Below, in pieces: positions 1 through 64,000 of a DNA stretch of 64,000 nucleotides. This DNA is from Arthrobacter sp. UNC362MFTsu5.1 (GTDB taxonomy: Bacteria; Actinomycetota; Actinomycetes; Actinomycetales; Micrococcaceae). The stretch's first letter is position 1. Every line of letters starts with the position of its first letter. The notes under the pieces were generated by a model. It made no database searches. It had not been told where the DNA came from and saw nothing but the letters and a program-made list of their open reading frames with translations. Position numbers and translations under genes: made by a program. The stretch spans positions 372,001 to 436,000 of the forward strand of contig NZ_JMLE01000001.1 in NCBI RefSeq assembly GCF_000685965.1, read 5' to 3'.

Positions 1-2
1 CG

Positions 3-467
3 GGCGCTGACCATCCGCACGAAGTCGAAAACCTTGACAATCACGAATGCTGGCGCTTGCTGCGGAGCGTCTCAGTGGGCCGGCTGGCCGTCTGGGTGGA
101 CGACCACCCGGACATCTTCCCCATCAACTACAAAGTGGACCACGGAACCCTCGTCTTCCGCACGGCGGACGGCACCAAGCTGCAGGCAGCCACCGGTGAC
201 ACTGCCGTGGCCGTGGAGGCCGACGGCGTGGACGCGGACAGCGGCATCGCCTGGAGCGTGGTGATCAAGGGACAGGCCGCCCCGGTCAAGAACCAGCAGG
301 AGGTTCTGGACACCGTGGGACTGCTTCTTTTCCCCTGGCAGGCCGGCAAGAAAGAGCACTTCGTCCGGATTACGCCGGACACAGTCACGGGCCGCCGTTT
401 CAAGGTCACTCCCCCGTTGACCTGGTGGACGCCGCTGGATGACGCCACCCGGTCCGGGTACGAATAG
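3..467 (+). CDS. PPOX-family flavin-binding protein, 5' end cut by window
   Basis: This looks like a pyridoxamine 5'-phosphate oxidase-like (split beta-barrel) protein of the small actinobacterial type that binds a flavin or related cofactor; the substrate cannot be told. The frame is open from base 3, and its residues (ENLDNHECWRLL, then VGRLAVWV, DIFPINYKVDHGTLVFRT, GTKLQAA) match the usual N-terminal core of the family, so the start lies left of the window. A TTG at 57 would remove the conserved LDxHECW segment and is not the start. The stop is TAG at 465-467. The gene converges on the transglutaminase-like gene, with a 19-base gap. Confidence 0.85.
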   Translation, partial: GADHPHEVENLDNHECWRLLRSVSVGRLAVWVDDHPDIFPINYKVDHGTLVFRTADGTKLQAATGDTAVAVEADGVDADSGIAWSVVIKGQAAPVKNQQEVLDTVGLLLFPWQAGKKEHFVRITPDTVTGRRFKVTPPLTWWTPLDDATRSGYE

Positions 468-486
468 GCCCGCAAGGGGTGCCTGG

Positions 487-1338
487 CTAGGCCAGGCGGG
501 TGATTTCCACGCTCACGTTCAACGCGGACCCTCCGCCGCCTGACAGGATGCCCTTGAGCGGCGGCACATCCCGGTAATCGCGTCCGCGTGCCACGGTGAC
601 GTGGAAGTCGCCTGCCGGTTTGTGGTTGGTCGGGTCCCAGCTGCGCCATTCGCCGTCCCACCACTCCAGCCACGCGTGCGACTGGCCGGCAACTGTTTCG
701 CCGATGTCCGCCGTCGAACGCGGGTGAAGGTAACCGGAGACGTACCGCGCGGGAATACCGCAGCTGCGCAGCGCCCCGATCGCGAGGTGCGCCAGGTCCT
801 GGCACACGCCCTGGCGCTGCCCCCAGGCCTGCGCGGCGTTGGTGGTGACTCCGGTGGAGCCTTTCATGTACGTCATCTCGCCGCGCATCCATTCGAAGAT
901 GGCCATGGCGGACCCGTGCGGGTTCCTGCCTTCGACGATTCCCGGAATGATGCCGAGGACTTCGTCTCCGGGACCACTCAGCCGGGACTGCGGGACCCAG
1001 TCACTGAACTGGTTGAGCGTCTCAGGCGCCTGCAGCACGTCCCAGGAGACGATGTCACCCTCCGCCGGGACGCGCTCAGCACGGTGGACTTCAACCGTCG
1101 TGGTGGAGACCACCTCCAGGTACTCATGCGGCATCTGCATGTCGAAGGCCGTAACGCGCGTGCCCCAGTAGTCGCGGTAGCTGCTGATGGCAGCCTGCGA
1201 CGGCGCAACTTTCATGGACGATTCCAGCACCACCTGCTGCGGATCCGTCAACGGCGTCATGCGGGCTTCGTTGTACGAGAGCGTGACGCGTTTGTTGTAT
1301 TTGTAGCCGGTTTTATGGATGATGCTCAGCCGGGTCAT
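487..1338 (-). CDS. transglutaminase-like cysteine protease-fold protein
   Basis: The 283-residue protein has an N-terminal bacterial transglutaminase-like region (about 1-90) followed by the transglutaminase/protease core. The catalytic triad is visible: Cys179 in QGVCQDLAH, His221 in GQSHAWLEW and Asp235 in SWDPTN. The protein is expected to be cytosolic, as no signal peptide is seen. It could hydrolyse or transfer an amide or isopeptide bond; the substrate is unknown. Its GTG/ATG region overlaps the end of the alpha-E gene by 4 bases (ATGA), so the two are translationally coupled in one operon with the ATP-grasp gene. The three genes together recur in many bacteria and have been proposed to make or trim a peptide product. 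Confidence 0.88.
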   Translation of the reverse strand: MTRLSIIHKTGYKYNKRVTLSYNEARMTPLTDPQQVVLESSMKVAPSQAAISSYRDYWGTRVTAFDMQMPHEYLEVVSTTTVEVHRAERVPAEGDIVSWDVLQAPETLNQFSDWVPQSRLSGPGDEVLGIIPGIVEGRNPHGSAMAIFEWMRGEMTYMKGSTGVTTNAAQAWGQRQGVCQDLAHLAIGALRSCGIPARYVSGYLHPRSTADIGETVAGQSHAWLEWWDGEWRSWDPTNHKPAGDFHVTVARGRDYRDVPPLKGILSGGGGSALNVSVEITRLA

Positions 1339-2261
1339 GAAACTTCTCCCACCCAGGCCAGTTCGTCCGCCTGATTGAAGTACTTACGGGAAATGGCGTC
1401 GGACGCCTGCGACACAGCCTTCTGGACGCGCTCCATGTGCTCCGGCAGTTCGGACATGAGGTCGTCCGTCCGGTGGAACTCGAGGAAGGTGCGGGCCTGG
1501 CCCACGATCCGGCGTGCGTCGTTGATGAAACCGACACGCTGGGCGGAAGGGTCGAGCTTCGCCAGGCACTCGTCAGCATCACGCAGGGCGTAGACAATGG
1601 AACGCGGGAACAGGCGGTCCAGCAGCAGGAACTCTGCGGCATGCTGGTCCCCGAAGGCGGCCCTGCGGGTCCGGAGGAAAGACTCATATGCCCCCGCGCA
1701 ACGGAGCATATTGACCCATGACATGCCGGCGGAGAGCACGTCGCGGGTTGAAAGCATGCGTGCCGTCATGTCGGCACGCTCCAGGGAACGACCCAGGGCC
1801 AGGAACAACCAGCTGTCGTCGTGGCTGACGGTGGTGTCCGCCAGGCCGCTGACCATGGCCGTGCGCTCCAGCACCCAGTGGCAGAACCGGTAGGTGCCGA
1901 CGACGTCCTTGCGGTGCTGGTTCAGGCCGTAGTACGTGGTGTTCAGGCTTTCCCAAAGCCCGGAGGAAACCGTTTCGCGGGCACGGCGCGCGTTTTCGCG
2001 GGCAGCCCCCAGCGACCCGGCGATCGATGTGGCGCTCTGCTTATCGTAGGCGAGGGCGTGGAGCAGCTCCTCGAGGCCGAATTCGTCGCTCTCGGGCCGG
2101 GCTCCCATAACAGCCAGGAGTTCCCGGGCCACATTGTCCCGTTCCTCCGTGGGCAGGTGGTTGAGGCGCTCGAGGTGGACGTCCAGGATGCGGGCGGTAC
2201 CGTCAGCCCGCTCCACATAGCGGCCGATCCAAAATAGGGACTCAGCAATACGGCTAAGCAT
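1335..2261 (-). CDS. alpha-E domain protein (DUF403)
   Basis: This 308-residue, almost entirely helical protein opens with the family hallmark LFWIGRYVERADGTARILD. The biochemical role is unknown. It is almost always encoded between a circularly permuted ATP-grasp protein and a transglutaminase-like protein, as here. The start is ATG at 2261, preceded by a strong ribosome binding site (AGGAGG, 8 bases upstream). The gene lies 81 bases after the ATP-grasp gene and overlaps the transglutaminase gene by 4 bases. Confidence 0.9.
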   Translation of the reverse strand: MLSRIAESLFWIGRYVERADGTARILDVHLERLNHLPTEERDNVARELLAVMGARPESDEFGLEELLHALAYDKQSATSIAGSLGAARENARRARETVSSGLWESLNTTYYGLNQHRKDVVGTYRFCHWVLERTAMVSGLADTTVSHDDSWLFLALGRSLERADMTARMLSTRDVLSAGMSWVNMLRCAGAYESFLRTRRAAFGDQHAAEFLLLDRLFPRSIVYALRDADECLAKLDPSAQRVGFINDARRIVGQARTFLEFHRTDDLMSELPEHMERVQKAVSQASDAISRKYFNQADELAWVGEVS

Positions 2262-2342
2262 TCGCGGCTACCTCCTGCGGGTCCGAAATCTGCATGTACA
2301 TAAATAGGGAAACTGGTGCGGTGAGCTCCCGACGGCGGCGGC

Positions 2343-3905
2343 TCACTGCTGCTGCTCCGTCTGGCGGTCGCGCCAGTTGCTTTCGACCGGCCACACCGAA
2401 ACCCGCTCGCGGACGGTGATGGACGGCCTGGGCAGGAGCTCCACCGGAACCTCGGGAGAGTCCGAGAGCACCCACGTGTCCTTGGACCCGCCTCCCTGGC
2501 TGGAGTTGACGATCAGCGAACCCTCCTTGAGGGCCACGCGGGTCAGTCCGCCCGGGAGCACCCAGACTTCGTCGCCGTCGTTGACGGCGAACGGCCGCAG
2601 GTCGACGTGCCGAGGGCCAAACTTATCACCGCTGAGGGTGGGAACCGTAGACAGCTGCAGGACCGGCTGCGCAATCCAGCCACGGGGATCGGCGATGACG
2701 CGCTTACGCAGCGCCTCGAGTTCTTCCTTCGATGCGTCGGGGCCGATGACCAGGCCCTTGCCGCCGGAGCCGTCCACCGGTTTTACCACCAGTTCATCCA
2801 GCCTGTCCAGGACGTGCTCGCGCGCTTCCTTCTCCTCCAGCCGGAAGGTGTCCACGTTGGCGATCACGGGCTCTTCGTTGAGGTAGTAGCGGATGAGGTC
2901 GGGCACGTAACTGTAGACGAGCTTGTCGTCGGCCACGCCGTTGCCCACCGCGTTGGCAATGGTCACGCCTCCGGCGCGGGCCGCATTGACCAGTCCGGGG
3001 CAGCCGAGCATGGAATCGGCGCGGAACTGCAGCGGATCGAGGAAGTCGTCGTCGATGCGCTTGTAGATGACGTCAACGCGCTGTTCGCCGGCGGTAGTAC
3101 GCATGTAGACCCGGTTGCCGCGGCAGATGAGGTCGCGGCCTTCCACGAGCTCCACGCCCATAAGGCCGGCCAGCAGGGTGTGCTCGAAATACGCGCTGTT
3201 GAACACGCCGGGCGTGAGGACCACTACGGTGGGGTCGTCCACGCCTGACGGTGCCGTCTTGCGGAGTGCGGACAGGAGACGGCGGGGGTATTCCTCCACC
3301 GGGCGGATCAGTTGCTGGCCGAAGGCCTCCGGCAGGCCCTTGGCCATGGCGCGGCGGTTTTCCAGCACGTAACTCACTCCGGAGGGGACGCGCACGTTGT
3401 CTTCGAGCACCCGGAAGGTTCCCGCGGCGTCGCGGACGACGTCGATCCCCGAGATGTGGACGCGGACGCCGCCGGCCGGTTCGAAGCCGTGGACCTGGCG
3501 GTGGAAATGGGCGCTGGTGGTGACGAGCTGGCGCGGGATGACGCCGTCGGCCACCACCGTCATTTTGTCGTAAACGTCGTTGAGGAAGGCCTCGAGGGCA
3601 CGGACCCGCTGGGCCACGCCCTTCTCCAGCACGGTCCACTCATCGGCAGGGATCACCCGGGGGACGATATCCAGGGGAAACGGACGTTCCTCCCCGGCGA
3701 AGTCGAAGGTGACACCGCGGTCCAGGAAGGTCCGCGCCATCGAATCGGCACGGGCCGTGACATCGGTGAGGGAAAGTTCCCGGAGGGCACCCGCGACCTG
3801 TCCGTAGGACTTCCTGGCTTCTTGGCCGGGGGCAAACATCTCGTCGTAGGCGCCGGTGCGGCCGGCGGCCTCGGAGTAATCCTGGAATAGGTCAGACATG
3901 GTCAT
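2343..3905 (-). CDS. circularly permuted ATP-grasp type 2 protein
   Basis: The 520-residue protein belongs to the DUF404/DUF407 circularly permuted ATP-grasp group, predicted to form an amide bond (peptide ligase-like). Visible family blocks are VVLTPGVFNSAYFEH, YKRIDDDFLDPL, NAVGNGVADDK and the glycine-rich ATP-binding loop VKPVDGSGGKGLVIGP. The open frame runs up to 4070, but the start is set at ATG 3905 by an AGGTGG ribosome binding site 7 bases upstream; a second ATG follows at 3899. It is the first gene of the ATP-grasp, alpha-E, transglutaminase-like operon. The reaction has not been established for this family. Confidence 0.9.
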   Translation of the reverse strand: MTMSDLFQDYSEAAGRTGAYDEMFAPGQEARKSYGQVAGALRELSLTDVTARADSMARTFLDRGVTFDFAGEERPFPLDIVPRVIPADEWTVLEKGVAQRVRALEAFLNDVYDKMTVVADGVIPRQLVTTSAHFHRQVHGFEPAGGVRVHISGIDVVRDAAGTFRVLEDNVRVPSGVSYVLENRRAMAKGLPEAFGQQLIRPVEEYPRRLLSALRKTAPSGVDDPTVVVLTPGVFNSAYFEHTLLAGLMGVELVEGRDLICRGNRVYMRTTAGEQRVDVIYKRIDDDFLDPLQFRADSMLGCPGLVNAARAGGVTIANAVGNGVADDKLVYSYVPDLIRYYLNEEPVIANVDTFRLEEKEAREHVLDRLDELVVKPVDGSGGKGLVIGPDASKEELEALRKRVIADPRGWIAQPVLQLSTVPTLSGDKFGPRHVDLRPFAVNDGDEVWVLPGGLTRVALKEGSLIVNSSQGGGSKDTWVLSDSPEVPVELLPRPSITVRERVSVWPVESNWRDRQTEQQQ

Positions 3906-4012
3906 TAGCCAACCACCTTTTTGTTTCGAATTCATTACTGATGCCCATTGGGGCGTGTTGAAGCCACCCGGCCGGTTCGTGTTTTTCCGCACTGTTCCGG
4001 CAAGGTAGGTGA

Positions 4013-5143
4013 GTGCCATTGCCCAGACTCCCCGCCGCCCCCCACGGGCGGATCTCCGCACGGATCCCACCCCTGTTGCCGGGACTACTCACTGCCGTTT
4101 TCGCCGTCGGGGTGGCCTTTACCGTACACGCAATGGTGCCCGCCCTGCCCGCCATGACCGTCGCCGTCGTGCTCGGGCTGCTTTCTGCCAACCTCCCCGG
4201 CACCGGAACCTGGACGGCGGGGCGGGCGCGTCCGGGACTCGACTTCGCCGGCAAGCACCTGATGAGGGCCGGGATTGTGCTCCTCGGACTGAAAGTCAGC
4301 GTCCTGGACGTCCTGGGCCTCGGCTGGCAGTCGCTGCTGCTCATCACGGGGGTGGTCCTGGTGAGCTTCGCCGGAACCTACGGGATTTCCCGGATGTTCC
4401 GCCTGACCCGCGATGCCTCCCTGCTCATCGCCACCGGTTTCTCCATCTGCGGAGCCTCTGCCATTGGCGCGATGGCTGCGGTCCGCAGGATCCGCCACGT
4501 GGACACCGTCCTGCCGGTTGCGCTGGTCACGCTGTGCGGCACCCTGGCCATCGGTGTGCTGCCGCTGCTCCTGCATCCGCTGCAGCTCACCCCTGAAGTG
4601 TTCGGTGCGTGGACCGGGGCGTCGGTGCACGACGTCGGCCAGGTGGTGGCCACCGCACAGACCGCAGGCACCGGTGCCCTGGCGATCGCCGTCGTCGTGA
4701 AGCTGACGCGGGTGATCCTGCTGGCCCCCATGGTGGCCGCCGCAGGGATCCACCAGCGGTCGGCCATCAACCGCGAAACCCGGAACGGCGCCGGACCGAA
4801 CGGGACCGGACCGGATGGATTGGCAGGTGCGGAGCCGGCCGGCCCGGCCTCCGAAACCGACGGCGCCGAGCTGCGGATGCCGCCCGTCGTCCCGCTGTTC
4901 GTCATTGGATTTGTGGCCATGGTGGGTTTGCGGTCCACCGGCTGGCTCTCCCCCGGCTGGCTGGAGGCCGCCGCAGCCGTGCAGGATCTGCTGCTCGGCA
5001 CGGCGCTCTTCGGCCTGGGTTCGGCGGTCCGGGTGCAAACCCTGCTCCACACCGGCGCCAGGGCCCTGCTGGCAGCCCTCGCGGCGTGGCTCCTGATCGC
5101 CGCCCTGGGACTGGGGGCCGCCATGCTGATCGTTCAGCCTTGA
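4013..5143 (+). CDS. YeiH-family putative sulfate exporter (UPF0324)
   Basis: This 376-residue integral membrane protein has about ten hydrophobic segments. Family blocks are GLDFAGKHLMRAGIVLLGLKV, GFSICGASAIGAM and GASVHDVGQVVATA. Members are annotated as putative sulfate or small-anion exporters; the substrate is not proven. A hydrophilic loop rich in Gly, Asn and Pro (about residues 245-285) splits the last third. The start is GTG at 4013, after AAGGTAGGT. It is divergent from the ATP-grasp operon, with 107 bases between the starts, which must hold both promoters. Confidence 0.85.
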   Translation: MPLPRLPAAPHGRISARIPPLLPGLLTAVFAVGVAFTVHAMVPALPAMTVAVVLGLLSANLPGTGTWTAGRARPGLDFAGKHLMRAGIVLLGLKVSVLDVLGLGWQSLLLITGVVLVSFAGTYGISRMFRLTRDASLLIATGFSICGASAIGAMAAVRRIRHVDTVLPVALVTLCGTLAIGVLPLLLHPLQLTPEVFGAWTGASVHDVGQVVATAQTAGTGALAIAVVVKLTRVILLAPMVAAAGIHQRSAINRETRNGAGPNGTGPDGLAGAEPAGPASETDGAELRMPPVVPLFVIGFVAMVGLRSTGWLSPGWLEAAAAVQDLLLGTALFGLGSAVRVQTLLHTGARALLAALAAWLLIAALGLGAAMLIVQP

Positions 5144-5231
5144 CGGACCAGGTCCCGCCCGGACAACTGCACCGAAGCCACTGCACCGACGCGGCACCGG
5201 TGATCCGCCTGCGCCATGATTCAATAGCTTG

Positions 5232-7859
5232 GTGTCGAATGAGAACCTGCAACGCGATGAAGCGGCAAATCGCTCAGCCCTGATCACCACCCATAGCTAC
5301 GACGTTTCACTCGACGTCCGCACGGCGCAGGATCCGGAGGTTACCGGCTACACCAGCCGCAGCGTAATCAACTTCTCCGCCCGGGAACCCGGCGGCTCCA
5401 CATTCCTGGACTTCATCAGCAGCGACGTGCACAGCGTGTTCCTGAACGGAAAGGGGCTGTCCGTCGCCGACGTCGTGGACGGATCCCGTATCCGGCTTGA
5501 CAACCTGCAGGCCGAAAACCAGGTCACCGTCACCGGGACGGCGCTGTACAGCACGTCCGGGGAGGGAATGCACCGCTTCTTCGACCCCGCCGACGGCCAG
5601 TGCTACCTCTACACACAGTACGAGCCGGCTGATGCCCGGCGCGTGTTCGCCAACTTTGAACAGCCCGACCTCAAGGCGGAATTCACGTTCCATGTGATGG
5701 CTCCCTCCGACTGGCAGGTCGCTTCCAACGGCACAGAGGCCAACCGCACCCAGCTGACCAGCGATCCCGCAACGAGCCGCTGGGACTTCGCACCGACCCG
5801 GCGGATGTCCACCTACATCACCACCGTGCTGGCTGGGCCGTACTTCAAGGCCGAGGACCACTGGAGCGGAACCGTTGAGGACGGCACAGCGCTGGAAATC
5901 CCGCTGGCCCTCTACTGCCGCAAGTCCATGGCGGGATCCTTCGACACCGCGCACCTGTTCCAGCTCACCAAGCAGGGACTCGGATTCTTCAACAACCTCT
6001 TCGACTACCCCTACCCCTGGGGCAAGTACGACCAGGCGTTCGTGCCCGAATACAACCTCGGCGCCATGGAAAACCCCGGGCTGGTCACCTTCACCGAAAA
6101 CTACGTTTTTACGTCCCGCGCCGCTGATTCGCAGTACCAGGCACGCGCCAATACCCTGATGCACGAAATGGCGCACATGTGGTTCGGTGACCTGGTGACC
6201 ATGCAGTGGTGGAACGATCTCTGGCTCAAAGAGTCCTTCGCCGACTACATGGGCACCCTGGGCGTGGACCGCGCCACGGACTGGGACACGGCCTGGGTGA
6301 ACTTCGCCAATAACCGCAAGGCGTGGGCCTATGTCCAGGACCAGCTGCCCACCACCCACCCGATCGTCGCCGACATTCCCGACCTTGAAGCGGCCAAGCA
6401 GAACTTCGACGGCATCACCTACGCCAAGGGCGCATCCGTGCTGAAGCAGTTGGTGGCCTACGTCGGCTTCGAGGCGTTCATCGCCGGCTCGCGCCGGTAT
6501 TTCCGGGACCACGAGTACGGCAACACCACGCTCGCGGACCTGCTCGCCGCCCTCGGCGAGGCGTCCGGCCGGGACCTGGCGGCATGGGCCCGCCAGTGGC
6601 TGCAGACTTCAGGGATCTCCACCGTCACGGCAGAAATTGATGACCACGACGGCGTGCTGGGCAGGGTTGCCCTCGTCCAGGAGGCAGTGGACCCGGTCAC
6701 CGGACGGCAGGAACTGCGGCCGCACCGGCTTCGGGTCGGGCTATACGATTTCGACGCCGACGGCTTGCTGGTCCGCACCGACAGCGTGGAGACCGACCTG
6801 ACCGGCCAGAGCACGGTGGTTCCCGAACTGGAGGGCAAGCCGGTGCCCGCCCTCCTCCTGGTCAACGACGACGACCTCAGCTACGTGAAGGTGCGGCTTG
6901 ATCCCCGCTCGGAAACCACCGCGCGTGCGTCCCTGGGAGCCCTGCAGGACCCGATGGCCCGGGCGCTCTGCTGGACGGCGCTCTGGGATGCCGCCCGCGA
7001 CGGTGTGGCACCGGCGGACAGCTACGTTGCGGCAGTGGAGAAATTCAGTCCCGCCGAGAACGGCATCGGCGTCCTGCTGAACGTGCTGGGCAACGCGTCG
7101 ACTGCCATCGACCGCTATGCACCGGTTTCGGAACGGGATACGGTGCGCCGCCGCTTCCTGGACGCGGCTGCCCGGGAACTTGCCGCAGCCCGGCCGGGTT
7201 CGGACCACCAGCTCGCCTGGGCAAGGACCCTCGCCGCCGCCAGTCGGCAGTCGGCAGGCCGCCTGGACCTGCTGAGGGGAATCCTGGACGGCACAACGGT
7301 CATCGAAGGCCTTGCCGTGGACCCCGAGCTCCGCTGGAGCCTGTGGCATGCCCTGGCGGCCAACGGTCAGGCAACGGAGGCCGAACTCGACGCCGAACTT
7401 TCCCGTGACACCACGGCATCCGGCCGTGCGGGCCATGCCACGGCACTCGCCGCCCGCCCGGTGGCGGCGGTCAAAGCCGCAGCCTGGGATGCCGCCGTCG
7501 CAGGCAGCGCCCTCTCCAACCAGCTGCTCAGCGCCACGATTGCCGGATTCAACACGGCCCCGGACGGCCTGCTGGACCCGTTTGTGGAACCGTACTTCGA
7601 GTGCCTCGAGAACGTCTGGGCGGAGCGCAGCATCGAGATCGCCAGCCGGATTGTCCGCGGGCTCTATCCGGCAGGCCAGGATTTGGACGGGGGCGATCCG
7701 GCCACCCACCCCGTGATCGTCCGGACGGACAACTGGCTGGCCGGCCACCCGGACGCTCCACGGGCGCTTCGCCGGATCGTCATCGAGCAGCGGAGCCACC
7801 TGCACCGTTCCCTCACAGCACAGGCAGCAGCCGCGAAAGCACCATCGATTGCTCCGTAA
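5232..7859 (+). CDS. pepN: aminopeptidase N (M1 zinc metallopeptidase)
   Basis: This cytosolic M1-family aminopeptidase of 875 residues removes N-terminal amino acids from peptides. The substrate-anchoring GAMEN motif is at about residue 277. The zinc site HEMAH is at 311-315, with the third ligand Glu334 in LKESFADY, giving the expected HExxH-x18-E spacing. An ERAP1-like helical C-terminal domain follows. GTG at 5232 (MSNENLQRDE) is preferred over TTG at 5229 because it matches the usual N-terminus of the family in this genus. No clear ribosome binding site is seen. The last codons run into a long hairpin shared with the converging neighbour. Confidence 0.95.
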   Translation: MSNENLQRDEAANRSALITTHSYDVSLDVRTAQDPEVTGYTSRSVINFSAREPGGSTFLDFISSDVHSVFLNGKGLSVADVVDGSRIRLDNLQAENQVTVTGTALYSTSGEGMHRFFDPADGQCYLYTQYEPADARRVFANFEQPDLKAEFTFHVMAPSDWQVASNGTEANRTQLTSDPATSRWDFAPTRRMSTYITTVLAGPYFKAEDHWSGTVEDGTALEIPLALYCRKSMAGSFDTAHLFQLTKQGLGFFNNLFDYPYPWGKYDQAFVPEYNLGAMENPGLVTFTENYVFTSRAADSQYQARANTLMHEMAHMWFGDLVTMQWWNDLWLKESFADYMGTLGVDRATDWDTAWVNFANNRKAWAYVQDQLPTTHPIVADIPDLEAAKQNFDGITYAKGASVLKQLVAYVGFEAFIAGSRRYFRDHEYGNTTLADLLAALGEASGRDLAAWARQWLQTSGISTVTAEIDDHDGVLGRVALVQEAVDPVTGRQELRPHRLRVGLYDFDADGLLVRTDSVETDLTGQSTVVPELEGKPVPALLLVNDDDLSYVKVRLDPRSETTARASLGALQDPMARALCWTALWDAARDGVAPADSYVAAVEKFSPAENGIGVLLNVLGNASTAIDRYAPVSERDTVRRRFLDAAARELAAARPGSDHQLAWARTLAAASRQSAGRLDLLRGILDGTTVIEGLAVDPELRWSLWHALAANGQATEAELDAELSRDTTASGRAGHATALAARPVAAVKAAAWDAAVAGSALSNQLLSATIAGFNTAPDGLLDPFVEPYFECLENVWAERSIEIASRIVRGLYPAGQDLDGGDPATHPVIVRTDNWLAGHPDAPRALRRIVIEQRSHLHRSLTAQAAAAKAPSIAP

Positions 7860-7902
7860 CCGCCGTTTAGGCCGCTCATAACGGCAGTTGCGGAGCAATC
7901 GA
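7845..7902. terminator. long hairpin between convergent pepN and lipoate ligase genes
   Basis: The arms TCGATTGCTCCG (7845-7856) and its exact complement (7891-7902) enclose a second stem, GCCGTT/AACGGC (7862-7867 and 7880-7885). Together they make a stem of about 23 bp with two non-Watson-Crick positions and a 12-base loop. The left arm overlaps the last codons of pepN. There is no clear T-run, so it may act as a bidirectional terminator or a 3'-end stabiliser. Confidence 0.6.
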
Positions 7903-7910
7903 CGTCATTA

Positions 7911-9020
7911 CTAGGGCACCCGGTGCAGCCATTCCGAGGTGCCGAATTTGACCGCCACGCGGTCACGGGCGGCGGCAAGTTCGGCCTCGGTGAGGACCGA
8001 GGGCGTGGCCCCGTACCGGCCGCTGAACACATCCATCATGGCCTCAACAATTTCCGTCCGGGCCAGCCCGGTCTGGCGGCGCAGCGGATCGACGCGCTTT
8101 TTGGCACTGGCGGTCCCCTTATCCGAGAGTTTCTCCTTGCCGATCCGGAGGACCTCCACCATTTTGTCGGCGTCGATGTCATAGCTCATGGTGACGTGGT
8201 GGAGCATGCCGCCGTTGGCCAGCCGTTTCTGGGCGGCACCGCCGATCTTGCCCTGCTCCGTGGCAATGTCGTTGAGCGGCACGTAGAAGGCACTGATGCC
8301 CAGTTTCTTCAGTGCAGCCATGACCCAGGCGTCCAGGAAGGCGTAGGAATCGGCGAAGCTGATGCCGTCCACAAGGGTCTGGGGCAGGTACAGCGAGTAG
8401 GTGATGCAGTTGCCTGCTTCCATGAACATGGCTCCCCCGCCGCTGATCCGCCGGACCACGCTGATGCCGTGGCGGGCCACGCCCTCGGGATGGACCTCGT
8501 TGCGGACCGACTGGAAACTGCCGATCACCACGGACGGTTCCTCCCAGTCCCAGAAGCGGAGGGTTGGATTGCGGCGCCCTGCCCCCACTTCCTCGGTGAG
8601 CACCTCGTCCAGGGCAACGTTGATGTGGGTCGGAAGGACCGAGGGCGCGATGACATTCCAGTGGTGGTCCGCCCAGCCGGTGGCCTTCGCCAGGGCCCTG
8701 CGGACGGCGACGGCCACGGCGTCGGCCGAAAACCCGAAGAGCACGGCGTCGTCGGGGAGGCCATCGGCCACGGCGGCGGAGATGTCCGCCGCCGCAGTCG
8801 TTTCCGGTAGTCCCGTCAGGGCGTGGTTGATGTCCAGCAGCGCTTCATCGGGTTCCAGGAAGAAGTCACCGCTGACGGAAACGTGCGCGAGGCGGCCCCC
8901 GACGACGTCGAAATCCACCACCACGAGCTTGCCGCCCGGGACCTTGTACTCACCGTGGCGCCGGCCGCCGTCGTCGTGAGTGCCGTCCGCCGCGCCGGTC
9001 TCAAAAGAAGGGAATGTCAT
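7911..9020 (-). CDS. lipoate--protein ligase family protein
   Basis: The 369-residue protein is of the LplA/LipB biotin-lipoyl ligase fold. The characteristic segment is RRISGGGAMFMEAG, where RR.(S/T)GGG.V is the lipoate-AMP binding loop; QGKIGGAAQKR carries the conserved lysine region. It probably attaches lipoate or octanoate to E2 subunits. An N-terminal region of about 120 residues precedes the ligase core and a short C-terminal domain follows. ATG at 9020 (MTFPSF) is chosen; ATG at 9029 is an alternative. The gene is monocistronic and lies just beyond the rpmE2 terminator. Confidence 0.8.
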   Translation of the reverse strand: MTFPSFETGAADGTHDDGGRRHGEYKVPGGKLVVVDFDVVGGRLAHVSVSGDFFLEPDEALLDINHALTGLPETTAAADISAAVADGLPDDAVLFGFSADAVAVAVRRALAKATGWADHHWNVIAPSVLPTHINVALDEVLTEEVGAGRRNPTLRFWDWEEPSVVIGSFQSVRNEVHPEGVARHGISVVRRISGGGAMFMEAGNCITYSLYLPQTLVDGISFADSYAFLDAWVMAALKKLGISAFYVPLNDIATEQGKIGGAAQKRLANGGMLHHVTMSYDIDADKMVEVLRIGKEKLSDKGTASAKKRVDPLRRQTGLARTEIVEAMMDVFSGRYGATPSVLTEAELAAARDRVAVKFGTSEWLHRVP

Positions 9021-9045
9021 GCATCCCATCCTGCCCCACCAACGC

Positions 9046-9082
9046 AAAAACCCGCACCTTCCGGAATTCCGGAGGATGCGGG
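9046..9082 (-). terminator. Rho-independent terminator of rpmE2
   Basis: The stem CCCGCA/TGCGGG (9051-9056 and 9077-9082) encloses CCGGAATTCCGG. On the minus strand the hairpin is followed by TTTTTG, a canonical intrinsic terminator 30-60 bases after the rpmE2 stop. Confidence 0.8.
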
Positions 9083-9110
9083 CTTTTCCAACTGCCTTGG
9101 GGAGAAGTTA

Positions 9111-9368
9111 TTACTTCTTGCCGCCGAAGCCCTTGAAGCGAGCGTTGAAGCGCTCGACGCGGCCTGCGGAGTCCATGATGCGCTGCTTGCCCGTGTAGAA
9201 CGGGTGGGACTCGGAGGAGATTTCGACGTCGATGACCGGGTAGGTGTTTCCGTCTTCCCATTCGATGGTCTTCTTGGAAGACACAGTCGACTTGGTCAGG
9301 AACTTGACGCCGGAAGCCAGGTCGTTGAAAACAACAGCTTCGTACTTCGGGTGAGTATTAGACTTCAT
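9111..9368 (-). CDS. rpmE2: 50S ribosomal protein L31 type B
   Basis: This 85-residue L31 paralogue lacks the CxxC zinc motif, so it is the zinc-independent (type B) form. In many bacteria that form replaces the zinc-containing L31 when zinc is short. Recognisable blocks are [24 protein letters not shown] and [15 protein letters not shown]. The start is ATG at 9368, with GAAGG upstream. An intrinsic terminator follows. I do not see a convincing Zur operator in the 140 bases upstream. Confidence 0.93.
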
Positions 9369-9509
9369 AATTGGACCTTCGTTCGCACAACTGGATTTTG
9401 CCAGCTGCCAGGTATGAATGGGATGAAGGTGCGGAACAACATCAATAACATCAGGTGCCCGGACCAACACTCAATCCTAGCCTAAAGAGGCTCCCGGTAC
9501 GAACCGGGG

Positions 9510-10319
9510 TCAGCCCTTCGGGCGGAGTTCCCAGAACGCGACGGCGGAAGCCGCCGCGACGTTGAGCGAATCGACTCCCGCCCGCATGGGAATCTTGACG
9601 GCGAGGTCCACGGCGGCGAGGGTCTCCGGGCTCATGCCCGCACCTTCGGTGCCCAGCACCAGGGCGAGTTTGTCCGGGTTGCGGGCGGCCAGTTCATCGA
9701 GGTCCACGGCATCTCCCGTGAGTTCCATGGCTGCCACCGTGAAACCCTGCTCCCGGAGGACATTGAGATCGTCCGGCCACGACTCCAGGCGGGCCCACGG
9801 AACCTGGAACACGGTACCCATGCTCACGCGGACACTGCGCCGGTACAGGGGGTCCCCGCACCGTGGCGAGACCAGCACGGCGTCCACGCCGAGGGCGGCT
9901 GCCGAGCGGAAGATGGCACCCACGTTCGTGTGGTCCACGATGTCTTCGAGGACGGCCACCCGGTGTGCACCGGCCAGGAGTTCGGGCAGCGGCACGGGTG
10001 CCGGGCGGTGCATGGCCGCCATGGCGCCGCGATGCAGGTGGAAACCGGTGATGTCTTCCAGCAGCGCGGCGCTGCCGACAAACACCGGGACGTCCGGGAA
10101 CCGGTCAAAGACGTCGGTCAGGTCCTCCAGCCACTTCTCGGCAAGGAAAAAGGAACGCGGCCGGTGGCCGGCAGCGAGGGCGCGCCGGAGCACGCGCGAG
10201 GATTCCGCGATGTACATCCCCTCGGCGGGTTCCCGGACCTTGCGCAAGTGCACGTCCGTGAGCCGGGTGTAGTCGGACACCCGGGGATCATCAGCGGATT
10301 CGAGGTAGTGGAAAGTCAC
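9510..10319 (-). CDS. TrmH/SpoU-family RNA 2'-O-methyltransferase
   Basis: This 269-residue SAM-dependent methyltransferase has the knotted SPOUT fold. The three family motifs are present: DIVDHTNVGAIFRSAAALG (motif 1), LVLGTEGAGMS (motif 2) and VDSLNVAAASAVAFWE (motif 3). An N-terminal substrate-binding domain covers about 1-100. The target rRNA or tRNA position cannot be told. The start is GTG at 10319. It is probably the last gene of an operon with the TauE-type transporter (48 bases upstream) and the ABC ATPase. Confidence 0.9.
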   Translation of the reverse strand: MTFHYLESADDPRVSDYTRLTDVHLRKVREPAEGMYIAESSRVLRRALAAGHRPRSFFLAEKWLEDLTDVFDRFPDVPVFVGSAALLEDITGFHLHRGAMAAMHRPAPVPLPELLAGAHRVAVLEDIVDHTNVGAIFRSAAALGVDAVLVSPRCGDPLYRRSVRVSMGTVFQVPWARLESWPDDLNVLREQGFTVAAMELTGDAVDLDELAARNPDKLALVLGTEGAGMSPETLAAVDLAVKIPMRAGVDSLNVAAASAVAFWELRPKG

Positions 10320-10366
10320 TGGAAGTCATTTCATCGGGACGGGTGATGCACCGGGGCAAGTGCCGG

Positions 10367-11152
10367 TCATTTGAACAGGTTCGCGATCATGAACCCCAGG
10401 GCCACGAGGCCCAGTGCGAAGATGACGCCGCGCAGGACCGGCGGGGAAAGCCGCCGGCCCACCTTGGAACCGATGATGCCGCCGATGAGGGAACTCACCG
10501 CGATAATGCCCACAACCGGCCAGTTGATGCGCCCGAATGCGAACAGCAGATAAGACGCCGCCGCCACGATGTTCACCCCGAGGACCAGGATGTTCTTCAT
10601 GGCGTTGGCGTTCTGGATGGTCCCCGTCATGAACACGCCCAGGATGCCCACCAGGAGGATGCCCTGCGCGGCGACGAAGTAGCCGCCGTAGACACCGGCC
10701 AGGTACACCAGGACGATCAGGAGCACGCCGTGGCGTTTGTCGTTGATCGCGTGCTCGGGGTTCGCCTCCCGGTTCCGCACCCACTGCTGGAGCCGGGGCT
10801 GGAAGACCACCATCAGCAGGGCGAGCACAATCAGGGCAGGTGCGGCGTAGTGGAACACCTTCTCCGGCAGGTGCAGCAGCAGCCAGGCGCCGCTGATGCC
10901 GCCCAGCAGGGATGCCGGCAACAGCCGAAGCAACTGCCTGCCGCGCCCCGCGAGCTCTTTCCGGTACCCCCAGGCGCCCGCGGCATTCCCCGCCACGAGC
11001 CCCATGGCATTGCTGATGGATGCTGTCACCGGGGCGATGCCCAGGGCAATCAGCACGGGGAACGTGACCAGGGTGCCCGAACCCACAACACTGTTGATGG
11101 TTCCGGCCCACAGCCCCGCGAAGAAGATGAAGACGCCGTTGAGTAACTCCAC
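10367..11152 (-). CDS. TauE/SafE-family sulfite exporter-like membrane protein
   Basis: This 261-residue protein with about eight membrane segments opens with FFAGLWAGTINSVVGSGTLVTFP, the typical N-terminal repeat motif of the TauE/SafE (DUF81) family. A matching second repeat is VYGGYFVAAQGILLVG. Members move sulfite, sulfoacetate or other organic anions; the substrate here is unknown. The start is GTG at 11152, 19 bases after the ABC ATPase gene, so the two are likely co-transcribed. Confidence 0.88.
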   Translation of the reverse strand: MELLNGVFIFFAGLWAGTINSVVGSGTLVTFPVLIALGIAPVTASISNAMGLVAGNAAGAWGYRKELAGRGRQLLRLLPASLLGGISGAWLLLHLPEKVFHYAAPALIVLALLMVVFQPRLQQWVRNREANPEHAINDKRHGVLLIVLVYLAGVYGGYFVAAQGILLVGILGVFMTGTIQNANAMKNILVLGVNIVAAASYLLFAFGRINWPVVGIIAVSSLIGGIIGSKVGRRLSPPVLRGVIFALGLVALGFMIANLFK

Positions 11153-11171
11153 GCTCGGAAGGCCAGCCGGG

Positions 11172-11957
11172 TCAGCGGCGTGCGGTGGCGGCGTAGCGTC
11201 CCGCGTTGACCGTGACGTCGAGCGGCAGGCCGAAGGTCTCGCTGAGGTGCTCGGAAGTCAGGACGTCGGCAATGGGGCCGGCCGCCACAACGCCGGCATC
11301 GCGCATCAGCATCGCGTGGGTGAAGCCCGGCGGAACTTCCTCGAGGTGATGGGTCACCAGGACAATGGCCGGGGCAGTTTTGTCGCGTGCCAGTTCACTG
11401 AGGCGGTGCACCAGGTCCTCGCGGCCGCCGAGGTCCAGCCCTGCCGCGGGCTCGTCCAGGAGAAGCAGTTCCGGGTCTGTCATCAGGGCGCGGGCAATCT
11501 GGACCCGCTTCCGTTCGCCTTCGGACAGGGACGCGAACGCACGGTTGAGGAGCGGACCCATCCCCCACTCGTTCAGGAGCCGGAATGCACGGCGTTCGTC
11601 GTCCTTCTCATAGCCTTCGCGCCAGCGTCCGGTCACCCCGTACGCGGCCGTGACCACAACGTTGAGGACTTTCTCCTGCTCGGGAATCTGGTTGGCCAGG
11701 GCCGCCGAGGACAGGCCGATGCGGGGCCGGAGTTCAAAGACGTCAACAGCCCCCAGCATCTCTTCCAGGATGCCAGCCATCCCGCTGGTGGGGTGGAGCC
11801 GTGCCGCCGCAATCTGGAGCAGAGTGGTCTTGCCCGCGCCGTTGGGTCCGAGGATTACCCAGCGTTCGCCTTCTTTGACCTGCCAGTCCACTTTGTTGAG
11901 GAGCGTTTTGGCTCCGCGGACAACGCTGACGGCAGCCATTTCAAGAACATCACTCAT
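11172..11957 (-). CDS. ABC transporter ATP-binding protein
   Basis: This single ABC ATPase has 261 residues from ATG 11957. It shows Walker A GPNGAGKTT, signature LSEGERKRVQ, Walker B LLLLDEPAAGLD and an H-loop in VTHHLEEV. It resembles the ModF/YlmA-type soluble ABC ATPases. No dedicated permease of the usual ABC kind is next to it; the following gene is a TauE-type transporter. A GTG at 11969 is a possible alternative start. A -10-like TAGTGT ends 8 bases before ATG 11957 and there is no ribosome binding site, which suggests a leaderless transcript. Confidence 0.85.
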   Translation of the reverse strand: MSDVLEMAAVSVVRGAKTLLNKVDWQVKEGERWVILGPNGAGKTTLLQIAAARLHPTSGMAGILEEMLGAVDVFELRPRIGLSSAALANQIPEQEKVLNVVVTAAYGVTGRWREGYEKDDERRAFRLLNEWGMGPLLNRAFASLSEGERKRVQIARALMTDPELLLLDEPAAGLDLGGREDLVHRLSELARDKTAPAIVLVTHHLEEVPPGFTHAMLMRDAGVVAAGPIADVLTSEHLSETFGLPLDVTVNAGRYAATARR

Positions 11958-11965
11958 AGGAGTAG

Positions 11966-11971
11966 ACACTA
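11966..11971 (-). promoter_or_regulatory. -10 box of a probable leaderless promoter (ABC ATPase)
   Basis: TAGTGT fits TANNNT and lies 8 bases before the ATG at 11957. No Shine-Dalgarno sequence intervenes. Confidence 0.45.
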
Positions 11972-12066
11972 GGACAAAACACGGCGCGACTGATAACTGA
12001 TACACCACGCGCGGAGCCTGCACCAGGGCGGAACGAAACGAATTCGGGTGCCGGGAGTGCGCTGGC

Positions 12067-12072
12067 TAAGAT
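12067..12072 (+). promoter_or_regulatory. -10 box of a probable leaderless serB promoter
   Basis: TAAGAT is separated by 7 bases from the serB ATG at 12080. There is no ribosome binding site between them, so transcription should begin at or next to the A of the start codon. Confidence 0.55.
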
Positions 12073-12079
12073 TGCAGCC

Positions 12080-12973
12080 ATGAGTTCGAACGTGACTGCG
12101 GTCAGCTACGGCGTCAAAATGTCCCCTCCGGAACTGGAACACCTCCGTTCCCTGCTGACCGGAGCAGGCGCTTCCTTCGCCGCAGAATCCCGCAGCGGCG
12201 ACCACCGCTTCGAGGTGTACACGGTGGATTTCTCCGTGGAATCCGGCACCGCTGCCGAGATCGCCGCGCTGCGCCATGACGTGGCGTCTGCCGGCTTCAC
12301 CGGGATGGACACGGCGATCGTCCCGGCAGCCCTCCGGGAGGCGCCCCGCAAGTTCCTCATCATGGATGTTGATTCCACGCTCATCCAGCAGGAGGTCATC
12401 GAACTGCTGGCCGCCTACGCCGGGAAGAAGGAAGAGGTCACGGCGGTCACGGAGGCTGCCATGCGCGGCGAGCTGGACTTCGCCCAGAGCCTGCATGCCC
12501 GGGTGGCCGTGCTCGCGGGCCTGCCCGCCGCCGTCGTCGATTCCGTACGGGCCGAGGTGAAACTCAGTGAGGGTGCAGCGGAACTGGTGGCGGCGTTCAA
12601 GGCGGCAGGTCACGCCGTGGCAGTCGTTTCGGGCGGTTTCAACCAGATCCTCCGCCCCATCGCGGAAGATCTTGGGATGGATCACTGGATCGCCAACGAG
12701 TTGGAAATTGTCGACGGCGCGCTGACGGGCAAAGTGCTGGGCGCGGTCATCGACCGTGCGGCGAAGGAGAAGTACCTCCGCGAGTGGGCTGCGGCCGAGG
12801 GCATCCCCCTGGAGCACACCATCGCCGTGGGCGACGGCGCCAACGACCTGGACATGCTTGGAGCCGCCGGGATCGGGGTGGCCTTCAACGCCAAACCGGC
12901 GGTGCGCGCAGTCGCGGACGCAGTGGTCAACATGCCCTACCTGGATGCCGTGCGGCACATCGCCGGGGTCTGA
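12080..12973 (+). CDS. serB: phosphoserine phosphatase
   Basis: This HAD-superfamily phosphatase makes serine from phosphoserine in the last step of serine synthesis (297 residues). An N-terminal ACT-like region (about 1-85) precedes the phosphatase core. The nucleophile loop MDVDSTLIQQE has Asp96 and Asp98; motif II is VVSGGFNQ and motif III with the metal aspartates is VGDGANDLDML. The gene stands alone and converges on an SDR gene. Its stop codon TGA forms the first three bases of a 16-bp tandem repeat. Confidence 0.95.
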   Translation: MSSNVTAVSYGVKMSPPELEHLRSLLTGAGASFAAESRSGDHRFEVYTVDFSVESGTAAEIAALRHDVASAGFTGMDTAIVPAALREAPRKFLIMDVDSTLIQQEVIELLAAYAGKKEEVTAVTEAAMRGELDFAQSLHARVAVLAGLPAAVVDSVRAEVKLSEGAAELVAAFKAAGHAVAVVSGGFNQILRPIAEDLGMDHWIANELEIVDGALTGKVLGAVIDRAAKEKYLREWAAAEGIPLEHTIAVGDGANDLDMLGAAGIGVAFNAKPAVRAVADAVVNMPYLDAVRHIAGV

Positions 12974-13018
12974 GGCATTAACCGGTTGAGGCATTAACCG
13001 GTTGAGGCATTAACCGCG
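12971..13018. repeat. 16-bp tandem repeat, three copies
   Basis: Three units of TGAGGCATTAACCGGT lie head to tail (12971-12986, 12987-13002, 13003-13018). The first two are identical and the third ends CG instead of GT. The serB stop codon is the first TGA. A long hairpin begins at the end of the array. Confidence 0.9.
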
Positions 13019-13071
13019 AGATGGCACGTCGCGCAATGTTCCTGGGAACAATTGCGGCGACGTGCCATCTC
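13018..13071. terminator. long hairpin between convergent serB and SDR genes
   Basis: GAGATGGCACGTCGC (13018-13032) is exactly complementary to 13057-13071. The stem continues inward through GCAATGTTCC against GGAACAATTGC, with one bulge and one mismatch, giving about 25 bp and a very short loop. There is no T-run. It probably marks the 3' ends of both transcripts. Confidence 0.65.
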
Positions 13072-13092
13072 GGCGGACTGGCGCTGAGGGTC

Positions 13093-13854
13093 CTAGCCTG
13101 CCTGGCCGGTGCTCTTGCCGAAGTAGTCGGCGCCGCCGGCGTACTCGGTGTGGCCGGTTTCGACGTCGGCAGTCACCATCTTGGCGATTTCCGCGGCAAA
13201 CTCGGCCACGGAGTACAGCTTTCCGGCCTCGGCCCGGCGGGCCTCGATGGCGCCCGGGTTGGAGCGGTCAAGCAGCGTGGCCGTAACGGTTCCTTCGATC
13301 ATGTCGCCGGAAACCACCACGAAGGAAATGCCCTTTTCTGCAAGGTTCGGGATGAGGGCGCGCAGGGCATCCTCTCCGGCGCGCTTGCTGCGTGCCACCG
13401 GCTCGTATTCCGGCATCGTGGGGACTGAATCGATGAAGTGGGCCTGGTGGCTGGTGACAAACACCACGCGGGAGCCTTCACGCATCAGCGGCACGGCAGC
13501 GTTGAGCATGTTGACCTGGGCATCCCGGTTCAGCTTCAGGGCGTAGCCCTCTTCCATGCCCGACTCCATGCCGCCGGAGGCGTTGAGGACGAGGACATCG
13601 AGTGAGCCGAAGTTCTCCATGGCCGCGCTTGCCAGCGCCTGGACGCCTTCCTGCGTGGTGAGGTCGGCGCCGACCGCTGCGGCACGGCCTCCGGCGGCCT
13701 CGATCTCGGCCACAACCTTATTGGCGCGCGGCGCCTTCTGACGGTAGTTCACCACGACGGCGGCACCCTCGGCAGCGAGGAGCCTGGCAACATCAGCGCC
13801 GATCCCCCTCGATGAACCGGTCACAATGGCAGTCTTGTTGTCCAGCAATCCCAT
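13093..13854 (-). CDS. SDR-family oxidoreductase with shifted catalytic Tyr
   Basis: This 253-residue short-chain dehydrogenase/reductase has an NAD(P)-binding TGSSRGIG near residue 10 and a VLNASGG segment in place of the usual NNAG. The active-site serine is in VFVTSHQAH. The conserved lysine sits in PVARSK, but the residue four positions before it is Val rather than Tyr; the nearest Tyr is seven before it (YEPVARSK). The start is ATG at 13854, fixed by AAAGGAG upstream. The substrate is unknown. The gene converges on serB. Confidence 0.85.
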   Translation of the reverse strand: MGLLDNKTAIVTGSSRGIGADVARLLAAEGAAVVVNYRQKAPRANKVVAEIEAAGGRAAAVGADLTTQEGVQALASAAMENFGSLDVLVLNASGGMESGMEEGYALKLNRDAQVNMLNAAVPLMREGSRVVFVTSHQAHFIDSVPTMPEYEPVARSKRAGEDALRALIPNLAEKGISFVVVSGDMIEGTVTATLLDRSNPGAIEARRAEAGKLYSVAEFAAEIAKMVTADVETGHTEYAGGADYFGKSTGQAG

Positions 13855-14056
13855 TCGAGCTCCTTTGTTCCAAACGTCCAAAATCTGTCGGTCTGCCATC
13901 CATCATGCCAGCGGATGGGAAGAATCCAGTTGTTCAACGTCAACAAAGAAGCGGATCCGGGATAGTTGCGGTGAGGCGCATGCCGTTGCCGGGCCGCGCG
14001 GGCCGGCGTAGGCTCGCCGCCATGACAGCCAAGGGCCTCCCGTCCGGTGCCGCGCC

Positions 14057-14434
14057 ATGACCCGGGGCGCTGCCGGTAAGTCCACCCAGGAGGAGGTCTT
14101 CCGCGGTTCCCCGCTGGGCCTGGAGATGCTGCGGCGGGTGGAGGGCATCCTGGCGGCGTACCCGCCGTCGACCATGACCGCTACAAAAAGCCAGGTGGCG
14201 TTCCGCGGACGGCGCGGTTTTGCCTACCTGTGGTGGCCGGCCAGGTACATCAGGTCCGACGTGCCCGCCGTTCTGTCGATAGCGTTGCCGCGACGCATAG
14301 ATTCGGCCCGGTTCAAGGAAGTGGTCAGCCCGGCCCCCGGCGTGTGGATGCACCATCTGGAGCTGCGCTTCCTTTCCGACCTCGACGACGAGGTGGCCGA
14401 GTGGCTTGGCGAAGCCCGCCGGGAAGCGGGCTGA
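14057..14434 (+). CDS. DUF5655 domain protein
   Basis: This small 125-residue soluble protein matches the DUF5655 pattern, for example TKSQVAFRGRRGFAYLWWP and a C-terminal WLGEARREAG helix. No function is known for the family; members often sit alone, as here. The start is ATG at 14057. The 202 bases upstream, back to the divergent SDR gene, hold no other convincing gene. Confidence 0.75.
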   Translation: MTRGAAGKSTQEEVFRGSPLGLEMLRRVEGILAAYPPSTMTATKSQVAFRGRRGFAYLWWPARYIRSDVPAVLSIALPRRIDSARFKEVVSPAPGVWMHHLELRFLSDLDDEVAEWLGEARREAG

Positions 14435-14537
14435 CTGCCTCCTCCGATGTTGCGCGGCCAGCATTAGCCAAGGGTCTGGAGAAATAGGGCATGTTTTAGT
14501 TTCTTAATTACCGCTTCAAGGCTGTACAGTTCCGGAG

Positions 14538-14556
14538 TTAGGTAAGCCTAAATCAC
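14538..14556 (+). promoter_or_regulatory. DtxR/IdeR-type iron box
   Basis: TTAGGTAAGCCTAAATCAC matches the DtxR-family consensus TWAGGTWAGSCTWACCTWA at 15 of 19 positions, including the first 14 without a break. It lies 11 bases before the start codon of the adenylation/acyltransferase gene, where a bound iron-loaded repressor would block expression. No other site of this quality was found in the window. Confidence 0.72.
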
Positions 14557-14567
14557 CTAGGAAATCC

Positions 14568-17174
14568 ATGGCCCTCATCCATAGTCGGCGCGCTGACGCA
14601 TATCCGGCCGACGCCGACGTTCTTGCCTCCCTGAGTCTTCGGGCCGACGTTGCGCGGGTGCCCTTCGCTGCTGAACTGGCCCGCCGAGGTGAACGGCCGG
14701 CGATCGTTACGGCAGAGTCCGTCATCACCTACCGGGAGCTTGCCGAACGCGTTGAGGCTTTGCTGCTTCGGCTGGGAACCACGCGGCGGCTCGTGGCCCT
14801 GACTGCCAGCAACGACGTCGCCTCCGTCGTCGGGTACCTTGCGGCGCTAGCCGGTGGCCATCCTCTGATCCTTCTCCCGGAGGACAAACCTGCTGCCCTC
14901 GACTCACTCGTGGCCGCCTACGACCCCGATGTCATCCTCAGATCCGGTGCCGACGGACAGAACGTGCTGGACGAGCGGCGGGAAGGAACCCGGCACCAGC
15001 TGCACCCCGACCTGGCGCTGCTGTTGAGTACGTCAGGCTCCACGGGCTCCCCCAAACTTGTCCGGCTTTCCCACGCCAACCTCCAATCCAACGCCGAGTC
15101 CATCGCCGGCTACCTCGGCATCGGCGAGGACGACCGCGCCATGACGACGCTGCCCATGTCCTACTGCTACGGGCTGTCCGTGATCAACAGCTACCTGCTG
15201 CGCGGAGCCAGCCTTGTCCTGACGGGCCTGTCTGTCGTGGACGCCTGTTTCTGGGAGCTGTTCCGCCGCCACCGCGTCACATCGTTCGCAGCGGTCCCTT
15301 ACACCTTCGAACTGCTCGACCGCGTGGGGTTCGCCGACATGGAACTGCCCAGCCTCCGCTACATCACGCAGGCAGGCGGCAGGCTGGCGCCCGCCACAGT
15401 GGAACGCTATGCCGAGCAGGGCCGGCGGCGCGGCTGGGAGCTCTTCGTAATGTACGGACAGACGGAGGCCACCGCCCGGATGGCATACCTTCCTCCAGGC
15501 CTGGCGGCCAGCCGCCCCGGCGCAATCGGAATTCCCGTCCCGGGCGGCAGCTTCCGCATCGTCCCTGTTCCCGGGCTGGAGGAGGGCGAACTTGTCTACA
15601 CCGGCCCGAACGTGATGCTCGGGTACGCGGAGAGTCCTGAGGATCTCGCGCTGGGCCGGACCGTGCACGAGCTCCGCACGGGCGATCTGGCCAGACTGGA
15701 TTCCTCGGGCCTGTACGAGGTTGTCGGCCGGCGCAGCCGGTTCGTGAAAATCGTCGGGCTCCGCGTCGACCTGGGGCAGGTCGAACGCATCCTCGCGGAC
15801 CTCGGTATGGAAGCTGCCTGTGCCGGCACGGACGAAGGACTCGTCGTCGCTGTCAAAGGCTCCAACGACCTGCAGCTAGTGGCCAAAGTCCTGGCGCAGG
15901 GCATCGGCCTGCCGCGGGCATCGCTGGAGGTCTGCGGCGTACCGGAGATTCCCCGCTTCGCTTCGGGCAAGGTGGACTATCAGGGAATCCTGGCCATCCC
16001 GCACCAGGAGCGCGTCCCGGCGGAGCCGTCCGTCGCTCCGGTGGAGGACACCGGCCGGGACAGCGTCAGGAAGATTTTCGAAGCCACGCTCGAGCGGACA
16101 GACGTGACCGGCGGCGACACGTTCGTCTCACTCGGTGGAGACTCACTGTCCTATGTGGCGGCGTCCGTGCGACTCGAGCAGTTGCTCGGACACCTTCCGC
16201 CTAACTGGCATGTGACCCCGGTCCTAGACTTGGAACCGCAGGCCCGGACTCCGGATCAGCCCGCACGAAGGCGCTGGTTCGCCCCCACCGATACGAGCAT
16301 CGTGCTGCGTGCGGTGGCGATCATCCTGATCACCGGTACGCATGTCGGACTGTTCAGCTGGCCCGGCATGGCGCACGTGCTGATGGCGGTCGCCGGATTC
16401 AATTTTGCCCGCTTCCAGTTGACGGGAGATCGCGTTCCGCGCATCAAGCGGCAGCTCTGCAGCCTATCCCGCGTGGTGGTCCCGAGCGTTGCCTTCATCA
16501 CAGTGGCCTACCTGCTCACAGACCGCTATAGCCTGGCGAATATCGTCCTGCTCAACGCCGTCATCGGGCCCGAAGAAGTAACCACCCAGTGGCATTTTTG
16601 GTTTGTTGAAGTCCTCGTATACCTGCTGCTGGGGATGACCGCATTGCTCGCGCTCCCCTGGGTGGACAAGGCGGAACGGCGCTTCCCGATCCTCTTTCCG
16701 CTGGCCCTCCTGGCGGCAGGACTCACGACGCGCTACGACCTGGTCGATCCCGGAGTCCCCAACACGGCACCGGCATTGTGGCTGTTCGCCCTGGGATGGG
16801 CCGTTGCCCGATCCAGGACCTGGGCCCACCGCTGCACGGCATCGGTCATCGCGGCACTCAGCATTCCCGGATTCTTCGAAAACCCGGCCCGCGAAATGAC
16901 CCTCCTCGCCGGAATCCTCGTGCTGATCTGGCTGCCGAGCATCCCCGTACCGCGCGGAGTTCAACGCCTCACCGGTCTGCTGGCAAGCTCGTCGCTGCAC
17001 ATCTACCTGGTCCACTGGCTGGTCTACCCGGCATTTTCAGACATTAGCCAGGCCCTGGCAGTGGCCGCCTCGCTCTGCGCAGGTGTGGCCTACTGGGCTG
17101 TATGCGGCCACCTGCCCCGGCTGCTGACAGGTGCGCTCGGCTTCCGTCGCCGTCGGCCCGGCCATACCCGATAG
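14568..17174 (+). CDS. adenylation domain - carrier protein - membrane acyltransferase fusion
   Basis: This 868-residue three-part enzyme begins with an AMP-forming adenylation domain (about 1-480): P-loop TSGSTGSPK at 155, YGQTEA near 300, TGDLARLD, and the catalytic lysine in ASGKVDY. A peptidyl/acyl carrier domain follows (about 490-555) with its phosphopantetheine serine in GGDSLSYV near 526. The C-terminal 290 residues (from about 577) form an acyltransferase-3/OafA-like membrane domain with about ten helices and a THVGLF active-site segment. It likely activates a carboxylic or amino acid, loads it onto its own carrier and transfers it to an acceptor at the membrane. An iron box directly upstream suggests expression under iron limitation. 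The product is unknown and no other biosynthetic gene is adjacent. Confidence 0.85.
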   Translation: MALIHSRRADAYPADADVLASLSLRADVARVPFAAELARRGERPAIVTAESVITYRELAERVEALLLRLGTTRRLVALTASNDVASVVGYLAALAGGHPLILLPEDKPAALDSLVAAYDPDVILRSGADGQNVLDERREGTRHQLHPDLALLLSTSGSTGSPKLVRLSHANLQSNAESIAGYLGIGEDDRAMTTLPMSYCYGLSVINSYLLRGASLVLTGLSVVDACFWELFRRHRVTSFAAVPYTFELLDRVGFADMELPSLRYITQAGGRLAPATVERYAEQGRRRGWELFVMYGQTEATARMAYLPPGLAASRPGAIGIPVPGGSFRIVPVPGLEEGELVYTGPNVMLGYAESPEDLALGRTVHELRTGDLARLDSSGLYEVVGRRSRFVKIVGLRVDLGQVERILADLGMEAACAGTDEGLVVAVKGSNDLQLVAKVLAQGIGLPRASLEVCGVPEIPRFASGKVDYQGILAIPHQERVPAEPSVAPVEDTGRDSVRKIFEATLERTDVTGGDTFVSLGGDSLSYVAASVRLEQLLGHLPPNWHVTPVLDLEPQARTPDQPARRRWFAPTDTSIVLRAVAIILITGTHVGLFSWPGMAHVLMAVAGFNFARFQLTGDRVPRIKRQLCSLSRVVVPSVAFITVAYLLTDRYSLANIVLLNAVIGPEEVTTQWHFWFVEVLVYLLLGMTALLALPWVDKAERRFPILFPLALLAAGLTTRYDLVDPGVPNTAPALWLFALGWAVARSRTWAHRCTASVIAALSIPGFFENPAREMTLLAGILVLIWLPSIPVPRGVQRLTGLLASSSLHIYLVHWLVYPAFSDISQALAVAASLCAGVAYWAVCGHLPRLLTGALGFRRRRPGHTR

Positions 17175-17204
17175 GCCGACCGGCAACGGAAGCCGCCCGG
17201 CTGC

Positions 17205-17621
17205 TCAGCTGCGGTTGATCTGGATCTTGCGCGTCCCGGTTGCCGGAGCCTGTTCGGCCGCCGGCGCGCGGACTTCCAGGACGCCGTCCTTGTAGGAGGC
17301 CGTCACGTCTTCCTCCCGGGCTCCGGGCGGCAGCGAGACGCTGCGCGAGAGTGAGCCGTAGCGAAACTCCGAGCGGTAGCCGCTCTTGCCCTTGTGTTCG
17401 GATTTTTCTTCGCGCTCCGCTTTGATGTGGAGCATGCCGTCGGCCACCGAGACGTCCACGTCTTTCTCGGGATCAATGCCGGGCAGCTCCGCCCTCACCA
17501 CGAGCGCGTTTCCGTCCATGAACTGTTCCACGCGCATTGACGGCATCGTCAGGTCTCCTTCAAGGAACCGCCGGATCGGCTCCAGAACGTCCGACGGCGC
17601 CCACTTGTTGAGATCGGCCAT
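17205..17621 (-). CDS. Hsp20/alpha-crystallin small heat shock protein
   Basis: This 138-residue ATP-independent holdase has an alpha-crystallin domain at about 40-130, containing VVRAELPGIDPEKDVDVSV, a GSLSRSVSLPPG loop and DGVLEVRAP. The C-terminus TRKIQINRS carries the I-x-I anchor used for oligomer contacts. The start is ATG at 17621. The gene is monocistronic. I did not find a HAIR (HspR) element or CIRCE element upstream. Confidence 0.92.
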   Translation of the reverse strand: MADLNKWAPSDVLEPIRRFLEGDLTMPSMRVEQFMDGNALVVRAELPGIDPEKDVDVSVADGMLHIKAEREEKSEHKGKSGYRSEFRYGSLSRSVSLPPGAREEDVTASYKDGVLEVRAPAAEQAPATGTRKIQINRS

Positions 17622-17682
17622 GATAGCTCCCTAGTGTTGTTCGCTGCAGATTCTGGCCGGCCGGGAAAGGCCGCGGCCGGTA

Positions 17683-17721
17683 TGCCCATTACACACCCGC
17701 GGGAGCGGGGTGTAATGGGCA
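17683..17721. terminator. hairpin downstream of fabG-like gene
   Basis: TGCCCATTACAC plus CCCGC on the left pairs with GCGGG plus GTGTAATGGGCA on the right (17 bp with a single bulged A), closing a loop of about four bases. It lies between the end of the 17774-18499 gene and hsp20, both on the minus strand. No T-run follows. Confidence 0.55.
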
Positions 17722-17773
17722 GAAGGTCCCCTCATGGCCAGGGCTCGGAGCAGCGCCGGAAGGGTGCGAAGGG

Positions 17774-18499
17774 TCAGTGGCCCATGCCCAGTCCGCCGTC
17801 AACAGGAATAACGGCACCGGAGATGTAGGACGCCTCATCACTTGAAATCCATCGCACCACGTTCGCCACTTCAGCGGCTTCGGCGAAACGTCCCGCCGGC
17901 ACCTTGGACAGGTAGTCCTTCTGGGTAGCTTCCGGGAGTTCCGCCGTCATATCGGTGTTGATGAATCCCGGCGCCACGACGTTGGCCGTAATGCCGCGGC
18001 CGCCGAGTTCGCGGGTCAGCGAGCGGGCGATTCCCACCAGGCCGGCCTTGGAGGCGGAGTAGTTGATCTGGCCCGGGGCGCCGTATAGCCCTGAAACTGA
18101 GGAAATCAGCACAACCCGGCCTTTGCGCATGCGGATCATGCCCTTGGAAGCCCGCTTGATGACGCGGAAGGCGCCGGTCAGGTTGGTGTCGATGACCGAT
18201 GTGAAGTCGTCTTCGCTCATGCGCATCAGCAGGGTGTCCTTGGTGATTCCAGCGTTGGCCACCAGCACCTCGACCGGACCGTGTGCAGCCTCCACCGTTG
18301 CGAACGCCGCGTCCACGGACGCCTCATCCGTGACATCGGCCTTGACGCCCAGGATGCCCTCCGGGAGTGCCGACTCGCTGCGATAAGTCACGGCAACCTT
18401 GTCACCGTTGGCCAGGAAGGCCTCGGCAATGGCCAGTCCGATGCCGCGGTTTCCACCGGTAATCAGGACGCTGCGGCCGGTCGATGCTACTTCAGTCAT
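17774..18499 (-). CDS. fabG: 3-oxoacyl-ACP reductase-like SDR
   Basis: This 241-residue SDR is of the FabG/MabA type and probably reduces 3-oxoacyl-ACP with NADPH in fatty acid synthesis. It has cofactor motif TGGNRGIG (about 15-22), VANAGITKD, catalytic Ser in LISSVSG and YSASK with the canonical Tyr-x3-Lys; the C-terminus is GAVIPVDGGLGMGH. All catalytic residues are present, unlike the SDR at 13093. The start is ATG at 18499 with GGAG upstream. It is monocistronic and divergent from the DUF3099 gene; other fabG copies probably exist elsewhere in the genome. Confidence 0.85.
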   Translation of the reverse strand: MTEVASTGRSVLITGGNRGIGLAIAEAFLANGDKVAVTYRSESALPEGILGVKADVTDEASVDAAFATVEAAHGPVEVLVANAGITKDTLLMRMSEDDFTSVIDTNLTGAFRVIKRASKGMIRMRKGRVVLISSVSGLYGAPGQINYSASKAGLVGIARSLTRELGGRGITANVVAPGFINTDMTAELPEATQKDYLSKVPAGRFAEAAEVANVVRWISSDEASYISGAVIPVDGGLGMGH

Positions 18500-18639
18500 A
18501 GTTTGCTCCGGGATTCTGCGGCATGGGGCACCGCGGTGAGGGGCGGGATTTTTACTGCCTCCGATCTTAGCCTCCGTTTGGGCGGCACTGGTGAGGGTGA
18601 GAGAATTGGGTTAAGCCTTGGGAGCGTGAAGAAACAGCC

Positions 18640-19077
18640 GTGACACTTGCAAAACGACCCGGACCTTCGACGTCCGGTGAACCGGACGCCGTCTCCGGTG
18701 ACGCCGAGGTTCACAGCATCACGGATGCCGCCAGTGCCCACTCGGAAGAGATGCGCGTGCGGATGATCAAGTACGCCGTGGCAATGGGCATCCGCATGGT
18801 GTGCCTGATCCTGGTGTTTGTTGTCGATGGCTGGTTCAAAGTCCTCCCGATTGCCGGCGCTGTGTTCCTGCCGTGGATTGCCGTGGTCATCGCCAACGGG
18901 AGCGACAAAGCCGAGGTTCACAGCGACCACCTGCTTGACGCCGCCCCGCTGGCGGAGCTCGAAGCACCGGAATTCCCGGCCGTTGACGCGGACGAAGGGC
19001 CCACGGTGCTGCAGGGCGAACTCATCGAGGACGAGGATGAAGACGATAACGACGGCCAGGAACGGGCAGCTTCATGA
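18640..19077 (+). CDS. DUF3099 membrane protein
   Basis: The 145-residue protein has two membrane helices (about 45-65 and 70-88) and a long acidic tail rich in Asp and Glu. The central block RMIKYAVAMGIRMVCLILVFV is typical of the actinobacterial DUF3099 family, of unknown function. The start is GTG at 18640. It overlaps the next small gene by 4 bases (ATGA) and heads the operon with the zinc-ribbon-like protein, SURF1 and the YbaK-type deacylase. Confidence 0.82.
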   Translation: MTLAKRPGPSTSGEPDAVSGDAEVHSITDAASAHSEEMRVRMIKYAVAMGIRMVCLILVFVVDGWFKVLPIAGAVFLPWIAVVIANGSDKAEVHSDHLLDAAPLAELEAPEFPAVDADEGPTVLQGELIEDEDEDDNDGQERAAS

Positions 19078-19334
19078 ACATTTTTGACCTTGCCGGCGGC
19101 GATGCCGGGCCTGCGGAATCGGCTGCACCCATGTGCTCGAGGAAGGCCTGCCGGACCCGCGCCGCCTGGCAGTTGCTGTGGAACAATCCGAAGATCCACA
19201 CGCCCGAACGCCGCAAGGTCTGGCTGGCCTGCGAGGAGCACCGGCTGTGGCTGGAAGATTACCTGCAGACCCGCGGCCTCTGGAAAGAGACCCTGCCGCT
19301 CGATCTTGCCGCTGTGCCTGGCAAGGACAGCTGA
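19074..19334 (+). CDS. small zinc-ribbon-like protein
   Basis: This 86-residue soluble protein is one I recognise only as conserved in related actinobacteria. Cys21, Cys26, Cys53 and His56 form a C-x4-C ... C-x2-H set that could bind zinc. The middle is rich in Trp and basic residues (WNNPKIHTPERRKVWLACEEH). It starts inside the end of the DUF3099 gene and ends directly at the SURF1 start codon (TGA then ATG), so all three are co-translated. A link to oxidase assembly is suggested only by position. Confidence 0.75.
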   Translation: MNIFDLAGGDAGPAESAAPMCSRKACRTRAAWQLLWNNPKIHTPERRKVWLACEEHRLWLEDYLQTRGLWKETLPLDLAAVPGKDS

Positions 19335-20201
19335 ATGTACCGTTTCCTCTTCTCCAGCAAATGGCTGGGTTACCTCCTGCTGGCTGCGATCTTTGCCACT
19401 GCCTGCGTGTTCCTGGGCCGCTGGCAGATGGACCGCAGGGCGGAGACCCTTGCGGAGATCAACCGGGTCACGTCGAACTACTCGGCCACTCCCCTGCCCT
19501 TCGCAGCTGCCGAAGCACAGTTCTCCCGGCTGGACGCCGACAAGGAGTGGACGCAGGTGGAGCTGAAGGGCCGCTACGACGTGGGCGGCCAGCGAGTGGT
19601 GCGGAACCGCCCGCTGAACGGCCAGCCCGGCTACGAAGTGGTGGTCCCTTTCAGGCTCACCACCGGACAGACGGTTGTTGTGGACCGCGGTTGGCTCCCG
19701 ATCGGGAACAACACTCCAGGACGTCCTGATTCGATTCCGGAACCGCCGTCGGGCGATGTCACCGTGGTGGTCCGCCTCAAACCCGGTGAGCCGGAGCTGC
19801 AGCGCGGCGCTCCCGACGGGCAGCTGGCCTCCATCGATCTTCCGGCCTACGCCGCCCAGCTGGGCTACCCGGTGCTAACCGGCGCGTACGGGCAGCTGGC
19901 CTCCGAAACGCCGGCCGTTGCCACCATGCCGTACCCCTTCCCGAAGCCCTCTGTGGAAGAAGGAACACACCTGTCCTATTCGCTGCAGTGGTTCGCTTTC
20001 GGCGTGCTGATGTTTATTGGCTTCGGGTACGCGGCCCGTCAGCAGGCACGCAATGCGGAGATTGACGCGCAGGACGCTGCCGAGGACGGGACGCCCGAGT
20101 ACGCCATGGCCGCGAACCGGCGTCGCCCGGCACCTCGCAAGCGGAAGAACCCGACGGCGGAGGAAGAGGAAGACGCGATCCTGGACGCCCAGGGGTACTA
20201 A
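19335..20201 (+). CDS. SURF1-family cytochrome oxidase assembly protein
   Basis: This 288-residue SURF1 homologue helps insert heme a into subunit I of aa3-type oxidase. It has one membrane helix near each end (about 10-28 and 215-235) with the extracytoplasmic domain between. Family blocks are CVFLGRWQMDRR, VVRNRPLNGQPGYEVVVPF and VDRGWLPIG. The tail after the second helix is charged and basic. ctaA and ctaB, which make heme A, are about 15 kb away in the same window. Confidence 0.92.
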   Translation: MYRFLFSSKWLGYLLLAAIFATACVFLGRWQMDRRAETLAEINRVTSNYSATPLPFAAAEAQFSRLDADKEWTQVELKGRYDVGGQRVVRNRPLNGQPGYEVVVPFRLTTGQTVVVDRGWLPIGNNTPGRPDSIPEPPSGDVTVVVRLKPGEPELQRGAPDGQLASIDLPAYAAQLGYPVLTGAYGQLASETPAVATMPYPFPKPSVEEGTHLSYSLQWFAFGVLMFIGFGYAARQQARNAEIDAQDAAEDGTPEYAMAANRRRPAPRKRKNPTAEEEEDAILDAQGY

Positions 20202-20204
20202 CCG

Positions 20205-20684
20205 ATGAGTTTCGACACGATTCCCGAACCGGTGGCCAACGTCAAGCGCACCCTCACCGCGCTGGGCGCCGACGACACCGTGACGGTGTTCGACTCGAAG
20301 GTCCCGACGGCGGCAGCTGCCGCCGCCACACTGGGCTGCGACGTCGCGGCGATCACCAACAGCCTGGTGTTCGACGTCGACGGCGCCCCGCTGCTCATTC
20401 TGGCCAGCGGCGCCGCCAGGGTGGACGTCCGCAAGGTCGCCGAGCAACTGGGCACCGGCAGGATCCGCCGGGCCTCCCCCGAGTTCGTCCTGCAGCACAC
20501 AGGGCAGGAAGTCGGTGGAGTGGCCCCGGTTGGCCACCCGGAGAAGATCAAAACCCTGCTGGACGAGTCGCTCAAAACGCACGAGCTGCTTTGGGCAGGT
20601 GCGGGAGACCACAACTCGATGTTCTCCATCACCTACCAGGACCTGCGCAGGATCACCGGCGCAGAAGAGATGCCGGTCCGCTGA
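20205..20684 (+). CDS. YbaK/EbsC-family aminoacyl-tRNA deacylase
   Basis: This 159-residue YbaK/prolyl-tRNA editing fold protein is expected to hydrolyse mischarged aminoacyl-tRNA. The core has the conserved lysine region NSLVFDVDG and the loop GVAPVGHPEKIKTLLDESL, where GG.SP.G is typical. The exact subfamily and substrate tRNA cannot be decided. It begins 4 bases after SURF1 and is probably the last gene of the operon. Confidence 0.85.
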   Translation: MSFDTIPEPVANVKRTLTALGADDTVTVFDSKVPTAAAAAATLGCDVAAITNSLVFDVDGAPLLILASGAARVDVRKVAEQLGTGRIRRASPEFVLQHTGQEVGGVAPVGHPEKIKTLLDESLKTHELLWAGAGDHNSMFSITYQDLRRITGAEEMPVR

Positions 20685-20728
20685 GGCCCGGGGTCACCAG
20701 GCGCAGCAGAGCGGACGCACCCACCGGC

Positions 20729-22327
<1,599 letters not shown>

Positions 22328-22654
22328 TGCAGCTAAGGCCTTTCACAACAGGGAACGCCACGGCACAGCGGATGGAGTCTGGGCGGGGCCGGGGCAGTGT
22401 GGCCGAGAGAACGGCCTCTACCAGTCTACCGGCACCGCACGTCCCGGAAGACCTGCAGCGCATAGCCCGCCCGGCGCCCGCCGCACCGCTGCGTTGGCCA
22501 CCCCGTCCAGAGCCGGCGCCTTCCATTAGTGGATCCCCTACAAAAAAGGGCTGCGGCCGGAGACGTATCGTCGGAATTGAGGGGAAAAGGCTGCCCCCCG
22601 GGCAGTTGCCCCTCCCCGTTGCATCGCACTTGCACTGACCGACAGGACTTCCCC
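22328..22654. other. intergenic region between ABC-F gene and bioY
   Basis: 327 bases separate the two divergent starts. No gene is convincing. The right part must contain the bioY promoter and a structured leader (22579-22614). I found no clear BioQ-type TGAAC/GTTAC palindrome and no BirA-like dyad. Confidence 0.6.
22579..22614 (+). promoter_or_regulatory. structured leader upstream of bioY
   Basis: An outer stem GAGGGG/CCCCTC (22579-22584 and 22609-22614) encloses an inner stem CTGCC/GGCAG (22591-22595 and 22601-22605) with a C-rich loop. It ends 40 bases before the bioY ATG. It could be an attenuator or simply a GC-rich fold. Confidence 0.35.
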
Positions 22655-23356
22655 ATGACCCACACTGACAAGGCCGTCACCAACCAGGCTGCTTCCGGCA
22701 CTAATCCAGGCCATGAACCCGACGCCACATCAGCCCGGAACCGCTGGAACGCCACCGACCTGGGCCTCATCGCCGTTTTTGCCGCCCTCGTGGCCGGCTC
22801 CGCGCTCATTGCGGCCATCCCCGTGGGCGGCCTCGGCGTGCCCATCACCTTGCAGACCCTCGCGGTGATGCTGACGGGCATGGCGCTTGGCCCGGGACGG
22901 GCGTTCGCCGCCGTCGGCCTGTACACGCTGCTTGGGCTCGCCGGACTGCCGATCTTCAGCGGCGGCCGGAGCGGCCTGGGGATCCTCGCCGGCCCCTCTG
23001 CCGGCTACATCATCGCCTTCCCGCTGGCCGCCCTGGCCGTCGGCTGGCTGACCACCATCGTCCTCCGCCGCACCGTGAAGTACCGGGGCCTGTTCCTCTT
23101 CGCCGCGGCCATGGCCAGCAGCATCGTGCTGGTCCACAGCCTGGGCGTGCTGGGCATGATGGTCAACGGCAAGCTGGACCTTTCCAAAGCCTTCCTCCTT
23201 GACCTTGCGTACTACCCCGGCGACATCATCAAGAATGTCCTCGCCGTCACCATTGCACTCGCCCTGCACAAAGCGTTCCCCGATCTCCTGATCCGCCGTG
23301 CCGGTGTCCGGAACAACGGGGCGGTTTCGGCACGGAAGGGCAAGGCCGGCAACTAG
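22655..23356 (+). CDS. bioY: biotin transporter substrate-binding component BioY
   Basis: This 233-residue S component of the biotin ECF transporter has six membrane helices. Family motifs are visible: IPVGGLGVPITLQTLAVMLTG (the PV..Q.L block), GLYTLLGLAGLPIFSGG and AGPSAGYIIAFP. The start is ATG at 22655 (MTHTDK), after AGGA 8 bases upstream. Two bases separate it from bioM, so bioY-bioM-bioN form one operon and should assemble as a full transporter with its own energising module. Confidence 0.95.
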   Translation: MTHTDKAVTNQAASGTNPGHEPDATSARNRWNATDLGLIAVFAALVAGSALIAAIPVGGLGVPITLQTLAVMLTGMALGPGRAFAAVGLYTLLGLAGLPIFSGGRSGLGILAGPSAGYIIAFPLAALAVGWLTTIVLRRTVKYRGLFLFAAAMASSIVLVHSLGVLGMMVNGKLDLSKAFLLDLAYYPGDIIKNVLAVTIALALHKAFPDLLIRRAGVRNNGAVSARKGKAGN

Positions 23357-23357
23357 C

Positions 23358-24110
23358 ATGGGCAGCATTCTTCTGGACGGAGTCAACGTTCGGGTGGCGG
23401 TGGACGGACATCCTGAGCCGAAAACGCTACTGGACGGAATCTCGCTGAACCTCACCGAACAGCGGATCGGCGTGATCGGCGCGAACGGGTCAGGGAAGTC
23501 CACCCTCCTGCGGCTCCTGAACGGACTGGTCGCGCCGAGCCATGGAACGGTGACGGTTGACGGCGACGATACCGTCAGATCGGTCCGCGCCGTGCGCCGG
23601 AAAGTCGGTTTTGTGTTCACGGACCCGCTCTCCCAGCTGGTGATGCCCACCGGCCGGGAGGACGTGGAACTCTCCCTGCGGCGTTCCGTCCGGAACCCGA
23701 AGGAACGCCGGGACGCCGCCACGGCGATCCTCAACCGCTTCGGGCTGCTGGCCCTGGCCGACCAGAGCATCTACGAGCTTTCGGGCGGCGAACGGCAGCT
23801 GATGGCCCTCGCTGCCGTGTTGGCAGTGGAGCCGTCGGTCCTGGTGCTGGACGAGCCGTCCACCCTCCTGGACCTCCGGAACCGCGAACTCCTCCGCCGG
23901 ACCATCGCGGGCCTCAGCCAGCAGATCGTGATGTCCACCCACGACCTCGAGCTGGCCAGGGACATGGACCGTGTCCTGGTGGTGGAATCAGGACAGGTGG
24001 TGTTCGACGGCGGTGCTGACGCCGCCGTCGAACACTACCGGGCACTGTCCGCCGCCGGCCTGCCGCCGGTGGGCGCCGCGTCCTGGCCACACACTACGGA
24101 GTCAGCGTGA
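23358..24110 (+). CDS. bioM: biotin ECF transporter ATP-binding protein BioM
   Basis: This 250-residue EcfA-type ATPase powers BioY. Walker A is GANGSGKST at 41-49, the Q-loop region is VFTDPLSQLVMPTG, the signature is LSGGERQLM, Walker B is VLVLDEPSTLLD and the H-loop is MSTHDLEL. The start is ATG at 23358. It overlaps bioN by 4 bases. Confidence 0.93.
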   Translation: MGSILLDGVNVRVAVDGHPEPKTLLDGISLNLTEQRIGVIGANGSGKSTLLRLLNGLVAPSHGTVTVDGDDTVRSVRAVRRKVGFVFTDPLSQLVMPTGREDVELSLRRSVRNPKERRDAATAILNRFGLLALADQSIYELSGGERQLMALAAVLAVEPSVLVLDEPSTLLDLRNRELLRRTIAGLSQQIVMSTHDLELARDMDRVLVVESGQVVFDGGADAAVEHYRALSAAGLPPVGAASWPHTTESA

Positions 24111-24796
24111 GCGGCCACGGATTCCTGCTGGTCAATTACGTTCCGGGTACGTCGCTGGTCCACCGGGTGCCCCTCTGGCTGAAGTTCCTCCTGGTGGTGG
24201 GTTGCGGCATGGCGTCGTTCCTGGTGGTGGACTGGGTGGTTGCCGCGGGGGCGCTGGCCCTGATGTGCCTGGCGTTCCTCGCCAGCGGTGCCGGCCCGGC
24301 ACGCCTGTTCAGGGCAGTCAGGCCCATCCTGCCGGTGCTGGCGGCCATCGGGTTGTTCCAGTGGTGGCAACTGGGTGGTCCGGTTGCGGCGCGGATCGTC
24401 CTGAACGTCCTGGTCTGCGTGGTGGCCGCGTCGATACTTACCGCCACCACGCCGATGCAGCGCCTGCTCGACGGCGTCGTCTCCTTGGCGGTCCCGTTCC
24501 GGCGTTTTGGTGCGGACCCCGAACGGTTCGCGCTGACGATTGCGATTATGCTCCGCAGCATTCCGTTCATCGCCGGAGCCTACTCGGACGTTAGGGATTC
24601 AGCCCGTGCCCGCGGACTTGAACGCAACCCCCGGGCACTGGTGTTGCCGGTCTTCATCACCACGGTGGCCTATGCGCGCCAGACGGGCGACGCCCTTGCG
24701 GCCCGGGGCCTCGGCGAACCCGGCCCGGAGGACGACAACGAAGAAGACGAGGGCACGCAGGATAACGGCACGCCGGGCGACGCCGGGCGACGCTAG
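24107..24796 (+). CDS. bioN: biotin ECF transporter transmembrane protein BioN
   Basis: This 229-residue EcfT-type coupling protein has about four or five membrane helices. The coupling-helix motif ARARGLERN (A-R-G type) contacts the ATPase. The C-terminal tail is acidic and contains a short repeat (GDAG). The start is GTG at 24107 within the end of bioM. The gene converges on the thiolase gene. Confidence 0.9.
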   Translation: MSGHGFLLVNYVPGTSLVHRVPLWLKFLLVVGCGMASFLVVDWVVAAGALALMCLAFLASGAGPARLFRAVRPILPVLAAIGLFQWWQLGGPVAARIVLNVLVCVVAASILTATTPMQRLLDGVVSLAVPFRRFGADPERFALTIAIMLRSIPFIAGAYSDVRDSARARGLERNPRALVLPVFITTVAYARQTGDALAARGLGEPGPEDDNEEDEGTQDNGTPGDAGRR

Positions 24797-24817
24797 CTGC
24801 CGGCCCGTCGGCCGGCG

Positions 24818-24832
24818 GCCTGTCTTACAGGC
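24818..24832. terminator. short hairpin between bioN and thiolase gene
   Basis: GCCTGT/ACAGGC closes a 3-base loop inside a wider GC-rich dyad, in the 42 bases between two convergent genes. It is a weak terminator candidate. Confidence 0.3.
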
Positions 24833-24838
24833 GGCGTG

Positions 24839-26062
24839 TTACTCGCGGCGGGTCTCGTCCAGCCGTTCATACCGGAACAGGGCGGCGGTGCCCATTCCCC
24901 CGGCAATGCTGATCATGGCCAGAGCCAGGGAGCCGGCCCGGCTGCCGGCGGGCGATGGTTCCCGGGCCTGGGCCAGGAGCCTGGTGACCAGAACGGCGCC
25001 CGACGCTCCGTACGCATGGCCCAGGGCCAGCGCACCACCGTCGAGGTTGGCCCGTTCCGGGTCGATACCGAGGGCAGCCAGGCACGCGAGGGTCTGAGAC
25101 GCGAAAGCCTCATTGAAATCCACCAGGTCAATATCCGCGGCCGTAACACCCTGCTGCGCCAGCAGGCGGCCGGCCGCCGCGGCTGCACCCATGCCCAGAA
25201 CGCGGGGGTCCACGCCCGCGGTATCGGTGCCCAGCACCAGGAGTCCGTCCGCTGCCCCGAGTTCCCGTGCGCGCTCCACGGAAGTAATAACGACGGCGGC
25301 GGCGGCATCCGCGTCGAAACAGGAGTTACCGGCGGTGACGGTGCCGCCCTCGGCGAAAACGGGTGGGAACCGGGACATCAGGGCGGCCGTCAGGCGTGCC
25401 CGCGGGCCGTCGTCGGACGCCACGGTTCCGGACACGGCCTGCACCGGAACCGTCTCGCCGGTGAAGCTGCCGGCCGCTGCTGCGGCCAGCGCGCGCCGGT
25501 GGCTTTCCAGGGAAAACCGGTCCTGGCGGTCGCGGCTGATGCCGAAAGCGGCAGCCACATTGTCCGCTGCGGCGCCCATGTCCGGATCACCGTAACTAAG
25601 GGGCACGAACTGCGCCCGGCGGAAGAACTCGGGGCTGCCGTCGGCGGCCCTGTTCGCGCGGAGCGGAGCGGTGCTGATGCTTTCGACCCCGCCCGCAAGG
25701 TAGGCGCCGCCGCCTCCGGCTGCCACCAGCCGCGCTGCAAGGACAATGGCGTCGAGCCCGGAACCGCACTGCCGGTCCACGGTGACGCCCGGTACGCTGA
25801 CGGGCAGGCCCGCCTCCAGGGAAGCCAGGCGCGCAACGTTGCCGCCGCCTCCCACCGCGTTGCCGATCACGACGTCCGTCACTGCGCCTGCCGGCAGGCC
25901 TGTCCGGTCGAGGAGGCCACGAAGCACGGGCGCCAGCAGCTCATGGGCCCTGAGATCCTTGAACGCTCCGTTGACCCTGCGGATGGGAGTCCGCAGGGCG
26001 GCGATGACTACCGGCTGGCGGTCGGGCGGCAACTGTCCGGGCGGCAAGCCGTCGGCGGGCAT
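24839..26062 (-). CDS. thiolase-family protein with Ser replacing the second catalytic Cys
   Basis: This thiolase superfamily member has 407 residues from ATG 26062. The acyl-accepting Cys is in VDRQCGSGLDAI (about residue 99), NEAFA is present, and the catalytic His is in GGALALGHAYGASG. In the C-terminal motif, where thiolases have C-x-G-G-G-x-G, this protein reads SIAGGMG: the second catalytic Cys is Ser, encoded by AGC (plus-strand 24908-24910). It may therefore catalyse something other than ordinary thiolysis. It follows the acyl-CoA ligase gene by 16 bases. A TTG at 26116 would add 18 residues and overlap that gene. The pair faces bioYMN. Confidence 0.85.
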   Translation of the reverse strand: MPADGLPPGQLPPDRQPVVIAALRTPIRRVNGAFKDLRAHELLAPVLRGLLDRTGLPAGAVTDVVIGNAVGGGGNVARLASLEAGLPVSVPGVTVDRQCGSGLDAIVLAARLVAAGGGGAYLAGGVESISTAPLRANRAADGSPEFFRRAQFVPLSYGDPDMGAAADNVAAAFGISRDRQDRFSLESHRRALAAAAAGSFTGETVPVQAVSGTVASDDGPRARLTAALMSRFPPVFAEGGTVTAGNSCFDADAAAAVVITSVERARELGAADGLLVLGTDTAGVDPRVLGMGAAAAAGRLLAQQGVTAADIDLVDFNEAFASQTLACLAALGIDPERANLDGGALALGHAYGASGAVLVTRLLAQAREPSPAGSRAGSLALAMISIAGGMGTAALFRYERLDETRRE

Positions 26063-26078
26063 CTGCGCAGCAGCAGGC

Positions 26079-27473
26079 TCAGCCAAGGCGGCGTACCCTT
26101 GTGTCTCCGCGTTCAATCCAGTCCAGCAGCAGTTGCCTGCTGACTTTCCCCCGGTCCGTCACAGGCAGTTCAGTCAGTGCGAAATACTGCAACGGCCGTT
26201 TGTCCCGGGGCAGGACATCGTCAAGGCCGGCCTTCAGCTGGGTTGCCGTGATGCCCCCATGGGAGGGGACCACGCCTGCCACGACGCGTTGGCCGCGGAC
26301 ATCGTCCTGCATGCCCGAGGCGACGGCGGCAGCCACTCCGGGGACGGACGCGAGGGCCAGTTCCACCTCATGCGGGTAGACGTTCTTTCCCGCCGTGATG
26401 ATCATGTCCGCCCGGCGGCCCAGGATGTGAAGCTCGCCGTCCTGCAGGTACCCCTGGTCCCCCACCGTGTACCAGCCGTCGAAACAGCGCAGCGCCTGCC
26501 CGTCGTCGCCCCAGAGGTAGCCGTTGCTGACCATTCCGCTGTGCACGCAGATGTTGCCGTCCGTGCCGTCGGGAAGCGGGGCGCCGCCGTCGTCCATGAT
26601 CCGGACTTCGACGCCGGGGAAGGGCTTCCCGATGCCCGTTCCTCCCGCGTCCAGCGGGGCGCCGGAACGCAGCGCAACCCCGGAAACGAAGCTCAGTTCG
26701 GAGGCGCCGTAGTACTCGAAGATGGTGGCCCTGGGTGCCCAGCGCCGCGCGGCCTCCAGGGTCCGGGCATCCAGCTTGGACCCCGCGCAGATGATGGACG
26801 TGATGCCGGAAGCATCGACGCAGCCGGCCAGCCCGCGTTCACTGAGCAGCCGGAGCATGGTGGGCACCAGGACCAGCCGGGTGATGCCGTCATGGGTGAT
26901 GGCGGCGTGCACATCGCCGACGTCGAAGGATTCCAGCGTGTGGAATTCCGAGCCCGCGTAGAGGCACTCGGACAGGGCATACAGGTTGAGGCTGGCCGCC
27001 AGCGGACCCGGGGCGAGCGTCTTGTCCTGTGGAGTGAGTCCGAAGAATTCGATGGAGGCGTCGAACGAGAGCTGCCACGATCGCCTTGACCGGGTGAACG
27101 CCTTGGGAACCGACGTGGTGCCGGACGTCAGGCCAATGAGGAACACGGAATCCGGGCTGCCGTCCCGGAGCTCTGCCGACGAAGGAGTGCCGGGTTCTGC
27201 GTGCAGCCGGGCAACGATCTCGGCCTGCAGCTGCGCCGGCCAGGTGGGGTCGAGGACGGCACATTGCCGGTCGCCGGCCACCGCGGCGGCGAAGGACACG
27301 GCGAAGTCGACCGAGTTCGCCTCGGCAAGCACGGTCACCTTGCCGGTGTCCGCTGCCCGCGACGCAGCGGCGTCCCGGAGGGCGGCCCAGCTGAGGTGCC
27401 GGCCGGCCACGACGACGGCGGTGTCGTCGGGGCGGTCGTCGGCCCAGCGTTGGAGTCTGTTGAGGAAAGGCAT
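26079..27473 (-). CDS. AMP-dependent acyl-CoA ligase, YhfT-like
   Basis: This adenylate-forming acyl-CoA ligase is rather short (464 residues). P-loop LTSGTTSVPKAFTR, YYGASELSF, YTVGDQGYL, GRRADMIITAGKNVYP and the C-terminal DRGKVSR with the catalytic lysine are all present. The start is ATG at 27473 (MPFLNRL). A -10-like TAAAGT lies 7 bases before it and there is no ribosome binding site, so the mRNA is probably leaderless. With the thiolase it resembles the Bacillus subtilis yhfT-yhfS pair that lies beside a bioY gene; a role in activating a biotin precursor or related acid is inferred from this context. Confidence 0.85.
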   Translation of the reverse strand: MPFLNRLQRWADDRPDDTAVVVAGRHLSWAALRDAAASRAADTGKVTVLAEANSVDFAVSFAAAVAGDRQCAVLDPTWPAQLQAEIVARLHAEPGTPSSAELRDGSPDSVFLIGLTSGTTSVPKAFTRSRRSWQLSFDASIEFFGLTPQDKTLAPGPLAASLNLYALSECLYAGSEFHTLESFDVGDVHAAITHDGITRLVLVPTMLRLLSERGLAGCVDASGITSIICAGSKLDARTLEAARRWAPRATIFEYYGASELSFVSGVALRSGAPLDAGGTGIGKPFPGVEVRIMDDGGAPLPDGTDGNICVHSGMVSNGYLWGDDGQALRCFDGWYTVGDQGYLQDGELHILGRRADMIITAGKNVYPHEVELALASVPGVAAAVASGMQDDVRGQRVVAGVVPSHGGITATQLKAGLDDVLPRDKRPLQYFALTELPVTDRGKVSRQLLLDWIERGDTRVRRLG

Positions 27474-27480
27474 CGGATCA

Positions 27481-27486
27481 ACTTTA
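27481..27486 (-). promoter_or_regulatory. -10 box of a probable leaderless promoter (ligase-thiolase operon)
   Basis: TAAAGT on the minus strand fits TANNNT and lies 7 bases before ATG 27473. Confidence 0.5.
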
Positions 27487-27521
27487 CCGGCGTCCACGGG
27501 TCCGGAACGGGCCGCTCCGGC

Positions 27522-27527
27522 TATTGT
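27522..27527 (+). promoter_or_regulatory. -10 box of a probable leaderless promoter (metallopeptidase)
   Basis: TATTGT lies 6 bases before ATG 27534 with no ribosome binding site. It is back to back with the ligase promoter in a 60-base gap, so their -35 regions overlap. Confidence 0.5.
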
Positions 27528-27533
27528 GACAAT

Positions 27534-28415
27534 ATGAGTTTCAACGACAATGTCCAGCTGGATCCGTCGCAGGTCCAGGACCGCCGCGGCATGGGCCGCG
27601 GAACCAAGATCGGCGGCGGCATCGGGGGCGGAATCATCCTGCTGCTGGCCGCACTGCTGGGAATCAATCCCCAGCTGCTGGAAGGCCTGACCGGGACGGT
27701 TCAGGAGCCGCAGAGCACGGGAAGTGCACCGGCCTGCGAGTCCGGCGCCGACGCCGACGCGCGTCTGGACTGCCGCATCACCGGCACGGTGAACAGCCTC
27801 AACGCTTTTTGGCCGGCGTACCTTGCGCAGTACAAGACGGAGTACCCGCGTCCCACCACGGTGATCTTCAGCCAGGCCACGGATACCGGCTGCGGCGGTG
27901 CAACCTCCGAGGTGGGTCCGTTCTACTGCCCGGCTGACACCACCGCCTACTTCGATCCCGGCTTCTTCCAGGACCTGGTGGACCGCTTCGGATCGTCCGG
28001 CGGCCCGCTGGCCCAGGAGTATGTGGTGGCGCACGAGTTCGGCCACCACGTCCAGAACATCCTGGGCAACCTTGACCGCGCCCAGCAGGATCCGCAGGGT
28101 CCCGAATCGGGTGCCGTCCGTGTCGAACTGCAGGCGGACTGCTACGCCGGACTCTGGGTCCGGCACGCCACCACCCAGCAGGATCCCAAAACCGGGCAGC
28201 CGTTCCTTGAGCCGCTGACCCAGCAGGACCTGAATGATGCGCTCTCCGCGGCTTCCGCCGTTGGTGATGACCGCATCCAAAAGGCAGCTACCGGCCGCGT
28301 TTCACCGGAGGCCTGGACCCACGGTTCCAGCGAACAGCGGCAGAGATGGTTCTACCAGGGCTACAAGACCGGCGACATCAACCAGTGCGATACGTTCAGT
28401 GCCGCCGCGCTCTAG
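27534..28415 (+). CDS. membrane-anchored neutral zinc metallopeptidase
   Basis: This 293-residue protein of the YpfJ/neutral zinc metallopeptidase family has a short Gly-rich cytoplasmic N-terminus, one membrane helix (about 24-45) and an extracytoplasmic domain. The zinc motif HEFGHH is at 167-172 and a probable third ligand lies in VELQADCYAGLW. Several Cys (for example ACESGADADARLDC and DTGCGG) suggest disulfides. Its substrates are unknown. The gene is followed by a strong hairpin and converges on the suf cluster. Confidence 0.9.
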   Translation: MSFNDNVQLDPSQVQDRRGMGRGTKIGGGIGGGIILLLAALLGINPQLLEGLTGTVQEPQSTGSAPACESGADADARLDCRITGTVNSLNAFWPAYLAQYKTEYPRPTTVIFSQATDTGCGGATSEVGPFYCPADTTAYFDPGFFQDLVDRFGSSGGPLAQEYVVAHEFGHHVQNILGNLDRAQQDPQGPESGAVRVELQADCYAGLWVRHATTQQDPKTGQPFLEPLTQQDLNDALSAASAVGDDRIQKAATGRVSPEAWTHGSSEQRQRWFYQGYKTGDINQCDTFSAAAL

Positions 28416-28429
28416 CTGAACAGAAAAGT

Positions 28430-28478
28430 ACGACGGCGGCCGGTTACCTTCCCAGGGAAGGTAACCGGCCGCCGTCGT
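28430..28478. terminator. perfect 24-bp hairpin, bidirectional terminator
   Basis: The arms 28430-28453 and 28455-28478 are exact complements (core GGCCGGTTACCTTCCC) with one base between them. On the minus strand ACTTTTCTG follows, supporting termination of the suf transcript; on the plus strand TTATTT follows the metallopeptidase gene. Confidence 0.8.
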
Positions 28479-28502
28479 TATTTAACGGGGGTTTAACCGT
28501 TG

Positions 28503-28835
28503 TTAGATGTTGAAGCCCAAGGCCCGCATCTGGTCGCGTCCGTCTTCGGTGATCCGCTCGGGACCCCATGGCGGCATCCACACCCAGTTCAGCCGCCATT
28601 CGTCCACGACGCCGTCCAGGGCCTTGCCGACCTGCTCCTCGATGACGTCCGTGAGCGGGCACGCCGCCGTGGTGAGCGTCATGTCGATCAGCAGGGCGCC
28701 GTCGTCGTCCGAATACTTGAGGCCGTACAGCAGCCCCAGGTCAACAATGTTGACGCCGAGCTCGGGGTCGATGACGTCCTTCAGTGCCTCTTCGACATCT
28801 TCGAGGCCCGTACGGGCCGCTTTGATTTCGGTCAT
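28503..28835 (-). CDS. SufT-like MIP18-family Fe-S assembly factor (DUF59)
   Basis: This 110-residue protein of the MIP18/DUF59 family takes part in Fe-S cluster maturation. Family blocks are VIDPELGVNIVDLGLLYGL and LTTAACPLTDVIEEQV, with the single conserved Cys in the second. It is the last gene of the suf operon, 13 bases after sufC. The name SufT fits by position, but I leave the symbol open. Confidence 0.88.
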   Translation of the reverse strand: MTEIKAARTGLEDVEEALKDVIDPELGVNIVDLGLLYGLKYSDDDGALLIDMTLTTAACPLTDVIEEQVGKALDGVVDEWRLNWVWMPPWGPERITEDGRDQMRALGFNI

Positions 28836-28848
28836 GGCGTTGTCCTAA

Positions 28849-29646
28849 CTAGCCCTGGACTGCAGCGTCGGCTGCAGAGATGGTGGCTGCGCCGGCACCC
28901 TTGGCGTAACGGTCGTAGCCCTCTTCTTCGAGGCGGTCGGCAAGTTCCGGGCCGCCTTCTTCGACAACCTGGCCGTCGACGAAAACGTGGACGAACTCAG
29001 GCTTGATGTAGCGCAGGATCCGCGTGTAGTGCGTGATGAGCAGCGTGCCCATGTTGCCTTCGGCGTGGGCGCGGTTGACGCCCTCGGAGACGACCTTCAG
29101 CGCGTCGACGTCCAGGCCGGAGTCGGTCTCGTCCAGCACGGCGAACTTCGGCTTGAAAAGCTCAAGCTGGAGGATCTCCACGCGCTTCTTTTCGCCGCCG
29201 GAGAAGCCTTCGTTGACGTTGCGCTGGGTGAAGTCGGCGTCGATGCGCAGCTTCTGCATGGCGGCCTTGACGTCCTTGGTCCAGGTACGCAGCTTCGGCG
29301 CTTCGCCGTCGATGGCGGTCTTGGCAGTGCGGAGGAAGTTGGTCATGCTCACACCGGGAACCTCCACCGGGTACTGCATGGCCAGGAAGACGCCGGCGCG
29401 GGCGCGCTCGTCCACGGACATGGCCAGGACGTCTTCGCCGTCCAGCGTGATGGAACCGCTGGTGACGTTGTAGCGCGGGTGGCCGGCTATGGTTGACGCC
29501 AGGGTGGACTTGCCCGAACCGTTGGGGCCCATGATGGCGTGCGTCTCACCGGTCCTGATGGTCAGGCTGACGCCTTTCAGGATCTCCTTGGTGCCCTGCT
29601 CGGTCTCAATGCTGACGTGCAGGTCCTTGATCTCAAGAGTTGACAT
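28849..29646 (-). CDS. sufC: Fe-S cluster assembly ATPase SufC
   Basis: This 265-residue ABC-type ATPase works with SufB and SufD to build Fe-S clusters. Walker A is GPNGSGKST at 40-48, the signature region is FSGGEKKRVEILQ, Walker B is FAVLDETDSGLDVDAL and the H-loop is LITHYTRIL. These SufC-specific variants separate it from transport ATPases. The start is ATG at 29646. Confidence 0.96.
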   Translation of the reverse strand: MSTLEIKDLHVSIETEQGTKEILKGVSLTIRTGETHAIMGPNGSGKSTLASTIAGHPRYNVTSGSITLDGEDVLAMSVDERARAGVFLAMQYPVEVPGVSMTNFLRTAKTAIDGEAPKLRTWTKDVKAAMQKLRIDADFTQRNVNEGFSGGEKKRVEILQLELFKPKFAVLDETDSGLDVDALKVVSEGVNRAHAEGNMGTLLITHYTRILRYIKPEFVHVFVDGQVVEEGGPELADRLEEEGYDRYAKGAGAATISAADAAVQG

Positions 29647-29689
29647 GCTCTTCTTTCTTTTCGTTCGTAAGTCTTGTGAAGCCGGGCGC

Positions 29690-30046
29690 TCAGTAGTTGT
29701 TGACCGTGGCGCCGTTCAGAACATTGGTCACGTCCACGTAGACGTCGTCACCGTGAAGCTCGACGGCGAAGACCGGCACGGGATCGTAGGCAGGAAGCTG
29801 AAGCGGCTGGCCGTTCCGCAGGTCGAACTGCGAGCCGTGGCCCCAGCACTCGATCGCGCAGCCTTCAACCTCGCCTTCAGACAGCGAGATGTCCGCGTGC
29901 GAGCAGGTGTCGCCGATGGCGTGGATGTCGCCCATCGAATCCTTGACGACCGCTACGGGGTAGTCGTCGATCAGGATGCGCAGCGCCTGTTTCACCTGGA
30001 TGTCGTTGGCATTGCATACCAGTTCACCCTTGGGCTGTTCACTCAT
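29690..30046 (-). CDS. Rieske-type ferredoxin in suf operon
   Basis: This 118-residue Rieske [2Fe-2S] protein has ligands Cys48 and His50 (DTCSHAD) and Cys67 and His70 (ECWGHGSQFD). It is usually annotated as a non-heme iron oxygenase ferredoxin subunit, but no oxygenase is nearby. It sits between sufD and sufC, so it more likely supplies electrons for, or acts as acceptor in, Fe-S assembly; that is inferred from position. Confidence 0.92.
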   Translation of the reverse strand: MSEQPKGELVCNANDIQVKQALRILIDDYPVAVVKDSMGDIHAIGDTCSHADISLSEGEVEGCAIECWGHGSQFDLRNGQPLQLPAYDPVPVFAVELHGDDVYVDVTNVLNGATVNNY

Positions 30047-30065
30047 GCGTTCCGGCCTGCCCGTT

Positions 30066-31316
30066 TCAGTTTTCGCTCGCGGCGAGCTCGCGCTCGACAG
30101 CTTCGGTCAGGCGCTCTTCGAGTGCCGGAACGTTGATCTTCTGGATGATTTCGTTGAGGAACCCGCGGACCACCAGGCGGCGGGCAACATCCTCGGGGAT
30201 GCCGCGGGCCATGAGGTAGAACAGGTGCTCATCGTCGAAACGCCCGGTGGAGCTTGCGTGCCCGGCACCTTCGATAAGGCCCGTCTCGATTTCCAGGTTC
30301 GGAACCGAGTCCGCGCGGCAACCGTCCGTCAGGATCAGGTTCTGGTTCTTCTCGTACGAGTCGGTGCCCAGGGCCTGCTTCTGGATCAGGACATCGCCCA
30401 CCCATACGGTGTGCGCGTCCTTGCCCTGCAGGGCGCCCTTGTAGAGCACATTCGATTTGCAGTTGGCCACGTTGTGGTCCACGAACGAGCGGTGCTCCAG
30501 GTGCTGTCCGGCGTCGGCGAAGTAGAGGCCCAGCAGCTCGGCCTCGGCGCCCTCGCCCGAGAATCGGACGTTGGAGTTCAGGCGCACGATGGATCCGCCC
30601 AGGGACACGGCGATGTGCTTGTACACAGCGTCCTTGCCAACCTGCGCGTCGTGCTGCGCGAGGTGCTTGGCGTCGTCTTCCCAGAGCTGGACCGAGATCA
30701 CGGTGAGCTTGGCGCCTTCACCGACGATGACTTCCAGGTTGCCGTTGTGGTCGGCGGCACCGGTGTGCTCCAGGATCACGACGCTGCGGGAGTTGGCGCC
30801 CGCTTCAAGCACGTAGTGTGCGTTGGAGCGGTGGCCGGCGCCCCGGCCGTGGACCAGGATGCGGAGCGGCTCGGCGGGTTCGGCGTCCGCGGGGATGACG
30901 ACGTGCAGCGCCTCCTCCGTGTTGGCGGAGGCGACGGCGGCGGCACGGTCCGCGGGGACCAGGACGGTTCCGCGCGGTGCTGACCCGGCAGCCAGCGGGG
31001 TGCGGACATACCCTTCCGGCGCGTCGACCGTGAAGTCGGCGGCCGGTGCGGGATCAAGATCCGTCGCGGTGTCGGAGAGCAGGTTGGCAAGCCCGCGGAC
31101 CGGGCTGAAGCGCCATTCTTCTTCGCGGCCCGTGGGCAGCGGGAAGTCGGCGACATTGAAGCTCGTGAGGCGTTCGGCGCGGGAGGACATTACGGTCACG
31201 CCGTGATTGTGGCCGTGGTCCACCTTGGCGGCGACCAGTCCCTCGCCTTCCTCGGTGAAGCCTGCGATGGAAGGCGCCCCGATGCGGGCCTTTTCAGTAA
31301 CAGTTTCGGCAGTCAT
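30066..31316 (-). CDS. sufD: Fe-S cluster assembly protein SufD
   Basis: This 416-residue beta-helix scaffold partner of SufB has the C-terminal SUF block with HASSTGRFDDEHLFYLMARG and FLNEII. An N-terminal helical region of about 150 residues precedes the beta-helix. The ATG start overlaps the sufB stop by one base (TAATG), indicating coupled translation. Confidence 0.95.
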   Translation of the reverse strand: MTAETVTEKARIGAPSIAGFTEEGEGLVAAKVDHGHNHGVTVMSSRAERLTSFNVADFPLPTGREEEWRFSPVRGLANLLSDTATDLDPAPAADFTVDAPEGYVRTPLAAGSAPRGTVLVPADRAAAVASANTEEALHVVIPADAEPAEPLRILVHGRGAGHRSNAHYVLEAGANSRSVVILEHTGAADHNGNLEVIVGEGAKLTVISVQLWEDDAKHLAQHDAQVGKDAVYKHIAVSLGGSIVRLNSNVRFSGEGAEAELLGLYFADAGQHLEHRSFVDHNVANCKSNVLYKGALQGKDAHTVWVGDVLIQKQALGTDSYEKNQNLILTDGCRADSVPNLEIETGLIEGAGHASSTGRFDDEHLFYLMARGIPEDVARRLVVRGFLNEIIQKINVPALEERLTEAVERELAASEN

Positions 31317-32779
31317 TAACCGACGGATCCTTCCATCTGGAGTTCAATGAGGCGGTTCAGCTCGAGGGCGTATTCCATCGGCAGCTCGCGGGCGATCGGC
31401 TCGATGAAGCCGCGCACGATCATCGCCATGGCTTCGTCTTCGCGCATGCCGCGGGACATGAGGTAGAAGAGCTGCTCTTCGGAAACGCGCGAGACAGTTG
31501 CCTCGTGGCCCAGCTGGACGTCATCTTCGCGGATGTCGATGTACGGGTACGTGTCCGACCGGCTGATCGTGTCCACGAGGAGGGCGTCGCAGCGGACCGT
31601 GTTGGCCGAGTGCTTGGCGCCTTCGCGAACCTGGACCAGGCCGCGGTAAGCGGCACGGCCGCCGCCGCGGGCCACGGACTTGGAGATGATGGAGCTCTTG
31701 GTGTTCGGTGCGATGTGCACCATCTTCGAGCCCGTGTCCTGGTGCTGGCCTTCGCCGGCGAACGCGATGGACAGGGTTTCGCCCTTGGCGTGCTCGCCCA
31801 CAAGGTAGACGGCCGGGTACTTCATGGTCACCTTGGAGCCGATGTTGCCATCGATCCATTCCATGGTGGCGCCCTCTTCGCAGATGGCGCGCTTGGTGAC
31901 CAGGTTGTACACGTTCGTGGACCAGTTCTGGATGGTGGTGTAGCGGACGCGGGCGCCCTTCTTCACGATGATTTCCACCACGGCGGAGTGCAGCGAGTCC
32001 GAGGTGTAGATCGGCGCGGTGCAGCCTTCGATGTAGTGGACGTAGGAGTCCTCGTCGGCAATGATCAGGGTGCGCTCGAACTGGCCCATGTTTTCCGTGT
32101 TGATGCGGAAGTAAGCCTGCAGCGGGATGTCCACGTGGACGCCCTTGGGGACGTACACGAAGGAACCGCCGGACCAGACAGCCGTGTTCAGCGAAGCGAA
32201 CTTGTTGTCGCCCACCGGGATGATGGTGCCGAAGTACTCCTGGAAGATCTCCGGGTGCTCGCGCAGCGCGGTGTCCGTGTCCAGGAAGATGACGCCCTGC
32301 TGTTCCAGGTCCTCGCGGATCTGGTGGTACACAACCTCGGACTCGTACTGTGCTGCGACGCCTGAAACCAGGCGGCTGCGCTCGGCTTCCGGAATGCCCA
32401 GCTTCTCGTAGGTATTGCGGATGTCCTCGGGGAGGTCCTCCCACGTGGCGGCCTGCTTCTCGGTGGAGCGCACGAAGTACTTGATGTTGTCGAAGTCGAT
32501 GCCCGAGAGGTCTGCACCCCAGGTGGGCATGGGCTTGCGGTCGAAGTACTTCAGGCCCTTCAGACGCAGGTCCAGCATCCACTCCGGCTCGTTCTTCTTG
32601 GCCGAAATGTCCCGGACAACTTCGTCGTTGATGCCACGACGTGCGTTGGCTCCGACATCGTTCTTGTCGGCCCAGCCGTACTCATAGGTGCCAATACCGT
32701 GGAGCTCGGGGTTCTTCTCCAGAATCTCCGAAATCACAGTAGTTTCAGCAACCTTGTTCTCTGATAGTTGGTCCGTCAT
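31316..32779 (-). CDS. sufB: Fe-S cluster assembly protein SufB
   Basis: This main scaffold of the SUF complex has 487 residues. Typical blocks are the central beta-helix with [11 protein letters not shown], the [15 protein letters not shown] region and the C-terminal [16 protein letters not shown]. The start is ATG at 32779, with AAAGG five bases upstream; a GTG sits directly before it. sufR ends at this same position, so the regulator and sufB are contiguous. Confidence 0.95.
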
Positions 32780-33645
32780 CACGGCCTTTCTTGCAGATGG
32801 TTGGATACTTCGCCCAGGCTGTCCGTGGTGTGTCCGGAGCCGGCAGGCCCCTTGGCCGGACGGCCTGTAGGTATGTGGGTGGTGCAGACGTGTCCGCCAC
32901 GTGCCAGTGTGGACAGCCGCCGTACGTCAACGCCGACGAGCCGGGAAAACACTTCGGTTTCGACGTCGCAGAACACGGGGAACTTGGTGGCAAGCTGCTG
33001 GATGGGGCAATGCCCCTGGCACAGCTGGACGCTGGAGAGCGCAGCGGGGAGCGGCACCTTGGCCTCGATGGAGGCCGCGGAGGCCACGAAGCCGTCGCGG
33101 CTTAACGCGGCGGAAAGAGCTTGCGCCCGTGCGGTGATATCCGGTCCGGCGGCCTCGATCTCCGGCGCGTAGCGGCGCTCCATGTCGGAAAAACGCTCGA
33201 CGGCGAACTCGCGGACGGCGTCGGGTCCGGCGATTTCCCCCAGGCGCTGGAGGGCCAGGCCGGCAATGTCGAGGTAGTCGTCGCCGAGGGTGGACTGGCC
33301 CTGCGTGCTCAGGACGTAGCGCCTCGCCGGGCGTCCTGCGCCGGCCCCTGCCTTCGCCACACGCTTGACTTCAATGACACCGCTGCGGGAGAGGTGGTCC
33401 AGGTGGCGGCGGACGGCCGCGGGAGTGAAGCCGAGCAGGTCGCCGAGTTCAGCTGCGCTGACCGGACCGTGCTCCAGCACCGCATTCAGGACGCGGTCGC
33501 GGGTGCGTTCGTCCGAGTCCGCCGGCAGCGTGTGCGGCGTGGCGGGCTGCCGGCCTGCGGGCGAAGAACTCCCGGGCCGGAACGGGCCGGCGGCGCCATC
33601 TGGCGCGGCGGACCCGGTTCGGGGCGCAGAAAGTCGAGTGCTCAT
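32779..33645 (-). CDS. sufR: SufR-type Fe-S cluster transcriptional regulator
   Basis: The 288-residue regulator has a winged HTH (about 45-95; [21 protein letters not shown]) and a C-terminal sensor with Cys209, Cys213, Cys226 and Cys254 (LCQGHC, FCDVE, GHVCTTH), matching the Fe-S-ligating Cys set of SufR. It likely represses the suf operon when clusters are plentiful. The first 40 residues are Pro/Gly/Ser-rich and poorly conserved in character. ATG 33645 is chosen; a GTG at 33654 is possible. It heads sufR-sufB-sufD-Rieske-sufC-sufT-like. Confidence 0.88.
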
Positions 33646-33747
33646 GGAATACACAACACAATCATGTCGTAATTTACTCCCCCGTACTAGTAAGGCGAGG
33701 CTGACCTTCGGTCACATCCCGTCGGGTGGTGCGCCTACTACATCCCG

Positions 33748-33753
33748 TAGAAT
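33748..33753 (+). promoter_or_regulatory. -10 box of a probable leaderless promoter (ABC-2 ATPase)
   Basis: TAGAAT lies 6 bases before GTG 33760 and no ribosome binding site is present. The 114 bases between sufR and this gene also hold the suf promoter. Confidence 0.55.
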
Positions 33754-33759
33754 GCTTTG

Positions 33760-34728
33760 GTGCGATCTCCCGATTCTCCCGTCCTGTCCATTAAGGGACT
33801 CATTAAGGACGTTGGCCCGCTGGCCTCCCTTGACGGCAAGATGCTCCGGGTGGTCAGCGGCGTTTCCCTCGCCGCCGAACCCGGGCAGGTCACTGCCCTG
33901 CTGGGGGCCAACGGTGCCGGTAAGACAACCACCATCGAATGTGCGCAGGGCCTGCAGCGGCGGTCCGGCGGGACGGTCACCCTGCTGGGCCAGGACCCGG
34001 ACACCGCAGGGGCGTCACTCCGTTCCCGGGTGGGTGTCATGCTGCAGGACGGCGGGCTGCCGCCGTCGGCCCGTCCCATCCCGCTCCTGAAGCATATCGC
34101 CGGGATGTACCGGAATCCATGGCCTGTCGATGAGCTGATCGGACGGCTGGGCATTGACACCTTTAGCCGGACCACCGTCCGGCGCCTTTCGGGCGGGCAG
34201 CGCCAGCGGCTTGCCCTGGCTGCGGCCCTCGTGGGAAACCCCGAAGTCCTCTTCCTGGACGAACCGAGTGCAGGACTGGATCCGCAGTCCCGCCAGCTCG
34301 TTTTCGAACTGATTTCGGAGCTGCGGGACGCCGGCATGGGAATCATCCTGACGACCCACCTCATGGACGACGCCCAGCGCCTGGCTGATTACGTGTACAT
34401 CATCGACGCCGGCAGGAACGTGGCCGAAGGAACAGTGGCCCAGCTGCTGATGCGGAACCTGAGCACGGATGCCGCGCAGGAACATGTCCGCACACTGCTT
34501 TTCGAGGCCCGGCCCGGACTGGACTTCACGGGCGTGCTGCCCGCCGCCGTCGACGTCCGCGAAACCAGGGCGGGAAGCTACGCCGCTACCGGCGCGCTGA
34601 CACCGGAAGACCTGGCAGCGCTGACAGCCTGGTGGGCCGCGCAAGGCATCATGCCCGGGTCCATGAGCCTGGAGGCACGGAGCCTGGAAGACGTATTTTT
34701 GGATATTTCGGGAAGGGAGATCCGATGA
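33760..34728 (+). CDS. ABC-2 type transporter ATP-binding protein
   Basis: The 322-residue ATPase has Walker A GANGAGKTT, Q-loop MLQDGGLP, signature LSGGQRQRLAL, Walker B VLFLDEPSAGLD and H-loop LTTHLMDD. A C-terminal extension (about 230-322) ending in LEARSLEDVFLDISGREI is typical of DrrA/CcmA-like exporters. GTG at 33760 is preferred to TTG at 33757 because of the -10 spacing. It overlaps its permease gene by 4 bases and is conserved next to ctaA in related actinobacteria; the substrate is unknown. Confidence 0.88.
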   Translation: MRSPDSPVLSIKGLIKDVGPLASLDGKMLRVVSGVSLAAEPGQVTALLGANGAGKTTTIECAQGLQRRSGGTVTLLGQDPDTAGASLRSRVGVMLQDGGLPPSARPIPLLKHIAGMYRNPWPVDELIGRLGIDTFSRTTVRRLSGGQRQRLALAAALVGNPEVLFLDEPSAGLDPQSRQLVFELISELRDAGMGIILTTHLMDDAQRLADYVYIIDAGRNVAEGTVAQLLMRNLSTDAAQEHVRTLLFEARPGLDFTGVLPAAVDVRETRAGSYAATGALTPEDLAALTAWWAAQGIMPGSMSLEARSLEDVFLDISGREIR

Positions 34729-35483
34729 GCCGGGTCCTCGGCAGCGCTCCTGCCCCGCTTCTTCGCCGCATTCTGCTGCAGGGCAGGTACGAGGCGCTGA
34801 CGATGCTGCGGAACGGCGAGCAACTCATCCTTGCAGTCGTCCTGCCGCTGCTTGCCCTGGTGGGCCTGACCGTCACCCCGTTGCTGGACGGCCTGGGGGG
34901 CACCCGGGTTGACGTTGCGGTGCCGGGCATCCTCGCTTTGTGCGCCATGTCCACCGCTTTCACCGGCCAGGGCATCTCCACCGGCTTTGACCGGCGCTAC
35001 GGGGTGCTGCGTTTCCTGTCCACCACTCCCCTGGGCCGGACGGGCCTGATCGCCGGCAAGATCCTGGCAGTCCTGGCAGTCCTGGTCCTCCAGGTAGTGG
35101 TGGTGGGCGCGGTGGCGTTTGTGCTCGGCTGGAAGCCGACGACGGCGGGCTGGCTCCCGGCGCTGGTGCTCCTGGTTCTGGGGGCGGCAGCCTTCACAGC
35201 CCTGGGGCTGCTGGTGGCGGGTACGGTCCGGCCTGAGGCGACGCTGGCCATCACCAACCTCCTGTGGATCCTGCTCGGAGCCTTGGGCGGCATCGTCCTG
35301 CCGGCCGAACGGTTGCCCGGCCCGGCCCGGGAACTGGTGCACTTCCTGCCCTCCGGCGCCTTGGGCGAGGCCCTGAGGGACGCTTTCCTCGCCGGCACCT
35401 TCAATGGAGGCGCCACCCTAATCCTGCTGCTTTGGACGGCTATCGCCGGCGCAGCGGCCATCCGTTGGTTCAAGTGGAATTGA
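34725..35483 (+). CDS. ABC-2 type transporter permease
   Basis: This 252-residue permease has six predicted membrane helices of the ABC-2 superfamily. It includes the segment STGFDRRYGVLRFLSTTPLG between helices 2 and 3 and AERLPGPARELVHFLPSGAL before the last helix, both typical of DrrB-like permeases. The start is ATG at 34725, inside the end of the ATPase gene (ATGA) with GGGAG upstream. ctaA follows after 7 bases, so the transporter and heme A synthase are probably co-transcribed. Confidence 0.87.
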   Translation: MSRVLGSAPAPLLRRILLQGRYEALTMLRNGEQLILAVVLPLLALVGLTVTPLLDGLGGTRVDVAVPGILALCAMSTAFTGQGISTGFDRRYGVLRFLSTTPLGRTGLIAGKILAVLAVLVLQVVVVGAVAFVLGWKPTTAGWLPALVLLVLGAAAFTALGLLVAGTVRPEATLAITNLLWILLGALGGIVLPAERLPGPARELVHFLPSGALGEALRDAFLAGTFNGGATLILLLWTAIAGAAAIRWFKWN

Positions 35484-35490
35484 GAAAACC

Positions 35491-36435
35491 GTGAGTACGG
35501 CATCGCGCCTCCCCCAAATCCTAGGACGCATGACGTCCAAGCTCCCCGTTACGGTCGACTCGACCGTCCGACGGCTGGCCGTCCTGTCACTGATCGGGCA
35601 GACGGTGCTTGTGGTGACCGGCGGCGCGGTCCGCCTCACCGCGTCCGGACTCGGCTGCCCCACCTGGCCCCGCTGCACTGACGTGTCACTGGTCAACACG
35701 CCGGAGATGGGCATCCACGGCTTCATCGAATTCGGAAACCGGCTCCTGACGTTCGCCCTGGCCGCAATCGCAGTCCTGATGCTGGTGTACCTGTGGAACC
35801 TGCGCAAAGAGCGCCGGGACCTGTTCCTGCTGGCCCTGGGCCTGCTGGCCAGCATCCCGGCACAGGCAGTCATCGGCGGCATTACGGTTCTCACCCAGCT
35901 CAACCCCTGGGTTGTGGGCCTGCACTTCCTGGTCTCGATGGCCCTCGTTGTTATCGCCACCCTGCTGGTCAACAGGGTGTACGGCCGTACGGGACGGTTC
36001 CCCGCCGTCGGACTTCCCGCCCTCCCGGGAGCCGCACGTCCGGTGATGGCCGCCGTCGCCCTGTTCTCCGCCGTCGCCGTGACCCTTGGCGTGGTGGTGA
36101 CGGGCGCCGGACCGCACGCGGGCGATGCGGACGCGCCCAGAAACGGCCTTGACTGGGATCTCTTCTCCCACATCCACGCTGTGCCGGCCTATCTCGTCAC
36201 CGCCGGAGCACTGTTCGGCGTGTTCCTTGTGTTCCGGGACCGGATCCAAGGCCCCTTCCGCACCGCAGTGCTGCTGCTGCTCGGAGTCACTGTGCTGCAG
36301 GCGGCCATCGGCTTCACGCAGTATTACAACGGCATTCCCGCCCTGCTGGTGGGCGCCCACATGCTGGGCGCCGCGCTGCTCATGAGCGCCGCCACGAACG
36401 CCGCGGACATCGCACGGTTCAGCCCGGCCAAGTAA
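35491..36435 (+). CDS. ctaA: heme A synthase (COX15/CtaA)
   Basis: This 314-residue membrane protein has eight helices and oxidises heme O to heme A for aa3-type cytochrome oxidase. Recognisable are VTGGAVRLTASGLGCPTWPRCT (with a Cys pair near the first extracytoplasmic loop), GIHGFIEFGNRLLT, and histidine-bearing helices such as GLHFLVSM, FSHIHAVPAYLV and VGAHMLGAAL. The start is GTG at 35491. An intrinsic terminator follows at 36506. Confidence 0.95.
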   Translation: MSTASRLPQILGRMTSKLPVTVDSTVRRLAVLSLIGQTVLVVTGGAVRLTASGLGCPTWPRCTDVSLVNTPEMGIHGFIEFGNRLLTFALAAIAVLMLVYLWNLRKERRDLFLLALGLLASIPAQAVIGGITVLTQLNPWVVGLHFLVSMALVVIATLLVNRVYGRTGRFPAVGLPALPGAARPVMAAVALFSAVAVTLGVVVTGAGPHAGDADAPRNGLDWDLFSHIHAVPAYLVTAGALFGVFLVFRDRIQGPFRTAVLLLLGVTVLQAAIGFTQYYNGIPALLVGAHMLGAALLMSAATNAADIARFSPAK

Positions 36436-36505
36436 GAACTGGCGGTGCTGCGGCACGAGGCCGTCACGTAAGACGCCTCCCGCTCAGCTGTACAGCCCTG
36501 AGAAG

Positions 36506-36540
36506 CACCCCGGACCGTAAGGACCGGGGTGTTTCTCTTT
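36506..36540 (+). terminator. intrinsic terminator after ctaA
   Basis: CACCCCGG-A-CC pairs with GG-A-CCGGGGTG (one A-A mismatch, loop GTAA), followed by TTTCTCTTT on the plus strand. It lies 70 bases after the ctaA stop. Confidence 0.8.
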
Positions 36541-36620
36541 GCCCCGCCGCACCCGGCGACGCTCGCTCACTTCCTGCGGTCCTTTCGACGACCCTCTCGC
36601 ACTCATGGCCGGACGACAGA

Positions 36621-36650
36621 ACCCTCCCTCACCTTGGGGTGAGGGAGGGT
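36621..36650. terminator. 13-bp perfect hairpin between ctaA and ctaB
   Basis: ACCCTCCCTCACC and its complement flank a TTGG loop. It lies 70 bases beyond the ctaB stop on the minus strand. There is no T-run. An imperfect copy of GTGAGGGAGGGTCCGGG follows at about 36670-36688. Confidence 0.5.
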
Positions 36651-36721
36651 CCGGGAGAAAGCGGCAGGTAGTGAGAGAGGGTCCGGGGTTGACCGGCGGG
36701 AAGTCGAAGTGGGAGAGGGAC

Positions 36722-37681
36722 CTAGCCCATGATGGCTGAACCCACGAAGGGGTCCACGGCCAGTGCAATGAAGAGCAGGGTCAGGTAGCTGATGGAACCG
36801 TGGAACACCTTCATGGCTCCCTTGTTGGAGACGTCGCCACCCTGGGCCCGGTTGTACAGGGCGTGCGATTCGTACAGGAACCAGGCGCCGGCGACGACGG
36901 CGGTGACGGTATAGACCCAGCCCGCCCCGCCTGCAGGAACCAGCAGCAGCGAGCAGGCAACCATGGCCCACGCGTACAGGACCACCTGGACCGAGACGAC
37001 CTTTGCACCGGCGATTGCTCCGAGCATCGGCACATTGGCGTTGCGGTAGTCCTCGCCGTAGCGCATGGACAGCGGCCAGTAGTGCGGCGGGGTCCAGAGG
37101 AAGATCACCATGAACAGGACGATGGCAGGCCACTCGACCGTGTTGGTCACGGCGGCCCAGGCAATCAGCACCGGGAAGCATCCGGCTGCTCCGCCCCAGA
37201 CAATGTTCTGGGCCGTGCGGCGCTTAAGGATCATGGTGTAGATGACCACGTAAAAGACGATGGCCCCGAGGCCGAGCCAGGCCGACAGCGGGTTGGCGCC
37301 AAACCAGAGGATCGCGATTGCGGCGGCCCCCAGCAGCCAGGAGAACACCAGCGCCTCGCGGGGAGTCACTTCTCCGGTGACGAGGGGGCGGTTCTCGGTC
37401 CGGTGCATGAGCTTGTCGATGTCACGGTCGAGGTAGCAGTTGAAGGCGCCCGCACTGCCTGCCGCGAAAGCACCGCCGACAAGCGTGGCCAGGATCAGGC
37501 CGATGGAAGGGAATCCGCGCTCGGCGTAGATCATGGTAGGCAGCGTGCTCACGAGGAGCAGTTCAATGACCCGCGGTTTCGTGAGGGCCAGGTACGCCTT
37601 GGCTTTGCGGGCTATCCCGATCTTTCCGGGGAGCCGGGAGGCGTTCAGCGGCGTATCTGTTGTGCTCACGGTGGCAGTCAC
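36722..37681 (-). CDS. ctaB: protoheme IX farnesyltransferase (heme O synthase)
   Basis: This 319-residue UbiA-family prenyltransferase with about nine membrane helices adds a farnesyl group to heme B. The catalytic metal-diphosphate motif is NCYLDRDID at 81-89 followed by [12 protein letters not shown] second Asp-rich motif is [13 protein letters not shown]. The start is GTG at 37681; GTG at 37669 is possible. It converges on ctaA and is divergent from tkt. Confidence 0.95.
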
Positions 37682-38109
37682 TCTGTTCTGTCTGGCTGTT
37701 CAGTCCGGCTGGTTCTCGCAGCGGCGGCGGCCCAAAACGGGCCCGCTCCCTCCGGCGGTGGCCTCCGAATATCATACCGTGGCTCCCGGGCGTCCAAAGC
37801 CCCCATGATTCCGTCAGGTTAACCGATCCTCACGGTGCCTGCCGCCCTCGGTGATTCATATAAGGAAAATCAGTCCACTTAGTGAGATACACGCTGACCA
37901 GCCCTTGGAATGGGGCTAAGCTGTCTGCAGATCAGCACGCAAGGAATGCCAATGGAATGCGCATTCCCGGAATCTCGAACGCGACTGAATGAAGATCAAC
38001 GTTTCAATGGTGAACGGCTGGTACTAACCGCAGCGGGCACCAACATGCGTGCCCCCGCTCCGGCCTGTTCGTACCACCTGCCGTCAGCACAGAGAGGGGC
38101 CCGGTTTTC
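37682..38109. other. 428-base divergent promoter region of ctaB and tkt
   Basis: No gene is convincing here. The middle (37855-37890) is the most AT-rich part (CATATAAGGAAAATC) and is the best place for promoters in either direction. Near tkt, GCGGGCAC (38033-38040) can pair with the CGTGCCC-type segment ending at 38058, giving a small leader hairpin 50 bases before the start. Confidence 0.5.
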
Positions 38110-40236
38110 GTGCCACATTTGGAAGAGCAAGAACTGTCATGGACCAGTTTGGACCAGCGAGCCGTTGATACGGTCCGCATTCTGGCCGCGGATGCGGTCG
38201 AAAAAGTAGGGAACGGCCACCCCGGCACCGCGATGAGCCTTGCACCGGCCGCGTACCTTCTCTTCCAGAAGCTGATGCGCCATGACCCGAAGAACCCGGA
38301 CTGGATCGGCCGCGACCGGTTCATCCTCTCTCCCGGCCACACGTCACTGACGCTGTACATCCAGCTGTTCCTCTCCGGCTACGGCCTGGAACTCGATGAC
38401 CTGAAGGCGCTGCGCACCTGGGGTTCGCTGACACCGGGGCACCCGGAGTACAAGCACACCGCCGGTGTGGAGATCACCACCGGCCCGCTGGGCCAGGGCC
38501 TGGCCTCCTCGGTCGGGTTCGCATACTCCCAGCGCCGCCAACGCGGCCTGTTCGACGCCGACGCTCCCGCCGGCGAGTCCCCGTTCGACCACACCATCTG
38601 GGTCATTGCGTCCGACGGCGACCTCCAGGAAGGCGTGACCTCCGAGGCTTCCTCGCTGGCCGGCCACCAGGAACTCGGCAACCTTGTTGTTGTTTACGAC
38701 GAGAACCACATCTCCATCGAAGACGACACCGACGTCGCCTTCACCGAGGACGTCCTCAAGCGCTACGAGTCCTACGGCTGGCACGTCCAGCGTGTGGACT
38801 GGACCAAGACCGGCGAATACAAGGAAGACGTGCAGGAACTGTACGCCGCCCTGATCGCCGCGAAGGCAGAGACCTCCAAGCCCTCGATCGTGTCGCTGCG
38901 CACCATCATCGGCTACCCGGCCCCGAAGAAACAGAACACCGGCAAGATCCACGGCTCGGCCCTGGGTGCCGAGGAAGTCGCGGCACTGAAGAACGTGCTG
39001 GGCTTTGACCCCGCAAAGACGTTCGAGGTTGACCAGGAGGTGCTGGCCCACGCCCGCGCTGTAGTGGACCGCGGTGCAGCCGCCCGCGCCGAATGGCAGG
39101 ACTCCTTCGAAGCATGGCAGGCCGGGAACCCGGAGGGTGCAGCCCTTCTGGAACGGGTCGAGGCCCGCAAGCTGCCCGTCGAGCTCGACGGCGCCCTGCC
39201 GGTGTTCGAAGCCGGCAAGGATGTCTCCACCCGCGCCGCGTCGGGCAAGGTCCTGAACGCGATCGGCCCGGTCATGCCGGAACTGTGGGGCGGTTCAGCC
39301 GACCTCGCGGAGTCCAACAACACCACCATCGAGGGTTCGGCGTCATTTATCCCGGTCTCCCGCTCCACTGATGCGTGGAAGGGCAACCCTTACGGCCGGG
39401 TCCTGCACTTCGGCATCCGTGAGCACGCCGCGGCCTCGATCGTGAACGGCATCGCCCTGCACGGGAAGACCCGCGCGTTCTCCGGCACCTTCCTGATCTT
39501 CTCCGACTACCAGCGCCCGGCCATCCGCCTCGGCGCGCTGATGGGTGTCCCGTCCCTGTACGTCTGGACGCACGACTCCATCGGCCTGGGCGAAGACGGC
39601 CCCACCCACCAGCCGGTGGAGCAGCTGGCATCCCTGCGCGCCATTCCGGGCCTGGACGTTGTCCGCCCCGGTGACGCCAACGAGGTCGCCGCAGCCTGGA
39701 AGGTCATGCTCGAAAACCACGAGAACCCGGCCGGCATCGTCCTGACCCGCCAGAACATTCCCACCTACGCCCGCGGCGAAGGCGACGCCGAGGGTGACAC
39801 CTTCGGTGCCGTCACCGGCGTGGCCAAGGGCGGCTACGTCCTGGCCGAAGCGTCCAAGGACGGCAAGACCGCGGACGCCCAGGTCATCCTGATCGGCACC
39901 GGGTCCGAGGTCCAGCTGGCCGTGAACGCCCGCGAAGCCCTCCAGGCCGAAGGCATCCCCACCCGCGTGGTGTCGATGCCGTGCGTCGAGTGGTTCAACA
40001 AGCAGGACGCCGCCTACCGCGAGGCCGTCCTCCCGGCCGGCGTCAAGGCACGCGTGTCCGTGGAAGCCGGGCTGGCCCTGGGCTGGAAGGAATTCGTTGG
40101 CGACGCCGGCCGTTCCATCAGCCTCGAGCACTTCGGCGCCTCCGCCGACTACAAGCGCCTCTTCCAGGAATTCGGCATCACCGCCGAAGCAGTCACCGCC
40201 GCCGCGAAGGAATCCCTCGCAGGTCTCGCCAACTGA
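38110..40236 (+). CDS. tkt: transketolase
   Basis: This 708-residue thiamine-diphosphate enzyme of the non-oxidative pentose phosphate pathway has the TPP/Mg motif SDGDLQEG ... [10 protein letters not shown], an N-terminal GHPGTAMS loop, the catalytic-Glu helix [18 protein letters not shown] and the transketolase motif [18 protein letters not shown]. The start is GTG at 38110, with GAGGGG about 12 bases upstream. It is the first gene of tkt-tal-pgi-zwf-opcA-pgl. Confidence 0.96.
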
Positions 40237-40248
40237 TCCAACACCACG

Positions 40249-40277
40249 GTTCCGGGGGACCCAGGTCCCCCGGAACC
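40249..40277 (+). terminator. intra-operon hairpin between tkt and tal
   Basis: GGTTCCGGGGGACC and GGTCCCCCGGAACC are perfect complements with one base between. No T-run follows and the tal ribosome binding site (AGGAG) lies 10 bases downstream. It is more likely an RNA processing or stability element, or a partial attenuator, than a full stop. Confidence 0.55.
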
Positions 40278-40300
40278 CATGATTTCCAGGAGTTAATGAC

Positions 40301-41416
40301 ATGACTACCCCCACCCAGCAGCTCTCGGACGCCGGCGTCTCGATCTGGCTTGACGACCTCTCCCGCGGCCGCCTGCAGACCGGCACCCTTCGCAAGCTCA
40401 TCGAAGAGAAGAACGTCGTTGGCGTCACCACCAACCCGTCGATCTTCCACGCCGCCATCACCACCGGCCACGACTACGACACCGTGATCGCAGCCCAGGC
40501 AGCAGCCGGCGCCACTGTTGAAGAGACCGTCTTCGAAATCACCACCACCGACGTTGCCGACGCCTGCGACCTGTTCGCGCCCGTCGCCGCCGCAACCAAG
40601 GGTGTTGACGGCCGCGTGTCCATCGAAGTGGACCCCCGCCTCGCCTGGGACACCGCCGGCACCATCGCCGAAGCGAAGCACCTCTACAAGAAGGTCAACA
40701 AGGACAACGTCCTGATCAAGATCCCGGCAACCCTCGAAGGCCTCGAAGCCATCACGGCCACTTTGGCTGAGGGCATCAGCGTCAACGTCACGCTGATCTT
40801 CTCGCTGGAGCGCTACCGCGCCGTCATCAACGCCTTCCAGTCCGGCCTGGAGCAGGCCAAGGGCAACGGCCACGACCTCTCCAAGATCCACTCGGTCGCG
40901 TCCTTCTTCGTCTCCCGCGTGGACGCCGAAATCGACAAGCGCCTCGACGCCGTCGGCACCGACGAGGCCAAGGCCCTCAAGGGCAAGGCCGGACTGGCCA
41001 ACGCCCGCCTGGCCTACCAGGTCTACGAAGAGCTCTTCTCCACCGAACGCTGGGGCTTGCTGGCCGAAGCCGGCGCCCTGCCGCAGCGTCCGCTGTGGGC
41101 CTCCACCGGCGTAAAGGACCCGGCCTACCCGGACACCCTCTACGTCACGGAGCTCGTCGCACCCGGCGTGGTCAACACCATGCCGGAGAAGACCCTCGAT
41201 GCCACCTTTGACCACGGCGTCGTCACCGGCGACACCGTCACCCGCGGCTACGACGACGCAAATGCGACGCTGAACGCCCTCGACGCACTGGGAATCTCCT
41301 ACAACGAGGTCGTGGCGCTGCTTGAGTCGGAAGGCCTGGACAAGTTCGTGGCCAGCTGGAAGGAACTGCTGGGTGACGTCGAAGACGCCCTGGCCTCTGC
41401 ACGGAAGGCTTCCTAA
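40301..41416 (+). CDS. tal: transaldolase
   Basis: This 371-residue enzyme of the long actinobacterial TalB/Tal-type group moves dihydroxyacetone units between sugar phosphates. The Schiff-base lysine is in [16 protein letters not shown]. Other family blocks are [28 protein letters not shown] and [12 protein letters not shown]. The start is ATG with AGGAG upstream. Six bases separate its stop from pgi. Confidence 0.96.
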
Positions 41417-41422
41417 CCCATC

Positions 41423-43060
41423 ATGAGCACACTCAGCTACGACGCCACCGGCGCAGCCCGCGAGGCACTTGAGCAGCACCTCCCAGCACTGCTGGAAGAC
41501 CGCATTGCCACCCGGATTTTCGCGAAGGACCATACCCTGTGGGGTCCGGACGCCGAACAGGAATCCGCTATCCGGCTGGGCTGGGTGGAGGCGGCCACCG
41601 TCTCCCAGCCGCTGGTCAGCGGCATCCTGGAACTCCGCGATGCACTGAAGGCCGAAGGCGTAACGCGTATTGTCCTTTGCGGCATGGGCGGCTCCTCGCT
41701 GGCACCTGAGGTCATCGCGGGCACCGCTGGCGTCGAGCTGACTGTGCTTGACAGCACCGACCCGGAGCAGGTCAGTGCTGCATTGGTGGACCGCCTTGCC
41801 GAAACCGCGATTGTGGTTTCGTCCAAGTCAGGATCCACCGTTGAGACCGATTCCCAGCGTCGGATCTTCGAGCAGGCCTTCACCGACGCCGGCATCGATG
41901 CCAAGAGCCGCATCGTGATCGTCACCGATCCCGGCTCACCGTTGGACAAGGCCTCACGGGAGGCGGGCTACCGCGCCGTCTTCAACGCCGACCCCAACGT
42001 CGGCGGCCGTTTCTCGGCACTGACCGCCTTCGGACTGGTCCCCTGCGGCCTGGCCGGAGTGGACATCCAGGCGTTCCTGGATGAAGCCGAAGAGGCAGCC
42101 GAAATCCTCAATGAGGACGCACCCGAGAACATCGGCCTCGCCCTGGGAGCAGCCCTTGGCGGCACCAGCCCGCTGCGCAACAAGATCGTCATTGCGGAAG
42201 ACGGATCCGGCATCGTCGGCTTCGCCGACTGGGCAGAACAGCTCATCGCCGAATCCACCGGCAAGCTCGGCACCGGCGTCCTGCCCGTCGTGGCCGGTCC
42301 GTCGGCACCGGAGGTCACTTCGGGTGCCGCTGACATCCTGGTGGTGCGCCTGGTCGCGGCCGACGCCGACGACGTGCAGCTCGGCGAAAACGAGGTTGCC
42401 ATTGCCGGCGGCCTGGCCACGCAGATGATGGTGTGGGAATTCGCCACGGCGGTGGCCGGCCGGCTTCTGGGCATCAACCCGTACGACCAGCCGGACGTGG
42501 AGGCCGCCAAGATTGCAGCCCGCGGCCTGCTGGACGCACAGCCCGAGCCGACCCCCGCCAATTTCGTCGACGGCGCCATCGAGGTCCGCGGCGGCGACTG
42601 GCTGGGTGACGCCTCAACGGCGTCCGCGGCCGTCTCCGCACTACTCTCGCAGCTTGCCGACGACAGCTACCTCAGCGTCCAGGCGTACTTCGACCGTCTC
42701 GCATACGCCCCGTTCGAAGGGGTCCGCGACCAGCTCGCGGCAGCCACCGGGCGTCCGGTGACGTTCGGCTGGGGCCCTCGCTTCCTCCACTCCACCGGCC
42801 AGTTCCACAAGGGCGGACCCGCCATCGGCGTGTTCCTGCAGGTAACTGCCGACTCCCCCACGGACCTGTCCATCCCGGAGCGGCCGTTCACGTTCGGTGA
42901 ACTGATCTCGGCGCAGGCCGCCGGCGACGCCCAGGTTCTCACCGAACACGGCCGTCCCGTCCTCCGCCTGCACCTCACGGACCGCGCTGCCGGCGTCAAG
43001 CAGCTGCAGGACATTGTTTCAGAGCTCGCCGGCCAGGCAGCATCCCACACTGAAAGCTAA
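41423..43060 (+). CDS. pgi: glucose-6-phosphate isomerase
   Basis: This 545-residue phosphoglucose isomerase has two SIS domains. GMGGSSLAPEV and SSKSGSTVETD form the sugar-phosphate site, and the catalytic Glu/His/Lys region lies in the C-terminal half (GPRFLHSTGQFHKGGP). It is of the divergent type found within actinobacterial pentose phosphate operons. The protein connects glycolysis to the oxidative pathway encoded just downstream. Confidence 0.93.
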   Translation: MSTLSYDATGAAREALEQHLPALLEDRIATRIFAKDHTLWGPDAEQESAIRLGWVEAATVSQPLVSGILELRDALKAEGVTRIVLCGMGGSSLAPEVIAGTAGVELTVLDSTDPEQVSAALVDRLAETAIVVSSKSGSTVETDSQRRIFEQAFTDAGIDAKSRIVIVTDPGSPLDKASREAGYRAVFNADPNVGGRFSALTAFGLVPCGLAGVDIQAFLDEAEEAAEILNEDAPENIGLALGAALGGTSPLRNKIVIAEDGSGIVGFADWAEQLIAESTGKLGTGVLPVVAGPSAPEVTSGAADILVVRLVAADADDVQLGENEVAIAGGLATQMMVWEFATAVAGRLLGINPYDQPDVEAAKIAARGLLDAQPEPTPANFVDGAIEVRGGDWLGDASTASAAVSALLSQLADDSYLSVQAYFDRLAYAPFEGVRDQLAAATGRPVTFGWGPRFLHSTGQFHKGGPAIGVFLQVTADSPTDLSIPERPFTFGELISAQAAGDAQVLTEHGRPVLRLHLTDRAAGVKQLQDIVSELAGQAASHTES

Positions 43061-43075
43061 GGCACCGAAGCAACC

Positions 43076-44638
43076 ATGCCAGAAACTGAAATCGGCAGCA
43101 GGAAATCTGCTGGGCGGGGCCGCAACCCGCTGAGGGACCCGCGGGACCGCCGGCTTAACCGCATTGCCGGGCCCTCCTCGCTGGTCCTCTTCGGAGTGAC
43201 CGGCGACCTCGCCCGCAAGAAGCTCATGCCTGCCGTGTATGACCTGGCGAACCGGGGGCTGTTGCCGCCGAGTTTTGCCTTGGTGGGCTTCGCCCGGCGG
43301 CAGTGGGAGAACGAGGACTTCGCCGCCGAGGTCAAGGCGGCCGTGATGGCCTACGCCAGGACCCCGTTTGACGAAGCGGTCTGGAACCAGCTGTCGGAGG
43401 GCATCCGGTTTGTCCAGGGCGAGTTCGACGACGATGACGCCTTTGAGCGGCTCGGCGACACGATCGATGAACTGGACGAGCAGCGCGGAACGCGGGGGAA
43501 CCACGCGTTCTACCTCTCGATCCCGCCGAAGGCGTTCGAGCAGGTTTGCCGGCAGCTGTCCAAGCATGGCCTGGCGCAGGCCGAGGGTGATAAGTGGCGG
43601 CGGGTGGTGATCGAAAAGCCGTTCGGGCACGACCTCGAGTCGGCCCGGCAGCTGAACGACATCGTGGAGTCCGTGTTCCCGCCGGATGCGGTGTTCCGGA
43701 TCGATCACTACCTGGGCAAGGAAACGGTCCAGAACATCCTGGCGCTGCGGTTCGCGAACCAGCTGTTCGAACCGTTGTGGAACGCGAACTACGTGGACCA
43801 TGTTCAGATCACCATGGCCGAGGACATCGGCACCGGCGGCCGGGCCGGGTATTACGACGGTGTGGGCGCGGCCCGCGACGTCATCCAGAACCACCTGCTC
43901 CAGCTCCTGGCGCTCACGGCGATGGAGGAACCCATTTCCTTCAACGCCGATGACCTGCGGGCCGAGAAGGAAAAGGTCCTGGCCGCGGTCAAGCTCCCGG
44001 ACGACCTGTCCACGCACTCGGCGCGCGGGCAGTTCGCCGGCGGCTGGCAGGGCGGGGAGCAGGTGCTCGGGTACCTGGAGGAGGAAGGCATTCCCGCCGA
44101 CTCCACGACGGAAACCTATGCCGCGGTCCGGGTGGACATCCACACCCGGCGCTGGGCCGGGGTGCCGTTCTACCTGCGTGCCGGCAAACGCCTGGGACGC
44201 AGGGTGACGGAAATCGCCGTCGTATTCAAGCGCGCCCCCAACCTGCTCTTCCGCGACCACGGGGAGGATGACTTCGGCCAGAATGCCGTGGTGATCCGGG
44301 TCCAACCCGATGAGGGCGCAACGATCCGTTTCGGGTCCAAGGTCCCGGGCACGCAGATGGAAGTCCGCGACGTGACGATGGACTTCGGCTACGGCCACTC
44401 GTTCACCGAATCGTCCCCGGAAGCCTATGAGCGGCTGATCCTGGACGTGCTTCTCGGTGAGCCGCCGCTGTTCCCGCGGCACCAGGAAGTGGAACTGTCC
44501 TGGAAGATCCTGGATCCCTTTGAAGAGTACTGGGCCAGCCTGGGTGAACAGCCCGAGCCCTACGCCCCCGGAAGCTGGGGGCCCGCCTCGGCCGATGAGC
44601 TGCTGGCCCGTGACGGACGAACCTGGAGAAGGCCATGA
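43076..44638 (+). CDS. zwf: glucose-6-phosphate 1-dehydrogenase
   Basis: This 520-residue enzyme performs the first step of the oxidative pentose phosphate pathway and makes NADPH. The nucleotide-binding loop is VTGDLARKKLMPAV. The active-site motif RIDHYLGKE is near 206-214, and EKPFGHDLESA is conserved. The start is ATG at 43076. It overlaps opcA by 4 bases, as expected for a protein whose activity depends on OpcA in actinobacteria. Confidence 0.96.
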   Translation: MPETEIGSRKSAGRGRNPLRDPRDRRLNRIAGPSSLVLFGVTGDLARKKLMPAVYDLANRGLLPPSFALVGFARRQWENEDFAAEVKAAVMAYARTPFDEAVWNQLSEGIRFVQGEFDDDDAFERLGDTIDELDEQRGTRGNHAFYLSIPPKAFEQVCRQLSKHGLAQAEGDKWRRVVIEKPFGHDLESARQLNDIVESVFPPDAVFRIDHYLGKETVQNILALRFANQLFEPLWNANYVDHVQITMAEDIGTGGRAGYYDGVGAARDVIQNHLLQLLALTAMEEPISFNADDLRAEKEKVLAAVKLPDDLSTHSARGQFAGGWQGGEQVLGYLEEEGIPADSTTETYAAVRVDIHTRRWAGVPFYLRAGKRLGRRVTEIAVVFKRAPNLLFRDHGEDDFGQNAVVIRVQPDEGATIRFGSKVPGTQMEVRDVTMDFGYGHSFTESSPEAYERLILDVLLGEPPLFPRHQEVELSWKILDPFEEYWASLGEQPEPYAPGSWGPASADELLARDGRTWRRP

Positions 44639-45576
44639 TCGTAGATCTTCCCGATACAACAACCTCAGCCATCTCCAAGAAGATCATGTCCCTGCGCGAG
44701 CAGGGCGGCGTGATCGCGCTCGGACGGGTGCTGACCCTCGTGGTCGTCACCAAGTCCGGGCTCGAAGAGGAGGCCATCGAAGCGGCCAACGAAGCCAGCC
44801 GGGAACACCCCTGCCGGATCATCGTCCTGGCCGACGCCGGCGCCCAGGCCCCGACACGCCTGGACGCGCAGATCCGGGTGGGCGGCGACGCCGGTGCCTC
44901 CGAAGTGATCGTGCTGCGGGGATACGGCGAGCTCGCCGAGGAAAGCGAATCCCTCGTCGCGGCGCTGCTGCTCCCGGACGCCCCGATCGTGGCCTGGTGG
45001 CCGCACGGTGCGCCGAAGAGCGCATGTGAGACCTCCATCGGCCGGATAGCGCACCGCCGGATCACCGACTCGGCCAACGAGGAGGACCCGCAAAAGGCGC
45101 TCGATAACATCCGCAACACCTACAAGGCCGGCGACACCGACCTCGCCTGGACCCGCCTGACCAACTGGCGGATCCAGCTCGCGGCAGTGCTGGACCAGGT
45201 GGACTCCTCACCCGTGACGGCCGTCGCCGTCGAGGGCGCCTCGGACTCCCCCAGCACCCTCCTGCTGGCAGCCTGGCTGACACTGGCCCTGGACGCGCCC
45301 GTGACCATCGTGGCCGACCCCGCCGGAACCGGGATCCGCCGCGTCCGGCTCAGCCGCGCCAGCGGCGACGTCCAGCTCTTCCGACCCGGCCTGTCCGTAG
45401 CGGAACTGACCCAGCCGGGCCAGCCGGCGCAGCGCATCTCGCTGCCGCGCCGCAGCCTGCGGGACTGCCTCGCCGAAGAACTCCGCCGCCTGGATCCCGA
45501 CGAAGTGTTCGGTGAAGTGATTACTATTGGACTGCCCCGTACAAATCTAAGGAGTGTCCGTCCCAGTGAGCGCTGA
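44635..45576 (+). CDS. opcA: glucose-6-phosphate dehydrogenase assembly protein OpcA
   Basis: This 313-residue OpcA allosterically activates or assembles Zwf. Conserved blocks are VARVLTLVV-like ALGRVLTLVVVT near residue 30, PDAPIVAWWPHGAP and DLAWTRLTNWR. It starts inside zwf (ATGA) and overlaps the start of pgl by 11 bases. No enzymatic motif is present. Confidence 0.94.
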   Translation: MIVDLPDTTTSAISKKIMSLREQGGVIALGRVLTLVVVTKSGLEEEAIEAANEASREHPCRIIVLADAGAQAPTRLDAQIRVGGDAGASEVIVLRGYGELAEESESLVAALLLPDAPIVAWWPHGAPKSACETSIGRIAHRRITDSANEEDPQKALDNIRNTYKAGDTDLAWTRLTNWRIQLAAVLDQVDSSPVTAVAVEGASDSPSTLLLAAWLTLALDAPVTIVADPAGTGIRRVRLSRASGDVQLFRPGLSVAELTQPGQPAQRISLPRRSLRDCLAEELRRLDPDEVFGEVITIGLPRTNLRSVRPSER

Positions 45577-46384
45577 TCCCAGAGTAAGCATCCACCCCGA
45601 CTCATCCGTATTGATGGCGGCCATCGCAGCGCGGCTCATCACCAAGCTCGTGGACGTCCAGGACAAACACGGTGAGGCGACGGTGGTGCTTACAGGCGGC
45701 ACTGTGGGGATCGGAACGCTCAAGGCGGTGGCCGACTCCGCGGCGGCTCCGGCCGTGAACTGGTCCAAGGTGAATTTCTGGTGGGGCGACGAGCGATTCG
45801 TCGGCGGCACCGACAACGACCGGAACACGCTCCAGGCCCGTGAGGCCCTGCTGTCCCGCATAGCGGTTGACCCGGAACGGGTGCACGAACCGGGTTCAAC
45901 GGACGACTTCGCCACGCCGGAGGAGGCTGCCGCTGACTATGCGCGCCGCCTTGCCGAGGCAGCCGCGGCGGAGCATGCTGCGGACATGTCCGATGACCGT
46001 CCCGAGAACCCGGGGGCACTTCCCCGGTTCGACGTGGTCCTTCTTGGTGTGGGGCCGGATGCCCACGTGGCTTCGTTGTTCCCTGAGCAGGCAGGCATCA
46101 GGGAAAAGGAGCTCACGGTCGTGGGGGTCCGGAATTCGCCGAAACCGCCGCCCGAACGGATTTCCTTGACCCTCCGTGCCATCAACACGGCCAGCGAAGT
46201 CTGGATGGTTGTTGCGGGCGAGGACAAGGCCGGCGCCGTGGGGCTCGCCCTGGCCGGCGCCAACCCGGTTCAGGTTCCGGCGGCAGGGCCGGCCGGACGG
46301 TCACAGACGCTGTGGCTGATCGATGAGAATGCAGCCGCAAGGGTTCCCGAGCAGCTAGTCCGTAAAGGTCCCGCGGGCTCTTAG
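45566..46384 (+). CDS. pgl: 6-phosphogluconolactonase
   Basis: This 272-residue DevB-type lactonase hydrolyses 6-phosphogluconolactone. Key blocks are LTGGTVGIGTL, the WWGDERFV motif and LLGVGPDAHVASLFP with the catalytic His. GTG at 45566 is chosen because AAGGAG (45549-45554) overlaps the alternative GTG at 45554. It is the last gene of the tkt operon, and its final 30 bases overlap the end of rbpA on the other strand. Confidence 0.93.
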   Translation: MSADPRVSIHPDSSVLMAAIAARLITKLVDVQDKHGEATVVLTGGTVGIGTLKAVADSAAAPAVNWSKVNFWWGDERFVGGTDNDRNTLQAREALLSRIAVDPERVHEPGSTDDFATPEEAAADYARRLAEAAAAEHAADMSDDRPENPGALPRFDVVLLGVGPDAHVASLFPEQAGIREKELTVVGVRNSPKPPPERISLTLRAINTASEVWMVVAGEDKAGAVGLALAGANPVQVPAAGPAGRSQTLWLIDENAAARVPEQLVRKGPAGS

Positions 46385-46732
46385 CCGCTCCAGCGCTCCA
46401 GCCAGCACGTCTTCGGCGTCCTGGCTGGAGCGCCGCTCTTTAACGTACTCGAGGTGGCTCTTGTAGCCCTCCTCCGCATGATGCGGGAGCTCGACCCGGG
46501 TCTCGTCCCGCGATGCCAGGCCTCCGCAGCGGCGGCAGTCCCAGACCGCCGGTATTTGGTCTTCCGGGAGCTTAATGAAAACTGGCCGCGTCTCGTGTCC
46601 CTTGGCGCACCAATAGGAAACACGAATACGCGGCAAGCGTTCACCGACGACGTCGTTTGGCTGAATTTTGGGGGCCGACCCCTCGGACGCCCCCACACGG
46701 GTTCCCCGGAACCCTGAAGCAGCATGCACCAT
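46355..46732 (-). CDS. rbpA: RNA polymerase-binding protein RbpA
   Basis: This 125-residue actinobacterial transcription factor binds RNA polymerase and the principal sigma factor and stabilises open complexes. The N-terminus MVHAASGFRGTRVG is diagnostic. The zinc-ribbon-like core has Cys42, His46, Cys66 and Cys69 (YWCAKGHE, WDCRRCG). The sigma-interacting C-terminal helix is YKSHLEYVKERRS. The start is ATG at 46732 with AGGAG upstream. Its 3' end overlaps pgl by 30 bases in convergent orientation. Confidence 0.95.
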   Translation of the reverse strand: MVHAASGFRGTRVGASEGSAPKIQPNDVVGERLPRIRVSYWCAKGHETRPVFIKLPEDQIPAVWDCRRCGGLASRDETRVELPHHAEEGYKSHLEYVKERRSSQDAEDVLAGALERLRARGTFTD

Positions 46733-46803
46733 CGGGAACTCCTGGCTACTCGACTGACCGGTATTTGGACACCAACAGCCACAGTGTAATTCGGAGTTCC
46801 CGA
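46732..46803 (-). promoter_or_regulatory. rbpA leader inverted repeat covering the ribosome binding site
   Basis: TCGGGAACTCC (46732-46742 on the plus strand) is an exact inverted copy of 46793-46803. On the rbpA mRNA the start-proximal arm contains the AGGAG ribosome binding site and touches the ATG, so pairing of the arms would close translation initiation. The 50-base loop is large. Confidence 0.5.
46774..46801 (-). promoter_or_regulatory. SigR/SigH-like promoter of rbpA
   Basis: GGGAAC (46796-46801, minus strand) and GTT (46774-46776) are 19 bases apart, close to the GGAAT/C-N18-19-GTT promoters read by the oxidative-stress sigma factor SigR/SigH. Streptomyces rbpA is known to be SigR-dependent. 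The match is by eye. Confidence 0.45.
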
Positions 46804-46883
46804 CGGCGGCAGGGCCGTTAGTACCGGGAATGTGTAAATTCCTTGAAAATTCCCGGTCCCGATTTCGTCCGGAAAAGCGGCTG

Positions 46884-47141
46884 CTAGGAGTCGCCGCCGC
46901 CGGAGAAGCGCATCAGCAGGCCGAGCGCGATAATAACAACGCCCCAGGTGACCCCGAGGATGATCGTGAACCTGTTGAGGTTGCGCTCGGCCACGCCGGA
47001 CGAGCTCAGGCCAGAGCTCATGCCGCCGCCGAACATGTCCGACAGACCGCCGCCCCGTCCCTTGTGGAGCAGGATGAGCAGCGTCAGCAGGAGGCTGGTG
47101 ATGCCCAGGAGGATCTGCAGAATGACATGAAGAACGTCCAC
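46884..47141 (-). CDS. secG: preprotein translocase subunit SecG
   Basis: This 85-residue membrane component of SecYEG has two helices (about 1-22 and 55-77) joined by the typical loop HKGRGGGLSDMFGGG. The start is GTG at 47141 with GAAAGG upstream. It is the last gene of gap-pgk-tpiA-secG, 49 bases after tpiA. Confidence 0.95.
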   Translation of the reverse strand: MDVLHVILQILLGITSLLLTLLILLHKGRGGGLSDMFGGGMSSGLSSSGVAERNLNRFTIILGVTWGVVIIALGLLMRFSGGGDS

Positions 47142-47190
47142 GACGGCCTTTCAGAAGTTGATGATTGCGGGGGTCACGCCTGTGTCCGGA

Positions 47191-48006
47191 CTAATCCGTC
47201 AGCAGGTGACTCTCGAACCTGACAATATTAGCAAACTCCGCGGGATCGAGGCTGGCCCCGCCCACCAACACGCCGTCGACGTCGCGTTCGTTGAGGATGG
47301 CCGCGGCGTTGTTGGCCTTGACCGAACCGCCGTAGAGCAGGCGGACCTTGGCGGCGACCTCGTCACCGAAGAGGCTGACGAGTTCGGCGCGGATGGCTGC
47401 GCACATTTCCTGGGCGTCCTGCGGTCCGGCAACCTCACCGGTGCCAATGGCCCAGACGGGTTCGTAAGCGACCACGAGTTCAGCAGCTTCTTCAGCGCCA
47501 AGGCCCTCAACGTCGGCACGGAGCTGGTCCAGGGTGTGCTGGACATGCGTTCCGGCCTGCCGGATTTCGAGGCCCTCGCCGACGCAGAGCACCGGGGTGA
47601 CACCGTGGCGGAAGGCAGCCTTCACCTTGGCGTTCAGGACTTCGTCGGACTCGTTGTGGATGGTGCGCCGTTCGCTGTGGCCCACCAGGACGTACTTGCA
47701 GCCCAGCTTGTTGAGGAACTGGCCGCTGATGTCACCGGTGTAGGCACCCGAATCGAACTGCGACAGGTCCTGGCCGCCGTAGACAACCTCCAGTTCGTCA
47801 CCCTGAACCAGGGTCTGGACGCCGCGGAGGTCGGTGAAGGGCGGGAAGACGGCAACTTCCGCGCGGCTGTAGTCATGCTTGGCATCGGACAGGGTCCAGG
47901 CCAGCTTCTGCAGCAGGGTGATGCCCTGGACGTGGTCCATGTTCATCTTCCAGTTGCCGGCGATGAGGGGCGTGCGGTCGAACTTGCCGTTCGTTGACGT
48001 TGTCAC
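47191..48006 (-). CDS. tpiA: triosephosphate isomerase
   Basis: This 271-residue TIM-barrel glycolytic enzyme has N-terminal AGNWKMNMD with the catalytic Lys, VLVGHSERR with the catalytic His, the catalytic-Glu motif [11 protein letters not shown] and phosphate loop [12 protein letters not shown]. The start is GTG at 48006 with GGAG upstream. It lies 97 bases after pgk. Confidence 0.97.
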
Positions 48007-48103
48007 GTGTTCTCCAAAAAGTGCTTGTCCAAAAGGGGCTGATGATGGAAACAGCCGGCAGGGCCCCGGCTATTTCAGCGGGGCGCCCTGCCGGCTGGAG
48101 GAT

Positions 48104-49330
48104 CTAGCGGTCCAGGACGCTGAGTCCCGGCAGTTCCTTGCCTTCGAGGTACTCCAGGCTGGCGCCGCCACCCGTGGAGATGTGGCCGAACTGGTCGTCA
48201 GCGAAGCCCAGCGTACGGACGGCGGCTGCGGAATCACCGCCGCCCACCACAGTGAAGGCATCCGCTTCAGTAAGCGCCTGCGCGATGGCACGGGTGCCGC
48301 CGGCAAATGCTTCGAATTCGAAGACACCCATGGGGCCGTTCCAGAACACGGTCTTGGCACCCTTGATCCGGCTGGCGAAGGCTGCTGCCGATTCGGGTCC
48401 GATGTCCAGGCCGATGCCCTGTGCGCCGAAGCTGCTGCTTTCGATGGCGTCCGCGCTGACCGTCTCGTGGTCGGCGTCCGCGGCGAACTTGGCCGCGACT
48501 ACAACGTCCGTGGGCACAACGAACTCGGTGCCTGCGTCCGCCGCCCGTTTCAGGTAGTCCTGCACCACGGGGATCTGGTCTTCTTCCAGCAGGCTGCCGG
48601 CCACTTTGTGACCCTCGGCTGCGAGGAAGGTGAACAGCATTCCGCCGCCTACCAGGATGGTGTCCGCTTTGCCGATCAGGTTGTCAATGACGGCAAGCTT
48701 GTCCGAGACCTTTGAACCGCCGAGCACGACGACGTAGGGCCGCTGGGTCTCCGTGGTGAGCTTGCGCAGCACCTCGACCTCGGTGTGCACGAGGTCGCCC
48801 TGGTACGACGGCAGCCGTGTGGCGACGTCGTACACGCTGGCGTGCTTGCGGTGGACGGCGCCGAAGGCGTCATCCACAAACGCGCCGTTATCCCCGGTCA
48901 AGGCCACCAGTTCGTCCGCGAAGGCGCCGCGTTCGGCGCCGTCCTTGCTGGTCTCACGGGCATCGAAACGGACGTTTTCAAGAACCAGCGCTTCGCCGTC
49001 CTGCAGCGAAGCGGCAAGCTCCTTGGCCGAAGCACCAACGGTGTCCCCGGCCAAGGCGACCTTGAAGGACGCCAGCTCAGCCAGCCGCGTCACGGCGGGC
49101 TTGAGGGAGTATTTTTCTTCCGGGGCGCCCTTGGGGCGGCCGAGGTGGGCTGTGACCAGCACGCGGGCACCGGCGTCCGTGAGCTTCGTCAGTACTGGCA
49201 GGGAGGCCTTGATGCGGCCGTCGTCAGTCACTTCAGAGCCGTCGAGCGGCACATTCAGGTCACTTCTGACCAGAATGTACCGCCCGCGGACACCATCAGC
49301 GATCAGTTCGTTGAGGGTGTGGAATGTCAT
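48104..49330 (-). CDS. pgk: phosphoglycerate kinase
   Basis: This 408-residue kinase makes ATP from 1,3-bisphosphoglycerate. Substrate motif [36 protein letters not shown] and the nucleotide site [13 protein letters not shown] with [10 protein letters not shown] are present. The start is ATG at 49330 (MTFHTL); the frame is open further upstream but overlaps gap. Ten bases separate it from gap. Confidence 0.97.
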
Positions 49331-49340
49331 GTGTCTAACC

Positions 49341-50444
<1,104 letters not shown>

Positions 50445-50524
50445 TTACCAGATCGGAGGGCGACCAGCCACATTGCTGAAGGCTAACCGCCTTCCGTGAT
50501 CCATCTTACGTTTAAGTAGGTCGA

Positions 50525-50542
50525 CCCCCGCAAGTGCGGGGG
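50525..50542 (-). terminator. hairpin downstream of sodA
   Basis: CCCCCGCA/TGCGGGGG closes a 2-base loop in the 265 bases between sodA and gap. There is no T-run. It is the likely 3' end of the sodA message, ahead of the gap promoter region. Confidence 0.5.
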
Positions 50543-50616
50543 CCGTCCTTCCACGATTCGGTCCTAAACGGCCTGAATGTGAAGTTTGTTACAGGTGGGT
50601 GTCGTGCCTGTCACGC

Positions 50617-51240
50617 TTAGAGGGTGATGAGGCCCGTGGCGTTCTTGCGTGCACCGTCGAAGCGCTTGGCGACGTCGGCCCAGTTCACGATGTTCCAGAA
50701 TGCCTTGACGTAGTCAGCCTTGACGTTGACGTAGTCCAGGTAGAAGGCGTGCTCCCACATGTCGAGCATGAGCAGCGGCGTGGTGCCGAGTGCAACGTTG
50801 CCCTGCTGGTCGTACAGCTGCTCGATGACGAGGTTTCCGCCGATGGGCTCGTAGGCGAGGAAGCCCCAGCCCGAACCCTGCAGGCCGAGCGCGGCAGCGC
50901 TGAACTGCGCACGGAAGGCGTCGAAGGAACCGAAGGCATCGTCGATGGCCGCGGCCAGTTCACCCTCGGGCTTGTCGCCGCCGTCCGGAGACAGGTTGTT
51001 CCAGAACACGGAGTGGTTGACGTGGCCGCCGGTGTGGAAAGCCAGGTCCTTCGAAAGGCGGTTGATGTTGGCGAAGTCGCCCTTTTCGCGTGCCTCAGCC
51101 AGCTGTGCCAGCGCGTTGTTGGCGCCGGCCACGTAGGCAGCGTGGTGCTTGCTGTGGTGCAGCTCCATGATGCGGGCGGAGATGTGGGGCTCCAGCGCTG
51201 CATAGTCGTAGCTAAGTTCAGGCAGTACGTACTCGGTCAC
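50617..51240 (-). CDS. sodA: superoxide dismutase (Fe/Mn type)
   Basis: This 207-residue Fe/Mn superoxide dismutase has metal ligands in [23 protein letters not shown] and [18 protein letters not shown] at 51240 ([13 protein letters not shown]) is set as the start because GGAGG lies five bases upstream; that same GGAGG is part of an ATG-led extension from 51252 that would bury it. The metal (Fe or Mn) cannot be told by eye. It lies between whiA and the gap operon. Confidence 0.95.
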
Positions 51241-51363
51241 AAAATCCTCCATTGTCGTGGACGGGTTGTCCGGTTTGCTAACTCTCGGATTGTGCATCCG
51301 GATGACTGGTCACCCGGAAATTTAGCGGGTTTCCGTTACCCGGTCTTGATTCTAGGGGTGCCG

Positions 51364-52344
51364 TTACTCGTCCAGCATTTCCGGCGTCACATTGGCCTCG
51401 GTCCCGGGGATCCCCAGGTCCAGGGCGCGCTTGTCCGCCATCGCCAGGAGCCTGCGGATCCTGCCGGCAATGGCGTCCTTGGTCATGGGCGGGTCCGCCA
51501 GCCGGCCGAGTTCGTCCAGGCTGGCCTGCTTGTGCGCAACACGCAGTTCACCGGCGTATTTCAGGTGGTCCGGGACATCGTCACCGAGGATCTCCAAGGC
51601 GCGGTCCACCCTGGCCCCGGCGGCAACAGCGGCCTGCGCCGAGCGGCGCAGGTTCGCGTCGTCGAAGTTGGCCAGCCTGTTGGCCGTGGCCCGCACCTCT
51701 TTGCGCATGCGGCGTTCTTCCCAGACCATCAAGGCGTCGTGCGCGCCCATTCGGGTGAGCAGGGCGGCGATGGTGTCGCCGTCCCGGATCACCACGCGGT
51801 CCACTCCCCTGACTTCGCGGGCCTTGGCCTGGATGCCCAGGCGGCGGGCCGCCCCAACCAGCGCCAGCGCCGATTCGGGTCCGGGACATGTCACTTCCAT
51901 CGCGGAGGAGCGGCCGGGTTCGGTCAGCGAGCCGTGGGCAAGGAACGCCCCGCGCCACACGGCTTCCGCGTCGGCGGCGGAGCCGTTGACCACTGCCGAG
52001 GGCAGCCCCCGCACGGGACGGCCGCGGGCGTCCAGCAGCCCGGTCTGGCGGGCGAGTGCTTCGCCGTCCCGCACCACGCGGACCACATACCGGTTGCCGC
52101 GGCGGAGCCCGCCGCCGGAGACGACGATGATCTCGCTCTGGTGGCCGTAGACTTCCGCGATGGCAGCCCGGAGCCGGCGCGCCGTGGACGCGAGGTCCAC
52201 CTCGGCTTCGATGACGATCCGGCCCGAAATGATGTGGAGTCCGCCGGCGAATCGCAGCATTGCGGAGACTTCAGCCTTGCGGACCGAGGACTTCTTAATG
52301 TCCAGGCGGGACAGTTCTTCCTTGACTGATGATGTCAGTGCCAT
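51364..52344 (-). CDS. whiA: sporulation/division regulator WhiA
   Basis: This 326-residue protein has an N-terminal LAGLIDADG-like domain (about 15-215; [12 protein letters not shown] region) and a C-terminal HTH (about 230-320; [25 protein letters not shown]). WhiA controls division genes in actinobacteria, including those that do not sporulate. The start is ATG at 52344 with AGGAAGG upstream. It is the third gene of rapZ-yvcK-whiA. Confidence 0.95.
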
Positions 52345-52353
52345 GGCACCTTC

Positions 52354-53373
52354 CTAACTGTTCCCGAAAATATCGTGGTACGCCGTTGCCAGACGCAGGG
52401 GGTCGTGGATCGGACGGCGGCTCGACGCCCCTACTTTACCCAACACAACCTCGGCGCCGAGCATCCCGGCGGCCCGCTTGAATTCCTCGACGTCCGGCAC
52501 GGACACGGGGTCCGCGAGCACGACGTCGATGCTGAAGTCGGGCGCATAGCTGCGCAGCACATGCAGGTGGTCGGCGGCGGACATGCCGGAGGTCTCTTTG
52601 GTGTCCGTGGCCAGGTTCATGGTGAGGCACCGCCTCGCGGGCGTATCGGACAGCGCCTGGCGCATCTCGGGCAGCAGCAGGTGCGGCAGCACGGACGTGT
52701 ACCAGGACCCCGGCCCGAGGATGACCCAGTCAGCCAGTTCGATGGCCGTCAGGGCTTCGACGCAGGCATGGGCCGATTCCGGCAGGAGCCGGACGCTCTC
52801 CAGCGAACCCGCCACCGCGCACTTGGCCTGGCCCCTGACCGTTTCCAGGGTGGACGTCCCGTCCGGACCGGGAACCCGGACTTCGCCCTCGATCGTCAGC
52901 GGCTCGCTGGACATGGGCAGGACCTGTCCGCGGGCACCGAGCAGCGCGCCGGCCCACTTCAGGCCGCCGACGGTGTCGCCGAGCAGCTCCCAGAGGGTGA
53001 CGATAAGCAGGTTGCCCATGGCGTGGTCGTCAAGTGAACCGCCGCGGCCTGCCCCCGGCTTGAAGCGGTGCTGCATGACATCCCGCCAGGTCCGGCCCCA
53101 GTCGGTGTCGTCACACAGGGCCGTCAGTGCCATCCGGAGGTCTCCGGGCGGGAGGACGCCGTACTCCTCGCGCAGGCGGCCGGAGGACCCGCCGTCGTCC
53201 GCTACGGTGACGATGGCGGTCAGGTCGGAGGTGAGCAGGCGAAGGGCGGACAGCGAAGCGGAGAGCCCGTGGCCCCCGCCGAGGGCGACGACGGACGGCC
53301 CTTTGTCCAACTGCCCGCCGATGGTCCCCCCGGCCGGCGGAACCAGGGGCAGCGGCCCGGTAAGCAGTCCCAT
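52354..53373 (-). CDS. yvcK: YvcK/CofD-like protein (gluconeogenesis factor)
   Basis: This 339-residue Rossmann-fold protein binds UDP-sugars in Bacillus and affects envelope and carbon metabolism. Family motifs are VVALGGGHGLSASL, VADDGGSSGRLREE, PPGDLRMALTAL and ILGPGSWYTSVLPHLL. The start is ATG at 53373, overlapping the rapZ stop by one base. Nine bases separate it from whiA. Confidence 0.94.
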   Translation of the reverse strand: MGLLTGPLPLVPPAGGTIGGQLDKGPSVVALGGGHGLSASLSALRLLTSDLTAIVTVADDGGSSGRLREEYGVLPPGDLRMALTALCDDTDWGRTWRDVMQHRFKPGAGRGGSLDDHAMGNLLIVTLWELLGDTVGGLKWAGALLGARGQVLPMSSEPLTIEGEVRVPGPDGTSTLETVRGQAKCAVAGSLESVRLLPESAHACVEALTAIELADWVILGPGSWYTSVLPHLLLPEMRQALSDTPARRCLTMNLATDTKETSGMSAADHLHVLRSYAPDFSIDVVLADPVSVPDVEEFKRAAGMLGAEVVLGKVGASSRRPIHDPLRLATAYHDIFGNS

Positions 53374-54296
53374 TACTCCCGGCCCAGATCCCGGTGCGTG
53401 GTGGTTACGGTGACCCGGGGGTACTGTGCGAGCTTCTTTGACAGTTCCATGGCGACCGCAACCGACCGATGCTTGCCGCCGGTGCAGCCCACGGCGATGG
53501 TGGCGTAGTGCTTGTTCTCCCGGCGGTAGCCGTCCAGGACGGGTTCGATCGCCAGGACGTAGCGGTCCACGAAGCTCTTGACCCCCTCGGCCTCAAGGAC
53601 GTAATCGCTGACGTCCTTGTCCAGGCCGGTGTGCGGGCGGAGCTGCGGAACCCAGTGCGGGTTCGGGATGAAGCGCGCGTCCACCACAAAGTTCGCATCC
53701 ACCGGCAGGCCGTACTTGAAGCCGAAGCTCATGACGTTCAGCCGAAGGGCCACGGGGCCGGTTTCGCTGAAGAGCTCGGTGATGGCGGTGGCCAGTGCGT
53801 GGACGTTGAACTCGGACGTGTCCAGCACAATGTCAGCGGAATCGCGGAGTTCATGCAGCAGCTCCCGCTCTGCGGCGATGCCGTCGAGGATCCGCCCGCC
53901 TTCCTGGAGCGGGTGCGGACGGCGGCCCTGCTCGAAGCGCCGGACCAGGACGTCGTCGTTGGCGTCCAGGAACAGGACGCGGAACATGACACCGCTCGCC
54001 TCAAGGGTCTTCAGCGCGGTCCGGATATCAGTGAACAGCGCCTTGCTGCGGACGTCCACCACCACGGCCAGCTTGGGAATGGACTGCGGGGCGTGGGACA
54101 CGAGCTCAGCCAGGGTGCCGAGCATCTGCGGCGGAAGATTTTCCACCACGTACCAGCCGTGGTCCTCAAGGGCGTCCGCAGCGGTACTGCGGCCTGCCCC
54201 GGACATACCCGTCACCACGAGCAGCTCCGCTTCAACGGGCCTGACGGGCGTCATGCCGTCCTGTTCCGCTTCGGATCCTGCCGTTGACTCTGCCAT
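53373..54296 (-). CDS. rapZ: RNase adapter/nucleotide-binding protein RapZ (YvcJ)
   Basis: This 307-residue P-loop protein has Walker [10 protein letters not shown] at about 30-38 and DVRSKALF. The C-terminal RapZ domain contains [20 protein letters not shown] and [19 protein letters not shown]. In enterobacteria it targets a small RNA for cleavage; its role in actinobacteria is less clear. The start is ATG at 54296. Confidence 0.94.
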
Positions 54297-54364
54297 GAGC
54301 AATGCCCCATTCCTGCTGTGTAATTCGACGCAACCGCGCGTTCCGCTTCAGGTCCTTACCCTAG

Positions 54365-56374
54365 CTAAGTTTCAATGATTTCGCCGGTGGTCATGTTGAT
54401 TGCCGGCACTTCCGTACCCGAGGCCGCGGCACCGCTGCTGAAATGGCTGACGATGGCGTCAGCCAGCGAGGGTCCGATGCCCTTGGCCGTGGCCAGTTCC
54501 GCCGCACTCGCTGTGCGGATGCTCTTGACGGAACCGAACTGTGCCAGCAGTGCTTTGCGCTTGGCCTCGCCCAGGCCGGGAACGCTGTCCAGGGCCGAAA
54601 CCGTCATGGCCTTGCCGCGCTTCTGGCGGTGGAAGGTAATGGCGAAGCGGTGGGCTTCATCGCGGATGCGCTGGAGCAGGTAGAGGCCTTCGGACGTCCT
54701 GGGCAGGATCACCGGGAAATCACTGTCCGGGAGCCAGACCTCTTCAAGGCGCTTGGCCAGCCCAACCACGTAGACGTCCTCGATCCCGAGCTCTGCCAGG
54801 GCACGCGCTGCCGCATTGACCTGGGGCTTGCCGCCGTCCACCACCACCAGGTTGGGCGGATAGGCGAATTTTGCGCGCGGGGCGGGGGTGGTGGTGTCCT
54901 GCATGGAAGCGACGGCCAGGGCCTCAAGCGCGGCCTGGTGGCCGGGAAGTTTCGCTGCTTCCGCCTGCGCCTCCTGCTCCTGGAGGTAGTTCCGGAATCG
55001 CCTGGTGAGAACATCGTGCATGGCTGCGGTGTCGTCCGTGGCTGCGGCGCCGGTGATGGAGAATTTGCGGTAGTCGGACTTCTTGGGAAGGCCGTCTTCC
55101 ACCACCACCATGGAGGCCACCACGTTGGTCCCCTGCACGTGCGAGATGTCGAAGCACTCGATGCGGAGCAGCGCCACAGGAAGGTCCAGGGCTTCCTGGA
55201 GTTCCTGCAGGGCCAGGGACCGGTTGGTCAGGTCTCCGGCCCGGCGCGACTTGTGCAGCTTCAGAGCATGCTCGGCGTTTTCCCGCACTGTGGACATGAG
55301 CGCTGCCTTGTCGCCGCGGCGCGGGACCCGGATGTCCACCTTCGCGCCCCGCAGCCCGGCGAGCCACTGGGCGAGTTCAGCGGCGTTGCTCGGCTCTTCG
55401 GGCACCAGGACTTCGCGGGGCATCCGCCCCTGCGTTTCGCCTTCTTCGCCGTAGACCTGCTGGAGCAGGTGCTCCACGAGGTCCGGCGTCGTGAAGTCTT
55501 CGACCTTCTCCACCACCCAGCCGCGCTGGCCGCGGACGCGCCCGCCCCGGACGTGGAACACCTGAACGGCCGCCTCCAGCTCGTCCTCATGCAGCGCGAA
55601 GATGTCGGCGTCAGTGTCCTCCGCGAGAACCACGGCGTTGCGTTCGAAGACCTTCCGGAGGGCGATGATGTCGTCCCGGACCCGTGCGGCACGCTCGTAG
55701 TCAAGCTCGGCAACAGCCGCAGCCATGTCCTTTTCCAGCCGCCCGATGAAGCGCTTGGCTTCGCCGCCCATGAAGGAGCAGAAGTCCTCCGCCAGTGCCC
55801 GGTGTTCCTCCGGCGTCACCCGGCCGACACACGGCGCGGAGCATTTGTCGATGTAGCCGAGCAGGCAGGGCCGCCCGCTTGCCTGCGCCCGCTTCAGGAC
55901 GCCGGGGCTGCAGCTGCGGACCGGGAAGACGCGCAGCAGCGTATCCATGGTTTCGCGGATGGCTCCGGCCGTGTACGGGCCGAAGTAGCGGGTGCCCTTG
56001 CGGCGTTCCCCGCGCAGCACCTGCACGCGGGGGAACTTCTCCCCCATCGTGACGGCAAGGTACGGGTAGGTTTTGTCATCGCGGAAGACGACATTAAACC
56101 GGGGCTTGAATTCCTTGATCCAGGTGTACTCCAGCTGGAGCGACTCAAGCTCACTTCCGACGACGGTCCACTCCACGCTGCTGGCAGCGTGGACCATGGC
56201 GTACGTCTTGGGCAGCAGTCCTCCGGGATTGGCGAAGTACGAATTCAGGCGGGACCGCAGGCTTTTGGCCTTGCCGACATAGATGACTCGGCCGTGCGGA
56301 TCCCGGAAGCGGTACACGCCCGGGTTGGTTGGAATCTCACCCGTTTGGGGTCGGTAACTAGCTGGATCTGCCAC
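54365..56374 (-). CDS. uvrC: UvrABC system protein C
   Basis: This 669-residue nucleotide-excision-repair nuclease makes both incisions. An N-terminal GIY-YIG domain (about 16-95; [21 protein letters not shown]) is followed by a UVR motif, an RNase H-like endonuclease domain ([21 protein letters not shown], with [12 protein letters not shown]) and C-terminal helix-hairpin-helix repeats ([13 protein letters not shown]). The start is GTG at 56374. The next gene, rapZ, follows after 68 bases. Confidence 0.96.
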
Positions 56375-56392
56375 GATTCAAGTCTACTGACG

Positions 56393-56428
56393 CTGCAGGG
56401 GTCTTCCGGACAAGGGACTCCCCTGCAG
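56393..56428 (-). terminator. hairpin between plsC-like gene and uvrC
   Basis: CTGCAGGGG (56393-56401) and CCCCTGCAG (56420-56428) are exact complements around an 18-base loop. It is 90 bases beyond the acyltransferase stop and just before uvrC. Confidence 0.45.
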
Positions 56429-56442
56429 TGATCCTTCCGCCC

Positions 56443-56477
56443 TCAGGCTTACTCCGTCAGGCTTACGCCGTCAGGCC
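56443..56477. repeat. 14-bp tandem repeat, about 2.5 copies
   Basis: TCAGGCTTAC(T/G)CCG occurs twice in tandem (56443-56456 and 56457-56470), followed by a partial TCAGGCC copy, in the gap after the acyltransferase gene. Confidence 0.8.
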
Positions 56478-56516
56478 CCCGCCCGGAGGCCGGGCCAGGG
56501 CCCGCGGTCCGTGGCG

Positions 56517-57185
56517 CTACTCCGCGACCTTGCTCTGGTTGTAGCTGGTGGAACGCTCCTGGCGGCTGAGCTCTGCAATGGCGTCCATGATGCGGTCCGT
56601 GACCTGGCGCCGGGCCGGCAGTGAGTGGTCCGGTCCGGTCTTTTCGAAGTACAGCGGCTCGCCCACTTTCATGGTGAAGTGCTGCGGCTTCACGCCGTTC
56701 TGCCCGGCGGGCTGGAGGTTCTCGGTACCGATGAGGCCGACCGGAATGACGGGGGCCCCGGTGGTCAGGGCCAGCCAGCCGACTCCCGTGCGGCCGCGGT
56801 AGAGGATGCCGTCCCTGGACCGCGTACCTTCCGGGTAGATGCCGATGCCTTTCCCGGCCTCGAGGATGTCCAGCAGCGTCTTGAGCGCAGCCACACTCGC
56901 AGCCTGCTCCCCGCGCTCCACCGGGATGGAGCCTACGGATTCGAAGAAGGACTTCATGACCTTCCCCTTCACGCCTCCCGTGGTGAAGTATTCGGCCTTG
57001 GCGAAGAAGGCCACCGGACGTGGCATGAGCGCCTGCACGATCACGCTGTCCAGGAAGGACAGGTGGTTCGGCGCCACGATGAACGGGCCCTCTTTGGGAA
57101 CGTTCTCCAGCCCGATGACAGTGGGACGGCAGGTTCCGGAGATCAGGGTGCGGGTGGTCCAGCGGATTGCATCAAACAGTGCCAT
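56517..57185 (-). CDS. 1-acyl-sn-glycerol-3-phosphate acyltransferase (PlsC family)
   Basis: This 222-residue membrane-associated acyltransferase has the H-x4-D motif NHLSFLD at 40-46. The glycerol-phosphate site is PEGTRSRDG, and GTENLQP is a later block. It likely makes phosphatidic acid or acylates a related lipid. The start is ATG at 57185 with AGGTG upstream, inside the 3' end of the HAD phosphatase gene (14-base overlap), so the two are co-translated. Confidence 0.9.
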   Translation of the reverse strand: MALFDAIRWTTRTLISGTCRPTVIGLENVPKEGPFIVAPNHLSFLDSVIVQALMPRPVAFFAKAEYFTTGGVKGKVMKSFFESVGSIPVERGEQAASVAALKTLLDILEAGKGIGIYPEGTRSRDGILYRGRTGVGWLALTTGAPVIPVGLIGTENLQPAGQNGVKPQHFTMKVGEPLYFEKTGPDHSLPARRQVTDRIMDAIAELSRQERSTSYNQSKVAE

Positions 57186-57888
57186 CGTTGCGCACCTCGC
57201 TTAGGGCAGCGGCGCGTACGGCGTCCATGCTTTCAACCGCCGCGACGAGGTCTGTTGTGGAGTGCACGATAGTCACGGCGCCCGCCTCATGAAGCTCGCC
57301 GTCGGGAGCGAATCCCCAGCTGACGCCGATGCAGTCCAGGCCGTTCGCCATGGCGCCGGCCACGTCCTGGGCGCGGTCCCCCACCATGACGGCGTGTTGC
57401 GTGCGGAGATCCGACATGGCGGCGGCGATAATTTCGGTCTTTCCGCGCGGGGCGTTGGTGTGAGCGGCCTCATCGGCCGCCGAACCGCGGATGAAGCGGA
57501 AGGAAGCGGCGATGCCGTGGTGTTCCAGCACGATCCGTGCCAGCCCTTCCGGCTTCTGCGTGGCGACGGCAATCGGACGGCCCGCGGCGGCGTAGCCTTC
57601 GACGACTTCCTGGATCCCGGGGTACAAGCGGCTCTGGGCGATGCCGGTCTCGAGGTAGTGCGCCCGGTACAGGCGGATGACCTCCGCCAGCTGCTCCTGC
57701 GGAACTCCCGCGATATGAAGGAGGGAGTCGCTGAGCTTCGGACCGATCATCGCGTCCAGTTGGGCCTGGGCCGGGACCCTGATGCCGAGTTGGGTAAGGG
57801 CCGCGGAGATTCCGCCCGTTATTCCCCCCGCCGGATCGACAAGAGTGCCGTCCAGGTCGAAGATCACGGGCACTGTTGAAAGGGTCAC
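57172..57888 (-). CDS. HAD-family phosphatase, phosphoglycolate phosphatase-like
   Basis: This HAD hydrolase with an alpha-helical cap (about 238 residues) has motif I FDLDGTLVDP, motif II VATQKPEGLA, a motif III lysine region and motif IV MVGDRAQDVAGA. It resembles Gph/PpaX-type enzymes; the substrate is not fixed by sequence. GTG at 57888 (MTLSTVPVIFDLDGTL) is chosen; a TTG at 57906 would add six residues. It precedes the plsC-like gene in a two-gene operon. Confidence 0.87.
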   Translation of the reverse strand: MTLSTVPVIFDLDGTLVDPAGGITGGISAALTQLGIRVPAQAQLDAMIGPKLSDSLLHIAGVPQEQLAEVIRLYRAHYLETGIAQSRLYPGIQEVVEGYAAAGRPIAVATQKPEGLARIVLEHHGIAASFRFIRGSAADEAAHTNAPRGKTEIIAAAMSDLRTQHAVMVGDRAQDVAGAMANGLDCIGVSWGFAPDGELHEAGAVTIVHSTTDLVAAVESMDAVRAAALSEVRNDGTV

Positions 57889-57904
57889 CGGCTTAGTTTC
57901 CCAC

Positions 57905-57990
57905 AAGTGCGCGAATGGCTGAAACTCGCATTCCCCGGCGGGAATACTTCTTCCCGCCGGATCAGCAAGCTCCAGCCATTCAGCGCACTT
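57905..57990. terminator. long two-part hairpin after uvrA
   Basis: The outer stem AAGTGCGC-GAATGGCTG (57905-57921) pairs with 57973-57990, leaving one extra base. The inner stem CCGGCGGGAA/TTCCCGCCGG (57935-57944 and 57951-57960) is perfect. It occupies nearly the whole gap between the uvrA stop and the HAD gene start. Confidence 0.65.
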
Positions 57991-58001
57991 AAGGTCTCCT
58001 G

Positions 58002-60929
58002 CTAGCTGAGGATCTCCGCCAGGAACGAGGCCGTGTAGCTCTTTGTCGATTTCGCGACCTGTTCAGGGGTGCCGGTGGCGATGATCTGTCCGCCGCCGGA
58101 ACCGCCGTCGGGCCCAAGGTCCACGATCCAGTCCGCGCTCTTGATGACGTCGAGGTTGTGTTCAATGGTGATCACGGTGTTGCCCTTGTCCACCAGGCCC
58201 TGGAGGACCATGAGGAGTTTGCGGATGTCCTCGAAGTGCAGGCCCGTGGTGGGCTCGTCCAGGACGTAGATGCTGCGGCCGTTGGACCGCTTCTGGAGTT
58301 CCGCGGCCAGCTTGACGCGCTGGGCTTCACCGCCGGACAGCGTGGTGGCGGGCTGCCCCAGCCGCACATAGCCCAGGCCGACATCCACCAGCGTGCGGAG
58401 GTGGCGGGCGATCGGGGTGAAAGCGGCGAAGAACTCGGCACCTTCCTCGATGGGCATGTCCAGGACATCTGCGATGGTCTTGCCCTTGTAGTGGACTTCC
58501 AGGGTTTCCCGGTTGTACCGTGCGCCGTGGCAGACCTCGCAGGGCACATAGACGTCCGGCAGGAAGTTCATTTCGATCTTCAGCGTGCCGTCTCCGGAGC
58601 AGGCCTCGCAGCGGCCGCCCTTCACGTTGAACGAGAACCGCCCGGGCTGGTAGCCGCGGACCTTGGCTTCGGTGGTCTCCGCGAAGAGCTTCCGGATGTT
58701 GTCGAACACACCGGTGTACGTGGCGGGGTTGGAACGCGGGGTCCGGCCGATGGGGCTCTGATCGACGTGCACCACCTTGTCCAGGTGCTCCAGGCCCTGC
58801 ACGGCCTTGTGCCGGCCGGCCACCTGCTTGGCGCCGTTGAGCTTGTTGGCCAGCACCTTGTAAAGGATTTCGTTGACCAGCGTTGACTTGCCGGAACCGC
58901 TGACGCCGGTCACCGCCGTCAGCAGGCCCAGCGGGAAGGCGGCATCCACGTTGACCAGGTTGTTTTCCCTGGCCCCGATGACCTTCAGCTCACGCTTCTT
59001 GTCGTACTTGCGCCGCTTCGTGGGGATTTCGATCTTCTTCCGGCCGGAAAGGTAGTCGCCTGTGAGGGACTCCGTGTTTTCCAGGAGTTCCTTGTACGAA
59101 CCGGAATGCACCACCTGGCCGCCGTGTTCGCCGGCACCGGGTCCGATGTCGACCACCCAGTCAGCTTCCTGGATGGTGTCTTCGTCATGCTCCACCACGA
59201 TGAGGGTGTTGCCGAGGTCGCGCAGGCGGGTAAGCGTTTCAATCAGCCGCCGGTTGTCCCGCTGGTGCAGGCCGATGGACGGTTCGTCCAGGACGTAGAG
59301 GACGCCCACCAGGCCGGAACCGATCTGGGTGGCCAGCCGGATGCGCTGCGCTTCGCCGCCGGACAGGGTGCCGGAGGGACGCTCCAGGTTCAGGTACTCC
59401 AGCCCCACGTCGAGGAGGAAGGTCAGGCGCGCCTGGATTTCCTTCAGGACCTGGTGGGCGATCTGGGCTTCACGGCCGGTCAGCACCAGGGTGTCCAGGA
59501 AGTGCGCGCATTCACGCATGGGCATGGCGGCGACCTCGGCAATGGACTTGCCGTTGATCAGCACGGAGAGCGACGCCGGGTTGAGGCGGGCGCCGTTGCA
59601 GGCCGGGCACGGAATCTGCCGCATGTACTCTTCGTACCGGTCCCGGGCCGAGTCCGAGTCGGTTTCCACGTGCTTGCGGTGCACGTACTGGATGACGCCT
59701 TCGAAGCCGGTGCTGTACTTGCGCTCACGGCCGAAGCGGTTGCGGTACTGCACCACCACCTTGTGGTCCTTGCCGTGCAGGACGGTCTGCCGGATGTCCT
59801 TGGGCAGCTTCTGCCACGGCGTGGTCATCGAGAAGCCGAGCTCCTTGGCCAGCCCTGACAGTAGCCTGTTCCAGTACTCGCTGGTGGCCGTGCCCAGCGA
59901 CCAGGGTGCGATGGCACCCTCACCCAGGGAGAGCTCGCCGTTGGGAATGATGAGTTCCTCGTCAACTTCCAGCTTGGTGCCGATGCCGCTGCAGGCGGAG
60001 CACGCGCCGAAGGGGTTGTTGAAGGAGAACGAGCGGGGTTCGATTTCGTCGATGGCAAGGGGGTGCTCGTTGGGGCACGCGAGGTGCTCGGAGAACGCCC
60101 GGACCCGTTCCGGGTCATCCGCTTCGAGGTCCACGAACTCTGCAAGGACGCGGCCCTCGGCCAAGCCGAGTGCGGTTTCGACGGAGTCGGTCAGGCGCTG
60201 GCTGATGCCCTCCTTGACCACGAGACGGTCCACCACCACTTCGATGGTGTGCTTGAACTGCTTGCCGAGCTTGGGCGGGTCGCTGAGCTGGATCAGCTTG
60301 TCATCCACCCTGGCCCGTGAATAGCCCTTGGCCGTGAGTTCCTTGAAGAGCTCCACGAATTCGCCCTTGCGCCCGCGGACGACGGGAGCAAGGACCTGGA
60401 AGCGCGTGCCTTCCGGCAGTTCCAGCAGCTGGTCCACGATCTGCTGCGGCGTCTGCTTGGCCACCTGCTCCCCGCAGATGGGGCAGTGCGGACGGCCCAC
60501 GCGGGCCCAGAGCAGGCGCATGTAGTCGTAGATCTCGGTGATGGTGCCCACCGTGGACCGCGGGTTCTTGCTGGTCGATTTCTGGTCGATGGAAACCGCC
60601 GGGGACAACCCTTCGATGAAGTCCACGTCCGGTTTGTCCACCTGCCCCAGGAACTGCCGGGCGTACGCGGAGAGGGATTCGACGTAGCGGCGCTGGCCCT
60701 CGGCGAAGATCGTGTCGAACGCCAGGGACGATTTTCCGGAGCCGGACAGGCCGGTGAAAACGATCATCGAGTCCCGTGGAAGGTCCAGGTCCACGTTCCG
60801 CAGATTGTGCTCCCGGGCCCCCTTAACCACGAGCCGGGAAAGGTCAGGGCGCGCCGGTTTTCCCTGGTTCAGGGGGACGACGGCGGGGCGGGCATCAACG
60901 GCTGGTTCTTCAGCTACGGCTTTAGGCAC
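58002..60929 (-). CDS. uvrA: UvrABC system protein A
   Basis: This 975-residue DNA-damage-recognition ATPase has two ABC modules with zinc fingers. Walker A motifs are [10 protein letters not shown] and [10 protein letters not shown]; signatures [12 protein letters not shown] and [12 protein letters not shown]; zinc Cys sets are CPICGEQ, CPACNG and [11 protein letters not shown] ... CEVC. The start is GTG at 60929, with TAGCAT six bases upstream and no ribosome binding site, so it is likely leaderless. A LexA box overlaps its promoter. Confidence 0.97.
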
Positions 60930-60935
60930 CCACTA

Positions 60936-60941
60936 ATGCTA
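60936..60941 (-). promoter_or_regulatory. -10 box of leaderless uvrA promoter
   Basis: TAGCAT on the minus strand ends 6 bases before GTG 60929, placing the transcription start at the start codon. Confidence 0.55.
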
Positions 60942-60942
60942 A

Positions 60943-60958
60943 TCGAAAACTTCTTCGA
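60943..60958 (-). promoter_or_regulatory. LexA SOS box of uvrA
   Basis: TCGAAGAAGTTTTCGA (minus strand) fits the Gram-positive/actinobacterial SOS box TCGAAC-N4-GTTCGA at 10 of 12 specified bases. It sits between the expected -35 and -10 elements, where LexA would block RNA polymerase. Confidence 0.7.
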
Positions 60959-60975
60959 ATTTCTATTGAGGGCGC

Positions 60976-61356
60976 CTATTCGGCGTCGTACGCGGCCGCC
61001 AGCAGCTGCACTGCCTCCGCGAAGCTGGCGCCCTGCGCCTTTGCCGCCGTGGCGAATTCGGCCGCCGCCGCGGTCAGGGAGGTCCAGGCCTCGTCCCTGG
61101 CGCAGACGATGGTTCCGTGCCTGCCGCGGGTGGCGACAACTCCTGCCGCCTCCAGCTCCTTATAGGCGCGGGCCACTGTGTGCGGCGCGACGCCCAGTGC
61201 CGCGGCAAGGTTGCGGACGGCGGGCAGCCTCGTCCCGGGTGCCAGGGTGCCGCTGTCCGCCCGCTCGATGATGTTCAGCCGCAGCTGTTCGAACAGGGGC
61301 ACTGTACTGCCCTGGTTGGGTTTCCAGGTCCCCGGAAATTCCTGCGCGCCGCTCAC
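60976..61356 (-). CDS. GntR-family regulator (YtrA-like)
   Basis: This short GntR regulator has 126 residues. A winged HTH covers about 18-85 (LFEQLRLNIIE, GTRLPAVRNLAAALGVAPHTVARAYKELEAAGVV), and the C-terminal tail of only about 40 helical residues is typical of YtrA-type regulators that control neighbouring ABC transporters. The GTG start overlaps the end of the ABC exporter gene by 4 bases. It is the last gene of the operon and probably represses it. Confidence 0.88.
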   Translation of the reverse strand: MSGAQEFPGTWKPNQGSTVPLFEQLRLNIIERADSGTLAPGTRLPAVRNLAAALGVAPHTVARAYKELEAAGVVATRGRHGTIVCARDEAWTSLTAAAAEFATAAKAQGASFAEAVQLLAAAYDAE

Positions 61357-63290
61357 CGGCCGGACTCCGGTGCGCTCGGGGTCTCTTCCCCGCCGGCAAA
61401 CTGTGCGGCGTACAGCCTGCCGTAATGGCCGTTGGCTGCCAGCAGCTGTTGGTGGTTCCCTTGCTCTACGATTCGTCCGTGGTCCATGACCAGAATTAGA
61501 TCAGCGTCCCGCACAGTGGACAAACGGTGGGCGATGACGAAGCTGGTCCGTCCCCGCCGCAGCCGCTGCATGGCCTGCCGGATCTGCAGTTCCGTGCGCG
61601 TGTCAACGGAGCTCGTCGCCTCGTCCAGGATCAGGATGCTCCGTCCGGCGAGGTGGGCGCGGGCTATGGTGATGAGCTGCCGCTGGCCCTGGCTCAGGGT
61701 GTCTCCGTCGTTGCCGAGCACGGTCGCGTAGCCGTCCGGAAGGGCCCGCACGAAGTGGTCCACCAGGGTGGCTTCGGCGGCTTCGAGGATGTCTGCCTCG
61801 CTCGCGCCGGGACGGCCGTATTCAATGTTCTCCCTGATGGAGCCGCTGAACACCCAGGCGTCCTGCAGCACCATCCCGATCAGGGAGCGCAGTTCATCGC
61901 GGGAGCGCCCGGTGATGTCCTCGCCGTCAATGGTGATCCGGCCGGAATCGAGCTCATAGAACCTCATGAGCAGGTTCACCATGGTGGTTTTGCCCGCCCC
62001 GGTATGGCCCACGATCGCGACGGTCTGCCCCGGCTCGGCGGTGAAGGACAATTCCTCGACCACCGGAACGTCACGGCTGTAGCCGAAGGTGACGGCGTCG
62101 AACACCACCCGGCCGCCGGTGGCGCCAACGGTGACGCCGTCCGTTGGCGCGCCTTCGGCCGGACCGGCCCCGGGCGGGTCGGCTTCGGCCGGGTCGGCCC
62201 TGTGCTGGCCGGACCCGGCCCGTCCTGCCGGGTCCTGCCCGGCTCCGTCGCGTGGTATCTCCGGCGCGTCCAGCAGGGCGAACACGCGTTCAGCCGACGC
62301 CATGCAGGACTGGATCAGGGTCAGCATGCCGCCGATCTGGCCGATGGGCTGGCTGAAAAGCCTGCTGAACTGGATGAAGGCCTGGACCCCGCCGATGGTC
62401 ATGGCACCTGCCGTGACCTGCAGCGCGCCCACCACGGCCACCGCAATGTAATTGAGGTTTGAAACAAACACCAGCAGCGGCTGCACGGCGCCGGAAACGT
62501 ACTGGGCACGTGCGCTGGTCCGGAAGAGCCGGTCATTGCTGTTGGTGAAGATCTCGGTGGCCATGCCCTGCCGGCCGAAAGCCTTGAGCACCTCGTGCCC
62601 CGTGATGTACTCCTCCAGGTGCGCGTTGAGCTCACCCGTGGTGGTCCACTGCTCGGAAAAGTGGGCCTGGGACTTGCGGGCTATCAATACCGTCACCACC
62701 GTGGAAAACGGCACGGTCACAAGGGCAATGACCGCCAGCAGCGGCGAAAGCCACAACATCATGGACAACGCGCCGAGGAGCATCAGCACCGACAGGATCA
62801 GCTGGTTCAGCAACTGGTTCATGGCCTGCGAGATGTTGTCGACGTCGTTCGTTGCGCGGCTGAGGACATCGCCGCGCCGCTGCTCGTCGAAATGCGCGGA
62901 CGGCAGCCTCGCCAGTTTGTCCTCCACCGCGGCCCGCAGCCCGTAGCTCACCCGTTGCACCGCCATGGCGGTGACCGCTCCCTGGACCCAGCTGAACACC
63001 GACGCACCGATGTACATCACCGCGACCACCAGCAGCAGTGCTGCCAGCTGCTGTTCGTTGAAGGTCCCTCCAAAAACACCTTCAACCACGACGTCGGTGG
63101 CGTCACCCAGCAGCTTGGGGGCCGACACGTTGAGCGCCACAAACGCGCAGGTGGCCACGACAGCGGCGAGCATGCGCCACTTAACCGGCCGCAGCAGTCC
63201 AAGCAGCCGCCTCCCGGTAGCCCAGGCGCCGGCACCTGCTCCGGCCACCGCCGTCGTCGTCGGTGTGGTTTTTGTGGTGGCAGTCCTCAC
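61353..63290 (-). CDS. ABC exporter half, consensus-site subunit
   Basis: The 645-residue half-transporter has six membrane helices (about 35-330) then an ATPase domain with Walker A GHTGAGKTT, Walker B ILILDEATSSVD with the catalytic Glu, and H-loop VIAHRLST. The signature is LSQGQRQ rather than LSGGQ. Between the two parts lies an unusual linker of about 45 residues rich in Gly, Ala, Pro and Asp. It overlaps the upstream ABC half by 4 bases and the GntR gene by 4 bases. A multidrug or lipid exporter is likely; the substrate is unknown. Confidence 0.9.
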   Translation of the reverse strand: MRTATTKTTPTTTAVAGAGAGAWATGRRLLGLLRPVKWRMLAAVVATCAFVALNVSAPKLLGDATDVVVEGVFGGTFNEQQLAALLLVVAVMYIGASVFSWVQGAVTAMAVQRVSYGLRAAVEDKLARLPSAHFDEQRRGDVLSRATNDVDNISQAMNQLLNQLILSVLMLLGALSMMLWLSPLLAVIALVTVPFSTVVTVLIARKSQAHFSEQWTTTGELNAHLEEYITGHEVLKAFGRQGMATEIFTNSNDRLFRTSARAQYVSGAVQPLLVFVSNLNYIAVAVVGALQVTAGAMTIGGVQAFIQFSRLFSQPIGQIGGMLTLIQSCMASAERVFALLDAPEIPRDGAGQDPAGRAGSGQHRADPAEADPPGAGPAEGAPTDGVTVGATGGRVVFDAVTFGYSRDVPVVEELSFTAEPGQTVAIVGHTGAGKTTMVNLLMRFYELDSGRITIDGEDITGRSRDELRSLIGMVLQDAWVFSGSIRENIEYGRPGASEADILEAAEATLVDHFVRALPDGYATVLGNDGDTLSQGQRQLITIARAHLAGRSILILDEATSSVDTRTELQIRQAMQRLRRGRTSFVIAHRLSTVRDADLILVMDHGRIVEQGNHQQLLAANGHYGRLYAAQFAGGEETPSAPESGR

Positions 63291-64000
63291 AGCCGGCCTC
63301 CCAACGCGAGCTGAGAGGCGGCGATTTCCTGGTAGACCGTCGAGGTGCGCATGAGTTCGGCATGCGTCCCCTGGGCAACGAGCCTCCCCTGGTCCAGCAC
63401 CAGGATGAGTCCGGCGTCAAGGATGGTGGCGATGCGTTCCGCGACGATGATGACGGTGGACCGGTGCGTGAGCGGGACGAGGGCCTGGCGGAGGCGGGCG
63501 TCCGTGGCGTAGTCCAGCGCCGAGAGGCTGTCATCGAAAACGTATACGGGAGCGTCCCGGAGCAGTGCGCGGGCGATGCACAGCCGTTGGCGCTGCCCGC
63601 CGGAGAAGTTCGTTCCGCCCTGGCTCACGGGGCTATGGATCCCGTCCGGGAGGTCGCGCACAAAGTCCTCCGCCTGGGCGGTGCGGAGCGCACGAAGGAG
63701 GTCCGCGTCGCTGGCCTCCGGGGCCGCTATCCTCAGGTTCTCGGCCACGGTCCCGGAAAAGAGGTAGGCACGCTGGGGCACCAGTGACAGGCTGTCGCGG
63801 AGGAAATGGACGGGAAGTGACTTGACGTTGTGGCCGCCGATCAGGACCTCTCCGGAAGTGGTTTCCAGGAACCGGGGCAGCAGGTTGAGCAGCGTTGTCT
63901 TGCCGCTGCCGGTGGAACCGATGATGGCGGTGACTGTGCCCGGCGAGGCCGTGAAACTGATGCGGTCCAGCACGGGTGCTTCCGCTCCGGGGTAGGCAAA
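63287..64000 (-). CDS. ABC exporter half, degenerate-site subunit (5' end cut by window)
   Basis: Only the ATPase domain is inside the window; the membrane part lies beyond base 64000, where the frame stays open through FAYPGAEAPVLDRISF. Walker A is GSTGSGKTT and the signature is FSGGQRQRL. The position after Walker B that should be Glu is Asp (VFDDSLSALD; 63530-63532), and the H-loop His is Glu (VIIVAERIATI; 63437-63439). These changes mark the inactive site of a heterodimeric exporter, with the downstream gene as its partner. Confidence 0.88.
   Translation of the reverse strand, partial: FAYPGAEAPVLDRISFTASPGTVTAIIGSTGSGKTTLLNLLPRFLETTSGEVLIGGHNVKSLPVHFLRDSLSLVPQRAYLFSGTVAENLRIAAPEASDADLLRALRTAQAEDFVRDLPDGIHSPVSQGGTNFSGGQRQRLCIARALLRDAPVYVFDDSLSALDYATDARLRQALVPLTHRSTVIIVAERIATILDAGLILVLDQGRLVAQGTHAELMRTSTVYQEIAASQLALGGRL

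Follow-up and report, generated by a model that had tools for sequence, protein, structure and literature searches.

The window, a stretch of 64,000 nucleotides from a 5.1-Mb genome and with nearest named proteins that are mostly from Arthrobacter, raises the question of why the genes of a predicted biotin importer should run tail to tail into genes for an acyl-CoA ligase and a thiolase-like protein. The preliminary description had bioY-bioM-bioN (22655-24796, forward strand) converging on a ligase-thiolase operon (24839-27473, reverse strand), and this layout held up, with all five genes open where they had been placed.

22655-23356, forward strand: bioY, S component of a predicted biotin ECF transporter (PF02632, E 1.3e-35; ATG at 22655)
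23358-24110, forward strand: bioM, ECF transporter ATPase (PF00005, ABC_tran; ATG at 23358)
24107-24796, forward strand: bioN, ECF T component (PF02361, CbiQ, E 4.8e-14; GTG at 24107)
24797-24838, no strand assigned: convergent gap between bioN and the thiolase gene, with two hairpins on either strand, a candidate two-way terminator
24839-26062, reverse strand: YhfS-type thiolase-fold protein (Thiolase_N and Thiolase_C; the reading frame extends to TTG at 26116)
26079-27473, reverse strand: YhfT-type acyl-CoA ligase (AMP-binding and AMP-binding_C, PF00501 and PF13193; R128-x3-S132-W133 after the P-loop)
27481-27486, reverse strand: TAAAGT, a candidate -10 element read from the sequence, 7 nt upstream of the ligase ATG

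The S, A and T components of the importer are all present together by Pfam, with biotin specificity predicted; bioM and bioN overlap by 4 nt, and the top NCBIfam matches of bioM are ECF ATPase models, each under its cut-off. The window BioY (P0001) carries the motif P-G-D-x-x-K, whose Asp and Lys we take to be the biotin-binding residues, and P-[GS]-D-x-x-K occurs in 36 of 36 BioY proteins tested from cassettes (importer genes together with the ligase-thiolase pair) and also in 64 of 143 other BioY proteins. The bioN and thiolase stop codons are separated by 42 nt, and folding of 24786-24848 gave two hairpins on each strand with z values of -1.6 and -2.3, only moderately better than shuffled sequences; these hairpins may form a two-way terminator. 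The ligase gene comes first in the two-gene leftward operon. The thiolase likely starts at ATG 26062 and not at TTG 26116, since its nearest database relative (P0126) has 407 aa and residues 1-18 of the structure model have pLDDT below 50. A separate promoter and a leaderless transcript are probable for the pair because TAAAGT lies at 7 nt and similar TAnnnT-like hexamers stand at about the same distance from the ligase start in 12 of 15 upstream regions (counted by eye). On its left the window cassette is flanked by a gene whose product has two ABC domains, and on its right by a zinc metallopeptidase gene.

The ligase has the hallmarks of the ANL acyl-CoA ligases (AMP-binding domains PF00501 and PF13193, the P-loop and K443), by which its activity is predicted, and it is annotated in general terms as an acyl-CoA synthetase by NCBIfam models. 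Its best equivalog is NF005797 (PRK07638; 220 of 518 bits) and that of the thiolase is NF005212 (PRK06690; 331 of 498 bits), both scores being under the cut-offs. Bacillus subtilis was the one genome among 14 controls to match these two models at E 1e-120, and its matches are presumably YhfT and YhfS; the depositor of P0171, a close relative, named it YhfS. Cassette ligases carry a signature consisting of the P-loop followed by PK, x3, R, x3 and S-W, in which R128, S132 and W133 are invariant in the 47-row cassette alignment, as is the C-terminal catalytic lysine, K443. Among the 17 AMP-binding proteins of the window genome the signature occurs in the window ligase and in none of the other 16.

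In quick trees with some long branches, from which the B. subtilis proteins themselves were left out, 43 cassette ligases split from 32 other ligases with an SH-aLRT support of 99 and 39 cassette thiolases split from 12 others with a support of 97. The ligase tree skipped 12 loci (near-copies, L277 and L170) and took as controls the 32 best-scoring signature-negative ligases; the thiolase tree skipped 10 rows. Each clade holds Bacillota cassette members that pass the NF005797 and NF005212 cut-offs. The single clades, together with B. subtilis as the sole strong match among the controls, support the kinship to YhfT and YhfS that had been proposed.

That YhfT/YhfS homologues share the biotin (BirA) regulon with bioY in B. 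subtilis and Staphylococcus aureus is already published, with roles that, in the portions of these papers available, are only putative and homology-based (PMC6391492, PMC7235819, PMC11089781). The window resembles these systems in joining the same three functions, with a ligase and a thiolase from the same clades as the Bacillota proteins, and differs from them in its convergent layout, in an importer with its own bioMN and in equivalog scores under the cut-offs. Apart from the 2002 regulon paper, the retrieved portions of the literature on yhfT/yhfS, on BioY with a ligase or thiolase, and on bisnorbiotin, biotinyl-CoA and biotin conjugates gave no assigned function for the pair; relative to that literature, with the same exception, the results reported here on gene order, three-phylum spread, ligase signature, loss of the cysteine and cross-tabulation with bioB are new.

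To ask how regularly the pair accompanies BioY, ligase and BioY positions were compared across 100 Micrococcaceae genomes and 100 BioY neighbourhoods were fetched from the 108 family BioY rows, the remainder being the window's own, a contig-end fragment in G278 and six linked genomes for which coordinates were used. The pair or one member of it was found in 46 of the 100 genomes, where the ligase scan by itself is an undercount (it scored no more than 16 candidates in each genome and picked up close relatives alone) and G229, G257 and 20 genomes of two operon types came instead from the fetched BioY regions. In 43 of these 46 genomes, representing 20 of 32 genera, the pair lies within about 6 kb of BioY, counting as linked G234, in which a piece of the thiolase gene sits beside bioN at a contig end. 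The order is convergent in 23 of the linked genomes, bioM-bioN-bioY-ligase-thiolase in four and bioY-ligase-thiolase-bioM-bioN in 16; the latter two are apparent single operons with the pair embedded among the importer genes. Three genomes are exceptions: G002, from the genus of the window, has the pair 35 kb from bioY (four of five sampled genomes of that genus are linked), G242 has pair and bioY on different contigs, and in G289 the pair adjoins bioMN with bioY elsewhere. No pair was found in 54 of the 100 genomes, though BioY is present in 99; loci L182, L187 and L188 have the ligase with no thiolase detected, and the ligase of L170 (G258) is interrupted by stops.

Beyond the family, 80 regions from 78 genomes were fetched out of 133 genomes of the phylum with BioY. 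The order bioY-ligase-thiolase-bioMN recurred in L251, from another class, and in L269, from the same class and another order; in L243 a ligase with the signature stands alone, no BioY or thiolase being near it. The pair is thus uncommon in the phylum at large. At 1e-40 the window ligase found a match in 5 of 198 genomes of the phylum; this search is insensitive, having missed G060 (L269), and one of its hits, G031 (L010), lacks the signature. When named genomes were scanned with ligase alignment A1, at least 593 stretches matched, and among the best 80 loci, which were kept, the signature occurs in 10. Nine of these ten are flanked by sequence on either side, and each of the nine has BioY and a thiolase next door; BioY occurs at none of the 70 loci lacking the signature. 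The nine belong to Fictibacillus, Cytobacillus (two), Candidatus Avacidaminococcus (where the order is bioY-thiolase-ligase), Afipia, a Xanthobacteraceae MAG, Shimia, Arthrobacter SW1 and Paenarthrobacter; the BioY cassette with ligase and thiolase thus spans three phyla, including Bacillota and Alphaproteobacteria.

The arrangement of pair and BioY therefore recurs far more often than chance would give, and the co-occurrence search proposed in the preliminary description finds a linkage that is not limited to one genus. The Micrococcaceae ligases themselves fall into two lineages, one holding the convergent and bioMN-bioY types and lying near Shimia, the other holding the bioY-ligase-thiolase-bioMN type and lying near L251 and L269. 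In the BioY tree, whose main split has a support of 85, one side holds the BioY proteins from both operon types together with those from the other phyla, and those of the convergent type are among plain BioYMN on the opposite side. Since two ligase lineages stand beside two BioY lineages, the pair seems to have retained or re-established its association with BioY more than once.

In sites for biotin regulators the window and many of its relatives part. The BioYMN of Corynebacterium glutamicum, likewise a three-gene actinobacterial biotin ECF importer, has a predicted BioQ site, TGAAC-N3-GTTCA; the available text of that paper mentions no thiolase and uses the word ligase three times, only in other contexts (PMC3398298). 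Perfect BioQ-type sites number 54 in the 179 fetched loci (2.09 Mb), 39 of them in the 52 kb of sequence that lies before the aligned bioY starts. All 16 family regions of the bioY-ligase-thiolase-bioMN type have one, in 14 cases within the upstream stretch and in L104 and L108 just outside it; L269 has one also. Tandem one-mismatch sites occur in four of four bioMN-bioY-ligase-thiolase regions, BioQ-type sites in 23 of the 64 remaining family regions, among them plain bioY loci, and in only 2 of 16 fetched convergent regions. Unlike C. glutamicum, the window has no BioQ box near its genes at one mismatch or fewer; two one-mismatch sites lie at 43794 and 45886. Neither a BirA nor a BioQ site was found near the window pair, in which it also differs from the B. 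subtilis and S. aureus regulons; such sites do occur in other cassettes.

Outside the BioQ pattern, inverted repeats of the GTTAAC/GTAAAC type precede bioY in L273-L275, and we take these to be like BirA sites. Next to bioY in L251 lies a divergently oriented gene for an HTH_11-domain protein, presumably birA judging from the motif. None of the operator patterns tried was seen in L283 or the alphaproteobacterial loci. A BioR-type box was considered and rejected, TTATnnATAA being absent from 410 bp around the bioM start and TTATMKATAA absent throughout L276, L278 and L280. A palindrome, GTAGG-N3-CCTAC, lies upstream of bioY in L128, L160 and L170 and is only a lead. Sites predicted in these other cassettes, not in that of the window, tie the cassette as a kind to biotin control.

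What the pair could do is constrained in two ways, the first of them seen in the thiolase-fold protein. By Pfam, residue alignment and structure comparison the window protein has the fold, the nucleophilic cysteine and the histidine of the thiolase class (Cys117 and His367 in P0004 numbering) and lacks the second catalytic cysteine (C378), at whose usual place it has Ser403. Across the cassettes the equivalents of Cys89 and His348 are present in 50 of 50 thiolases and that of Cys378 in none of the 49 readable members, which have Ser, Ala or Gly instead; the L230 thiolase, which lies outside any cassette and has Cys at the site, was excluded from this count. Close relatives have Ser there in 120 of 120 cases. 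In contrast, the second cysteine is present in classical biosynthetic and degradative thiolases such as that of Zoogloea ramigera, and it is retained by six of the seven other thiolase-family proteins of the window genome. C378 is the general base of thiolases, needed for carbanion chemistry and for carbon-carbon cleavage or condensation. Because this base is missing, neither thiolysis nor condensation would be expected, and the Cys and His alone may be enough to form and discharge an acyl-enzyme. A thiolase-fold acyltransferase has a precedent in PhlC of the Pseudomonas protegens PpATase, which, in the available text, transfers acyl groups via an acyl-cysteine and has conserved Cys88 and His347; PhlC differs in belonging to a complex of three proteins whose substrates are phenolics (PMC6392133). 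It does not appear among the 50 structure-comparison entries listed, and its likeness to the window thiolase is a precedent at the level of the fold.

The distribution of bioB provides a second constraint. It is present in 47 of the 100 family genomes, in 24 of 46 with the pair versus 23 of 54 without it (Fisher p 0.42), leaving 22 and 31 genomes, respectively, that lack bioB. The window genome has bioB; it has no bioA over the cut-off, which 34 of the 100 genomes pass in a search whose signal was blurred by paralogues among the class-III aminotransferases. Inspection by eye of the reading frames near its bioB revealed no further recognisable biotin gene. The pair occurs with equal frequency in genomes with and without bioB, which makes a general role in supplying precursors for biotin synthesis unlikely.

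The explanation we find best, and put forward tentatively, is that a biotin-type acid is imported and activated by the ligase and that the thiolase-fold partner of the ligase transfers the acyl group. The pair would then supply the enzymes of a cassette for scavenging biotin, an explanation to which the salvage of a biotin-related compound imported by BioYMN, one of the roles suggested in the preliminary description, comes close. A carboxylic acid of the biotin type would enter through the predicted BioYMN importer; the YhfT-type ligase would convert it to a CoA thioester, its substrate presumably being what BioY imports, either biotin or something derived from its breakdown; and the YhfS-type protein, acting as an acyltransferase, would take the acyl group onto its cysteine and pass it to an acceptor, with no carbon chain cleaved or built. 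We favour this assignment because of the position of the pair among importer genes and its equally frequent occurrence without bioB; the linkage, the spread over three phyla, the regulator sites, the missing cysteine and the PhlC precedent also count for it. Counting against it are the lack of a BioQ box and the apparent separate promoter in the window, the unlinked G002, G242 and G289, the 54 of 100 genomes without the pair, the ligase-only L182, L187 and L188, the broken L170 and the lone L243. A more specific version, possible though distinctly doubtful, sees BioY, YhfT and YhfS as a vitamin-salvage module shared by three phyla, with the R-x3-S-W ligase making biotinyl-CoA or the CoA thioester of a biotin metabolite and the base-less thiolase serving as a biotinyl-transferase that would store, trap or re-route the vitamin.

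Much of this evidence would also fit a role in handling fatty acids during biotin shortage. With too little biotin for acetyl-CoA carboxylase to work, scavenged fatty acids could be activated by the ligase and their acyl groups passed on by the thiolase-fold protein, perhaps from CoA to ACP, so that less malonyl-CoA would be needed; BioY would then be only co-regulated. Biotin-regulator sites before many cassettes, the independence from bioB and the general annotation of the ligase as an acyl-CoA synthetase all agree with such a route; however, two of the three gene orders place the pair inside the set of importer genes, a sign that importer and enzymes may share a substrate, and the cassette ligase forms a separate clade with its own signature, unlike the other 16 AMP-binding proteins of the genome. 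We regard this route as unlikely.

Less probable again is a repair of breakdown products, in which the ligase would activate BioY-imported bisnorbiotin and the thiolase add or remove two carbons to give biotin. The BioY cassette, its biotin-type regulation and its occurrence without bioB count in favour of such a repair, but the base for the carbanion chemistry is absent in 49 of 49 members, and no dedicated reductase or hydratase was noticed in the cassette maps, which covered five gene types.

The preliminary description had suggested that pimelate or a longer acid might be activated and shortened to feed biotin synthesis, as the homology labels and the bioB of the window genome could imply. 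The absent second cysteine and the bioB-independent occurrence (22 of 46 pair genomes lack bioB) are evidence against both thiolytic shortening and a general precursor role, and by eye the pair is not clustered with bio synthesis genes in the mapped loci; we therefore reject chain shortening as a general role and consider this proposal very improbable. A chance or inherited neighbourhood without shared function, which the convergent orientation, the separate promoter, the lack of a BioQ box and the 35-kb separation in G002 might recall, is largely refuted for the cassette as a kind by linkage in 43 of 46 genomes over 20 genera in three gene orders, by two ligase lineages beside two BioY lineages and by the same cassette in other phyla, and is scarcely credible.

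Activation and transfer of an imported acid remains our preferred reading. The question is narrowed from beta-oxidation or pimelate supply to the activation and transfer of something that BioY may import, and the R-x3-S-W signature lets the cassette ligase be told apart from other acyl-CoA ligases. The name 'thiolase' is probably misleading for the YhfS-type cassette protein. If the doubtful, more specific version with a biotinyl-transferase is true, biotin metabolism would include an enzymatic step, so far unrecognised, that lies after uptake and before the biotinylation of proteins.

Two BioY loci each are carried by G222, G232, G255, G269, G279 and G299, genomes of the Micrococcaceae sample. 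In every one of these, one locus is a bioY-ligase-thiolase-bioMN cassette and the other is plain, and in the BioY tree the cassette and plain BioY proteins belong to different lineages. In another genome of the sample, G289, the ligase-thiolase pair is convergent with bioM-bioN at L354 (G289:C5:22000-41000) while bioY lies on a different contig; here the pair has kept company with the energy module.

The L269 locus of G060 contains two ligases with the R-x3-S-W signature (929-2551 and 4863-5984), one copy within the bioY-ligase-thiolase-bioMN operon and the other after bioN. The 4863-5984 ligase is very short, as are the cassette ligases of L153, L164, L177 and L133; their matched part is about 371-374 residues and much of the usual N-terminal domain is missing. 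Counted over the whole ORF, only 76 residues lie ahead of the P-loop in the L153, L164 and L177 ligases. Within genus g167, a class-III aminotransferase gene (checked against Pfam in L182 only) separates bioN from the ligase at loci L182, L187, L188 and L148, and locus maps of L182, L187 and L188 revealed no thiolase near the cassette.

A GTAGG-N3-CCTAC palindrome lies 5' of bioY in L128, L160 and L170, all convergent-type loci, which account for three of its five copies across the 100 regions from the family. In the window, one half of it is present:

22537-22543, CCTACAA half-site of the palindrome, before bioY

The palindrome is a possible operator for another regulator.

The window genome does contain bioB:

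L353 (G000:C22:34000-53000), about 9431-10678, bioB

No further biotin genes were recognised among the neighbours of this bioB, and no bioA in the genome scored above the search cut-off. The window strain may require biotin or dethiobiotin.
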